Source: Acetobacteraceae bacterium
Lineage (GTDB): Bacteria > Pseudomonadota > Alphaproteobacteria > Acetobacterales > Acetobacteraceae
DNA length: 46,813 bases
NCBI GenBank assembly: GCA_025352375.1
Contig: JANXTL010000065.1
Span: forward strand, 1-46,813
Direction of reading: 5' to 3'
Part shown: positions 1 to 46,813 of the stretch, in pieces
How the letters are laid out: the number at the start of each line of letters is the position of its first letter
How positions within the stretch are numbered: position 1 is the first letter of the stretch
Notes under the pieces: generated by a model
Databases searched by the model: none
What the model was told of the DNA's origin: nothing
Seen by the model: only the letters and a program-made list of their open reading frames with translations
Program-made: the position numbers and the translations under genes

Positions 1-755
1 GCCGCCATCACGGCAGAGTCCGGCACCTTCTCCAGCGGCACAAAAAATCGGTCGTCCTCCCGCACCAGCGTATCGTTGTCCACCCGATTATAACAACAAA
101 TCAGCGTCCACCGCCGGAACCGGGACAGGTTCTGCGCCGACCGGTGCAGCGTATTCCCGTGGAAAAACACCGCGTCCCCCGGCTCCAGCTCGCACGGCAC
201 CACCGCCAGTCGCTCTGTAATCGCCTTCATCCGCGCGGGGTCGGCGACATTCTGCCCCTCTCCGGGCACCGGGACGTGGTCGATACGCCCGAGCAGGTGC
301 GACCCGCGCACCATCTCCAGGCACCCGTTCTCGACGCCGGAGCGGTCGAGTGCGATCTGGCAGCTCGCCAGATGCGGGAACAGGCAGCCATTGTAGTACC
401 AGTAGCCGTAATCCTGGTGCCATTCCCAGGCACCGCCGACAAACGGCTCCTTCGCGGTGAGCTTGGATTGGTAATGATACACCGGTCCGCCGAGCAGCGC
501 CTCAATCGTGTCGACCATGCGGTCGCAACGGGCGGCCATGCCGTAGACGCTGCTGCCGGCGCGGTTCCACAGCGCGATACGGGTGGCGGCACCGGACGCG
601 TCCAGCCGGTCGATCGTGTGCCCTGCAACCTCCGGGTCTTCCTCCATCGCTCGGCGGAGCAGGTCGACCTCCGCCCCGTCGAACATGCCGCGGACGATGA
701 AATACCCGTCCCGCGCGAACGCCGCCTGGTCGGCATCGGACATCAACGAACCCAT
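1..755 (-). CDS. Phytanoyl-CoA dioxygenase (PhyH) family protein, C-terminus cut by window edge
   Basis: The minus-strand frame starts at ATG 755 (MGSLMSDADQAAF) and runs open off the left end, so about 251 residues are visible. An N-terminal 'FARDGYFIVRGMF' segment is typical of PhyH-family non-haem Fe(II)/2-oxoglutarate dioxygenases. The metal triad is visible as the HxD of 'WHQDYGYWYYNG' and a distal His in 'GNTLHRSAQN'. GAGGGG lies 9 bases before the ATG, which supports this start over the in-frame Met at 743. Family members hydroxylate small aliphatic substrates; the substrate here cannot be told. The gene diverges from pmbA. Two shorter ORFs on the same strand are out-of-frame shadows. 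Confidence 0.85.
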   Translation of the reverse strand, partial: MGSLMSDADQAAFARDGYFIVRGMFDGAEVDLLRRAMEEDPEVAGHTIDRLDASGAATRIALWNRAGSSVYGMAARCDRMVDTIEALLGGPVYHYQSKLTAKEPFVGGAWEWHQDYGYWYYNGCLFPHLASCQIALDRSGVENGCLEMVRGSHLLGRIDHVPVPGEGQNVADPARMKAITERLAVVPCELEPGDAVFFHGNTLHRSAQNLSRFRRWTLICCYNRVDNDTLVREDDRFFVPLEKVPDSAVMA

Positions 756-856
756 GGCAATCCGCCCCTCAAACACCAATTACCAACCACCCCGTGACCG
801 GGGCGGCCCTTCCCTGTACCTTACCCCCAGAAACGCCCTCCAGGAATCCCCCCGGC

Positions 857-2188
857 ATGTCCGACTACCTCAATCTCCTCTCCGACCTCATCGCCAAAGC
901 GAAAGCCGCCGGGGCGGACGCGGCGGATGCCGTGCTGGCGGCGGGGACATCGTTCTCGGTGTCGCGCCGCCTCGGCCAAACCGAGCATGTCGAACGGGCG
1001 GAGGGCCGGGACCTCGGATTAAGGGTGTTCATCGGGCAACGCGCCGCGATGGTATCCTCCAGTTCCGTCGATCCCGCCGGCTTCCAGGCACTCGTGGACC
1101 GGGCCGTCGCCATGGCTCGGGTCATTCCCGAGGACAAGTACGCCGGCCTCGCCGACACTGCCCGCCGACCGGACCCGGACAATCTGGACCTCGACGACCC
1201 CAGCGAGCCGAGTGCCGAAGCGCTGATCGAGCGCGCCTCCCGCGCCGAGGAAGCGTTGCTGGCGGTCCAGGGCGTTACCAACTCCGAGGGCGCCGACGCC
1301 GGGTTCAGCCGGTCGGAGGTCGTGTTGGTCACCTCCGCCGGGTTCGCCGGTCGGCGCACCGGCACCGGGCACTCGATCTCCGCCTCCGCACTGGCGGGCA
1401 GTGGTACGGCGATGCAGCGGGACTACGACTACCACTCCGTCGCGCATCTCAGCGATTTGGACGATCCCACCGCGATCGGCCGCAGCGCGGGGGAGCGTGC
1501 CGTCCGCCGGCTCGACCCGATCCGCCCGCAGACCGCCAAACTCCCGGTCATCTTCGATCCCCGCGTCGCCGGCGGGCTGATCGGGCATCTGACGGGTGCG
1601 ATCAACGGAGCCTCCGTCGCCCGAGGCACAACGTTCCTGAAGGACAAACTCCATCAGCGCATCTTCGCCCCCGGCATCTTCATTCACGACGATCCCCGCC
1701 GTGTCCGCGGCCCCCGCTCCAAAGTGTTCGACGGGGAGGGAACGCCAACCCGCGCACGCGCGCTGATTGAGGACGGCGTGCTCACCACCTGGCTGCTCGA
1801 CAGCCGCTCAGCCCGGCAACTGGGCCTGGTGTCCACCGGCCACGCCGCGCGCGGCACAAGCGGGCCGCCGTCGCCATCCGCCACCAATCTTTACATGGCG
1901 CCAGGTAAACTGAGCCCCGCGGAGCTAATGGCGGACATTAAACTGGGCCTCTACATCACCGAACTCATCGGCATGGGCGTTAACGGTCTGACCGGCGATT
2001 ACAGCCGGGGTGCGGCCGGGTTCATGATCCGGCACGGGGTGCTGGCCGAACCCGTGGCCGAGATCACGATCGCGGGGCATCTGACGGATATGTTCGCCAG
2101 CTTGACGCCCGCCAGCGATTTGGTCTTTCGTCGCGGCACCGACTCGCCCACTGTGCGGGTTGAGGGACTGACAATGGCCGGGGCCTGA
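857..2188 (+). CDS. pmbA: TldD/PmbA family protein, PmbA (TldE) subunit
   Basis: A 443-residue protein resembling PmbA/TldE, the non-metal-binding partner of the TldD/TldE metalloprotease that matures small peptides such as microcin B17 and degrades CcdA in E. coli. Visible features are the N-terminal 'AAGTSFSVSRRLGQTEHVERAEGRDLGLRVF' type strand region, a central domain ending 'LPVIFDPRVAGGLIGHL' and the C-terminal 'GMGVNGLTGDYSRGAAGF' segment that is very conserved in the family. The HExxxH of TldD is absent, as expected. The start was set at ATG 857 (MSDYLNLL) because an upstream extension to 794 is Pro-rich and unlike family N-termini. No tldD is in the window. Confidence 0.9.
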   Translation: MSDYLNLLSDLIAKAKAAGADAADAVLAAGTSFSVSRRLGQTEHVERAEGRDLGLRVFIGQRAAMVSSSSVDPAGFQALVDRAVAMARVIPEDKYAGLADTARRPDPDNLDLDDPSEPSAEALIERASRAEEALLAVQGVTNSEGADAGFSRSEVVLVTSAGFAGRRTGTGHSISASALAGSGTAMQRDYDYHSVAHLSDLDDPTAIGRSAGERAVRRLDPIRPQTAKLPVIFDPRVAGGLIGHLTGAINGASVARGTTFLKDKLHQRIFAPGIFIHDDPRRVRGPRSKVFDGEGTPTRARALIEDGVLTTWLLDSRSARQLGLVSTGHAARGTSGPPSPSATNLYMAPGKLSPAELMADIKLGLYITELIGMGVNGLTGDYSRGAAGFMIRHGVLAEPVAEITIAGHLTDMFASLTPASDLVFRRGTDSPTVRVEGLTMAGA

Positions 2189-2257
2189 CGTCCCCCCCTG
2201 GTCCTGGAGGATACGACACCCCATATCGACCGCGTTCAAAAGGAAAAGAACAATATC

Positions 2258-3163
2258 ATGACGCGTTTCCTGTTACCGGCCGCCCTGGCCCTCGCTGTCG
2301 CCCTGGCTCCTGGCCTTGCCGATGCACGGGCAGGCTCCGGTACGTCCTCGGGCAGCGCGGGGAGCCGGACTTATACCGCCCCGCCGAGCACGAACACCGC
2401 GCCGTCGGGGGCCGCGCCGATGCAGCGCAGCCTGACGTCGCCCACCGCGCCGACCACCGCCACCGCACCCGGTTATGCGCCCCGCCCGTCCTTCGGCGGC
2501 GGCTTCATGGGCGGACTGATCGGCGGCGGCATCATTGGCATGATGATGGGCAACGGGATGTTCCACGGCGGCTTCGGCGGCATGTTCGGTCTGCTGATCC
2601 AGTTGGCGCTGGTCTTTTTCATCGGCCGCTGGCTGTTCCGCACCTTCCTCGGCGGCAGCCTTGCCACCGCCCAGGGGCCGGCCCACGGGGCGAATATGTT
2701 CACGGGACAGCAGCCAGCCCCCCCGCCGATGGGCGGCGGGAGCGCCGGTGGCCCCCCGCCGATCCAGGTCACTCCTCAGGACTACGCGCAATTCGAGCAA
2801 CTGCTGAAAGGCATTCAGGCCGCCTGGAGCGCGCAGGATCTCAACGGCCTCCGCGCCATGACGACCCCGGAAATGCTGAGTTACTTCAACGAACAGCTCG
2901 CCGAACAAGCGAGCCGCGGCGTGCGTAACATGGTCGGCGACGTAAAGCTGCAATCGGGCGACCTCGCGCAAGCCTGGGCTGAGCGGGGGGTGGAATACGC
3001 GACGGTGGCGATGCGGTTCTCGATGACGGATGCGACGGTGGACCAAACAAACCGCGTCGTCGACGGCAGCACGACCGAGCATGTCACGGCTACCGAGATA
3101 TGGACGTTCATGCGGGCGAGGGGCGGGCACTGGGTACTGTCGGCGATCCAGCAGGCGCGATAA
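2258..3163 (+). CDS. Tim44-like domain membrane protein
   Basis: A 301-residue protein with an N-terminal signal or anchor (residues 1-24, cleavage plausible after ADA), a low-complexity Ser/Thr/Pro stretch (25-75), a Gly/Met-rich hydrophobic region with a membrane segment around 'GLLIQLALVFFIGRWLF' (about 115-132), and a C-terminal domain (about 175-300) beginning 'DYAQFEQLLKGIQAAWSAQDLNGLRAMTTPEML', which is the bacterial Tim44-like fold. Function is unknown; in mitochondria Tim44 tethers the import motor, but the bacterial homologues are only structurally related. AAGGA precedes ATG 2258. It lies between pmbA and the metY fusion, all on the plus strand. Confidence 0.82.
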   Translation: MTRFLLPAALALAVALAPGLADARAGSGTSSGSAGSRTYTAPPSTNTAPSGAAPMQRSLTSPTAPTTATAPGYAPRPSFGGGFMGGLIGGGIIGMMMGNGMFHGGFGGMFGLLIQLALVFFIGRWLFRTFLGGSLATAQGPAHGANMFTGQQPAPPPMGGGSAGGPPPIQVTPQDYAQFEQLLKGIQAAWSAQDLNGLRAMTTPEMLSYFNEQLAEQASRGVRNMVGDVKLQSGDLAQAWAERGVEYATVAMRFSMTDATVDQTNRVVDGSTTEHVTATEIWTFMRARGGHWVLSAIQQAR

Positions 3164-3190
3164 AACGCGCCTCGCCTGAAGGAGTTACCC

Positions 3191-4996
3191 ATGTCCGCGC
3201 TAGAACCGATCCCGTACAGCGACGCGAAGCTGCGCCGCATCCTGGCCTCGGTCCGGACCATCGCGATGGTTGGCGCCAGTTCCAATTGGAACCGGCCCAG
3301 CTATTTCGTGATGAAGTATCTGCAGAACAAAGGCTACCGGGTGATCCCGGTGAACCCCGGCACGGCGGGGCAGGAGCAGCTGGGCGAGAAGGTCTACGCC
3401 AGCCTGCGCGACATCCCGGATAAGATCGACATGGTGGACGTGTTCCGCGCCTCGGACGCGGCCGGCCCCATCGTCGACGACGCCATCGCCATCGGCGCCA
3501 AAATAGTCTGGATGCAGCTCGGCGTGCGTAACGACGAAGCCGCGGCCAAAGGCGAAGCGGTGGGCCTGGAAGTCATCATGAACCGCTGCCCGAAAATCGA
3601 GTTTGGGCGCCTGGGCGGGGAATTGTCCTGGAGCGGGGTGAACTCCGGCATTATCCGCAACAAGGCGGCGCAGCCTCCGACCGACCGGCGGAATAAGCCG
3701 CACCCCTTGCCGGTCACCAACGTGACGTACGGCTTCGAAACCCGCGCGATCCACGCCGGCGCGCAGCCCGACCCGACAACGGGTGCCCGGTCCACCCCAA
3801 TTTACCAGACCACGGCTTACGTGTTCGACGATGTCGACCACGCGGCATCGTTGTTCAATCTGCACAATTTCGGCTATATTTATTCGCGCCTGACCAACCC
3901 CACCGTGTCGGTGCTGGAGGAACGCGTTGCCAGCCTTGAAGGCGGCCGCGCGGCGGTGGCAGCGGCGTCCGGGCATGCGGCACAGTTCCTGGTATTCGCG
4001 ACGATGCTGGAACCGGGGGATGAGTTTCTGGCGTCGACCAATCTGTACGGCGGGTCGCTGACCCAGTTCGGGTTGTCGTTCAAAAAACTCGGCTGGCACT
4101 GCTCTTTCGTGAACCCGAAGGACCCCGAGAATTTCCAGCGGGCAATGACGCCCAAGACCAAGGCGATCTTCGTGGAAAGCCTCGCCAATCCCGGCGGCGT
4201 CATTGTCGATCTGGAGGCGATTGCCAAAATCGCCCATGCCAACGGCATTCCGTTGATCGTGGATAACACCCTGGCGACGCCGTATTTGTGCCGCCCGTTC
4301 GAGTGGGGGGCCGACATCGTCACCCACTCCACGACCAAATTCCTGGGCGGGCACGGTAATTCGATGGGCGGCATGGTGGTGGAATCCGGCAAATTCGATT
4401 GGGCGCAGAATGACAAATTCCCGTCGATGACGCAGCCGGAACCGGCGTATCACGGCCTGCGTTTTTACGAGAATTTCGGCGATTTCGCCTTCACCACGAA
4501 GGCCCGAGCGGTGGCGTTGCGCGATTACGGCCCGACCATGGCGCCGATGAACGCGTTCCTGACCATCACCGGCACCGAAACATTGCATGTTCGTATGGAG
4601 CGTCACTGCGCCAACGCGCAAGCGGTCGCCGAGTTCCTGGCGACGCACCCGAAAGTCGCCTGGGTGTCGTACGCCGGGCTGCCGGATAATCCCTACAACG
4701 CACTCGCAAAAAAATATTTGCCCAAGGGCGCGGGCTCGGTCTTCACCTTCGGCGTGAAGGGCGGTTACGAGGCCGGCGTTAAAATGGTGGAGGGCGTGCG
4801 GCTGTTCTCGCATTTGGCGAATGTGGGCGACACGCGCAGCCTGATCCTGCACCCCGCCTCCACGACGCACCGGCAATTGACCGAGGACCAACGCACCGCC
4901 GCCGGCGCCGGCCCCGACGTGATCCGGCTGTCGATCGGGCTGGAAACGGCGGCGGATTTGATCGCCGATCTGGATCAGGCGCTGGCCCAGGGGTGA
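3191..4996 (+). CDS. CoA-binding domain fused to O-acetylhomoserine sulfhydrylase
   Basis: A 601-residue two-domain protein. Residues about 8-150 form a Rossmann CoA-binding (YccU-type) domain with 'TIAMVGASSNWNRPSY' and 'PVNPG'. Residues about 178-600 are a complete Cys/Met-metabolism PLP enzyme of the MetY type (O-acetylhomoserine + sulfide to homocysteine). These include 'YSRLTNPT', 'VDNTLATPYLCRPFEWGAD' and the PLP lysine K383 in 'HSTTKFLGGHGNSMGG'. The linker is about 30 residues and no stop or internal ribosome site separates the halves. The two domains are usually separate proteins, so this is a gene fusion. GAAGGAG lies 7 bases before ATG 3191. The stop overlaps the next gene's GTG, so the MFS gene is translationally coupled. 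Confidence 0.9.
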   Translation: MSALEPIPYSDAKLRRILASVRTIAMVGASSNWNRPSYFVMKYLQNKGYRVIPVNPGTAGQEQLGEKVYASLRDIPDKIDMVDVFRASDAAGPIVDDAIAIGAKIVWMQLGVRNDEAAAKGEAVGLEVIMNRCPKIEFGRLGGELSWSGVNSGIIRNKAAQPPTDRRNKPHPLPVTNVTYGFETRAIHAGAQPDPTTGARSTPIYQTTAYVFDDVDHAASLFNLHNFGYIYSRLTNPTVSVLEERVASLEGGRAAVAAASGHAAQFLVFATMLEPGDEFLASTNLYGGSLTQFGLSFKKLGWHCSFVNPKDPENFQRAMTPKTKAIFVESLANPGGVIVDLEAIAKIAHANGIPLIVDNTLATPYLCRPFEWGADIVTHSTTKFLGGHGNSMGGMVVESGKFDWAQNDKFPSMTQPEPAYHGLRFYENFGDFAFTTKARAVALRDYGPTMAPMNAFLTITGTETLHVRMERHCANAQAVAEFLATHPKVAWVSYAGLPDNPYNALAKKYLPKGAGSVFTFGVKGGYEAGVKMVEGVRLFSHLANVGDTRSLILHPASTTHRQLTEDQRTAAGAGPDVIRLSIGLETAADLIADLDQALAQG

Positions 4997-6273
4997 ACCG
5001 CCTCCCCATCTATTACGGCTGGGCGATCGTCGCCGTCACCTTCGTTACCATCGGGTTTGGCGTGAACGCGCGGACGGCGTTCAGCCTGCTGTTCCCACCC
5101 ATTCTCGACGAATTCGGATGGGGCCGAGGCGTGACGGCCGGGGCGTTCTCCTTCGGCTTTATCGTCTCCGCCATCCTCAGCCCGTTGATGGGCAAGCTAA
5201 TGGACAAAGCCGGCCCTCGCGCGGTGATGGAGCTGGGTACGGTCCTGATGGGCGCCGGCCTGTTGCTGGCGCCGCTGACCTCGCAACCGTGGCATCTCTA
5301 TTTGTCCATCGGCGTCCTCGTGGGGGGAGGCAGCGTGTGCCTCGGCTATTCCGGCCAATCCCTGTTCCTCCCCAATTGGTTCGTCCGCCGCCGCGGCTTG
5401 GCGCTCGGTGTCGCCTTCGCCGGCGTGGGCGTCGGGTCGATTACGCTGCTGCCATGGATGCAAAGCATGATCGCGCATGCCGGCTGGCGCACCGCCTGCT
5501 GGACGCTGGGTCTGTTGCTGCTGGTCGTCCTCGCGCCCATCAACCTGTTGCTGCGCAAGCGACCCGAGGACATGGGGCTGCTGCCCGACGGCGACGCCGC
5601 GCCGCATGCATCCGCTGCGCCGCCGCCATCCAACATCGTCGATCCTGTCTGGGCCGCGACCGATTGGACGTTGAGCCGAGCGCTCCGGACAATGCGGTTT
5701 TGGTGGATCGCGCTGGGATATTTCGCCGGGCTGTATGTTTGGTACGCGGTCCAGGTGCATCAAACCAAATACCTGACCGAGATCGGTGTCAGTTCCACCG
5801 CCGCCGCCTGGGCGCTGGGATTCGTCAGCCTCGCTGGCATCCCTGGCGGTATCGTGCTCGGGCATTTATCGGACCGCATCGGGCGGGAGTGGGTATGGGC
5901 CATCGCCAATCTCGGCTTCGCCTTATGCTTCTTGGCATTGCTGGGACTGGGAGTTTATCCGTCGATGCCGCTGGTCTACGCGATGGTGATCGTGCAGGGA
6001 GCGTTGGGCTACGGCCTGACCTCGGTCATGGGTGCGATCGTGGCAGAAATTTTCCAGGGCCGGAATTTTGGCATAATCTTCGGTTCGGTCATGCTGTCGG
6101 CTTTGGCCGGCGGCGCCGCGGGCCCCTGGCTGACAGGCGCGCTGCACGACTGGCTGGGGAATTATGTGCTGGCATTTTGGTTGGGCGTGGCGATCAGCGG
6201 GGTCTCGGCGCTGGCCGTTTGGCAAGCCGCACCGCGTAAAGTTCGCGTGGTATCGGGCCGCGTGCGGCGATAA
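4993..6273 (+). CDS. MFS transporter
   Basis: A 426-residue, 12-helix major facilitator protein beginning 'NRLPIYYGWAIVAVTFVTIG'. This opening resembles the monocarboxylate/oxalate-formate antiporter type MFS proteins of proteobacteria. The loop 2-3 motif appears as 'GKLMDKAGPRAVM', and the equivalent in the second half is 'GHLSDRIGREWVW'. The GTG start overlaps the metY-fusion stop by four bases (GTGA), implying co-translation and perhaps transport of a substrate related to sulfur-amino-acid or carboxylate metabolism; the substrate is not identifiable. A 110-base gap with no clear gene follows before the acyltransferase. Confidence 0.87.
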   Translation: MNRLPIYYGWAIVAVTFVTIGFGVNARTAFSLLFPPILDEFGWGRGVTAGAFSFGFIVSAILSPLMGKLMDKAGPRAVMELGTVLMGAGLLLAPLTSQPWHLYLSIGVLVGGGSVCLGYSGQSLFLPNWFVRRRGLALGVAFAGVGVGSITLLPWMQSMIAHAGWRTACWTLGLLLLVVLAPINLLLRKRPEDMGLLPDGDAAPHASAAPPPSNIVDPVWAATDWTLSRALRTMRFWWIALGYFAGLYVWYAVQVHQTKYLTEIGVSSTAAAWALGFVSLAGIPGGIVLGHLSDRIGREWVWAIANLGFALCFLALLGLGVYPSMPLVYAMVIVQGALGYGLTSVMGAIVAEIFQGRNFGIIFGSVMLSALAGGAAGPWLTGALHDWLGNYVLAFWLGVAISGVSALAVWQAAPRKVRVVSGRVRR

Positions 6274-6383
6274 GGTCGAGCCACCCATAAAAACTACGGA
6301 GGATCCAACCCTGGAACCTGCCCGGTGATCCCACACCGATACAACTCTTCCGTCGCCTGCCCCCGCGTGCTACCGGCGCGGCG

Positions 6384-7058
6384 ATGAAGAAGCTGTTGCG
6401 GCATCCCACCACCCAGGCCATTTTGGCCCGCCTGCTGGGTTGGTACATGGCCCTGGCGCTCCGCACCACGCGGTGGACCTTGGACGGAGTGGACAACATC
6501 GCCCCGCACGCGAAAGGTGCCCCGGCGGTGTTCGCCTTTTGGCATGAGCATCTGCCGATGATGCCGGCGCTGGTCATGCTTGCCTCGAAACTGCCGGGCT
6601 ACCGCTTTAAGCCGATGCATGGCCTGGTCAGCCGCCACCGCGACGGGCGCTTCATCGGCGACGCCGTACGTCGCTTCGGCATTACCGTCGTATATGGTTC
6701 TTCATCCCGAGGAGGTGCGACCGGCTTGCGCAACTTGCTGAAACTACTGACGAATGGCGATCACATCGGGATCACCCCCGATGGACCGCGCGGCCCGCGC
6801 CGCGAAGCCGACGCCGGCGTCGCGCAACTGGCCGCCCTCGCCGGAGTTCCGGTGGTGCCCTGTGCCGGACGCACGTCCCGTCGCCTGGTGCTCAAATCCT
6901 GGGACCGCATGTCGGTCCCGCTGCCATTCGGACGCGGCGTCATGGTGTGCGGCGCCCCGATCGCGGTGTCGCGCGACGCCTGGCGGGACGCCGTCCCCAC
7001 CATCGTGGCAGCCCTGAACCGGGCGGCAGACCGGGCGGACCGCCTTTGCGAGAGCTGA
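6384..7058 (+). CDS. Lysophospholipid acyltransferase family protein (DUF374)
   Basis: A 224-residue protein of the DUF374 branch of the LPLAT/glycerol-phosphate acyltransferase fold. The acyltransferase-type motif is seen as 'FAFWHEHLPMM' and the substrate-binding block as 'GITPDGPRGPR'. An N-terminal hydrophobic stretch (residues 10-26) suggests peripheral or single-pass attachment to the inner membrane. DUF374 genes are commonly found beside waaA and lpxK in alphaproteobacteria, as here, so a lipid A acylation role is likely though not proven. Its 3' end lies 20 bases before the preferred waaA start. No strong Shine-Dalgarno is seen before ATG 6384, so the start is only probable. Confidence 0.85.
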   Translation: MKKLLRHPTTQAILARLLGWYMALALRTTRWTLDGVDNIAPHAKGAPAVFAFWHEHLPMMPALVMLASKLPGYRFKPMHGLVSRHRDGRFIGDAVRRFGITVVYGSSSRGGATGLRNLLKLLTNGDHIGITPDGPRGPRREADAGVAQLAALAGVPVVPCAGRTSRRLVLKSWDRMSVPLPFGRGVMVCGAPIAVSRDAWRDAVPTIVAALNRAADRADRLCES

Positions 7059-7078
7059 ATCCACCCTTTTTGGCTCGG

Positions 7079-8332
7079 ATGTGGGCCGGGGCCTCGACAT
7101 TGGCCACGCCTATCCTGCGCTACAGCCTGCGCCGGCGTGTAGCCCGCGGCAAAGAAATCCTCGAGCGTCTGCCCGAACGCTGGGGTGATGACGCCACACC
7201 GCGCCCGAAAGGCCACCTGCTATGGTTGCACGCCGCCAGCATGGGGGAGGCGACGTCGCTGCTGCCCGTACTGACGGCTTTGGCAACCTCGCAAGTGGCC
7301 ATTCTCCTGACCACCGGCACCGTGACATCCGCCAATCTGCTGGCCCGGCGCCTCCCCGAGTTACGGCTGCAAGACCGGGTTCTGCACCGGTTCGTGCCGT
7401 TGGATGTGCCCGCCTGGGCCGCCCGGTTTCTGGACCATTGGCGTCCCGACGCCGTGGGTTTCGTGGAAAGCGAGTTGTGGCCCAACCTGCTGACGGCCTG
7501 CCGGGCGCGCGGCATCCCGATGATGCTGATCAACGCCCGCATCTCCGCCGGCAGCCTGAAGCATTGGAAAAGGGTGCCGGCGATGGCGCGCTCCGTGCTG
7601 GCCAATTTCACCCGCATCCACGCGCGCGGGCGGGAGGACGCCGACCGGCTGCGCGCCCTGGGCGCTCAAGGCGTCAGCAGCCCCGGCGACCTGAAATTCG
7701 CCGCCCCCCAACTGCCCGCCGAGCAAGCCGCGTTGGTTCAGCTACGCGCGCAGATCGGCCGACGACCGGTCTGGGTCGCCGCCAGCACCCACCCGGGCGA
7801 GGAAGCCGAGATCGCCGCCGCCCACGCGCTGATCGCCGCCGAGCACCCAGGGCTGCTGACGATCGTCGCTCCCCGCCACCCCGATCGCGGTCCCGAACTG
7901 GCAGCAGCATTGCAGGCACCCAGGCGTGGCGCAGGGGAGCCACCGCCCTCGAGCGCGGGCATTTGGATCGCCGATACAATGGGCGAGCTCGGCCTGTGGT
8001 ACCGGCTGGCCCACGTTGCCTTCGTCGGCCGCAGCCTGCTTGCCCCCGGCGGCGGTCAAAACCCGCTGGAACCCGCCCGTCTGCGCTGCCCCGTCGTGGT
8101 TGGCCCCTACACCGGCAACTTCACCGACCCCATCGCGCGTTTGCGGGAAGCCGACGGGATCGACGAGATCGCCGACGCGACCGCGCTCGCCGCTGCCGTG
8201 TCCGCCTTGCTACGCGACGAACCCGCGCGCCGCGCGCGTGCCGAACGCGCGTTCGAGGCCGTGCAACTTTACGCCGGGCTGCCTGCCTATACCGCCGAGG
8301 CGCTGCTCAGCCTCCTGCCTTCATCCTGCTGA
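7079..8332 (+). CDS. waaA: 3-deoxy-D-manno-octulosonic acid (Kdo) transferase
   Basis: A 417-residue GT-B glycosyltransferase that transfers Kdo from CMP-Kdo to the lipid A precursor at the cytoplasmic face of the inner membrane. Diagnostic segments are 'LWLHAASMGEA' (catalytic Glu region), 'LTTGTVTSANLL', 'FVESELWPNLL' and 'GGQNPLEPA' near the C-terminus. ATG 7079 gives an N-terminal membrane-anchor helix of the usual length (36 residues to 'ERWG'). In-frame TTG 7046 and CTG 7055 are alternatives that would overlap the DUF374 gene. The stop overlaps the lpxK start by one base (TGATG), so the two are coupled. Confidence 0.93.
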   Translation: MWAGASTLATPILRYSLRRRVARGKEILERLPERWGDDATPRPKGHLLWLHAASMGEATSLLPVLTALATSQVAILLTTGTVTSANLLARRLPELRLQDRVLHRFVPLDVPAWAARFLDHWRPDAVGFVESELWPNLLTACRARGIPMMLINARISAGSLKHWKRVPAMARSVLANFTRIHARGREDADRLRALGAQGVSSPGDLKFAAPQLPAEQAALVQLRAQIGRRPVWVAASTHPGEEAEIAAAHALIAAEHPGLLTIVAPRHPDRGPELAAALQAPRRGAGEPPPSSAGIWIADTMGELGLWYRLAHVAFVGRSLLAPGGGQNPLEPARLRCPVVVGPYTGNFTDPIARLREADGIDEIADATALAAAVSALLRDEPARRARAERAFEAVQLYAGLPAYTAEALLSLLPSSC

Positions 8333-9306
8333 TGCCGCGCGCGCCCGCGTACTGGTTCCGGGACGGTTGGGTCGCGAAAACGCTGTCGCCGCTATCGGCG
8401 ATCGGCGCGGCGATAACCGCAAGGCGGGTCGCGCGCCCGGGTTGGCGAGCGCCTGTGCCCGTGATCTGCTGCGGCAACGTGACGGTCGGCGGCGCGGGAA
8501 AGACGACGGTCGTGTTGGATTTGGCCCGGCGCCTGACGGCACGCGGGCACGCGGTTCATATCCTCCTGCGCGGCTACGGTGGGCGGTCGCGCGGGACCCA
8601 CCGCGTTTCCGCCGGGGACACGGCGTCGGAGGTCGGCGACGAGGCGTTGCTGCTCGCCGAGGCTGCCCCCACCTGGACCGGCGCGGACCGAGCCGCGAGC
8701 GCGCGGGCGGCGGTCGCAGCCGGGGCGGCCATGCTGTTGATGGACGACGGGCTGCAGAATCCGTCGCTACACAAGGATTTTTCCTTCCTGGTCGTGGACG
8801 GCGCGACCGGGTTCGGTAACGGGCGAGTGCTGCCCGCGGGGCCGCTGCGGGAACCCGTCGCGGTGGGCGCGGCCCGCTGTCAGGCAGCGGTGGCGATTGG
8901 TGCCCCTTTGCTGTTGCCGGCTGGCTTACCGGTGTTGCGCGCATCGCTGGTCCAGGGGCCTGAGATCGCCGCGCTGCGACAACGCCGGGTTCTGGCTTTC
9001 GCCGGCCTCGCCTACCCCGACAAATTCTTCGGCCCATTGGCCGAGGCGGGCGCCGAACTGGTGCGCCGTATGCCATTCCCCGACCACCATCCGTATCGGC
9101 CGCACGAGCTGGACAGCCTGGTGGCCGAAGCGGCGCGGCTGGACGCCATTCTGGTGACGACGCCCAAGGACGCGGTACGCCTGCCGTCCGCCATACGGGC
9201 GAGGGTCCGGGTGGTCGGCGTCGGCCTCGCATGGGAAGACGAGGCCGCGCTGATGGCCCTTCTGGACGGCATCGCCGGGTCCGGTCAGACTGGTGTGGAT
9301 CGATAA
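8332..9306 (+). CDS. lpxK: Tetraacyldisaccharide 4'-kinase
   Basis: A 324-residue lipid A 4'-kinase that phosphorylates the tetraacyldisaccharide 1-phosphate to lipid IVA. The P-loop is 'GNVTVGGAGKTT' (about residues 47-58). Also visible are 'ILLRGYGGRSRGTHRV', the conserved 'LLMDDGLQNPSLHKDFSFLVVD' region (Walker B-like) and the C-terminal 'FPDHHPY' and 'VTTPKDAVRL' blocks. The start ATG overlaps the waaA stop by one base. The longer in-frame extension back to 7222 is an antiparallel-type artefact inside waaA. Confidence 0.94.
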   Translation: MPRAPAYWFRDGWVAKTLSPLSAIGAAITARRVARPGWRAPVPVICCGNVTVGGAGKTTVVLDLARRLTARGHAVHILLRGYGGRSRGTHRVSAGDTASEVGDEALLLAEAAPTWTGADRAASARAAVAAGAAMLLMDDGLQNPSLHKDFSFLVVDGATGFGNGRVLPAGPLREPVAVGAARCQAAVAIGAPLLLPAGLPVLRASLVQGPEIAALRQRRVLAFAGLAYPDKFFGPLAEAGAELVRRMPFPDHHPYRPHELDSLVAEAARLDAILVTTPKDAVRLPSAIRARVRVVGVGLAWEDEAALMALLDGIAGSGQTGVDR

Positions 9307-9316
9307 GGAAGCTCCT

Positions 9317-10081
9317 ATGAAACTGTTCGATATCACCGGCAAAGTCGCCATCGTCACGGGCGGCAATGGGGGCATCGGCCTCGCCATGGCCAGGGGCATC
9401 GCGTCCTGCGGCGCCAACGTCGCGATTGCCGGCCGCAACGCCGAGAAAGCCACGGCGGCCCTGGCATCCCTGCGCGCGTTGGGCGTGCGAGCCGAATTCA
9501 TCGCCGGCGACGTCACGAAGAAGGCCGATTGCCAGCGCCTGATCGCCGAAACCGAGGCCCAATTCGGGCGGGTGGACATCCTGGTCAACAACGCCGGCAC
9601 GTCGATTCGCAAAATGCCGCAGGACTACTCGGAAGACGAATGGCACCAGGTGATGGACACCAACCTGACCAGCGCGTTCCTGTGCTCCCAGGCGGCGTAT
9701 CCGGCGATGGTGAAGGCCGGCGGCGGCAAAATGATCAACATCGGGTCGATGATGTCACTGTTCGGCGCGCCCTACGCGACCCCTTACGCGGCCAGCAAGG
9801 GCGGCATCGTGCAGATGACGAAGTGCCTCGCGACCGCTTGGGCGAAGGACAACATCCAGGTGAACGCGGTGCTGCCGGGCTGGATCGACACCGACTTGAC
9901 GGCGCGCGCCCGAGCACAGGTGGATGGGTTGCAGGCCAGCGTTGAAAGGCGCACGCCCGCCGGCCGCTGGGGCACCCCGCCGGACATGTCGGGGGTGGCG
10001 GCGTTCCTGTCGACCTCGGCGTCGGACTTTGTGACGGGCACGGCGATTCCGGTGGACGGCGGGTTCTCGATCGCGATGTAG
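9317..10081 (+). CDS. SDR family oxidoreductase
   Basis: A 254-residue classical short-chain dehydrogenase/reductase. The cofactor motif TGGNGGIG is at residues 14-21, NNAG at 91-94, and the catalytic S144, Y157 and K161 are all present. The C-terminal 'FVTGTAIPVDGGFSIAM' is typical of gluconate 5-dehydrogenase/3-oxoacyl reductase-like SDRs; the substrate is not determinable. AAGGAA lies before ATG 9317, which rules out the upstream in-frame codon at 9293 that overlaps lpxK. It is 10 bases after lpxK and 5 bases before the TPR glycosyltransferase. Confidence 0.9.
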   Translation: MKLFDITGKVAIVTGGNGGIGLAMARGIASCGANVAIAGRNAEKATAALASLRALGVRAEFIAGDVTKKADCQRLIAETEAQFGRVDILVNNAGTSIRKMPQDYSEDEWHQVMDTNLTSAFLCSQAAYPAMVKAGGGKMINIGSMMSLFGAPYATPYAASKGGIVQMTKCLATAWAKDNIQVNAVLPGWIDTDLTARARAQVDGLQASVERRTPAGRWGTPPDMSGVAAFLSTSASDFVTGTAIPVDGGFSIAM

Positions 10082-10086
10082 CCGCG

Positions 10087-12252
10087 ATGTTCCAGCAGGC
10101 CGTCATGCTGTACCAGCAACGCCGTCTGCCTGAGGCAGACAAGCTGCTGGGACAGATTCTGCAACGCGCGCCGGCCGATGTGGGCGCGTTGCATTTGGCG
10201 GGGCTGATCGCGCAGGAGACCGGGCGGCTGCAACGGGCGGCGACTCTGTTGGGCAAGGCGGTCAGGTTGAACCCGCGCACAGCGCCGTTGCTCGACGCGC
10301 TGGCTGGGGTGCTGAACGACCTCGGTCAGAGGCAGGAAGCGCTGGCGCATTGGGACCAAGCGGTTCAGGCCGATCCGGGTTTCGCCGATGCATGGGTCAA
10401 TCGCGGGACGTTGCTGAAGGTCTTAGATCGCGTGGAGGAGGCGCTCGCCAGCTATGATCGGGCGCTGTCGCTTGAGCCGAACTTCGCCGAAGCCCACTAC
10501 AATCGGGCGCTGGCGCTGAGCCAGCTCAAGCGATTCGAAGCCGCACTGCAAAGCTGCAACCGGGCCATAGCGCTGACGCCCGGATTTGCCGAGGCGCATT
10601 TCAGCCGAGGCACCATCCTGGCCGATCTGAAACGCGACGCGGAAGCCATGACCAGCTTTCGCCAAGCCATCGCGCTAAAACCGGACCACGCCGAGGCCTA
10701 TTATAATATCGGAACTTCCCTGCTCGGGCTGTCCCGCCTTCGGGAGGCCATCGAGCTTTTCGACCGAGCGATTGTGTTGAAACCGGATCATGCCGACGCC
10801 TATCACAATCGCGGGGTCGCGCAGGAGGAATTGGGGCTGTTTGACGCCGCGATCGAGAGCCAGGAGAAAGCCCTGGCGCTGCGACCGGGCTTCGAATTTC
10901 TCGATGGCGACCTGCTGCAGCTGCGATTGACGGTTTGTGACTGGGACGGTCTGGACCCCACGCTTACTCGGATTTCCGAACGAGCGGCGAGGGGGGAGCG
11001 GATTTGTTCGCCGTTCGCCTCGCTGCTGGCGATCGCCGACCCGGCGCTGCAACGGCGGGCGGCGGAGATTTATGCCGCGGCTAAATATCCGGCGGATAAA
11101 CGGTTGGGGCCAATTGCGCCCGGGCCCCCGGGGGACAAGATCCGTGTCGGCTATTTCTCGGCGGATTTTCGCGAACATCCAGTATCGCAGCTGATGATTG
11201 GCCTGTTCGAAAACCACGACCGGGCGCGGTTTCACGCCGTCGGGTTCGCGTTCGGCCCCGTGACCGGCGACGCCATGGCGGCCAGAGTAGCCGCAAGTCT
11301 CGATGCATTCATCGACGTGCGGGGCATGTCCGATCAAGCGGTGGCACAACTTGCGCGTGACGAAGAGATCGACATCGCGATCGACCTAAGCGGCTACACG
11401 AAACATGCTCGGACGGGAATTTTCGCGTTTCGGGCAGCGCCGGTTCAGGTCGGATATATCGGGTACCTAGGGACCATGGGCGCGGATTACATCGACTACA
11501 TCCTGGCCGACCGCGTGATGGTTCCCGATTCGGCGCGACGGTATTACACGGAGAAAATCGCGCACCTTCCATGCTACCAATCCAACCCAGCCGACCGTTC
11601 GGTATCCATTACGCCGGTATCCCGAGCGGATATCGGCCTGCCCGAGGTTGGGTTCGTTTTTGGCTGCTTCAACAATAATTTCAAAATTCTTCCGGCTGTT
11701 TTCAGCGCCTGGGTTCGTATTCTGACAGCGGTACCAGGTAGCGTGTTGTGGCTTTACATCACGGGCGACGCTGCGGAGCGAAACATCCGCGCCAGCGCGG
11801 CTGCCATGGGCCTCGATCCTACCCGAATCGTTTTCGCTCGGCGAACGCCCCACCCCGAATATCTGTCGCGGCTTCGACTCGCGGATTTGTTCCTGGACAC
11901 CTCGCCCTATAACGCCGGCACCACGGCCAGCGACGCGCTGTGGATGGGGCTGCCGGTGCTGGCCCGGCTGGGCGAAACGTTCGCTGGACGGATGGCTGCC
12001 AGTCTGTTGACCGCAATCGAGGTGCCTGAGCTAATCGCTTCATCATTGAAAGAATATGAAGCGATGGCGATTGCGCTCGCGCAGGACCCCTGCCGCTTGG
12101 CCGACATCAAAAGAAAATTGACGCATAATCGCGCGACGTCGCGCTTATTCGATACAGAACGGTTCGCGCGGAATATGGAGACCGCGTACACCGCGATAAT
12201 CGCACGTTACCAAGCTGGACTGCCGCCCGACCATATTCAGGTCGAGGACTAG
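10087..12252 (+). CDS. TPR protein with O-GlcNAc transferase (GT41, SPINDLY-type) catalytic domain
   Basis: A 721-residue protein. Residues about 1-270 hold roughly seven tetratricopeptide repeats of the pattern 'ALASYDRALSLEPNFAEAHYNRA'. Residues about 345-715 form a GT41 domain: 'IRVGYFSADFREHPVSQLM', 'DIAIDLSGYTKHARTGIFAFRAAPVQVGY', 'GVFGCFNNNFKI'-type strand region, and the UDP-sugar-binding 'LFLDTSPYNAGTTASDALWMGLPVL'. Bacterial members glycosylate proteins such as flagellins or use unknown acceptors. The gene follows the SDR by 5 bases and converges on glpK. Confidence 0.9.
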   Translation: MFQQAVMLYQQRRLPEADKLLGQILQRAPADVGALHLAGLIAQETGRLQRAATLLGKAVRLNPRTAPLLDALAGVLNDLGQRQEALAHWDQAVQADPGFADAWVNRGTLLKVLDRVEEALASYDRALSLEPNFAEAHYNRALALSQLKRFEAALQSCNRAIALTPGFAEAHFSRGTILADLKRDAEAMTSFRQAIALKPDHAEAYYNIGTSLLGLSRLREAIELFDRAIVLKPDHADAYHNRGVAQEELGLFDAAIESQEKALALRPGFEFLDGDLLQLRLTVCDWDGLDPTLTRISERAARGERICSPFASLLAIADPALQRRAAEIYAAAKYPADKRLGPIAPGPPGDKIRVGYFSADFREHPVSQLMIGLFENHDRARFHAVGFAFGPVTGDAMAARVAASLDAFIDVRGMSDQAVAQLARDEEIDIAIDLSGYTKHARTGIFAFRAAPVQVGYIGYLGTMGADYIDYILADRVMVPDSARRYYTEKIAHLPCYQSNPADRSVSITPVSRADIGLPEVGFVFGCFNNNFKILPAVFSAWVRILTAVPGSVLWLYITGDAAERNIRASAAAMGLDPTRIVFARRTPHPEYLSRLRLADLFLDTSPYNAGTTASDALWMGLPVLARLGETFAGRMAASLLTAIEVPELIASSLKEYEAMAIALAQDPCRLADIKRKLTHNRATSRLFDTERFARNMETAYTAIIARYQAGLPPDHIQVED

Positions 12253-12254
12253 AA

Positions 12255-12280
12255 CGTGCTGATTGTAAACGGTCAACACG
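12255..12280. terminator. Possible bidirectional stem-loop between convergent genes
   Basis: An imperfect inverted repeat, CGTGCTGA (12255-12262) with TCAACACG (12273-12280), lies 3 bases after the GT41 stop and 28 bases past the glpK stop on the other strand. One G-U pair is needed and the T-run is short (TTTTT at 12293), so this is only a weak terminator candidate. Confidence 0.25.
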
Positions 12281-12307
12281 CTCTGGTAGTTGATTTTTAG
12301 CGCAGAT

Positions 12308-13765
<1,458 letters not shown>

Positions 13766-13849
13766 AGTATTCTCCCAAACGCCAGGCAGACTAGACCAAT
13801 CATGGCCGCTCGGCCCACACTCCCGCCGCGCAACTCGAGGAACCGCCGC

Positions 13850-14578
13850 ATGTCAGCACGTTTCGCAGGACGCACCGCCATCGTCACGGGAGGGGTTTCC
13901 GGCATCGGCGCCGGGGTAGCACGCCGCCTCGTGGCCGAAGGTGCGACGCTCAGCCTGTGGGACATGGACGCGGCCAAGCTGGCGAAGTCAGGTGCGGCGC
14001 ATACCGTCGCCCTCGACATCGCCGACCCCGATGCGGTTCACAAAGCCGCCGCCGCGTCCGCCGCGGCATTGGGGAAAATCGATATTTTGATTGCATCGGC
14101 GGGCATCACCGGCCCGAATCACCCGACTTGGGAATACCCGGTGGCGGCCTGGGATCGGGTGATCGACGTGAACCTGAAGGGCGTTTTCTACTCCAACAGC
14201 GCCGTCGTGCCGTTCATGCAAGCGAACGGGTACGGAAGGATCGTCAACATCGCGTCCATCGCGGGAAAGGAGGGCAATCCAATGGCATCCGCCTATTCCG
14301 CATCGAAAGGCGGGGTGATCGCGCTGACGAAATCGTTGGGCAAGGAGCTCGCGCCAACCGAAATCCGGGTGAACTGCGTCACCCCCGCCGCCGTGCGCAC
14401 GCCGATTTTCGATCAGATGACGCAACAGCAGATCGACTGGATGCTGTCGAAAATTCCCATCGCGCGGTTTGGCGAGATCGACGAGATTGCCTCGCTGATC
14501 CTTTGGCTGGCGAGCGAGGAGGCCAGTTTTTCCACCGGCGCCGTGTTCGACATCTCCGGCGGGCGCGCGACTTACTGA
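13850..14578 (+). CDS. SDR family oxidoreductase
   Basis: A 242-residue classical SDR with cofactor motif TGGVSGIG (13-20), the catalytic S136, Y149 and K153, and the C-terminal '[16 protein letters not shown]'. The helix-D motif is 'SAGI' rather than NNAG. ATG 13850 has GAGGA nine bases upstream; the longer in-frame reading back to 13064 is antisense to glpK and not real. It is followed after 11 bases by the amidase and probably co-transcribed. Sequence style is close to 3-oxoacyl-reductase-like or sugar-acid dehydrogenases; substrate unknown. Confidence 0.9.
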
Positions 14579-14589
14579 AAGGGCGAACC

Positions 14590-15999
14590 ATGCACTCCGA
14601 CGAATTGGGCTTCATGCCGGCCACCGAGCTGGCCGAACGCATCCGCACGAAGAAAATTTCCCCGGTCGAGTACACGCGCGATCTGATCCAACGGATCGAA
14701 ACGCTGGAACCGCGCGTCAATGCCTTCGCCCACCTTGCCGCGGATCAGGCGATGGATGCCGCGCACAAGGCGGAGGCCGCATTGATGTCTGGCGCCCGCA
14801 TCGGCCGGCTGCACGGCGTGCCCGCCACTATCAAGGACCTGGTCATCACCAAGGACATGCCGACGCAAAGCGGCAGCATGATTTTCCAAAAACACCAGCC
14901 GACCGAGGACTCCCCCGTCGTGCCGCGCCTGCGGGCGGAAGGCGCGATTATCCTGGGCAAGACCACGACGTCGGAGTTCGGTTGGACCGGCGTGTCCCAT
15001 TCGCCGCTGACCGGCATTACGCATAATCCCTGGAAATACGGTTACAATGCGGGCGCTTCCAGCGCCGGCGCGGGGGCGGCCTCCGCCGCCGGCTATGGCC
15101 CGTTGCACCAAGGCAGCGACGGAGCCGGATCGATCCGCATGCCTAGCCATTTTTGCGGCGTGTTCGGGATCAAGCCAAGCTTCGGGCGGGTGCCGTACTA
15201 CCCGGTCAGCACAGGGGACATGACCTCGCATATGGGCCCGATGTCCCGAACCGTCGCCGACAGCGCGCTGATGCTGGAGGTCATGGCTGGCCCCCATCCG
15301 TTGGACTACACCACGCTGGAAGCTGGTCCGGCACACTACCTCGCGCGGTTGCATGAAGGTGTGAAAGGTAAGCGCATCGCCTTCAGCCCCGACCTTGGCC
15401 ATGCCCGCGTGGACCCGGACGTCGCCGCCCTGGTGCGCAAAGCAGCCGAACGTTTCACCGAACTCGGCGCCACGGTGGAGGAAGTGAAAACTCCCTGGGC
15501 GACGCCTGGACCTGAACTGGTCCGATTCTTCTGGTCGGCGCATCTGACCCGGCTACAGCCGTATCTGGAAAAATGGGAATCCCAGATGGACCCCGGTCTG
15601 GTCGCCTGCATCAAAGCCTCGGAAAACGTTTCCATCGCCGAATACCAGGCCGCGCGGGAGCGCAAGATGCCCTACATCGCCGCGATCCACCGCTGGTTCG
15701 AGGATTGGGATTTCCTGCTCACCCCCAGCGTGTCCGTCGCTGCCTTCCCGGCCGAAAAACTGATGCCCGACCATTGGCCGCAACACGCTTGGGATTGGGT
15801 GAGCTGGGCCGAGTTCTCCCACCCCTTCAACATGTCCTGGAATCCCGCCGCCAGCGTGCCCTGCGGTTTCACCGCCGAGGGCCTACCGGTCGGCCTGCAA
15901 ATCGTCGGTAAGCGGTTCGACGATCTGGGCGTGCTGCAAGCCTCCGCCGCGTTCGAGCAGGCGCAACCCTGGGCGCACAAACGCCCACCCCTGGCCTAA
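14590..15999 (+). CDS. Amidase signature family protein
   Basis: A 469-residue amidase. The Ser-cisSer-Lys triad can be placed at K82 ('ATIKDL'), S157 ('AGASSAGAG') and S181 ('GSDGAGSIR'), with the 24-residue spacing seen in the family. Two otherwise conserved glycines of the GGSSGG core are Ala here (GASSAG), and the third Gly of the xGSDxGGSIR box is Ala, so it belongs to a divergent subgroup with the catalytic residues kept. A C-terminal 'FNMSWNPAASVPCGFTAEGLPVGLQIVG' is typical. Members hydrolyse diverse amides; GatA function is unlikely because there is no gatB/gatC context. Confidence 0.9.
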   Translation: MHSDELGFMPATELAERIRTKKISPVEYTRDLIQRIETLEPRVNAFAHLAADQAMDAAHKAEAALMSGARIGRLHGVPATIKDLVITKDMPTQSGSMIFQKHQPTEDSPVVPRLRAEGAIILGKTTTSEFGWTGVSHSPLTGITHNPWKYGYNAGASSAGAGAASAAGYGPLHQGSDGAGSIRMPSHFCGVFGIKPSFGRVPYYPVSTGDMTSHMGPMSRTVADSALMLEVMAGPHPLDYTTLEAGPAHYLARLHEGVKGKRIAFSPDLGHARVDPDVAALVRKAAERFTELGATVEEVKTPWATPGPELVRFFWSAHLTRLQPYLEKWESQMDPGLVACIKASENVSIAEYQAARERKMPYIAAIHRWFEDWDFLLTPSVSVAAFPAEKLMPDHWPQHAWDWVSWAEFSHPFNMSWNPAASVPCGFTAEGLPVGLQIVGKRFDDLGVLQASAAFEQAQPWAHKRPPLA

Positions 16000-16005
16000 C
16001 CCCTC

Positions 16006-16294
16006 ATGCGGGACGCCATCGCCGCCTTCCTGCTCGGCTATGCTCGGGTCCGGGCACCCGCGGACCTTTCCCGGCGCGGTTTGGTTCTTCGTCAGCATGA
16101 CCGCCGCGGCGGCAGCACTGGCGCTGACCGTCTGGATCACCTACCGTTCCGCTGATCGGGTCGCCCGCATGACGGGTCCGACTGGCAGCCGCACGATCAC
16201 GCGGCTGGCGGCGTTCCCACTACTGTGCATTGGCGTGCAAATCTTGATCACCGGGGTTGAAGATGTGCTGGGGCCGCTGCTGGCCCAGCGCTAA
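16006..16294 (+). pseudogene. marC-family membrane protein gene with internal deletion
   Basis: ATG 16006 opens with 'MRDAIAAFLLGYA', which matches the start of MarC/UPF0056 integral membrane proteins. Within TATGCTCGGG (about 16039-16048) the reading jumps, in another frame, to 'LGSGHPRTFPGAVWFF' and then to an intact MarC C-terminus ('WITYRSADRVARMTGPTGSRTITRLAAFPLLCIGVQILITG'). About 110 residues containing the first transmembrane helices are missing compared with the usual length near 210. The surviving 84-codon ORF (16040-16294) has no ribosome site. This is read as a deletion pseudogene; homology is by recognition, not alignment. Confidence 0.72.
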
Positions 16295-16327
16295 ACGCCG
16301 GTTCGGAACCACATAAGGAGGAAACCA

Positions 16328-16837
16328 ATGGCCTATTCCATCTACGATGCCACCGCGCCGCTCTGCGCCCAACAGCTGACGGCCCTGCTCGGTATTTGCG
16401 ACAAAGCCGCCGCGCATTGCGCTGAGAAGAAGATCGACGAAGCCTGGCTGCTGACCGATCGTCTGGCGCCGGACATGTTCAGCCTCGGCCGGCAAATCCG
16501 TCAGGCGTGCGATTTCGGCCGCAATACGGTCGGGCGGCTGGCCGGTGTCGCGGGCCCCGATTTCCCGGCCGTGGACCCCACCACCTTCGCAGAAGCGAAG
16601 GATCGAATTCAGAAGTCCCTCGACTTCGTGAAAAGCATTACCCGCGCGCAGCTCGAGGGTTCGGAAGACAAGCAGGTCAGCTGGACCGCCGGCACGCGGG
16701 AGATGTCGTTCAAGGGCGATGCCTACGCGCGTTGGTTCGCTCTGCCGAACTTCTATTTCTTCTGCACCACCGCATACAACATCCTGCGCCATCGCGGCGT
16801 GGAAGTGGGCAAGGGCGACTTCCTCGGCCCCAGATAA
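16328..16837 (+). CDS. DUF1993 family protein
   Basis: A 169-residue soluble protein beginning 'MAYSIYDATAPLCAQQLTALLGICDKAAAH', with an all-helical DinB-like layout and the family-typical 'FALPNFYFFCTTAYNILRHRGVEVGKGDFLG' C-terminus. The His in the C-terminal helix could belong to a metal site as in DinB-type folds, but this is inference. AAGGAGG is well placed before ATG 16328. Function unknown. It lies 92 bases upstream of dnaN, in the place where dnaA is often found. Confidence 0.87.
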   Translation: MAYSIYDATAPLCAQQLTALLGICDKAAAHCAEKKIDEAWLLTDRLAPDMFSLGRQIRQACDFGRNTVGRLAGVAGPDFPAVDPTTFAEAKDRIQKSLDFVKSITRAQLEGSEDKQVSWTAGTREMSFKGDAYARWFALPNFYFFCTTAYNILRHRGVEVGKGDFLGPR

Positions 16838-16929
16838 ACGGGCAATAATCGACGCTTGGCGCGGATCGGGGCACATTGCTAAGGTGTGGCCCGATTCGCG
16901 CCTCGACCGGGCATTGGGGATTTGACACG

Positions 16930-18054
16930 ATGAAGCTTAAGGCCGACCGCGCCACGCTGCTAAAAGCCCTGGCGCATGTCCAGAGCGTGGTGGAGCGGCG
17001 CAACACCATCCCCATCCTCGCCAACGTGATGATCGCGGTGCGGGACGGCAAGCTTTCGCTCACCGCGACCGACATGGAAATCGCCGTTGTCGAGGACGTG
17101 GCCGCCACCAGCAGCCGCAACGGCGCATGCACCGCGCCCGCCGCGACGCTGTACGAGATCGTACGCAAATTGCCCGATGGTGCCGACGTCGAACTCGATC
17201 ACCCCGGCGGCGACGCCCAATTGGCGCTGCGGGCCGGGCGTTACGCCACGTCTCTGGTCGTTCTGCCGGTCGACGATTTCCCGTCGATGACCGCTGGGGT
17301 GCTACCGCACCGCTTCAACCTCTCGGCGCAGACTCTGCGCGCACTGGTCGATCGCACCCGGTTCGCCGTCAGTACCGAGGAAACCCGTTATTACCTCAAC
17401 GGCATTTACCTGCATGCCGCCGAAAGCGAAGGGACCAAAGTCCTGCGCGCCGTCGCCACCGACGGACACCGACTCGCGAGGGTCGAAGAACCCCTGCCCG
17501 AGGGCGCCGAAACCATGCCCGGCGTCATTATCCCCCGGAAGACCGTGAACGAACTGCGCAAGCTGATCGACGAGGTCAACGGCAACGTCGAAATCGCGCT
17601 GTCCGATACCCGCATCCAATTCAAGGTCGACCAGATCCTACTGACCAGCAAGCTGATCGACGGCACCTTCCCCGAATACGAGCGAGTTATCCCGCGCGGC
17701 AACGACAAGGTTCTGCGCGTCGGCAAGAAAGATTTCGCCGACGCCGTGGGCCGCGTGGCGGCGATTTCGTCCGAACGCTCCCGCCCGGTGAAACTCTCGC
17801 TAGCCCGTGACCTGCTGACGCTATCGGCGGCGAGCCCCGAGCAGGGGACGGCGAGCGAGGAACTGGACGCCGATCACGTCAAGTATGACTCCGGTCCGCT
17901 CGAGATCGGCTTCCAGGCACGGTATCTGAACGACATCACCGACCAGATCGGAGAAACGGTGGAGTTTCGGTTCGCCGACGGCTCCGCCCCAACCGTTGTC
18001 CAGGACGCCGCCGACGCCAGCGCGCTGTACGTTCTGATGCCGATGCGAGTTTGA
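16930..18054 (+). CDS. dnaN: DNA polymerase III subunit beta (sliding clamp)
   Basis: A 374-residue clamp subunit beginning 'MKLKADRATLLKALAHVQSVVERRNTIPILANV', with the canonical 'VATDGHRLA' and 'FPEYERVIP' segments and the C-terminal 'YVLMPMRV' that lines the partner-binding pocket. It dimerises around DNA as the processivity factor for replication. ATG 16930 was chosen because the family starts here; the in-frame extension to 16876 adds an unrelated peptide. dnaA is not upstream and recF is displaced by about 7 kb. Confidence 0.97.
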   Translation: MKLKADRATLLKALAHVQSVVERRNTIPILANVMIAVRDGKLSLTATDMEIAVVEDVAATSSRNGACTAPAATLYEIVRKLPDGADVELDHPGGDAQLALRAGRYATSLVVLPVDDFPSMTAGVLPHRFNLSAQTLRALVDRTRFAVSTEETRYYLNGIYLHAAESEGTKVLRAVATDGHRLARVEEPLPEGAETMPGVIIPRKTVNELRKLIDEVNGNVEIALSDTRIQFKVDQILLTSKLIDGTFPEYERVIPRGNDKVLRVGKKDFADAVGRVAAISSERSRPVKLSLARDLLTLSAASPEQGTASEELDADHVKYDSGPLEIGFQARYLNDITDQIGETVEFRFADGSAPTVVQDAADASALYVLMPMRV

Positions 18055-18066
18055 CGGCGTCCTATC

Positions 18067-18567
18067 TCATGGTCGGGCCTGACCCGGCCACCTCAGGCCC
18101 GTTGGCCGCATCATGATCGGGCCTCGGTGCCCGGCGACGAGCGGTCCAAGCCCAACCATGACGGTGGCCGGACTCGCCGAAACCATCTGCGCCAACGTCC
18201 GGTATCCCGCTTCGTTCGGGTGTAATTTGTCGCCCCCGACGTAGGGGCCGGTGTCGATCGTCCTGTCCCCAAACCGTCTCGCGATCGTTTGAATGGCCGC
18301 GCGTGCGTCGCCATGCCCGAACGGCAGCAACCAGATCACGGTCCTGGCGGTCACCGCCGATCGCACTCGAGCCAGACTTTCCAGCGTGTGCGCCCCGGCA
18401 CCGTCGTTGACCCCCAGGCTGATCACGACCTTATCGGCGCGGTACGGCGACAGGCGTTCGATAACATAGCGTGCCGACGTGATGCCCACCTCGGCCTCGA
18501 TACGGCATTGCGGCAGTTGCTGACCGACGCCGACGGCCAAGCTGTCTCCCAACGATAAGCAGAACAT
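18067..18567 (-). CDS. Compact SGNH/GDSL hydrolase-like protein
   Basis: A 166-residue protein, essentially a bare SGNH fold without signal peptide. Block I is 'LGDSLAVGVG' (Ser nucleophile about residue 8), block III is 'SLGVNDG' (oxyanion Asn), and block V is 'DKLHPNEAGY' (Asp and His of the triad). ATG 18567 was preferred over 18582 because GGGAGG lies 5 bases upstream of it. It is last in a minus-strand series with the small membrane protein, MBOAT and SGNH lipoprotein genes. It closely resembles the protein at 22523-23119 in all three blocks. A role in envelope O-acetyl turnover is inferred from context; with no signal peptide its location is uncertain. Confidence 0.78.
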   Translation of the reverse strand: MFCLSLGDSLAVGVGQQLPQCRIEAEVGITSARYVIERLSPYRADKVVISLGVNDGAGAHTLESLARVRSAVTARTVIWLLPFGHGDARAAIQTIARRFGDRTIDTGPYVGGDKLHPNEAGYRTLAQMVSASPATVMVGLGPLVAGHRGPIMMRPTGLRWPGQARP

Positions 18568-18623
18568 AGCGATGCCTCCCATTCCGGAGGCAAAGCATTT
18601 AACAGCGAAAGGTAAAGAAAGTC

Positions 18624-18890
18624 TTAACGGGAGCCAAAAAACTTCGCGGCCTCCATATCTCTGACCGCTTCATGCAGCCATTTGTAGGGCTGGTTCAAAC
18701 CCGTCCGTTCTCCCAAGGCTTGGACCTTAGGCGCCCAATCCCGCAGCGTGTCATTGCCCTGGTTCGTGCCCACCGTATCCAGCCAGGCGGCCAGCGGGGT
18801 CGTGCCAAGGGCGGCGCTGACAGTACCGCCGAGCACATACAGAATCGCCAGTCCGAATGGCGTCACCCTGCCTTTGGTTCGCGGAACCAT
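18624..18890 (-). CDS. Small single-pass membrane protein in the O-acetylation operon
   Basis: An 88-residue protein starting at ATG 18890, preceded by a strong GGGGGG-type ribosome site and 8 bases after the MBOAT stop. A membrane helix ('FGLAILYVLGGTVSAALG') spans about residues 12-30, and the remaining 58 residues look periplasmic and helical ('WAPKVQALGERTGLNQPYKWLHEAVRDME'). No family is recognised. It may be the membrane-anchor part of an AlgJ/AlgX-like partner reduced to a separate peptide, or a small accessory subunit of the MBOAT. The longer in-frame ORF to 19268 is antisense-frame noise inside the MBOAT gene. Confidence 0.7.
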   Translation of the reverse strand: MVPRTKGRVTPFGLAILYVLGGTVSAALGTTPLAAWLDTVGTNQGNDTLRDWAPKVQALGERTGLNQPYKWLHEAVRDMEAAKFFGSR

Positions 18891-18898
18891 CGTCCCCC

Positions 18899-20317
18899 CT
18901 AAAACTGGAAGTAGATGAAGGGCGCCACGCCGTCCGGCCCCAGCGCGTCGATCATAGCGATGCCGGCACCCGCGACCAGCGCCCAGGTCCAGTTCGGCCA
19001 CGACCCGGCGTACCCCGCGAGCCGCCCCGCCATTTGGCGCGGCACCGCGTTCAGCACCAGGCCCAATACAACGAATCCCAGGGTAAGCGGCGCGATTTGC
19101 AACTGCGCGTCGGCTGCCGGCGCCTCGGTCAAATAGACCAAAACCGTGTCGAAACTGGCTGCGCGGAACAGCACCCAGCTCAAGCAGACGATGTGGAACA
19201 CCACAAGCAAGCGGATCGCCCGCCCCAAACGGGAGGATGCCCACACCCCGAGCGGCGTATCCGACCATTGCCGCAACCAGCGCTCGACCACCAGGCCGAT
19301 CCCGTGCAGCGCGCCCCAGGCGACGAACTTCAAGGCCGCACCATGCCAGATGCCACCGAGCAGCATCGTGATCAGGAGGTTACGCGCCGTGAACCAGTTG
19401 CCGCCCCGGCTGCCGCCGAGCGGTTTGTACAGATAGTCGCGCAGCCACGACGACAGGGAGATATGCCAGCGCCGCCAGAACTCCTGCAGACTAAGCGATC
19501 GGTACGGCTGATCAAAATTCAGCGGGAATCGGTAGCCCAGCAGCGCCGCCAACCCGATCGCGATGTCGGTGTAGGCCGAGAAGTCGCAGTAGATCTGTAC
19601 CGCATAGCCATAGGCCGCCAGCAACCGATCCAACGCGCCATAACGGCCAGGATCGAAGAATACGGGATCGACCAGGTCGGTCGCGATGTAGTTCGCCAGC
19701 ACCACCTTCTTGAACAAACCGCCGAGGATCAGCAGCACCGGTTCGGCCAGCGGCACCCTGGCCGGCACCGGCTGGGCCAATTGCGGCAGAAAGTACGACG
19801 ACCGGACGATCGGGCCGGCGACCAGCTGCGGGAAGAACGACAGATAGAGTAAAATATGGTCCAGTCGCCGGCACACCGCGACATCGCCGCGATAGACGTC
19901 CACCAAATAGGAGATGCCGTGGAACATGAAAAAGGAGATGCCGACAGGCAGGATAACCTCGATCAGCGGGAATTGCGCACCCGCATGAGCAGCGTCGAGC
20001 GCCGCGTTCAGGCCACCAATCAGGAAGTCGTAATATTTGAAGAACGCCAGCAGCAGCAAATGCCCCGAGATAGTGCACCCCACCACCAGACGGCGGGCAC
20101 GATCCGAAGCCATCGCCGCGATACCCAACCCACCCAGGTATGTCAGCACGGAGCTGCCCGCGAGAAGGAAGCAAAAATGCCAATTCCATTGCGCGTAGAA
20201 CCAATAGCTCGCGACCACCAGCATCAGATTCCGTGCTCGGGTGTACCCGGCAAAGGGCACGGCAAGCGCCACGACCACGAAAAAGAACAGCAAGAAGTCG
20301 AGAGTCGGAAACAGCAT
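18899..20317 (-). CDS. MBOAT family O-acyltransferase (AlgI/PatA type)
   Basis: A 472-residue polytopic membrane protein. The MBOAT core is clear: 'YCDFSAYTDIAIGLAALLGYRFPLNFDQPY', 'FWRRWHISLSSWLRDYLY' (W-H285) and the active-site His H325 in 'LLGGIWHGAALKF'. AlgI and PatA carry an acetyl group across the inner membrane for O-acetylation of alginate or peptidoglycan. Here the partner is an SGNH lipoprotein whose stop overlaps this start by one base (TGATG), and a lytic transglycosylase lies nearby. This favours peptidoglycan or another envelope glycan as acceptor, though an exopolysaccharide cannot be excluded. Confidence 0.93.
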   Translation of the reverse strand: MLFPTLDFLLFFFVVVALAVPFAGYTRARNLMLVVASYWFYAQWNWHFCFLLAGSSVLTYLGGLGIAAMASDRARRLVVGCTISGHLLLLAFFKYYDFLIGGLNAALDAAHAGAQFPLIEVILPVGISFFMFHGISYLVDVYRGDVAVCRRLDHILLYLSFFPQLVAGPIVRSSYFLPQLAQPVPARVPLAEPVLLILGGLFKKVVLANYIATDLVDPVFFDPGRYGALDRLLAAYGYAVQIYCDFSAYTDIAIGLAALLGYRFPLNFDQPYRSLSLQEFWRRWHISLSSWLRDYLYKPLGGSRGGNWFTARNLLITMLLGGIWHGAALKFVAWGALHGIGLVVERWLRQWSDTPLGVWASSRLGRAIRLLVVFHIVCLSWVLFRAASFDTVLVYLTEAPAADAQLQIAPLTLGFVVLGLVLNAVPRQMAGRLAGYAGSWPNWTWALVAGAGIAMIDALGPDGVAPFIYFQF

Positions 20318-21597
20318 CAGGATTGAGGCCGAAGCGCTTTATATTTCTCGTAACCCTCCATCAGCACCTGGAACAGTACGTCGGCCGTTGCCTGATATCC
20401 GGGGCGCAGCAGGTGGACATGATCGGGCGCCGCCATCGGCGGTCTGGTCGTCGCCCAGCGACCGATGCTGCACGCGCCGCCCATCGCTGCCTGCCAATCC
20501 CAGAAGAACAGATTTTCCCGGGCCGCGACCTCCCGTTGGATGTCGCGCACCAGCGCCAGGCGCGGCGGCTGCTCCCAATGCGGATCGCCACATGTGGTGT
20601 GACCCTTGAAGCCTTTGGGCGTCCGTTTGGCGCTGTCGGGTGGCCCGAGCACCACGATGGCCGCGGAGGGGGCGGCGGAGCGGAGCATTCGCAGGGCTTG
20701 GTCGAACCGCTGGCGGTAGGATCCCGCCTCAGTGCCGTTGCCGAACGCCTCATTGGTCCCAAAAGCCACCAGAATGGCCGACGGCGCGAGCCGGGTCAGC
20801 TCTTGCCGCACCAGTGCCGGGTCCATCTGCAAGAGGATATCCACCGTCGCCCCGATCGTCCCCAGGTTGGAGACGATCACGCCCGGCCGGTCACGCTCGG
20901 CTGTCCAGGACAGCATGTCGACGGGTGCGTCGCCCACGGCGCTGACCGTGACTTCGCCGCCGCCGGCCCCCTTGGGCAACGTGACCCATTGCGGACCGAG
21001 TGTAGCCGCGTTCGTGGAAATACGCGTCCGCCAACCCGTCGCCGACGCGATATCCACCGACCCGCCGCCGGGCTGGGCCAGGAATTCCAGCAATACGCTG
21101 GTCTGATCCGCCGGATCGGCCGACGACAGCGTCATCTCGGCCGGTCCATCGGCATGTTGGCGAAGCCCGGCGATCCCCATCGGACCCGCCGCCCGTCCGG
21201 CGCGATCGAGCGTCCACCCATTGGATACCGCGGACACCCTATCCGGGCGGTAATAGTTGAACGGTACGCCGGGATGCAGCACGCCGCGCCCGGCATCGCC
21301 AAAGCGCGCCTGAAACTGCGTGCGCAGGCGGCCGCTGAAGCTGTCGTTGGCGGTATGGCTGTCGCCGATTAGCAGGACCATGACGGGGGCGGTGCGGGTC
21401 CTGGTCTCCAACCCGCTCAGACCGCGGAACAACGGCACCAATGGTCCGGCTGGCCCAAGCTTGCCGATGGCTTCGGCATCGGGAATACCCCGGTAGGCCG
21501 AGCAGCCTGACAACGCGAGGCACAGAATCACCAAAATGTGAGCGACATTCGGCCACGATACAGGTGCTATGGGGAGCACGGGTTCACGAGACGACAT
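20317..21597 (-). CDS. SGNH/GDSL family lipoprotein (PatB-like O-acetyltransferase or esterase)
   Basis: A 426-residue protein with a lipoprotein signal: hydrophobic 'ILVILCLALSGC' with the lipobox Cys at 32 when started at ATG 21597. Block I is 'LLIGDSHTANDSFSGR' (S80), block III 'VAFGTNEAFGNG', block V 'DHVHLLRPGY'. The GDSHT form and the following 'FGDAGRG' resemble PatB-type proteins that pass acetyl groups from an MBOAT partner to peptidoglycan. A longer start at 21681 is possible in frame but would overlap the divergent SGNH gene and spoil the signal peptide. The stop is translationally coupled to the MBOAT gene. Confidence 0.85.
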   Translation of the reverse strand: MSSREPVLPIAPVSWPNVAHILVILCLALSGCSAYRGIPDAEAIGKLGPAGPLVPLFRGLSGLETRTRTAPVMVLLIGDSHTANDSFSGRLRTQFQARFGDAGRGVLHPGVPFNYYRPDRVSAVSNGWTLDRAGRAAGPMGIAGLRQHADGPAEMTLSSADPADQTSVLLEFLAQPGGGSVDIASATGWRTRISTNAATLGPQWVTLPKGAGGGEVTVSAVGDAPVDMLSWTAERDRPGVIVSNLGTIGATVDILLQMDPALVRQELTRLAPSAILVAFGTNEAFGNGTEAGSYRQRFDQALRMLRSAAPSAAIVVLGPPDSAKRTPKGFKGHTTCGDPHWEQPPRLALVRDIQREVAARENLFFWDWQAAMGGACSIGRWATTRPPMAAPDHVHLLRPGYQATADVLFQVLMEGYEKYKALRPQS

Positions 21598-21673
21598 GGA
21601 CCACCGATTGCTCCTCAAGCATGACGTGTGTAAGCTAGCATTGGTTTTTTCCTCTGTCATCGGGTGGTCGTGC

Positions 21674-22393
21674 GTGAACATTCCGCGTCGTGACGCGCTG
21701 CTGGTAGCAGCCGCGTGTGCAATCTTCGGGATGTCCGGGGCTCAGGCCGCCGAGACGATCAACCGCATATTGGTCGTCGGCGACTCCCAGGCCCAAGGCT
21801 TGGCCGGCGGCTTGCAACGGGTGCTGCTGCGGGAGCGCGAATGGCGGGTGATCGATCGGTCGCACATCTCCACGGGTCTGTATTCGCCGGTTAAATTCGA
21901 CTGGCCCGCGTCGGCCGCCGGCATCGCGGAAAAGGAACATGGCGCGCTGGCGGTGGTCATGTTCGGCGCCAACGACCGTCCGAACATTCGCACCAAGGGG
22001 GCCATCGATCCGCAGCGCGCCGTTGCCTGGGCCGCCCCCTACTGCGCCCACATCCGCGCCGTCGCGTCAGCCCTCAAACGCGGCTGCGCAGGGGTCGTCT
22101 GGGTCGGGCATCCGATTGTCCGCGACCCCGTCTACGCCGAAGACATGGCATTCCTGAACAGTCTCTTCGAGTCCGAGGCCATCGCCTCCGGGGCGCAATG
22201 GCTCCCATCCTGGCCGATATTTACTGACAAAGATGGCCAGTACACCGCGCACGGTAAGGCGCTCGATGGCCATCTCGAACGGCTCCGCGCCGACGATGGG
22301 GTGCATCTGACGGCTGCGGGGTACGATGTCCTGGCGAACGCGCTGATGCCGATCCTGCGGGCCGATCTCGGGATTCCCGCCCCTAGACCATGA
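21674..22393 (+). CDS. Secreted SGNH/GDSL hydrolase, DUF459-like
   Basis: A 239-residue protein from GTG 21674 with a signal peptide (VNIPRRDALLVAAACAIF..., cleavage after AQA). Block I is 'VVGDSQAQGLAGGL', block III 'MFGANDRPNI', block V 'DGVHLTAAGYD', so the SGNH residues are complete. It is divergent from the SGNH lipoprotein with only 76 bases between starts. In-frame ATGs at 21596 and 21569 exist but would bury the signal peptide. The last two codons (Arg, Pro) and the TGA stop lie inside the 117-bp repeat copy A, so the natural C-terminus may have been altered. Likely a periplasmic esterase or acetyltransferase. Confidence 0.82.
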   Translation: MNIPRRDALLVAAACAIFGMSGAQAAETINRILVVGDSQAQGLAGGLQRVLLREREWRVIDRSHISTGLYSPVKFDWPASAAGIAEKEHGALAVVMFGANDRPNIRTKGAIDPQRAVAWAAPYCAHIRAVASALKRGCAGVVWVGHPIVRDPVYAEDMAFLNSLFESEAIASGAQWLPSWPIFTDKDGQYTAHGKALDGHLERLRADDGVHLTAAGYDVLANALMPILRADLGIPAPRP

Positions 22394-22500
22394 TCGTTTG
22401 AGGTTGCATGCGATCTCGGCGTTGGATCATGGTCTAAGCCTTTGTTTGAGAGGGTGATTCACGCCCGAGGTTGAAGTCAACCTCAGGCGATCACGCTCTA
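22384..22500 (-). repeat. 117-bp dispersed element, copy A
   Basis: One of three copies of equal length in the window. In the orientation of copies B and C it begins TAGAGCGTGATC and ends GATCATGGTCTA, terminal inverted repeats matching at 10 of 12 positions. An internal TAGACCATGATC pairs perfectly with the end over 12 bases, and CCTGAGGTTGA / TCAACCTCGGG form a second palindrome. Copy A differs from copy C at one base. It supplies the final two codons and stop of the DUF459-like gene. It resembles the short palindromic intergenic elements common in alphaproteobacteria and is MITE/REP-like, with no coding capacity. Confidence 0.93.
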
Positions 22501-22522
22501 AGCCTGCCTGAAGGACCAACCC

Positions 22523-23119
22523 GTGATTCCATGTCTGATCCTCGGTGACAGTCTCGCGGTCGGTGTCGGACAGGCCCGGCCGGAGTGCACAGTCGCCGCG
22601 GAGGTCGGGATCAACACATCGCGCTACCTGCAAGTCTGGCATCCCCCGTTTCATGCCAAAATCGTGGTGATCAGCCTTGGGGTCAACGACTCCCTGGATA
22701 TCGAAACCGAGCACAACCTGCGCCGGCTGCGGCATGGGATTTCGGCGGATACGGTCTATTGGCTGCTGCCTGGCATTCACCCGACCGCCCGCACCGCGGT
22801 GCACGACATCGCGCGGGAGTTCCGGGACAAAACCATCGATGTCGCGCCGTTGACGGGTGCGGATCATATCCATCCGGACCGCACGGGATACGCGAAGCTT
22901 GCGTCGCTCACCCGACATGGGGCGGGTGAGTATGTTCCGAGGCGGGCAGCCTACACCGACGTGCCGACCCATGGGTCGGTTTACCGTTCATTTACGCATG
23001 GCAATGGGGCCTATCGCGATTTTGCCGTTCGGCAGCTTCCCGGGATCAATATCTGGCGCGGGCCCGATAGCCTGAACGGTCTGCCTGTGCCGCCGATGCC
23101 GCCGAAACTGCCGCGCTGA
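22523..23119 (+). CDS. Compact SGNH/GDSL hydrolase-like protein with C-terminal extension
   Basis: A 198-residue paralogue of the protein at 18067-18567. Block I 'LGDSLAVGVG', block III 'SLGVNDS', block V 'DHIHPDRTGY' are in the same order and spacing, followed by a roughly 55-residue tail rich in Pro, Gly and Tyr ('GAYRDFAVRQLPGINIWRGPD'). GTG 22523 has AAGGA at 22511-22515. There is no signal peptide. Its 3' end overlaps the convergent lytic transglycosylase by 74 bases. The dipartite tail may bind the substrate or a partner; no family could be named. Confidence 0.78.
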   Translation: MIPCLILGDSLAVGVGQARPECTVAAEVGINTSRYLQVWHPPFHAKIVVISLGVNDSLDIETEHNLRRLRHGISADTVYWLLPGIHPTARTAVHDIAREFRDKTIDVAPLTGADHIHPDRTGYAKLASLTRHGAGEYVPRRAAYTDVPTHGSVYRSFTHGNGAYRDFAVRQLPGINIWRGPDSLNGLPVPPMPPKLPR

Positions 23120-24764
23120 CAGGACGCGACAGCATCGGGTAGTGTCCTTTCGATAGCGCATCCAGACTCGGCGCTGGCAGCCGCAAGTACACCGCATAGC
23201 GCCACGATGCCGCCAGCGCATCGAAAAGAAATGCCCGCAGGATTGGGCTTGGCACGGCCTCGAGAAACATCAAGGGATCGCCACCGTCGTGGACGGCCGT
23301 TACCCAGCGTTTAATGGCCCCTTGCCCTTGGCCATAAGCTGAAAGAACCCGCAACAAATCGCCATGAATATCGGGGTCGTTCGCCAACACGATAATGTAT
23401 CGTTGTCCGACCGATAAATTGATCGCCGGGTTGGTAAGTTGGCTGGTTTGGGCAGCGGTCAACGCACCGATTCCCTGGGCGGTCGACGGCATGATTTGCA
23501 TCAGTCCCAAGGCCCCCAGGCTTGAAACGACATCGGATTGGAAATTCGATTCGTGGTGTACGATGCCGTAGACAAGAGTCGGATCGACAATAAACCCACC
23601 GTCGGGCCGCAATTTGGGCGGTGCCAGTTTGTCGGCGATGGTCGTAACGGTGCTGTAGCCAGTACGAAGCTCGGCCGCGAGATTTGTCATCCCCGTCGTA
23701 TCGGCGACCGCCACCAATAGCCGCCCAAGGGACGGTTCCGTTTGCAGGTCGAGCGACAACGCTCGCACCTCATCCTCCGCGCGTTTTTTATCGCCAATCT
23801 GCAACAACCCAAACGCGCGACGCGCGCGCGGAATCGTGAGCAGCCGCTCGATATCGACGACGCCGATAGTCCGTTGCGGAATAAATTCAGTATCCACAAT
23901 GTGGATCAAACCAAGCTTGCGGCGTGCGATGCGGCCGTAAAACGTATCTTGGAAAAGAGCGGCCCTTCGAAGCCAAATCGAACTTTCGCCAGGCTGGCCA
24001 TTTCTCTCGTTGTCATGTGCGATCCAATACGCCGCCGCGGCTCGGATCGTCGTCAGTTGCGTCGAATCATAGGCTGCCGTAAAAAAGGACACAGCCGTGG
24101 CTTTGTCGTTCTGACGCCACGCCGCAAGGCCCGCGGCAAACAAATCATCTGCCGCACGCGTACGCGTGCTCGACATCATGACGATTTGCCCGGCGCGGAT
24201 AGCCTCTGCATCACGGTTATGCACAAATAGAGTGCGAATTGTGCCGGCTGCACTGTTCCCCCGCGCCACTTCGACGGCCGCCCGATGCACCGGACGACTT
24301 CCGTCCCCACGTGCGACGGCACTCGCCGACTCAATACGCCTGAGACGCGCGGCAATAGCCACGTTGTCGGATTGTTCGCCAAATCGACGCAACCAATCGG
24401 ACAATTCGGCAACCGTGGGGTGCAGATTCGGATTGAGGTAACGCGCCGCCAAAACCGGTCCCACCATCAAATCTGATTCGAGATTCGCGATGTCTCGGTC
24501 AGCGTCGGATATCGCGCCGACTACCTGCAAATCCAGAATACGCGTCAGCATAGCTACGTCGCTAGGCGACAATGGCCGTGGAAAATCGATCCGATCACTA
24601 CCTGGCATGACCAAATGTGGTAACGCCATCGCGGTTTCATCGTTCGTTTCAGCGGCTCGCTGAGCAATGGCAACAGATACGCAGCTCGATACCGCTAAGA
24701 CGGCACAAAGCGCATAGATACCACAGTTCGCGAGCCAGCTGTCGATGCGCTGTCTCGTTCGCAT
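23046..24764 (-). CDS. Lytic transglycosylase (SLT domain)
   Basis: A 572-residue periplasmic protein with a signal peptide (hydrophobic 'IYALCAVLAVSSCVSVAIA'), a long helical region (about 60-370) of the Slt70 superhelix type and a C-terminal SLT domain. The catalytic Glu is E405 in 'IVHHESNFQSDV', followed by 'SLGALGLMQIMPSTA' and 'NPAINLSVGQRYI'. It cleaves the MurNAc-GlcNAc bond with 1,6-anhydro ring formation, a step blocked when MurNAc O6 is acetylated, which links it to the neighbouring MBOAT/SGNH genes. Its base composition looks clearly less GC-rich than neighbours, suggesting transfer. The C-terminus overlaps the SGNH gene by 74 bases. Confidence 0.9.
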   Translation of the reverse strand: MRTRQRIDSWLANCGIYALCAVLAVSSCVSVAIAQRAAETNDETAMALPHLVMPGSDRIDFPRPLSPSDVAMLTRILDLQVVGAISDADRDIANLESDLMVGPVLAARYLNPNLHPTVAELSDWLRRFGEQSDNVAIAARLRRIESASAVARGDGSRPVHRAAVEVARGNSAAGTIRTLFVHNRDAEAIRAGQIVMMSSTRTRAADDLFAAGLAAWRQNDKATAVSFFTAAYDSTQLTTIRAAAAYWIAHDNERNGQPGESSIWLRRAALFQDTFYGRIARRKLGLIHIVDTEFIPQRTIGVVDIERLLTIPRARRAFGLLQIGDKKRAEDEVRALSLDLQTEPSLGRLLVAVADTTGMTNLAAELRTGYSTVTTIADKLAPPKLRPDGGFIVDPTLVYGIVHHESNFQSDVVSSLGALGLMQIMPSTAQGIGALTAAQTSQLTNPAINLSVGQRYIIVLANDPDIHGDLLRVLSAYGQGQGAIKRWVTAVHDGGDPLMFLEAVPSPILRAFLFDALAASWRYAVYLRLPAPSLDALSKGHYPMLSRPVSAAVSAASAAQADRSGYRARARY

Positions 24765-24838
24765 CTACCCTAACTATCTATGCCCACTCCGAATTGCAAG
24801 TTTTTTTGCGATCGGGCCACAGACCAAAGGAGGAAATT

Positions 24839-24859
24839 GTGACAAATGGGGTAGATTAA
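24839..24859 (+). CDS. Possible six-codon leader ORF
   Basis: GTG 24839 starts a short frame reading MTNGVD then TAA. It has the strongest Shine-Dalgarno seen in the window (AAAGGAGG, 5-base spacer). It may be a leader peptide upstream of recF-gyrB, or the start of a gene whose body was lost. Chance cannot be excluded. Confidence 0.3.
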   Translation: MTNGVD

Positions 24860-24921
24860 CCGCGATAGCGATGCATTATTGGTGCAATATAATAATGGAA
24901 TTGTCGAGCCGGAACGGATAA

Positions 24922-24950
24922 TTGACACACGAAATATTTCTAAAAAATAT
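24922..24950 (+). promoter_or_regulatory. Candidate sigma-70-type promoter for recF-gyrB
   Basis: TTGACA at 24922-24927 with AAATAT at 24945-24950 (17-base spacer), about 130 bases upstream of the recF start. The -35 is perfect and the -10 is weak; a second TATAAT lies further upstream at 24888. Assignment is by pattern only. Confidence 0.3.
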
Positions 24951-25081
24951 TTGCGCGAATTGATGTTACCGGCCGTACGGTTTGTCTCGTTACTAAAGAC
25001 CCCTGGCCGTTCGGTCCACCGCGGCCACCTGAACGCCAGATTTTGCTTTCCGGTCGCCGGGAACCGTGGCATCTTCCAAAA

Positions 25082-28698
<3,617 letters not shown>

Positions 28699-28805
28699 TC
28701 GCTATCACGGTTCGGTATGGTTGATTATTTGTCGCGTTGTAGGCTGGGCTTGGTAAGGATGGAAGGTTTCGCCGGCTGGTCGCGTCGCTTGCAATAAGGA
28801 CTCCC

Positions 28806-29666
28806 ATGCTGACGCTCGGTGCACTGAACGCCGCTTCGCCGGACGATTTCGTCGCCGCTCTGGACGGGGTGTTCGAACATGCACCATGGGTCGCCAGTCA
28901 GGCTGTAGCGGCGCGCCCTTTTGCCACGGTGATGGCTTTGCACGATGCGATGATGGCGCATGTTCGGGCGGCGCCGGCAGAGACTGTTTTGGCCTTTCTG
29001 CGTGGGCACCCCGCGTTGTCGCCCAAGGCCTTGGCCGATCCGTCGTTGACCGCGGCGTCGCGGGATGAGCAGGGTGGCCTGGGGTTGGACAGCTTGGGCG
29101 CCGATCTGCGGCGATTCGAGGACGGGAACGCCGCCTACCAGGAAAAATTCGGGTTCCCGTTTATCGTCTGCGTCCGCCGCCTCACGCCGCCTTTTGTGCT
29201 GCGCTCCATGGATCGCCGGTTAGGAAACACGGCGGAAACCGAGCGGGAGGCGGCCATTGCGGAAATCGGATTCATCACCCGCCTGCGATTGAAAGACCGC
29301 GTAACGGGCGCTGGAATGCCGAAGACCGGCGGCCATCTGTCCACCCAGGTGCTGGATACCGCGCGCGGCCGGCCGGCGGCGGGTGTGCGGATCGAATTGT
29401 TCCGGGAGGGAGTCATGATCAAGGAAGGCGTGACCAACCAGGACGGCCGCACCGAGGAAGCATTGATCGAAGGTGAGCCGTTGCGCATCGGGCGTTACGA
29501 GCTGCGCTTTCACGTGGGCGAGTATTTCGCCGGCTGCCCCGCCGCCGCGGACCCGCCGTGGTACGACACGATTCCGATCCGCTTCGCCATCGCCGAACCG
29601 GAGGGGCACTACCATACGCCGTTGCTGCTGGGTGCCTGGACTTACACCACGTATCGGGGCAGCTGA
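28806..29666 (+). CDS. Fused OHCU decarboxylase / 5-hydroxyisourate hydrolase
   Basis: A 286-residue fusion for the two steps after urate oxidase. Residues about 5-165 are UraD (OHCU decarboxylase): catalytic H68 in 'GHPALSPKA', E89 in 'TAASRDEQGGLGLD' and 'FGFPFIVCVR'. Residues about 175-286 are the transthyretin-like UraH: R215 ('DGR'), H270 ('HYHTPLLLG') and the terminal YRGS. The catalytic His of the 'STHVLDT' motif is Gln at position 181 ('LSTQVLDTARG'), one base change from His, so HIU hydrolysis may be weak or lost. AAGGA precedes the ATG. No other purine-degradation gene is present. Confidence 0.9.
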   Translation: MLTLGALNAASPDDFVAALDGVFEHAPWVASQAVAARPFATVMALHDAMMAHVRAAPAETVLAFLRGHPALSPKALADPSLTAASRDEQGGLGLDSLGADLRRFEDGNAAYQEKFGFPFIVCVRRLTPPFVLRSMDRRLGNTAETEREAAIAEIGFITRLRLKDRVTGAGMPKTGGHLSTQVLDTARGRPAAGVRIELFREGVMIKEGVTNQDGRTEEALIEGEPLRIGRYELRFHVGEYFAGCPAAADPPWYDTIPIRFAIAEPEGHYHTPLLLGAWTYTTYRGS

Positions 29667-29704
29667 GCAGGACATTTCATCCCGCGTAAAGAAACGAGGA
29701 AATC

Positions 29705-30493
29705 GTGAACCCCAACCCCCAAGGGAATCCGATGCGTGCCGCCCTCCAACGTGGCGAGCCGCAAATCGGCACCTGGCTGACCATGGTGCGCAATCCTGCG
29801 ATCCTGTCGCTGATGAAAGCCGCCGGCCTCGATTTCGCGCGGGTGGACATGGAGCATACGGCGTTGACCATTGAGACCATCGCCGACATGGCCGTGCTCT
29901 CCCGCGCCCTGCATTTTCCCATTGCCGTACGCCCGCCGAAGGCGAATCGGGAATGGATCACCCGCTTGCTCGATGTCGGCGTGTGGAACCTGCATTGCCC
30001 GCAGGTCGAAAACGCGGCGCATGCGCGGGAAATCGTCGAAGCCTCCCGCTACGCGCCGATGGGGCTGCGCGGGAATGGCGGCCTGAGCGCGGCGACCGAC
30101 TTCGACGGTACGCTGTCGCAAACCGAGCGTCGGGCGCATGCCAACCGGGAGGTTTACGTAACGGTCATGTTCGAAACCGCGAAAGCGTTCGACGATCTCG
30201 ATGCGATCGCTGCCATGCCGGGGATCGATGCGTTGACCATCGGGCCGGCCGATTTGGGGCAGGACCTCGGCGTCACCGGCAAGCCCGAAGCCGGCCGGGT
30301 GCTGGACGAGCACCGCGACCGCATCCTGAATGCCTGCCGTAAGCACGGCAAAACCGCCGCGATGCTGGTCGGCAGCTTCGAGGAAATGCAAAAATGGAAG
30401 GAAGCCGGCGTATTGCTGCTGGCGTATTCCTCGGACGCCGACGTGCTGTATCGCGGTTACAGCGCGGCGATGAAGCAGATCAAGGGGACCTGA
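29705..30493 (+). CDS. HpcH/HpaI family aldolase
   Basis: A 262-residue class II (metal-dependent) pyruvate aldolase. The active-site His is in 'FARVDMEHTALT', the Arg in 'PIAVRPP', and the metal ligands in 'VTVMFETAKAFDDLDAI' and 'TIGPADLGQDLG'. Relatives cleave 2-keto-3-deoxy sugar acids or 4-hydroxy-2-oxo acids. The GTG start at 29705 has AACGAGGA upstream. It converges on the MFS gene with a 14-base overlap at the 3' ends. Confidence 0.9.
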   Translation: MNPNPQGNPMRAALQRGEPQIGTWLTMVRNPAILSLMKAAGLDFARVDMEHTALTIETIADMAVLSRALHFPIAVRPPKANREWITRLLDVGVWNLHCPQVENAAHAREIVEASRYAPMGLRGNGGLSAATDFDGTLSQTERRAHANREVYVTVMFETAKAFDDLDAIAAMPGIDALTIGPADLGQDLGVTGKPEAGRVLDEHRDRILNACRKHGKTAAMLVGSFEEMQKWKEAGVLLLAYSSDADVLYRGYSAAMKQIKGT

Positions 30494-31883
30494 CCCGTCG
30501 GCGCGGTGGGATCGCGATCAGCGCCGCCAGCGCCAAAGCTCCGGTGAGCGTCCACTGAGCGATCGCGAAGGCGTGCCCGTAGGCACGCTCCCCCGTGTCC
30601 CCCGCGAGGACAGAAAAGAACAGGCTGCCGATCGCGGCGGCGCTGATGGATGCACCGACCTGTAGCGCCGAATTCAAAATGCCGGCCGCGAGTCCGCCCT
30701 GGTGCGGCGGCACGTCGCCCAGCACGGTGTTGAAGAGCCGCGGAAAGGCGATCCCCTGCCCAAATCCGGCGAGGAATACCGTCGCCGACAGCACCCAGCC
30801 GCCGATACCCACCCATACCAGCGCCCCGATGGCAGCATAGAAACTGACTTGGATCGCCATCCCGATCGCCAGCAGGCGGGGGCGCAGGCGCACCAGATTC
30901 GAGGTTGCCAAGGGTCCCAGAAATAGCCCGATCCCGTAGGGCACGATGGTCAGCCCGGTCCATAGCGGTGCGACGCCTCGACCCATCTGCTGGTAGATCC
31001 CGAATAGGAAGTAGAACGACGTGGTGAAGAAAAACAGCATCCCCACCAGTACGCCGCGCCGGAACGTGGGTATTGCGAACAGGCGCACATCCACCAGCGG
31101 CATGCCGCCGCGCGCCGCGAGCCAAGCCTCGAAACGCAGGAACGTCACCCCCAGAACGGGGGCGCATACAAGTGCGACGAACACCCAGGCCGGCCATCCC
31201 TGATCCCGCCCCAGCGACAAGGGCAACACCACGCACGCCAAGGCCGCGGACAGCAACAGCGCGCCGCCGATATCCAGTTTGACCCGTTGGGTGCTGCTGG
31301 TCTCCGGCAACAGGTACCAGGCGGCCACGACCGTGGCGGCACAGAACGGCAGTTTCAGCAGGAACACCGCCCGCCAACCCCAATCGAAAGGGTTCCAGGC
31401 AATCAGCGCCCCACCAGCGAACTGCCCGATCGCCGCGGCCAGTCCCACGGCGGTGCCGTACAGGCTCATGGCCCGCGCCAGTGCACGCTCCTCGGTGTAA
31501 AGCGCGCGCATCGTCGCGAGGGTCTGCGGCTGCAGCAACGCCGCGGCGATGCCGAGGGCAATGCGGCCCGCCAGAAGCTGAACTGGCGATTGGGCCAGAC
31601 CGCAGAGGAGGTTAGCTACCGCGAACCCCGCCATCCCGATTATATAGAGGCGGCGGCGTCCGAACAGGTCGCCCAACCGGCCACCGGTGATCAGAAACAC
31701 CGCGTAGCCGGCCGCATAGGCGGATATCACGAGCTGCGTTTCCGCCGGGGACGTGTGCAGATCCTCCCGGATGGACGACAGCGCCACGTTGACGATGAAG
31801 AAGTCGATGGGCGGCAGCAGTGCGCCCACCAGCAACACAGCCAAGGCCAGCGAACCTGTTTTCGCCTTAACGGTGGCCGGCAC
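30480..31883 (-). CDS. MFS transporter, DHA2-like (EmrB/QacA type)
   Basis: A 467-residue membrane protein with about 14 helices. Motif A is 'GGRLGDLFGRRRLYIIGM' and motif C-like 'GTAVGLAAAIGQFAGGALI', then 'WGWRAVFLLKLP', typical of the DHA2 drug:H+ antiporters. The first helix carries the 'DFFIVNVALSSIREDL' (motif D1) signature. The GTG start at 31883 has GGAGGAG 7 bases upstream. Likely an inner-membrane efflux pump; no regulator or membrane-fusion protein is adjacent, so the substrate is unknown. Confidence 0.9.
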   Translation of the reverse strand: MPATVKAKTGSLALAVLLVGALLPPIDFFIVNVALSSIREDLHTSPAETQLVISAYAAGYAVFLITGGRLGDLFGRRRLYIIGMAGFAVANLLCGLAQSPVQLLAGRIALGIAAALLQPQTLATMRALYTEERALARAMSLYGTAVGLAAAIGQFAGGALIAWNPFDWGWRAVFLLKLPFCAATVVAAWYLLPETSSTQRVKLDIGGALLLSAALACVVLPLSLGRDQGWPAWVFVALVCAPVLGVTFLRFEAWLAARGGMPLVDVRLFAIPTFRRGVLVGMLFFFTTSFYFLFGIYQQMGRGVAPLWTGLTIVPYGIGLFLGPLATSNLVRLRPRLLAIGMAIQVSFYAAIGALVWVGIGGWVLSATVFLAGFGQGIAFPRLFNTVLGDVPPHQGGLAAGILNSALQVGASISAAAIGSLFFSVLAGDTGERAYGHAFAIAQWTLTGALALAALIAIPPRRRVRSP

Positions 31884-31965
31884 GTTTTCTCCTCCGCCTC
31901 AGACCGTTCTGGCGTCCGAGCGCGAAATTGAGTAGCGGGGACGGGTTCCCACGACAAGGCAGACC

Positions 31966-33120
31966 ATCATCGCCGCCCGCTCCCCGCCGCTAAGACGACT
32001 GGATCCGGAGGGCTACTACGCCCGCCTCGGGCTCGACCCGTCCGCATCGCCGGCCGACGTGACGGCGGCCTATCGGCGGCAAGCGCGCATTATGCACCCT
32101 GACGTGCCGAGCACCGGGGACGCCGACGCCTTCGTGGCGGTCAAGCAGGCATACGACGTCCTTGGAAACATCGACCGGCGCGCCGATTATGATCGCCTGG
32201 CTCGAATGGTCACGGAGGAGGAGGCCGAATCAGTTGTCATTCCGCGGCGCTGGCGCCGGCCCATGCCGGCCGCGCGGACCCGCCATCCCGGCCCGTCAGG
32301 CATTCCCGTTGCGGTTTGGGTGGGGCTCGTCATCGTCTTGTTCGTCGGCATTTTCGAGGTTGCCCGGCATCTGATGCAGCTACCGCCCTTGCCAGCAAGG
32401 CTCGAGATCAGACCCAACGCCCCCATCGTGGCGCCGCAGACACGAGAGGCACAACGACTCACCAATTATGGGCCGGCCCCTATTCAGCTGGCCGGAACGC
32501 CCAATTACTACATCGTGCCGGCCGCCGACACCGCTGTCCTGTGGCGTCAGGACGAGGCCCGCAAGGTCTTGGTCCCCGAGGGCAACCTGCCGCCATTCAG
32601 CTCGGTTCAGGCGGTGCGGTTGTTTCGGCAGAATGGGCTGGTTGAGGTGCGGGTGACCGATACCACGACCGGCTTCGTCGCAGCCGGACGTCTGGTGCCC
32701 GGCAATGCCAATGCCGCACACAATGCCTATTGCGCGTACAACACGGGCCCCGCCCCCGCCAATGGGGAGGTTCTTCACCTATCCCGCACCGGCAAGGGGC
32801 ATTTGGCGCTCGACAACCACACCACGCAGCCCGCCGTAGTCAAACTGCGCGACGCCTCCGGGTCCGCTATCGTAACGGTTTACCTCGCCCCCAGCGGACA
32901 CGCCGAGATCGACGGACTACCGGAGGGCCAGTACCGTCTCGATTTCGCGATTGGCGAGCTTTGGAGCCGCGCATGCCAAAGTTTCGCGGCCGGCATGCGG
33001 GCGCAGCGATCGAGCGGATATATCGCGCTGAGCGCATTGACGCGGCTGACCATTCCGCCCGACCTTGCGGGCGAGCCTCCACCGGCCGACATTTCCGACG
33101 AAACCTTCCAACGGGATTAG
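31966..33120 (+). CDS. J-domain protein with a membrane segment (start codon uncertain)
   Basis: The frame encodes a full J-domain: helix I 'GYYARLGLDPSASPADVTAAYRR', the 'MHPDVP' HPD loop and 'KQAYDVLGNIDRRADYDR'. A membrane helix follows ('AVWVGLVIVLFVGIFEVAR', about 120 residues in), then a roughly 240-residue periplasmic-looking domain of unknown family ('YYIVPAADTAVLWRQ...'). The frame is open from 31936 but has no ATG, GTG or TTG before helix I. GTG 32059 would cut helix I off. ATC 31966 (AAGG 6 bases upstream) and CTG 31999 are the candidates; ATC is shown here. Probably a DnaK co-chaperone anchored in the membrane. Confidence 0.72.
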   Translation: MIAARSPPLRRLDPEGYYARLGLDPSASPADVTAAYRRQARIMHPDVPSTGDADAFVAVKQAYDVLGNIDRRADYDRLARMVTEEEAESVVIPRRWRRPMPAARTRHPGPSGIPVAVWVGLVIVLFVGIFEVARHLMQLPPLPARLEIRPNAPIVAPQTREAQRLTNYGPAPIQLAGTPNYYIVPAADTAVLWRQDEARKVLVPEGNLPPFSSVQAVRLFRQNGLVEVRVTDTTTGFVAAGRLVPGNANAAHNAYCAYNTGPAPANGEVLHLSRTGKGHLALDNHTTQPAVVKLRDASGSAIVTVYLAPSGHAEIDGLPEGQYRLDFAIGELWSRACQSFAAGMRAQRSSGYIALSALTRLTIPPDLAGEPPPADISDETFQRD

Positions 33121-33125
33121 CGACC

Positions 33126-34025
33126 ATGGCCATCACATTGCAGGAATCGCTGCGCGGGCTGTTCTACGCCCCATTTTACGCGGCGCTGGCACGCGATGCC
33201 TACGCGAAGGAGGGGGTGGAGGTCACCTTCGCCTCGGCCCCGACACCCGGGCATGCCGCTACCAACATCATGGGTGGCACCGCGGATGTCTGTTGGGGCG
33301 GGCCGATGCGGGTGATGCAAACCTACCACCGGATGCCGGATTGCGACCTGGTTTGCTTTGGCGAGGTGGTCACGCGCGATCCGTTCCTGCTGGTTGGGCG
33401 CACGCCTCGGCCGGAGTTTACGGTGCGGGACCTCGTGGGGTTGCGCGTGGGGACGGTCAGCGAGGTGCCGACTCCATGGATGTGCCTGCAGCACGATTTG
33501 CGGCTGGCCGGTGTCGATCCGGCGAGCGTGACGCTGGTATCGGATCGTTCCATGGCCGATAATTGCGCCGCGTTGGCGGCCGGCGATCTGGATGTCGTGC
33601 AGGTGTTCGAGCCCTTCGTTTCTGCGCTTGTGGCTGCCGGAACCGGTTTTGTTTGGTACGCGCAGGCGTCGCGCGGCCCTACCAGCTACACCACTTTTTA
33701 TGCGCGCCGCGGCGTCTTGACCGCTCGGCGGGACGAGTTGCTGCGTATGGTGCGCGCGATTTATCGGACGCAACAATGGGTGGCCGGGGCGGACGGGGAT
33801 GAGATCGCGGAGACCGTGGCGGGTTATTTTCCGGCCGTGCCCGCCGACATCCTGGCGACCGCTTGCACCCGCTACAAAGCCCTGGAAATCTGGGGGAGGA
33901 CGCCGGTGCTGCCGCGCGCCGGCTACGATCGTTTGCGGGATAGCCTGGTGTCCGGCGGGTTTGTCGATCCGGGCACACCGTTCGAAGTCGCCGTGGACAA
34001 CAGCCTGGCCGAGGCCGTGCTCTAA
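33126..34025 (+). CDS. NMT1/THI5-like substrate-binding domain protein without signal peptide
   Basis: A 299-residue protein with the periplasmic-binding-protein II fold of the THI5/NMT1 type: 'FYAALARDAYAKEGVEVTF', 'GGTADVCWGGPMRV' and 'DNCAALAAGDLDVVQVFEP'. It starts at ATG 33126 (MAITLQESLRG) with no signal peptide or lipobox. Either it is cytoplasmic, or the export signal has been lost. No ABC permease or ATPase gene is nearby. It precedes an alpha/beta hydrolase by 15 bases and sits in one series with the J-domain and 2OG-oxygenase genes, so an enzymatic or sensory role is possible. Confidence 0.82.
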   Translation: MAITLQESLRGLFYAPFYAALARDAYAKEGVEVTFASAPTPGHAATNIMGGTADVCWGGPMRVMQTYHRMPDCDLVCFGEVVTRDPFLLVGRTPRPEFTVRDLVGLRVGTVSEVPTPWMCLQHDLRLAGVDPASVTLVSDRSMADNCAALAAGDLDVVQVFEPFVSALVAAGTGFVWYAQASRGPTSYTTFYARRGVLTARRDELLRMVRAIYRTQQWVAGADGDEIAETVAGYFPAVPADILATACTRYKALEIWGRTPVLPRAGYDRLRDSLVSGGFVDPGTPFEVAVDNSLAEAVL

Positions 34026-34040
34026 CGAAGGGGAATAACC

Positions 34041-34922
34041 ATGCCATACGTAACAACCAACGACGGGGTGCGGCTGTATTACGAGGAATGCGGCTCCGGC
34101 ACGCCCGTGATTTTCGTGCATGAATACGCCGGCGATCACCGCGCCTGGGAAACCCAGATGCGCCATTTCGGGCAACGTTATCGCGCCATTACTTTTGCCG
34201 CGCGGGGGTACCCGCCATCCGATGTGCCGAACGATGTTTCGTCCTATTCGCAGGCTCGCGCCGCCGACGATATCGCATCGGTGCTGGATGGGTTGGGCAT
34301 CGCCAAGGCGCATATCGTTGGGCTTTCGATGGGCGGGTTCGCCACTCTGCATTTCGGGTTCCGGCATGCGGCGAAGGCGTTGTCGCTGGTGGTGGCCGGA
34401 TGCGGCTACGGCGCCGAAAAAGGCGCGCAGGACAAATTCCGAGGCGAAGCGGATGCGATCGCGGCGTTCATCGATAATGAGGGCATTCGCGTTTTCGCGG
34501 AAAAATACGCCTACGGTCCGACCCGTGTGCAGTTCGAGAACAAGGACCCTCGGGGGTTCGCCGAGTTCAAGCAGCAGCTGTCGGAGCACTCGGCCGTGGG
34601 TGCCCGCAACACGCAGTTGGGCGTGCAAAGAGAGCGACCCTCGCTTTACGACCTGGTCGACCAGATGAAGGCGCTGACCGTGCCGACGCTGGTGCTGACG
34701 GGCGATGAGGACTGGCCCTGCCTGCAACCGGCCTTGTTGATGAAACAGACCATTCCGACGGCCGCCCTGTCGGTGATGCCGAACTGCGGTCACACGATCA
34801 ACATCGAAGACCCCGATCAGTTCAACCGCCTTGTGGGGGAATTCGTCGTGCAGGTGGATTGCGGGCGGTGGCCAATGCGGGATCCCCGCGCGATGGTGGC
34901 TTCTATCACGGGGATGAAATAA
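34041..34922 (+). CDS. Alpha/beta hydrolase
   Basis: A 293-residue alpha/beta-hydrolase fold protein. The nucleophile elbow is 'GLSMGG' with S96, the acid is likely D224 in 'TGDEDWP' and the base H251 in 'NCGHTINIE'. An oxyanion-loop 'VHEYAGDHRAWETQM' has Glu-Tyr after His rather than the common HG. The start ATG 34041 follows AAGGGG. It is placed between the THI5-like binding protein and a 2OG oxygenase; esters or lactones are plausible substrates but none can be named. Confidence 0.88.
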   Translation: MPYVTTNDGVRLYYEECGSGTPVIFVHEYAGDHRAWETQMRHFGQRYRAITFAARGYPPSDVPNDVSSYSQARAADDIASVLDGLGIAKAHIVGLSMGGFATLHFGFRHAAKALSLVVAGCGYGAEKGAQDKFRGEADAIAAFIDNEGIRVFAEKYAYGPTRVQFENKDPRGFAEFKQQLSEHSAVGARNTQLGVQRERPSLYDLVDQMKALTVPTLVLTGDEDWPCLQPALLMKQTIPTAALSVMPNCGHTINIEDPDQFNRLVGEFVVQVDCGRWPMRDPRAMVASITGMK

Positions 34923-34925
34923 CCC

Positions 34926-35894
34926 ATGATCCCAATCATCGATCTGACCAGCTACATGGCCGGCGGGGCTGGCGCGCTGGCGGCCACCGGCCGGCAAATC
35001 CATGACGCGCTGACCCAGGTGGGGTTCTTCGTGCTGACCGGGCACGGGGTTTCGTCCATGTCGATCGACCAGACCTTCGCCCAGGCGAAACGGCTGCACG
35101 ATCTGCCAATGGCAACGAAGCTGGCCCTGCGGCTGAACGAGCACAACAACGGCTATATGGCGAGCGGGCGGTATGCCGTCTGGACGTCCGACGTCAACAA
35201 AAACGACAAGCCCGATTTGAACGAGGCTTTCTTCGTTAAGCGGGAGCGCCCGGCGGATCATCCAATGCGCCTGGCGGGGCGGCGGTTCACCGGGGCAAAC
35301 GTTTGGCCAACCGACTTGCCGGGGTTTCGCGACACGGTCCTGGCGTATTACGCGGCGATGGAGGCGTTCACCAACCGGCTGCTGCCGGCGGTCGCGGTGT
35401 CGCTGGACCTCGATCCCGGGTTCTTTCTGCCGCATTTCGTGGACGATCAAACCAATCTACGCCTGTCGCATTATCCGCCCGTGGTCGCGGAGCCTAACCA
35501 GTTTGGTATCGCACCGCATACGGACGCCAATTTCATGACGTTCCTGGCGCAGTCGGAGGTTCCCGGGTTGCAAGTGCGGATGCGCTCGGGTGAGTGGGCG
35601 GATGTGCCTTTCATCCCCGGGTCGTTCGCGGTGAATGCCGGGGATACGCTGAAGCGGTGGTCCAATGGACGGTTCATGTCCACGCCGCATCGGGCGGTGC
35701 CTCCGGTTGGGCGGCATCGGTACGCGATTCCGTATTTCAAGGCGCCGCATCTGGACACGGTCTTGGCGTGCTTGCCGAGTTGCACCGATCCGGGCAATCC
35801 GCCGCGGTGGGAGGCGACGACGTACGAGGCTTGGATCACCTACTGGACGAATGCGAATTACGATCCGGCGCGGCAGCGGGACGTCGCAGCGTAG
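34926..35894 (+). CDS. 2-oxoglutarate/Fe(II) oxygenase, isopenicillin-N-synthase type
   Basis: A 322-residue dioxygenase. N-terminal 'IPIIDLTSY' and 'GFFVLTGHGV' are DIOX_N features, and the Fe ligands are H198 and D200 ('APHTDANFMTF') with H255 ('MSTPHRAV'). The 2-oxoglutarate-binding Arg is R265 in 'HRYAIPYF', where the usual RxS is R-Y-A. Such enzymes desaturate, hydroxylate or cyclise small molecules. It is the last gene in the series starting with the J-domain gene, 3 bases after the alpha/beta hydrolase stop. Confidence 0.9.
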   Translation: MIPIIDLTSYMAGGAGALAATGRQIHDALTQVGFFVLTGHGVSSMSIDQTFAQAKRLHDLPMATKLALRLNEHNNGYMASGRYAVWTSDVNKNDKPDLNEAFFVKRERPADHPMRLAGRRFTGANVWPTDLPGFRDTVLAYYAAMEAFTNRLLPAVAVSLDLDPGFFLPHFVDDQTNLRLSHYPPVVAEPNQFGIAPHTDANFMTFLAQSEVPGLQVRMRSGEWADVPFIPGSFAVNAGDTLKRWSNGRFMSTPHRAVPPVGRHRYAIPYFKAPHLDTVLACLPSCTDPGNPPRWEATTYEAWITYWTNANYDPARQRDVAA

Positions 35895-36434
35895 GGTCGG
35901 TTTCACGTTACATGGGATGTCGCGGGGATTTTTGTTTTCGGCCGGCTGCCGATCCCCCTCGCTTTGTTTCGGGGAGCCGGAACGACGGGGGCGAGAGGCC
36001 GCCAACCCTGCCGCCTCACGGTGCATGGCATCTTGCGTGAAAATACGGTCGGCCAGGGCAATCCGCCTCGGCCGGGTCTCACGGATCATCATCGTCAGCA
36101 GGCGTGCGGCCAACTTGTCGGCGAACAGGTCCAGGATGCCCTGGCATGCATACAAGTTCGCGGCCCGCGGATCCTCGGGCTCGGGATCGCCGGGAGCTCC
36201 AAAAACCTCCCGCAGTTCGGCGATCGGCCGAGCGGGGTCGGGGTAGGCGAGATCGGCGGCCGTCATCGCACGGAAGATGCGGCCGCGGCGCACCGTTCGC
36301 GAGACGGCTTCATTGAACTGCTGCCAATTCTTGCTGCGGCACGGGCCCCGATCATGCGCGGCGGCGATCCGGGCGCGGGTGTTCAGGGTACGTTTTAACA
36401 CTGCCTATAGTTGTTAATAAAGGAGAATTTTCGC
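35895..36434. other. Gene-poor stretch with a possible gene remnant on the minus strand
   Basis: 540 bases without a confident gene. A minus-strand frame opens at GTG 36401 and reads on through 35457, antisense to the oxygenase. Only its first 130 or so residues lie here ('MTAADLAYPDPARPIAELREVFGAPG', then 'GILDLFADKLAARLLTMMIRETRPRRIALADRIF'). This part has a protein-like composition; the rest is a shadow. It may be the 5' end of a gene whose 3' part was lost. No family recognised. Confidence 0.4.
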
Positions 36435-36563
36435 GTGATGGTTTTGTCACGGCCACCGGACGAAGTTGAACGGTCTACGGGCGCGGAGTGGTGCGCCAAG
36501 ATTTATCGGGATAAGGAGAGCGGCGCGCAGGCCGAGCAGCGGCAGCTGCTCCGGTTATACTAG
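36435..36563 (+). CDS. Small ORF (42 residues) closed by the 117-bp repeat
   Basis: GTG 36435, or ATG 36438, is preceded by AAAGGAG (36419-36425). The peptide contains 'STGAEWCAKIYRDKESGAQA', faintly like the N-terminal segment of FecR-type anti-sigma factors. The TAG stop (36561-36563) is the first three bases of repeat copy B, so the ORF probably once continued or ended differently. TATAGT at 36406-36411 could be a -10 element. Treated as a truncated gene or a small protein; expression is unknown. Confidence 0.4.
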   Translation: MMVLSRPPDEVERSTGAEWCAKIYRDKESGAQAEQRQLLRLY

Positions 36564-36677
36564 AGCGTGATCGCCTGAGGTTGACTACAACCTCGGGCGT
36601 GAATCACCCTCTCAAACAAAGGCTTAGACCATGATCCAACGCCGAGATCGCATGCAACCTCAAACGATCATGGTCTA
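36561..36677 (+). repeat. 117-bp dispersed element, copy B
   Basis: Identical in length and order to copies A and C. It differs from copy A at a single base in the centre of the first palindrome (GACTACAACC for GACTTCAACC). CTAG flanks are present on both sides. Its first three bases are the stop codon of the small ORF at 36435. Confidence 0.94.
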
Positions 36678-36700
36678 GGCGGCAGCTCGATGCAGGTTAA

Positions 36701-36997
36701 TCAGGCGGCTTCCCGCGCCAAAGCCTCTCCGATTTCCTTCGGCCGCCTGGCAATCGCCGTCAGGAACGCCGCTGCCGGCGCGTCCGGGACACGGCGGCCC
36801 TGTTCCCAGTTCTTCAACGTCGGCAGAGGAATACGGTAGGTATCAGCGAATTTTTGCTGAGACATGTGCAACTGGCGACGGATCGCGCGCACGTCGGGAA
36901 CCTCGACCGTATGGACCCGGACGCCGGACGGTTCTCCCCGTGCATGCGCGAGAACGTCGTTCAGGCTTTCAATCAGATCCTCGGTGAATTTGCTCAT
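36701..36997 (-). CDS. HTH-type antitoxin (HigA/MqsA-like, XRE fold)
   Basis: A 98-residue protein with an N-terminal 'SKFTEDLIESLNDVLAHARGE' segment and a helix-turn-helix in 'MSQQKFADTYRIPLPTLKNWEQGRRVPD'. This is the layout of the antitoxin paired with RelE/HigB-type toxins; such antitoxins bind their own operator and neutralise the toxin. AGCGGG precedes ATG 36997. Its upstream partner on the same strand (37002-37364) is broken, so this is an orphan antitoxin. Confidence 0.86.
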   Translation of the reverse strand: MSKFTEDLIESLNDVLAHARGEPSGVRVHTVEVPDVRAIRRQLHMSQQKFADTYRIPLPTLKNWEQGRRVPDAPAAAFLTAIARRPKEIGEALAREAA

Positions 36998-37001
36998 CCC
37001 G

Positions 37002-37364
37002 CTAGCTCCTACCGTGCAACAGCTTCACGGCGTCGACCACTGTCCGAACACGTCGCCGATCCTCCGGGGTCCAATTCTCCTGCTGTGCTTTGGCATAAAT
37101 CAGCAGGAGGTAGAGCGGCATCGCAGCGTCGTGGTAAAAATAAATAACTCGTACGCCGCCGCGTTTTCCCATCCCAGACCGGCTCCTCCCAGACCGGCTC
37201 CATCGGATTTTCCGGACACCGCCGGTATCCGGGATGGTATCTCCCGCCTCAGGGTTTTGCGCGATGTAATCGATAAACGCGTCCCGGTCCTTGTCCCCCT
37301 ACAGGTCGGCCGCCTGCCGGACGAATACAGCTGACTCCGCAACCGTGACCGGTCTTGTAGACAT
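37002..37364 (-). pseudogene. RelE/HigB-type toxin gene, interrupted by an in-frame amber codon
   Basis: Read from ATG 37364 on the minus strand, the frame is continuous for 121 codons except a TAG at codon 22 (37301-37299). The conceptual protein has 'RDAFIDYIAQNPEAGDTIPDTGGVRKIRW', 'GMGKRGGVRVIYFY' and 'LYLLLIYAKA', the core of RelE-family mRNA interferases. A 15-bp tandem duplication (37173-37202) inserts five extra residues just before GMGKRGG. The stop is 5 bases from the antitoxin start, the usual toxin-antitoxin order. Read as an inactivated toxin, not a real frameshift. Confidence 0.8.
37173..37202 (-). repeat. 15-bp tandem duplication in the toxin pseudogene
   Basis: CCCAGACCGGCTCCT is followed directly by CCCAGACCGGCTCCA, 14 of 15 identical. 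The duplication keeps the reading frame and doubles an Arg-Ser-rich segment (SRSGRSRSG) ahead of the conserved GMGKRGG. Confidence 0.85.
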
Positions 37365-37390
37365 TTCATTCATGGGCGTCAATGGCGCAC

Positions 37391-38560
37391 TTACCAAGCC
37401 GCATCCAACAGCATCCGCACCGTCGCCGGCCCCTCGATCTTCCGCGGGTTCGTATGAACCCATCGATCGTGCATCGACCCGTCCGCCACCGCGTCCATCT
37501 GCTCGGCTTTCATCCCCACCGCCCGGAGCGTCCCCGGCAAGCCCAGCGACGCGATCAATTCCGCCACCGCGTCCCCCGCGCTCAGATCGGGGCGGCCGAG
37601 CGCCTCGCTGACCCATTTTTGACGTTCGGCGTTTACCGACGCGTTGAAGCGCAGCACATGCGGCAGCATGATGCAGGATGTGTAGCCGTGCGGCACGTTC
37701 GCGGTGCCGCCGAGCACGTGGCCGATCCCGTGGCTGGCGCCCTTCGACACGCCGTTTTGCGAACCCATGATCGACATCCAGGCACCCAGTTGGCAGTCCA
37801 GACGGGCGGCCAGATCGGAGGGGTCCTTCTTCACCGCCGGCAACCCGCGCGACAGCAAACGCAACGCCTGCATCGACATACCGTCGGAGAACGGGGTGGG
37901 GTTGACCGAGCAGATGTCCTCCACCGCGTGATCGACGGCGCGAATGCCGGTGGACAGGAACAGCCACTCCGGCGTGTGGATTGTCACGGCAGGGTCCAGA
38001 ATGACCGTGCGCGGCATCATCAGCGCGTGGCCGTACCTTTGCTTGCGGCGATGCACCGTGTCGGTGCAGCCGGCGAACGAGGTGAACTCCCCGGCTGACA
38101 GCGTGGTCGGCACGGCGATGGATCGCACGCCGGGCGGTTTGACCGGCGGCCGCACCGTTTTCCCGTCCGGCGCAATGGTGGCGGCGAAAGCGTCGAGTTG
38201 GTCGGGGTCGCAGATATCGTTGCCGAGGCACAACCCGACCATTTTGGCGGCGTCCGTCACCGACCCGCCGCCCACGGTCAGTATCGCGTCCGCGCCGGCC
38301 GCGCGGGCTTCGTTCGCCGCGGCCACGACGTCGATCCGCGGGGTATGGGCGCCGATCTTGGCGCAGACGCCGGCCAAGCGGTTGCCGAGCACGCCGCGGA
38401 CCTCGTCGATCACGGCGGTTTCGCGGGCCAGGGTGCCGCTCGCCATCACGTAGACGGCGCCGGCGTCGAGGCGCTCGATCTCATTGGCCAACGCCTCGGC
38501 GAGGGGGATGCCATAGATGACGCCGTCGACCGGCGGGTAGCGATGGATGCCGCGCACCAT
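37391..38560 (-). CDS. Iron-containing alcohol dehydrogenase family protein (maleylacetate-reductase-like)
   Basis: A 389-residue group III dehydrogenase. The dinucleotide motif is 'LTVGGGSVTDAAKMVGL'; metal-site residues are in 'TGIRAVDHAVEDICS', 'GASHGIGHVLGG' and 'PHGYTSCIMLPHV'. The usual metal-site Asp before 'ALTHA' falls on Arg/Ala positions here, as in maleylacetate reductases and relatives that vary this site. ATG 38560 is 4 bases after the stop of the upstream dehydrogenase, so the pair is coupled. A longer in-frame extension to 38698 overlaps that gene and is discarded. Confidence 0.87.
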   Translation of the reverse strand: MVRGIHRYPPVDGVIYGIPLAEALANEIERLDAGAVYVMASGTLARETAVIDEVRGVLGNRLAGVCAKIGAHTPRIDVVAAANEARAAGADAILTVGGGSVTDAAKMVGLCLGNDICDPDQLDAFAATIAPDGKTVRPPVKPPGVRSIAVPTTLSAGEFTSFAGCTDTVHRRKQRYGHALMMPRTVILDPAVTIHTPEWLFLSTGIRAVDHAVEDICSVNPTPFSDGMSMQALRLLSRGLPAVKKDPSDLAARLDCQLGAWMSIMGSQNGVSKGASHGIGHVLGGTANVPHGYTSCIMLPHVLRFNASVNAERQKWVSEALGRPDLSAGDAVAELIASLGLPGTLRAVGMKAEQMDAVADGSMHDRWVHTNPRKIEGPATVRMLLDAAW

Positions 38561-38564
38561 TTTC

Positions 38565-39410
38565 TTAGCCCTTCTTGGCGCAGAACGCATGCAGCGCGTT
38601 TGTTTCGGCCTGCGCGCCTTCCAGATCGGCAGCGATCCGTTCGTATAGGCGCGCGGCGCCTTGGTAGAATTGGGCGGCGGCCGGGTCTTCGCCGACAAAA
38701 GTAGAAATTTCCTCCATTTCGGCGACCCAGCGGTATGCCTTGTCCGGCATTTTCGGCATTTGGCGGGTCAGCCAACCCAGCAACAATGGCTGGCTGACGG
38801 TCATCTCGGCGATTAGCGCGTCGGCGGTGCCGGCTCGCGTCGCGGCCAGCATCATCGCCGCGCCCAACGCGGTGAAACCCTTGGTGAAGCCGGCATAGGA
38901 CAGCTTCATCGCCGACGCCGCCCCGATTGGGCCGGCCTGGACCGGAGTGTTCAGCCCGTATTCCTGCAAAACGGTCACCAGGGATGCCGCCTCGCCCGAC
39001 AGGTAAAGACGGGTATTCTTGGAATCCGGCGCGGGCGGCGGCCCGATGATGCCGCCATCGACGAACACAGCCCCGGTTGCCTGCACGACCCCCGCGATGC
39101 GCTGCACGGTCGAAGGCGCGATGGCGTTGCAGTCCACGTAAACCGGCTTCTTTGCCGCGGCTCGCATCGCTGGTGCCAGCCGCTCGGCCAGCCCGAGGGC
39201 TTCCCCCGGCGGGATAATGGACAGAATAAAGTCGCAGGCCGCGATCCCATCTTCGGTCGCATCCACCATTCCGGCGGCTTTTGCCCGAGCCTGGGTAGCG
39301 GCGCTGCGGCCGGACAGGAGGCTGCGGACCTCCACCCCATGGTCGGTCAGCCGGTTGGCGACGACGCTGCCCATCATGCCGGGCGCGATCACGGCGACGA
39401 TCGGTTTCAT
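38565..39410 (-). CDS. NAD(P)-binding 6-phosphogluconate-dehydrogenase-like protein (DUF1932)
   Basis: A 281-residue protein with an N-terminal Rossmann domain ('MKPIVAVIAPGMMGSVVANRL', 'DFILSIIPPGEAL', 'FVDGGIIGPPP') of the 3-hydroxyisobutyrate/6PGDH superfamily and a C-terminal DUF1932 helical domain ('GAASAMKLSYAGFTKGFTALGAAMM') with the superfamily Lys. ATG 39410 follows GGGGGAGAA-type sequence. Substrate unknown. It diverges from the nitrite reductase gene by 140 bases and may share the FNR-type box between them. Confidence 0.88.
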   Translation of the reverse strand: MKPIVAVIAPGMMGSVVANRLTDHGVEVRSLLSGRSAATQARAKAAGMVDATEDGIAACDFILSIIPPGEALGLAERLAPAMRAAAKKPVYVDCNAIAPSTVQRIAGVVQATGAVFVDGGIIGPPPAPDSKNTRLYLSGEAASLVTVLQEYGLNTPVQAGPIGAASAMKLSYAGFTKGFTALGAAMMLAATRAGTADALIAEMTVSQPLLLGWLTRQMPKMPDKAYRWVAEMEEISTFVGEDPAAAQFYQGAARLYERIAADLEGAQAETNALHAFCAKKG

Positions 39411-39478
39411 GGTCTTTCTCCCCCTTGGGTGCATGCGGCGCATTCTGTCATTTTCGGGGAGGCCGTTCCAGCAGGGGG

Positions 39479-39492
39479 TTGATCCACATCAA
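39479..39492 (+). promoter_or_regulatory. FNR/NNR/DNR-type binding site upstream of the nitrite reductase gene
   Basis: TTGATCCACATCAA is a perfect match to the CRP/FNR-family palindrome TTGAT-N4-ATCAA. Its centre is 65 bases before the nirK ATG. TCTATA at 39511-39516 sits about 28 bases downstream of the centre, as in class II sites placed near -41.5. The box is also 70 bases from the divergent dehydrogenase start. This indicates induction under low oxygen or nitric oxide by an FNR, NNR or DNR-type regulator, none of which is in the window. Confidence 0.85.
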
Positions 39493-39550
39493 AGGCGTAC
39501 AATAAATTTGTCTATAGGTGCGGCCTCTTCCATCCGCAAAAGGGACAACC

Positions 39551-40969
39551 ATGATCGTGAAATCGCTGCGTGCCGTCTTATTGGCCTCCACGCTCGCCGC
39601 ATCGATTTCCGGGGCGCCGGCGATCGCCCAGCCGCCGCCTTCGCCGGCACCGACGAACGCCGCCATGTCTCACGCCATGCCCAGCGCCATGTTCACGCTG
39701 CGCAGCGGCATCGCCCAGGGCAAGATGGTTTATATCGGCAAGGGCGGTGCCATCGACGGGCAGGTCAACCCGACGCTGATGGTGCATGAAGGCGATGTCG
39801 TCCAGATAACCATCGTAAACGGGGAGGGCGCGGAACACGACATCGCGCTGCCCGAATTGCACGCCGTGTCGCAGCGCGTCATCGGTCCTGGCGCCAGCAG
39901 CACCCTGGTATTCCACGCGAACGATATTGGCACTTTCCAATATTTTTGCACCATCGCCGGCCATCGCGAGGCCGGTATGCAAGGCATGGTGCGCGTCGAG
40001 GCCGCGACCCCGAAGGAACCGGACAAAGGTGTCAGCATCTCCCGCGATCCGTCCGACCTGCCACCGCCGGTGGGCGAACGCGGTCCGATCACCGTGCACT
40101 ACGCTTTGGAAGCGATCGAGCGCGTCGGTCGGTTGGACGACAAAACGACCTACGATTTCTGGACTTTCAACGGCAAAATCCCCGGCCCGATGATGCGGGT
40201 GCGCGTCGGCGATACGGTCGTGTTGAGCCTGAAAAACGCCGAAAACAGCGTGATGCTGCACAATATCGATCTGCACGCCGTTGTCGGCCCAGGCGGTGGT
40301 GCGGTGCTGACCGAGGTCGGACCGGGCGAAATCAAATCGTTCACCTTCAAGGCCACCCAGCCCGGGCTTTATGTCTACCATTGCGCGACCCCGATGGTAT
40401 CCAACCACATCTCGAACGGCATGTATGGCATGATTCTGGTCGAGCCAGTCTCTGGCCTGCCGAGGGTCGATCGCGAATTCTACGTGATGCAGGGCGAACT
40501 CTACACCGCCGAACCATACGGACACACCGGATTGCAGGAGTTCAGCGTCGACAAGATGATGAATGAGCGCCCGGAATATTTCGTGTTCAACGGCGCTGTC
40601 GGCGCGTTGACAACGGAACACCCGCTACGGGCGAAAACGGGTGAAACCATTCGCATCTATTTCGGCGTCGGGGGTCCGAACTTCACATCGTCGTTCCACG
40701 TAATCGGCACAATCTTCGACCGGGTCTACAGTTCGGGCAGCTTGACCAGCCCGCCTCTGACCAGCGTGCAGACCACGACGGTGGCGCCCGGCGGTGCCAC
40801 GATGGTCGATCTGACGGTACCGGTGCCAGGCCGTTACGTGCTGGTCGACCACGCACTGACGCGGATGGAGCGTGGCCTGATTGGTGCCCTGATCGTCGAG
40901 GGGCCCGCGAACCCGGACATCTTCCGCGCAGGCGACGGTTCGGCGCCGGCCGCGCCGATGAAGCACTGA
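39551..40969 (+). CDS. nirK: Copper nitrite reductase with extra N-terminal cupredoxin domain
   Basis: A 472-residue secreted (signal to AIA/Q27) nitrite-to-NO reductase. Residues about 50-150 are a separate cupredoxin with complete type 1 ligands H96, C133, H138, M143. Residues about 165-460 are the two-cupredoxin NirK core. Type 1 ligands are H237, C278, H286, M291; type 2 ligands are H242, H277, H434; catalytic D240 and H383 match D98 and H255 of classical NirK. The fused cupredoxin probably serves as the internal electron donor. AAAGGGA lies before ATG 39551. Expression is probably controlled by the FNR-type box at 39479. Confidence 0.94.
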   Translation: MIVKSLRAVLLASTLAASISGAPAIAQPPPSPAPTNAAMSHAMPSAMFTLRSGIAQGKMVYIGKGGAIDGQVNPTLMVHEGDVVQITIVNGEGAEHDIALPELHAVSQRVIGPGASSTLVFHANDIGTFQYFCTIAGHREAGMQGMVRVEAATPKEPDKGVSISRDPSDLPPPVGERGPITVHYALEAIERVGRLDDKTTYDFWTFNGKIPGPMMRVRVGDTVVLSLKNAENSVMLHNIDLHAVVGPGGGAVLTEVGPGEIKSFTFKATQPGLYVYHCATPMVSNHISNGMYGMILVEPVSGLPRVDREFYVMQGELYTAEPYGHTGLQEFSVDKMMNERPEYFVFNGAVGALTTEHPLRAKTGETIRIYFGVGGPNFTSSFHVIGTIFDRVYSSGSLTSPPLTSVQTTTVAPGGATMVDLTVPVPGRYVLVDHALTRMERGLIGALIVEGPANPDIFRAGDGSAPAAPMKH

Positions 40970-40971
40970 CG

Positions 40972-41841
40972 TCAGCCGCGTGCGCGGGCGGTTTGCCGTT
41001 CCGTCACCACCAACAGCACCCCGGCCCCGGCAATCAGCGCCGCGCCGATCGATACCGACAGGTCCGGGATATCGCCCCAAACCGCAAAACCCAGCAGAAA
41101 CGCCCACAGCAACGCGGAATACTCGACCGTCGCCAGCACCGATGCCGGAACGGACCGCGCTGCCTCGAACACCGAGAACTGTGCCAAGCCGCCGAACACG
41201 CCGACCGCCAATAGCAGCGGCAGCTCGATCCCAACGGGCGGATGCCATGCCGCGATCGAAGCGACCCCCGATATGACCAGAAAAACCGTGTTGCTGAATA
41301 GCATTTGCAGCAGGGAGGTTTCCTGCCGTGCGATGCGCCGCATCAGGATGATGCCGTAAGCCCACATCACGGCGGCGGCCATCACAAGCAAAGTCGGCAG
41401 CGATGCCGTTACGCCGAAAGGGTCGGAGGCGAACATTACGCCCAGGAAGCCAATGCTCACGGCGGTCCAGCGCGCTCGGCTGACATGCTCCCCCAGCAGG
41501 CGTGCGGCCAACAGGGTAATCACCAACGGCGCCACGAAATACAGCGTTGTGAGTTGCGCCAGCGGCAAGGTCCGGGACGCTGAGTAGAAGCAGAGCCAGG
41601 CCGTCATCATCAGCAGCGCGCGCAGCGCCAGCGGCCATTTCAGCGGCGTCGCCACCGCTCTGAGCAGCAGAGGCCGCCCCCCGATGACGATCGTGCCGGC
41701 CAGCACGGTCAGGCTACGAAAAAACATGATCTGCCAGACGGGGGTAGTGACCACCAGCCACTTCACCCCCGCGTCATGAACGCAGAACAGCCCGTAGGAC
41801 AGCAGCCCCAATGCGATGCCGAGTGTGGATGTCCGCCCCAT
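40972..41841 (-). CDS. DMT/EamA-family transporter
   Basis: A 289-residue protein with ten hydrophobic helices in two EamA repeats. The first repeat has 'WQIMFFRSL' and 'ARLLGEHVSRARWTAVSIGFLGVM'; the second has 'SVFEAARSVPASVLATVEYSALLWAFLLGFAVWGDIPD'. It ends 3 bases from the nirK stop (convergent). Members export or import amino acids, nucleotides or metabolites; substrate not known. Confidence 0.88.
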   Translation of the reverse strand: MGRTSTLGIALGLLSYGLFCVHDAGVKWLVVTTPVWQIMFFRSLTVLAGTIVIGGRPLLLRAVATPLKWPLALRALLMMTAWLCFYSASRTLPLAQLTTLYFVAPLVITLLAARLLGEHVSRARWTAVSIGFLGVMFASDPFGVTASLPTLLVMAAAVMWAYGIILMRRIARQETSLLQMLFSNTVFLVISGVASIAAWHPPVGIELPLLLAVGVFGGLAQFSVFEAARSVPASVLATVEYSALLWAFLLGFAVWGDIPDLSVSIGAALIAGAGVLLVVTERQTARARG

Positions 41842-41861
41842 TCACCGGGGCATAACACACC

Positions 41862-43838
41862 TTATGCGGCGCCGCGCCTCAGCTCCCCGCCCCGGGTTTC
41901 CGCCAGATGGTCGAAGCGCTGGCGGTAGGTGCCCAGGCCCAAGGTCTGAGACCGCAGTTCGATGATCAGATCGTGCATCTCCGCCACCGGCACCAACGCT
42001 TCGACGTCGTCCCAACCGGGCCAGCCCGCGCGTTCGGCGAAGCCCAGTATCTGGCCGCGCCGGCCGGTCAGCAGCCGCTGCGCACGCGCGGTGAACTCGT
42101 TCGGCACGCTGACGGTCACGCGATCGACCGGCTCCAGTAGCACCGGATCGGCCTTGGCCAACCCATCCTTCATCGCGATGCTCGTCGCTGTCTTAAACGC
42201 CATGTCGGAGCTGTCGACGGAGTGGAACCCACCGTCGGTCAGCGTGACGGATATATCCACCACCGGATAGCCGAATGGGCCTTTCTTGGCCGCCTCCTCA
42301 GCCGCCTCACCCACTGCCGGGATAAAATTCCGGGGCACCGCGCCGCCGACCACCTTGTCGACGAACTCGAATCCGGCCCCGCGCGGGCGTGGAGAAATAT
42401 CGATTTTCACGTCGGCGAACTGGCCGTGTCCGCCGGTCTGGCGTTTCAGGCGGCCGTGCTCGTGGACCTTCACGCGGATCGTTTCCTTATATGCCACCTG
42501 CGGCTTATCGGTGCGCAGCTTCAGGCCGAAGCTTTTTGCCATGTGTTCGATTGTGGTCAGCAAGTGCATCTCACCCTGGCCGCGCAGCACCATTTCTCCG
42601 GTGTCGGTGTCATGGGCCACGGTCAAAGTGGCGTCTTCCTCGGTCAGTTTTTGCAACGCGCCAAATAATTTGACGTCGTCTTTCCGGTCGGTGGTGTGGA
42701 CTGCCATCGAATAGACGGGCGGCGGTGCTTCCGGAAAAGGTAGCGCATCAATCGACCCGTTGGTGGACACCGCGGCCCCCGTTGCAACCCCATCCAGGCG
42801 GCCGAATGCAACCACGTCCCCGGCGCGTGCGTCCGCCATCTTGGTCAGGTCGGCGCCGTTATTCATGTGGTAAATGCCGCCCAGGCGCGTGCCGTTCAGC
42901 GTGGCCCCGTCCTTGATCTCGCCGCGCCAAACCCGAGCGTATGACAACTTGCCGGTGTGGCCGGCGTAGGCGGTTTTGAACACTTGGGCCAATGGCGCGC
43001 CGTCGCCGTCGATGCCCTTGCGAGTGGCGGTTTCCGCGGCCTCCGGCGTGTCGTGCCGCAGCGCCTTCCACAGGCGGCGCACGCCGTTGGCATTTTCCGC
43101 CGAACCCACCAGCACCTCAATCACCGACCCCGCCAGCAGGTCCTTGCGCATGTCGCGGTAGAGTTCCTCCGGCGTGGGCTTCATGTCCTCCAATATTTTT
43201 TCCAGCAGCACGTCGTCGTGGTCGGCCAGGGTTTCGACCAGTTTGCCCAGGGCGTCTTGCTCCTCCGCCAGCATGGAGGCAGGGATCTGCATCAGCTCCG
43301 ACGCCCGGCCTTTGCGGTAGCGGTAGGCGCGCTCGCTCATGAGGTCGACGTATCCGGTGACGTTGGTGCCCTCGACGATGGGCATCTGGCGCAGCACCAG
43401 CGGCGATCGTGCATAGGATTGTAGCGCGGCCAGCGTGTCGGAGACGCTTCCCTCCAACGTGTCGATCTTATTGACGAACACCATGTGGGGCACGCCTTCA
43501 TCGGCCAGCCTCTTCAGCAGCGGCGCGACGGTCAGCGCGCGCGATGGCACCGGCTCGCACACCACAACGGCGATATCGGCCATGGCCAAAGCGGCCTCGG
43601 CCTCATGGGAAAATTCGATCGAGCCGGGGCAATCCAGGATGGTCCATTTATCGCCAAGATATTCGCAATGGCCCAACCGGACCTCGGTCGTCATCGGGCG
43701 GTTGCGAGGATCGGCCGGACGTTTGGGAGGCGAACCGGCGACCTCCATCAACGCGTCGAACAGGGTCGATTTGCCGCTGCTGTATGGGCCGACCAGAGCG
43801 ACCGACCGAGGACTTCTGCCGTTTGTGATTCCTGACAT
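41862..43838 (-). CDS. Elongation-factor-G-like GTPase (EF-G-2-like)
   Basis: A 658-residue translational GTPase paralogue with the EF-G domain order. The G1 loop is 'GPYSSGKST' instead of GHVDHGKT, G3 is 'DCPGSIEF' lacking the catalytic His of DxPGH, and G4 NKID is intact. No switch I 'RGIT' is seen. Domains II ('GKLSYARVWRGEIKDG'), III, IV ('RQTGGHGQFADVKIDI') and V ('GRRGQILGF') are present. It is likely an alternative EF-G-like factor with altered GTPase activity rather than the essential FusA. ATG 43838 has GGAGG 7 bases upstream; the longer start to 43892 is unlikely. The neighbouring DMT gene is 20 bases downstream. Confidence 0.88.
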   Translation of the reverse strand: MSGITNGRSPRSVALVGPYSSGKSTLFDALMEVAGSPPKRPADPRNRPMTTEVRLGHCEYLGDKWTILDCPGSIEFSHEAEAALAMADIAVVVCEPVPSRALTVAPLLKRLADEGVPHMVFVNKIDTLEGSVSDTLAALQSYARSPLVLRQMPIVEGTNVTGYVDLMSERAYRYRKGRASELMQIPASMLAEEQDALGKLVETLADHDDVLLEKILEDMKPTPEELYRDMRKDLLAGSVIEVLVGSAENANGVRRLWKALRHDTPEAAETATRKGIDGDGAPLAQVFKTAYAGHTGKLSYARVWRGEIKDGATLNGTRLGGIYHMNNGADLTKMADARAGDVVAFGRLDGVATGAAVSTNGSIDALPFPEAPPPVYSMAVHTTDRKDDVKLFGALQKLTEEDATLTVAHDTDTGEMVLRGQGEMHLLTTIEHMAKSFGLKLRTDKPQVAYKETIRVKVHEHGRLKRQTGGHGQFADVKIDISPRPRGAGFEFVDKVVGGAVPRNFIPAVGEAAEEAAKKGPFGYPVVDISVTLTDGGFHSVDSSDMAFKTATSIAMKDGLAKADPVLLEPVDRVTVSVPNEFTARAQRLLTGRRGQILGFAERAGWPGWDDVEALVPVAEMHDLIIELRSQTLGLGTYRQRFDHLAETRGGELRRGAA

Positions 43839-44199
43839 GAGCGCGCCTCCTTCGTTTTTCCGAAGGCGGCCACCGGGCGGGAAACCCAGCACTTGGGCGC
43901 CCGGTGCGCCCTCAGTGTTCGGATGTTACGCCGGTTCGCGGGACAAGCGAGTCCCGATTTGCATCTTGCCGCCCGAATCGTCGCCCGTACCGCCCCACCG
44001 ACGCTTTGCCGCCGTTGCCGGGGCGTGTGCCGACCCCCTGGACCATCCGTACACGATGGAATTGCGTCTATACAATGATTGCGCGCATGTTCGGCTGGCT
44101 GGCAATCCCCGCGATGCACGCATTTTTTTCGCCAGCGTAAACGATTGGTTAACCTTTAGTCGTCAGACTGCTCCCGTTAACTCTCGGGAGCACGCCACC
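43839..44199. other. Divergent intergenic region, EF-G-like gene and chemotaxis receptor
   Basis: 361 bases without a gene. It contains hairpins CCTTCG-TTTTTC-CGAAGG (43849-43866) in the EF-G-like leader, GGGAC-AAGCGA-GTCCC nearby, and GGTTAACC followed by a 7-bp stem that covers the receptor's ribosome site (44170-44191). Promoters for both genes should lie here but no clear -35/-10 pair stands out. Confidence 0.6.
44170..44191 (+). promoter_or_regulatory. Hairpin covering the chemotaxis receptor's Shine-Dalgarno
   Basis: GCTCCCG (44170-44176) pairs perfectly with CGGGAGC (44185-44191) across an 8-base loop. GGGAG in the 3' arm is the Shine-Dalgarno for ATG 44200 (9-base spacing). In mRNA the stem would hide it, a pattern typical of translational control, though no trans-acting factor can be named. 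Confidence 0.35.
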
Positions 44200-46614
44200 A
44201 TGCCGTCGGCCGCATCGCCGTATTTGCGTTTTCTTGCCTGGCCCGCGCGGGCTTTTCGGAACCTGCCCATCGGATGGAAGCTTGCGGCCATGCTGGCCGG
44301 CTCGCTCGCGATGCTGGCTGGCGTGTCGTGGTTTTCCCTCGACCGGATGAAAACCGTGGGCCGGCTGCAGGACGGTATCAGCGAGCGGGCGGCGCTCGAA
44401 CGGCAAGTTCAGTACGGCATGGCCGCTGCGCTCGAGCTGCGCACGATCAGCCGGGAATTGCAGCTTCAACAAACCGTTTCGATGGTCACGAAGGCAGCTG
44501 CGCGCGCCGAACAGCTGCATACGACGGCGCACGATTGGTTCAAGCAGGCGCAGCAGGCTGCCAAAGTCGCTAGCGAACAGGCGCTGCTCAAGCAGATACT
44601 GACGCACCTGGACCAAACCGCGGCGGCCGTGAAACACGGTGCGGCCTTGCGTAGCGACATGCTCGCTGGCCGCCAAAAACGGCTGTTCGGGGTTCGCCCC
44701 ATGCTGGAATCGAGCATGCGCACCTTCGCCGACGAAATTGCCCAGGGCGGCGCCATGCTCAGCGGGGCCGATGCGGTGCGGTCGGACGGCATTCGCGCCG
44801 AGGCCAACCAAAGTAACCCGATCCTTGCCTCGCTCAACCAGTACCGCTTCGCGATGGGACGGGTGCAGGAAGCGGCGATGATGTTCCTCGCCACCGGCAA
44901 CCGAGCGGCCGTCAACGAAGCAAAGGACGGCGCGGATGCCGCATCCAAGGCGATGGCCGCTATCCTGGGGAGCGACGGGCCCGAGGCGCTGAAGGCTACC
45001 GCGAGAACCGTCGCCACGATCGGGAACGGTATAACGCAGGCGGTGCTCGACCTGATTGGTCAAACCAAGGAACTGGACGACCTCAACGCCAACGAAGTGG
45101 AAACGGCCAGTCAGGCGATGCGGCAGGCGATTGCCGATCTGTCCCGCACAGCGGCGTTGCACGATAGCGACGCCACCGATCGGGCCAATGAGGCGCGTGC
45201 CGCGGCGCAACGGGATATCGCCATTTTGGTCGGGGTTGCCGGATTGGGCATGGCGATCCTGGGCGGGTTCGTGGTCCATATAGTCGCCTCGCCGATGCGC
45301 GGACTGACCCGCGTGTTGGCCACCATTGCCGGCGGCGATACCGAGGCGTGCGTCCTCTATCGCGAACAGCGCGATGAGATCGGACAGATGGCGGTCGCGG
45401 TCGAGACATTGCGCGGGGTGATGCGAAAAGCATTCGTTCAGGGCCAGATGATCGAACAAATCGCCGTGCCGGTCATGACCGCGTCGGCCGAGGGCGACGT
45501 TCCCGTGACCTACCTGAACGCCGAGGCGCAACGGGTGTTGGCGCTGATCGGGGACCATCTGCCGGTGCCGCCGAGCCAGATTCTCGGGCGTTCGCTGGGG
45601 ATGTTCTATCCCGATCCGGATGTCGCGCAGGCGCTTTTGCGGAACCCTTCCAGCCTGCCGTACCGGACCCGCATGACAATCGGCACCGAAACGCTGGAGG
45701 CCACTGCGTCGGCGCTGCTGGACCGTCACGGCGCCTATGTGGGGCCGATGATCGTTTGGCAGGTTCTGACCGCCCAGACGCGATTGGTCACCCGTTTCGA
45801 GCGTAGCGTCGGCGCCATCGCGTCCGCGGTGAGCGAGTCGGCGGAGGCCATGACGCGGGCCGCCCTAACAATGACCGAAGCGGTGGCGGAATCCGGCCAG
45901 CGCCTCGCCGCGGTGTCCGGCGCGTCGGAACAGGCATCCGGCAACGTCAGCGCCGCCGCCGTGGGGGCGGAGGAGCTGGCGATGTCAGTCGCGGAAATCG
46001 GCCGCCAAATGGAGGAATCAACCCGCATCGCCAGCCAGGCCGTGCGCGAAGCGGACGCGACCGACCGATGCGTCGGCGGTCTGAGCAAAGCCGCCGAACG
46101 CATTGGCGACGTGGTGCGCCTGATCGGCGACATCGCGGCCCGCACCAACCTCCTGGCCCTCAACGCCACCATCGAGGCCGCTCGGGCTGGGGAGGCTGGC
46201 AAGGGCTTCGCCGTGGTGGCGAGCGAGGTGAAAACCCTGGCGACCCAGACCGCTAAAGCGACCCGAGAAATCGCTGAGCAGATCGCGGGGATGCGGCAGA
46301 GCACCAGCCAGGCCGTGGGCGCGTTGCGCGGCATCGGCGCGACTATCCAGCGGATGAATGAGATCGCGACATCCATCGCCGGTTCGGTGGAGGAACAGGG
46401 GTCGGCGACGCAGGAAATCGCCCGCGCGGTGCAGCAGGCGGCGATGGGGACGAACGAGGTGAACGACAATATCGCGGTGGTCGACCAAGCGGTAGGCAAC
46501 ACCGGGATCCAATCGGCCGTAGTACTGAACGCGGCGCAACGGCTCAGCGAGCAGTCGGCCACGCTGAAGGCGGAGGTGCGCGATTTCCTGGCTTCGATGC
46601 GGGAGGCGGCTTAG
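44200..46614 (+). CDS. Methyl-accepting chemotaxis protein with PAS-like segment
   Basis: An 804-residue receptor. TM1 is about residues 28-47, a long helical periplasmic domain (about 48-337) follows, TM2 about 338-363, then HAMP ('SPMRGLTRVLATIAGGDTE...DEIGQMAVAVETLRG'). A PAS-like segment lies at about 430-525 ('VPVTYLNAEAQRVLALI', 'GRSLGMFYPDPDVAQ'). The C-terminal signalling hairpin has the tip 'RTNLLALNATIEAARAGEAGKGFAVVA'. No CheR/CheB-tethering pentapeptide is seen. The TAG stop is the first three bases of repeat copy C. The start ATG 44200 is the only one fitting TM1; upstream in-frame sequence is antisense to the EF-G-like gene. Confidence 0.9.
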   Translation: MPSAASPYLRFLAWPARAFRNLPIGWKLAAMLAGSLAMLAGVSWFSLDRMKTVGRLQDGISERAALERQVQYGMAAALELRTISRELQLQQTVSMVTKAAARAEQLHTTAHDWFKQAQQAAKVASEQALLKQILTHLDQTAAAVKHGAALRSDMLAGRQKRLFGVRPMLESSMRTFADEIAQGGAMLSGADAVRSDGIRAEANQSNPILASLNQYRFAMGRVQEAAMMFLATGNRAAVNEAKDGADAASKAMAAILGSDGPEALKATARTVATIGNGITQAVLDLIGQTKELDDLNANEVETASQAMRQAIADLSRTAALHDSDATDRANEARAAAQRDIAILVGVAGLGMAILGGFVVHIVASPMRGLTRVLATIAGGDTEACVLYREQRDEIGQMAVAVETLRGVMRKAFVQGQMIEQIAVPVMTASAEGDVPVTYLNAEAQRVLALIGDHLPVPPSQILGRSLGMFYPDPDVAQALLRNPSSLPYRTRMTIGTETLEATASALLDRHGAYVGPMIVWQVLTAQTRLVTRFERSVGAIASAVSESAEAMTRAALTMTEAVAESGQRLAAVSGASEQASGNVSAAAVGAEELAMSVAEIGRQMEESTRIASQAVREADATDRCVGGLSKAAERIGDVVRLIGDIAARTNLLALNATIEAARAGEAGKGFAVVASEVKTLATQTAKATREIAEQIAGMRQSTSQAVGALRGIGATIQRMNEIATSIAGSVEEQGSATQEIARAVQQAAMGTNEVNDNIAVVDQAVGNTGIQSAVVLNAAQRLSEQSATLKAEVRDFLASMREAA

Positions 46615-46728
46615 AGCGTGATCGCCTGAGGTTGACTTCAACCTCGGGCGTGAATCACCCTCTCAAACAAAGGCTTAGACCATGATCCAACGTCGAGATC
46701 GCATGCAACCTCAAACGATCATGGTCTA
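46612..46728 (+). repeat. 117-bp dispersed element, copy C
   Basis: Differs from copy A at one position (CAACGTCGAG for CAACGCCGAG). It begins at the TAG stop codon of the chemotaxis receptor gene and is the downstream intergenic region. Structure as described for copy A. Confidence 0.94.
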
Positions 46729-46764
46729 GGGTATGAGCGCATGAGACAGATCACGTCACTCAAG

Positions 46765-46792
46765 GTCATGGCGGGTGGTAGCCCGCCATGAC
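46765..46792 (+). repeat. Strong hairpin at the right end
   Basis: GTCATGGCGGG (46765-46775) pairs perfectly over 11 bases with CCCGCCATGAC (46782-46792) around a six-base loop. No T-tract follows, so it looks more like a REP-type palindrome than an intrinsic terminator. It follows the 117-bp element by 36 bases. Confidence 0.45.
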
Positions 46793-46813
46793 GATGCGGG
46801 AACGGCCGAGCAA

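Follow-up and report, generated by a model that had tools for sequence, protein, structure and literature searches.

The window, a 46,813-nucleotide stretch of Acetobacteraceae DNA, very probably carries a cluster for the O-acetylation and de-O-acetylation of peptidoglycan in the Acetobacteraceae. Family identities, motifs, gene order, co-occurrence and selection were read from sequences and models, while the polymer and the directions of the reactions are predicted from them. Clusters that add acetyl groups to the cell wall and remove them are of a known kind; additional here are two compact SGNH proteins and a small membrane protein. Seven open reading frames lie between dnaN (TIGR00663, E 3.9e-78) and recF (TIGR00611, E 1.6e-63), and the ORF list together with Pfam and NCBIfam scans confirmed the gene order, the strands and the four SGNH proteins reported by the first-pass annotation. 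The features are as follows.

18067..18567, minus strand: sgnhA, leaderless compact SGNH hydrolase of 166 aa (GDSL_2, E 2.2e-8; GDSL, GVND and DxxH present)
18624..18890, minus strand: small protein of 88 aa, with a single hydrophobic stretch, encoded immediately after patA; without a family
18899..20317, minus strand: patA, MBOAT O-acetyltransferase ending in FIYFQF (MBOAT, E 1.3e-28)
20317..21597, minus strand: ape1-like, SGNH lipoprotein with an inserted domain, predicted peptidoglycan O-acetylesterase (GDSL_2, E 3.2e-13; lipobox LSGC)
21598..21673, no strand: divergent gap between ape1 and patB, presumed two-way control region (alignment of genus genomes)
21674..22393, plus strand: patB, predicted SGNH O-acetyltransferase of the DUF459 family, carrying a twin-arginine-type signal peptide (DUF459, E 1.3e-56)
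22523..23119, plus strand: sgnhB, leaderless compact SGNH paralog of sgnhA, bearing a tail of about 65 aa at its C-terminus (GDSL_2, E 7.1e-6)
23046..24764, minus strand: Slt-type lytic transglycosylase, LT (SLT, E 5.9e-21)

The most likely starts are 18890, not 19268, for the small ORF and GTG 21674 for patB, and the convergent sgnhB and LT genes share 74 nt at their 3' ends. Orthologs of the six cluster genes keep this order in four other genomes of the genus, and pairwise dN/dS ratios ranged from 0.09 to 0.30 among the computable pairs, which exclude the small protein against L032 (synonymous sites saturated, ratio printed as 0) and sgnhB against L050; the cluster genes are therefore not chance reading frames. 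By the same measure, both the small protein and the compact SGNHs are under purifying selection.

The arrangement recalls the published OAP cluster patA-patB-ape1 of Neisseria and Campylobacter (Weadge et al. 2005, PMC1199599; Anderson et al. 2025, PMC12148441). Both unite in one cluster an MBOAT with a C-terminal acyl-shuttle motif, a DUF459/PatB SGNH protein and an Ape1 SGNH protein with an inserted domain, and the pat and ape genes lie side by side in the genus genomes and Ape1 stretches as they do in the OAP cluster. Unlike in that cluster, patB is here divergent rather than downstream of patA, PatB bears a twin-arginine-type signal instead of an anchor, the Ape1-like protein has a lipobox, and a small membrane protein and two compact SGNHs are added. 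The MBOAT is PatA-like by sequence: its C-terminus, FIYFQF, matches the acyl-shuttle motif FXYXXF (PMC12148441), and the WHG histidine, a candidate catalytic residue, is invariant in 9/9 aligned PatA proteins. Together with the PatB and Ape1 partners, these features support the PatA-type MBOAT and the peptidoglycan O-acetylation cluster proposed in the first-pass annotation.

That annotation had nevertheless taken the SGNH lipoprotein for PatB and placed the DUF459 protein among the further SGNHs, and both assignments have to be exchanged. PDB entry 4k3u, an Ape1 match, covers lipoprotein residues 73-414 with an E of 4.5e-32, and PatB was rejected on this ground. The alignment with Ape1 of a canonical patA-patB-ape1 cluster gives 28% identity and common GDSH, GTNEAF, AMGGxCS and DxVH motifs; the inserted domain after block I is present along with these Ape1 motifs. 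The lipoprotein is thus, on sequence grounds, Ape1-like and a predicted de-O-acetylase. The DUF459 protein, in turn, is by sequence and model a PatB, with transfer as its predicted reaction direction. It matches the NCBIfam PatB model (E 5.7e-23, 81.7 bits, below the equivalog cut-off of 580), and its four distinct PDB sequence matches are three PatB proteins and a C. jejuni DUF459 protein that differs little from CjPatB. The top five structural matches of its model among 350,542 chains were 8gr2, 8tlb, 7tjb, 7trr and 7tlv, the last four titled PatB and the first being that C. jejuni protein with a different title, and a review (PMC9487903) treats DUF459 as the PatB family. Alignment and model place a Ser/Asp/His triad and a PatB-like fold in the SGNH domain. 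The block II Gly is replaced by Ser65, this position being Ser in six (the window protein included), Ala in one and Gly in two of nine aligned proteins; solved PatBs also lack this Gly (Ser161/Asn165) and carry a pair of wing-like beta hairpins above the active site. Short paired strands are present in the model of the window PatB. The N-terminal anchor and its linker of about 100 residues are absent, and a signal peptide, followed in some PatBs by a short linker, takes their place. Read by eye, the signal peptide of the window PatB is of the twin-arginine type, and a twin-arginine motif was counted, again by eye, in 20 of the 22 PatBs not encoded downstream of patA (exceptions L058 and L175).

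Proteins of the DUF459/PatB type occur commonly in the class, with matches in 32 of its genomes including the window's own. At four of four further DUF459 loci inspected in the alphaproteobacterial class, the 10-12 kb retrieved contained neither PatA nor Ape1, so that DUF459 alone is no proof of wall acetylation. A search with a Neisseria-type PatB as query in 185 genomes of the class of G569 matched only G569 itself.

Because the membrane anchor at the N-terminus of the Neisseria and Campylobacter PatBs is missing here, the small protein is a candidate adaptor that would probably dock PatB to PatA. Of 23 loci in which patA is not followed by PatB, 21 have a small one-helix ORF after patA; of 3 in which it is, none has one. 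The protein, scanned as the longer ORF, gave no match in Pfam or NCBIfam at an E of 0.1. We also considered that it might be a split-off N-terminus of PatB, an idea that had position as its sole argument and was rejected (hhalign probability 0.2%; 1 of 30 shuffles scored higher). The DltB-DltX-DltD system of D-alanylation likewise combines an MBOAT, an SGNH-like partner and a small one-helix protein, but the small protein is not DltX, since it ends in AAKFFGSR and lacks the terminal FXYXXF, whereas the shuttle tyrosine motif sits here on the MBOAT.

The two compact SGNHs are 51.6% identical over 126 residues (E 7e-38) and form the longest inverted pair in our repeat search. No sign of a mobile-element boundary appeared among the 20 of 27 direct families and 25 of 30 inverted pairs listed. 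The GDSL_2 score of sgnhB (27.1 bits) falls under the Pfam cut-off of 32.9; the best PDB match of the sgnhA model (pLDDT 72.6) is the acetyl-mannan esterase 6hh9 (E 6.4e-5). Both proteins begin at the first beta strand and leave no room for a signal peptide: the earliest start codon of sgnhA adds only 5 residues, and GTG 22523 is the first possible start of sgnhB. A tree in which several branches are weak suggests that the duplication predates both genera in which the pair occurs. Short, related in sequence and with conserved catalytic residues, these proteins belong to a family found in uncultured viruses, which we take to be phages, and on alphaproteobacterial plasmids; its inspected copies are SGNH proteins of about 125 residues, most of them lacking a leader, that share the two Cys and the motifs. 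The viral copies differ in their surroundings, since nucleotide-metabolism genes rather than acetylation genes are the commonest recognised PHROG and Pfam neighbours (19 viral loci; 122 of 141 listed proteins; 25 commonest families per library inspected). No endolysin was among these 25 families in either library. A role as a phage lysis accessory is conceivable but not supported by these neighbours. In its favour, an endolysin-like family with PHROG lysis matches recurs in 16 of 80 loci, and one phage record has a lysozyme gene close to the compact SGNH.

Of 33 genus genomes, 5 have Ape1 and exactly these 5 have the compact SGNHs, two in each, a co-occurrence that amounts to fewer than five independent events as the carriers are partly close kin. 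Ape1 homologs were detected in 23 of 299 family genomes, and the 22 Ape1 stretches profiled contained a PatB-type gene in 20, a PatA-type gene in 20 and a compact SGNH in only 2; the pathway hence does not need a compact SGNH. The same six-gene order recurs in G176, from another Acetobacteraceae genus, away from dnaN. Within the genus, the unit lies literally between dnaN and recF in G000, G009 and G003; in G016 a contig break intervenes and the placement is inferred, and G010 has the dnaN side only, the 6.4 kb retrieved past the LT gene containing no recF. The dnaN-recF pair is itself not fixed in the genus, where the interval takes several forms. Given this variability and the position of the unit in G176, the location means little, and its description as an interruption of the usual dnaN-recF pair was over-read. 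DnaN is 89% identical to the window protein in both G010 and G176, and PatA 67-68% and 72%, respectively, values in keeping with an old common possession followed by losses; recent transfer of the unit is not needed.

The ape1/patB gap is conserved in the alignment of four genus genomes and aligns poorly in the fifth, G010; a consensus promoter scan of the gap returned no promoter. The LT gene is a flank gene rather than a fixed member of the unit: it is present in G022 without the cluster genes and was not found on the 11.6 kb contig that carries the unit in G176. The proposed link to a lytic transglycosylase is still sensible, as the Neisseria transglycosylase LtgA binds Ape1 in a complex in which each stimulates the other (PMC7083599). 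The same paper lists E. coli, which does not acetylate its wall in this way, as an exception.

In the mechanism we propose, PatA would move acetyl from acetyl-CoA to the Tyr of its C-terminal FIYFQF, and PatB, exported via its twin-arginine-type signal and docked unanchored to PatA by the small protein, would receive it and pass it to O-6 of MurNAc. O-acetylated MurNAc would block lytic transglycosylases until the Ape1-like lipoprotein strips the acetyl, whereupon transglycosylases such as the adjoining LT could work. The compact SGNHs would be cytosolic and might, for instance, de-acetylate O-acetylated wall fragments imported for recycling. That they are cytosolic esterases serving the wall-acetylation pathway in this or a similar way is a tentative suggestion, the likeliest for the pair yet still doubtful. 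They remain candidates for de-acetylation, as first proposed, but direct action on the wall is questionable since no signal peptide fits. The AnmK family, counted for recycling, is present in 32 of 33 genus genomes, that of the window included, 31 of them above the curated cut-off. The joint proposal that a duplicated SGNH esterase without a leader, from a family seen elsewhere chiefly in phages and on plasmids, acts as a cytosolic arm on recycled fragments and that the small protein replaces the PatB anchor, with pre-folded, Tat-exported PatB docking on PatA, is unlikely.

Several other readings were weighed. The compact SGNHs could be exported to the periplasm in a non-standard way and be further wall esterases or transferases, close to the earlier proposal, which we consider rather unlikely. 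A relative in the patA cluster of G190 carries a signal peptide, by eye (also counted against a purely cytosolic role), and the invariant residues Cys3 and Cys21 (numbered as in the first aligned sequence) could form a disulfide, but sgnhA and sgnhB have no room for such a peptide and none is apparent, by eye, in ten other paired copies. They might instead be phage or plasmid passengers caught at both cluster ends without a role in acetylation. Relatives do occur in 265 of 324 pattern-matched viral stretches and 40 plasmid records, one plasmid with conjugation genes bears a fused, degenerate copy, and genomic copies are few (13 of 397 family genomes). This is nonetheless unlikely in view of catalytic residues invariant in 10 aligned compact copies, purifying selection, an unchanged pair of positions across six genomes from two genera, absence from the 28 genus genomes without Ape1, and copies lying outside the viral group in the tree, where several branches are weak.

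It is more improbable still that the cluster acetylates an alginate- or cellulose-like exopolysaccharide in place of peptidoglycan. The MBOAT-SGNH principle is shared with alginate and cellulose acetylation (AlgIJFX, Wss), as PMC12148441 describes, and the same genome has three further MBOATs elsewhere. The SGNH partners here are, however, of PatB and Ape1 type, and the co-occurrence with exopolysaccharide genes that the first-pass annotation had named as part of a refutation did not emerge in the families covered: the 25 most frequent Pfam families among 79 proteins encoded near patA, in 15 clusters of relatives, include no glycosyltransferase, polymerase or export family.

The listings of a literature search that took in few subscription papers showed no description of this variant under wall acetylation in Acetobacteraceae or Rhodopila, PatA microproteins, phage compact SGNHs, dnaN-recF insertions or cytosolic esterases of O-acetylated muropeptides. 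The Acetobacteraceae would gain a variant form of peptidoglycan O-acetylation, divergent and defined at the gene level, with a likely gene named for each reaction. Two parts are singled out: a small protein associated with PatBs that have no anchor, and the compact SGNH family, which abounds in contigs of uncultured viruses. For the latter, the wall-acetylation cluster is the one recurrent chromosomal setting found here, and may be a lead to the substrate of the viral enzymes.

The locus lies between dnaN and recF on one contig of a 5.1 Mb genome and is organized, from left to right, as follows.

sgnhA, compact SGNH protein, leftmost; minus strand
small ORF; minus strand
MBOAT (patA); minus strand
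SGNH lipoprotein (ape1-like); minus strand
DUF459 protein (patB); plus strand
sgnhB, compact SGNH protein; plus strand
lytic transglycosylase, last before recF; minus strand

Two gene strings diverge from a single 76-nt gap (21598-21673), each ending with a compact SGNH gene. Those pairwise dN/dS values against relatives that were computable range from 0.09 to 0.30, thus the cluster genes are under constraint. The divergent gap is likely a control region; a scan of it for consensus promoters found none. The sgnhB and transglycosylase genes overlap tail-to-tail (23046-23119 of the window), with a similar overlap in three genus relatives (G009, G016, G003), and an alignment across four genus genomes reveals strong conservation of the gap.

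The first-pass annotation cast the lipoprotein as PatB and sought de-acetylases among the remaining SGNH proteins. Both predicted activities are represented in the cluster, with the two assignments swapped. Residues 73-414 of the lipoprotein match PDB 4k3u (E 4.5e-32), deposited as a GDSL-like lipase, which we take to be Neisseria Ape1 because its aligned residues agree closely with Ape1 of a canonical patA-patB-ape1 cluster (L207). The DUF459 protein matches solved PatBs in sequence, and four of the five best PDB matches of its predicted model (pLDDT 80.1) carry PatB in their titles. The other, 8gr2, is deposited as GDSL-family esterase CJ0610C of C. jejuni, and its aligned residues are almost those of PatB from that species. 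Therefore the lipoprotein is Ape1-like and the DUF459 protein is PatB. Block II of the latter bears a Ser at the position of the Gly of ordinary SGNH enzymes, a non-Gly residue (Ser) also found in NgPatB; Gly occurs there in 2 of the 9 aligned relatives. In the MBOAT, the WHG histidine is invariant and the C-terminal end, FIYFQF, fits the acyl-shuttle motif FXYXXF, whose Tyr is auto-acetylated in PatA, as demonstrated in PMC12148441.

Of 299 genomes from the family, 23 encode an Ape1 homolog, the window's own genome included. We profiled 20 fetched stretches around Ape1 homologs together with L058, L065 and L033, the last being a stretch of genus genome G022 without Ape1, which leaves 22 Ape1 stretches. 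PatB-type and PatA-type genes are each present in 20 of the 22, and patB is divergent from ape1-patA in 16. Immediately 3' of patA, 21 of the 23 loci in which patA is not followed by PatB have a small ORF containing a single hydrophobic stretch; the exceptions are L170 and L174, whose contig stops there. This ORF is found in none of the three loci with an N-terminally extended PatB after patA (L186, from Acetobacteraceae itself, L207 and L208). PatBs not following patA have a signal peptide before the SGNH domain, some with a short linker, and 20 of 22 show a twin-arginine motif by eye. Direct profile comparison of the small protein with the PatB N-terminus detected no similarity. Based on position and on mutual exclusion, the latter from three loci only, we read the small protein as a replacement of the PatB anchor. 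In L170, from G107, a 188-aa ORF (about 10540-11106) encoding an apparently secreted small SGNH protein occupies its place after patA. G107 has two Ape1 genes (L169, L170); one of them adjoins a PatB-type gene, and the 16 kb retrieved there contain no PatA.

Within the genus, Ape1 is encoded by 5 of 33 genomes and compact SGNHs by the same five, two copies each. Matches to the latter were found in 13 of 397 family genomes, including carriers of the unit (G000, the window's own genome, G010 and G176) and G190, whose form has a signal peptide and lies inside the patA cluster; the others are forms near plasmid proteins, transglycosylase-fused forms and weak hits. In a tree with 14 of 40 inner branches open, the six B copies group together, with transglycosylase-fused forms among them, the A copies fall into two adjoining groups and viral proteins are separate, which suggests that the sgnhA/sgnhB duplication predates these genera. 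Ten aligned copies all retain the catalytic motifs and two Cys, and the closest structure to a modest fold model (pLDDT 72.6) is carbohydrate acetylesterase 6hh9 (E 6.4e-5). Neither sgnhA nor sgnhB of the window has room for a signal peptide. Since the recycling kinase family AnmK is present in 32 of 33 genus genomes, with or without the cluster, a cytosolic esterase that would act on O-acetylated fragments of the wall is a feasible hypothesis.

Elsewhere the compact SGNH family is common and is found in 265 of 324 pattern-matched viral-contig stretches (80 kept), in two phage records and in 40 plasmid records from Roseomonas, sphingomonads and others. An Acidisoma plasmid (beside traF) and G101 carry a compact form with GDG for GDS fused to a transglycosylase domain. 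The commonest recognized neighbors in 19 sampled viral loci are nucleotide-metabolism genes; viral neighbors give no clue to the substrate. PHROG searches returned no match for the window proteins or one viral copy, and a weak match of another copy to a family of unknown function. In uncultured viral contigs L070-L149, compact SGNHs recur as a family in which most members lack a leader and two Cys are conserved, and many copies adjoin genes read as peroxiredoxin-like and AhpD-like, names not confirmed by PHROGs. Such degenerate compact SGNHs (GDG, not GDS), joined to a VirB1-like transglycosylase (our reading, and for L151 also the record's annotation), occur at L057:6389-7405 and L151:5977-6984, in Acetobacteraceae elements with conjugation genes.

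The location, first viewed as interrupting the usual dnaN-recF pair, proved a weak argument, as this interval varies in the genus and G176, from another genus, carries the six genes in identical order on a contig without dnaN. The two genes are about 0.25 kb or less apart in five genus genomes (G047, G011, G045, G013, G012) and are separated by 1.5 to 4.8 kb in another four (G015, G022, G002, G023); the unit lies between them in three (G000, G009, G003) and, across a contig break, in G016. The other genus stretches retrieved, which include short contigs, show no recF a few kb or less from dnaN. The interval of G022 contains the transglycosylase and no cluster gene. G099, of the genus of G176, has recF, transglycosylase and ape1 side by side, and the 16 kb retrieved contain neither patA nor patB. 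This distribution would fit a cluster that was anciently located here, with later losses and rearrangement. The transglycosylase is part of the place rather than of the unit, since it is present there without the unit. Its proximity to ape1 may nevertheless be useful, because Neisseria Ape1 works in a complex with LtgA, an outer-membrane transglycosylase (PMC7083599).

Co-occurring exopolysaccharide genes in relatives, named initially as evidence against a role in peptidoglycan, were sought among 79 neighboring proteins from the clusters of 15 relatives: no polysaccharide synthesis or export family is among the 25 commonest Pfam families, beyond which lie 66 rarer ones. The window genome encodes three further MBOATs. 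Peptidoglycan O-acetylation was probably the right system, and compared with the published patA-patB-ape1 (OAP) cluster, the locus is this known system in a divergent arrangement with extra parts.
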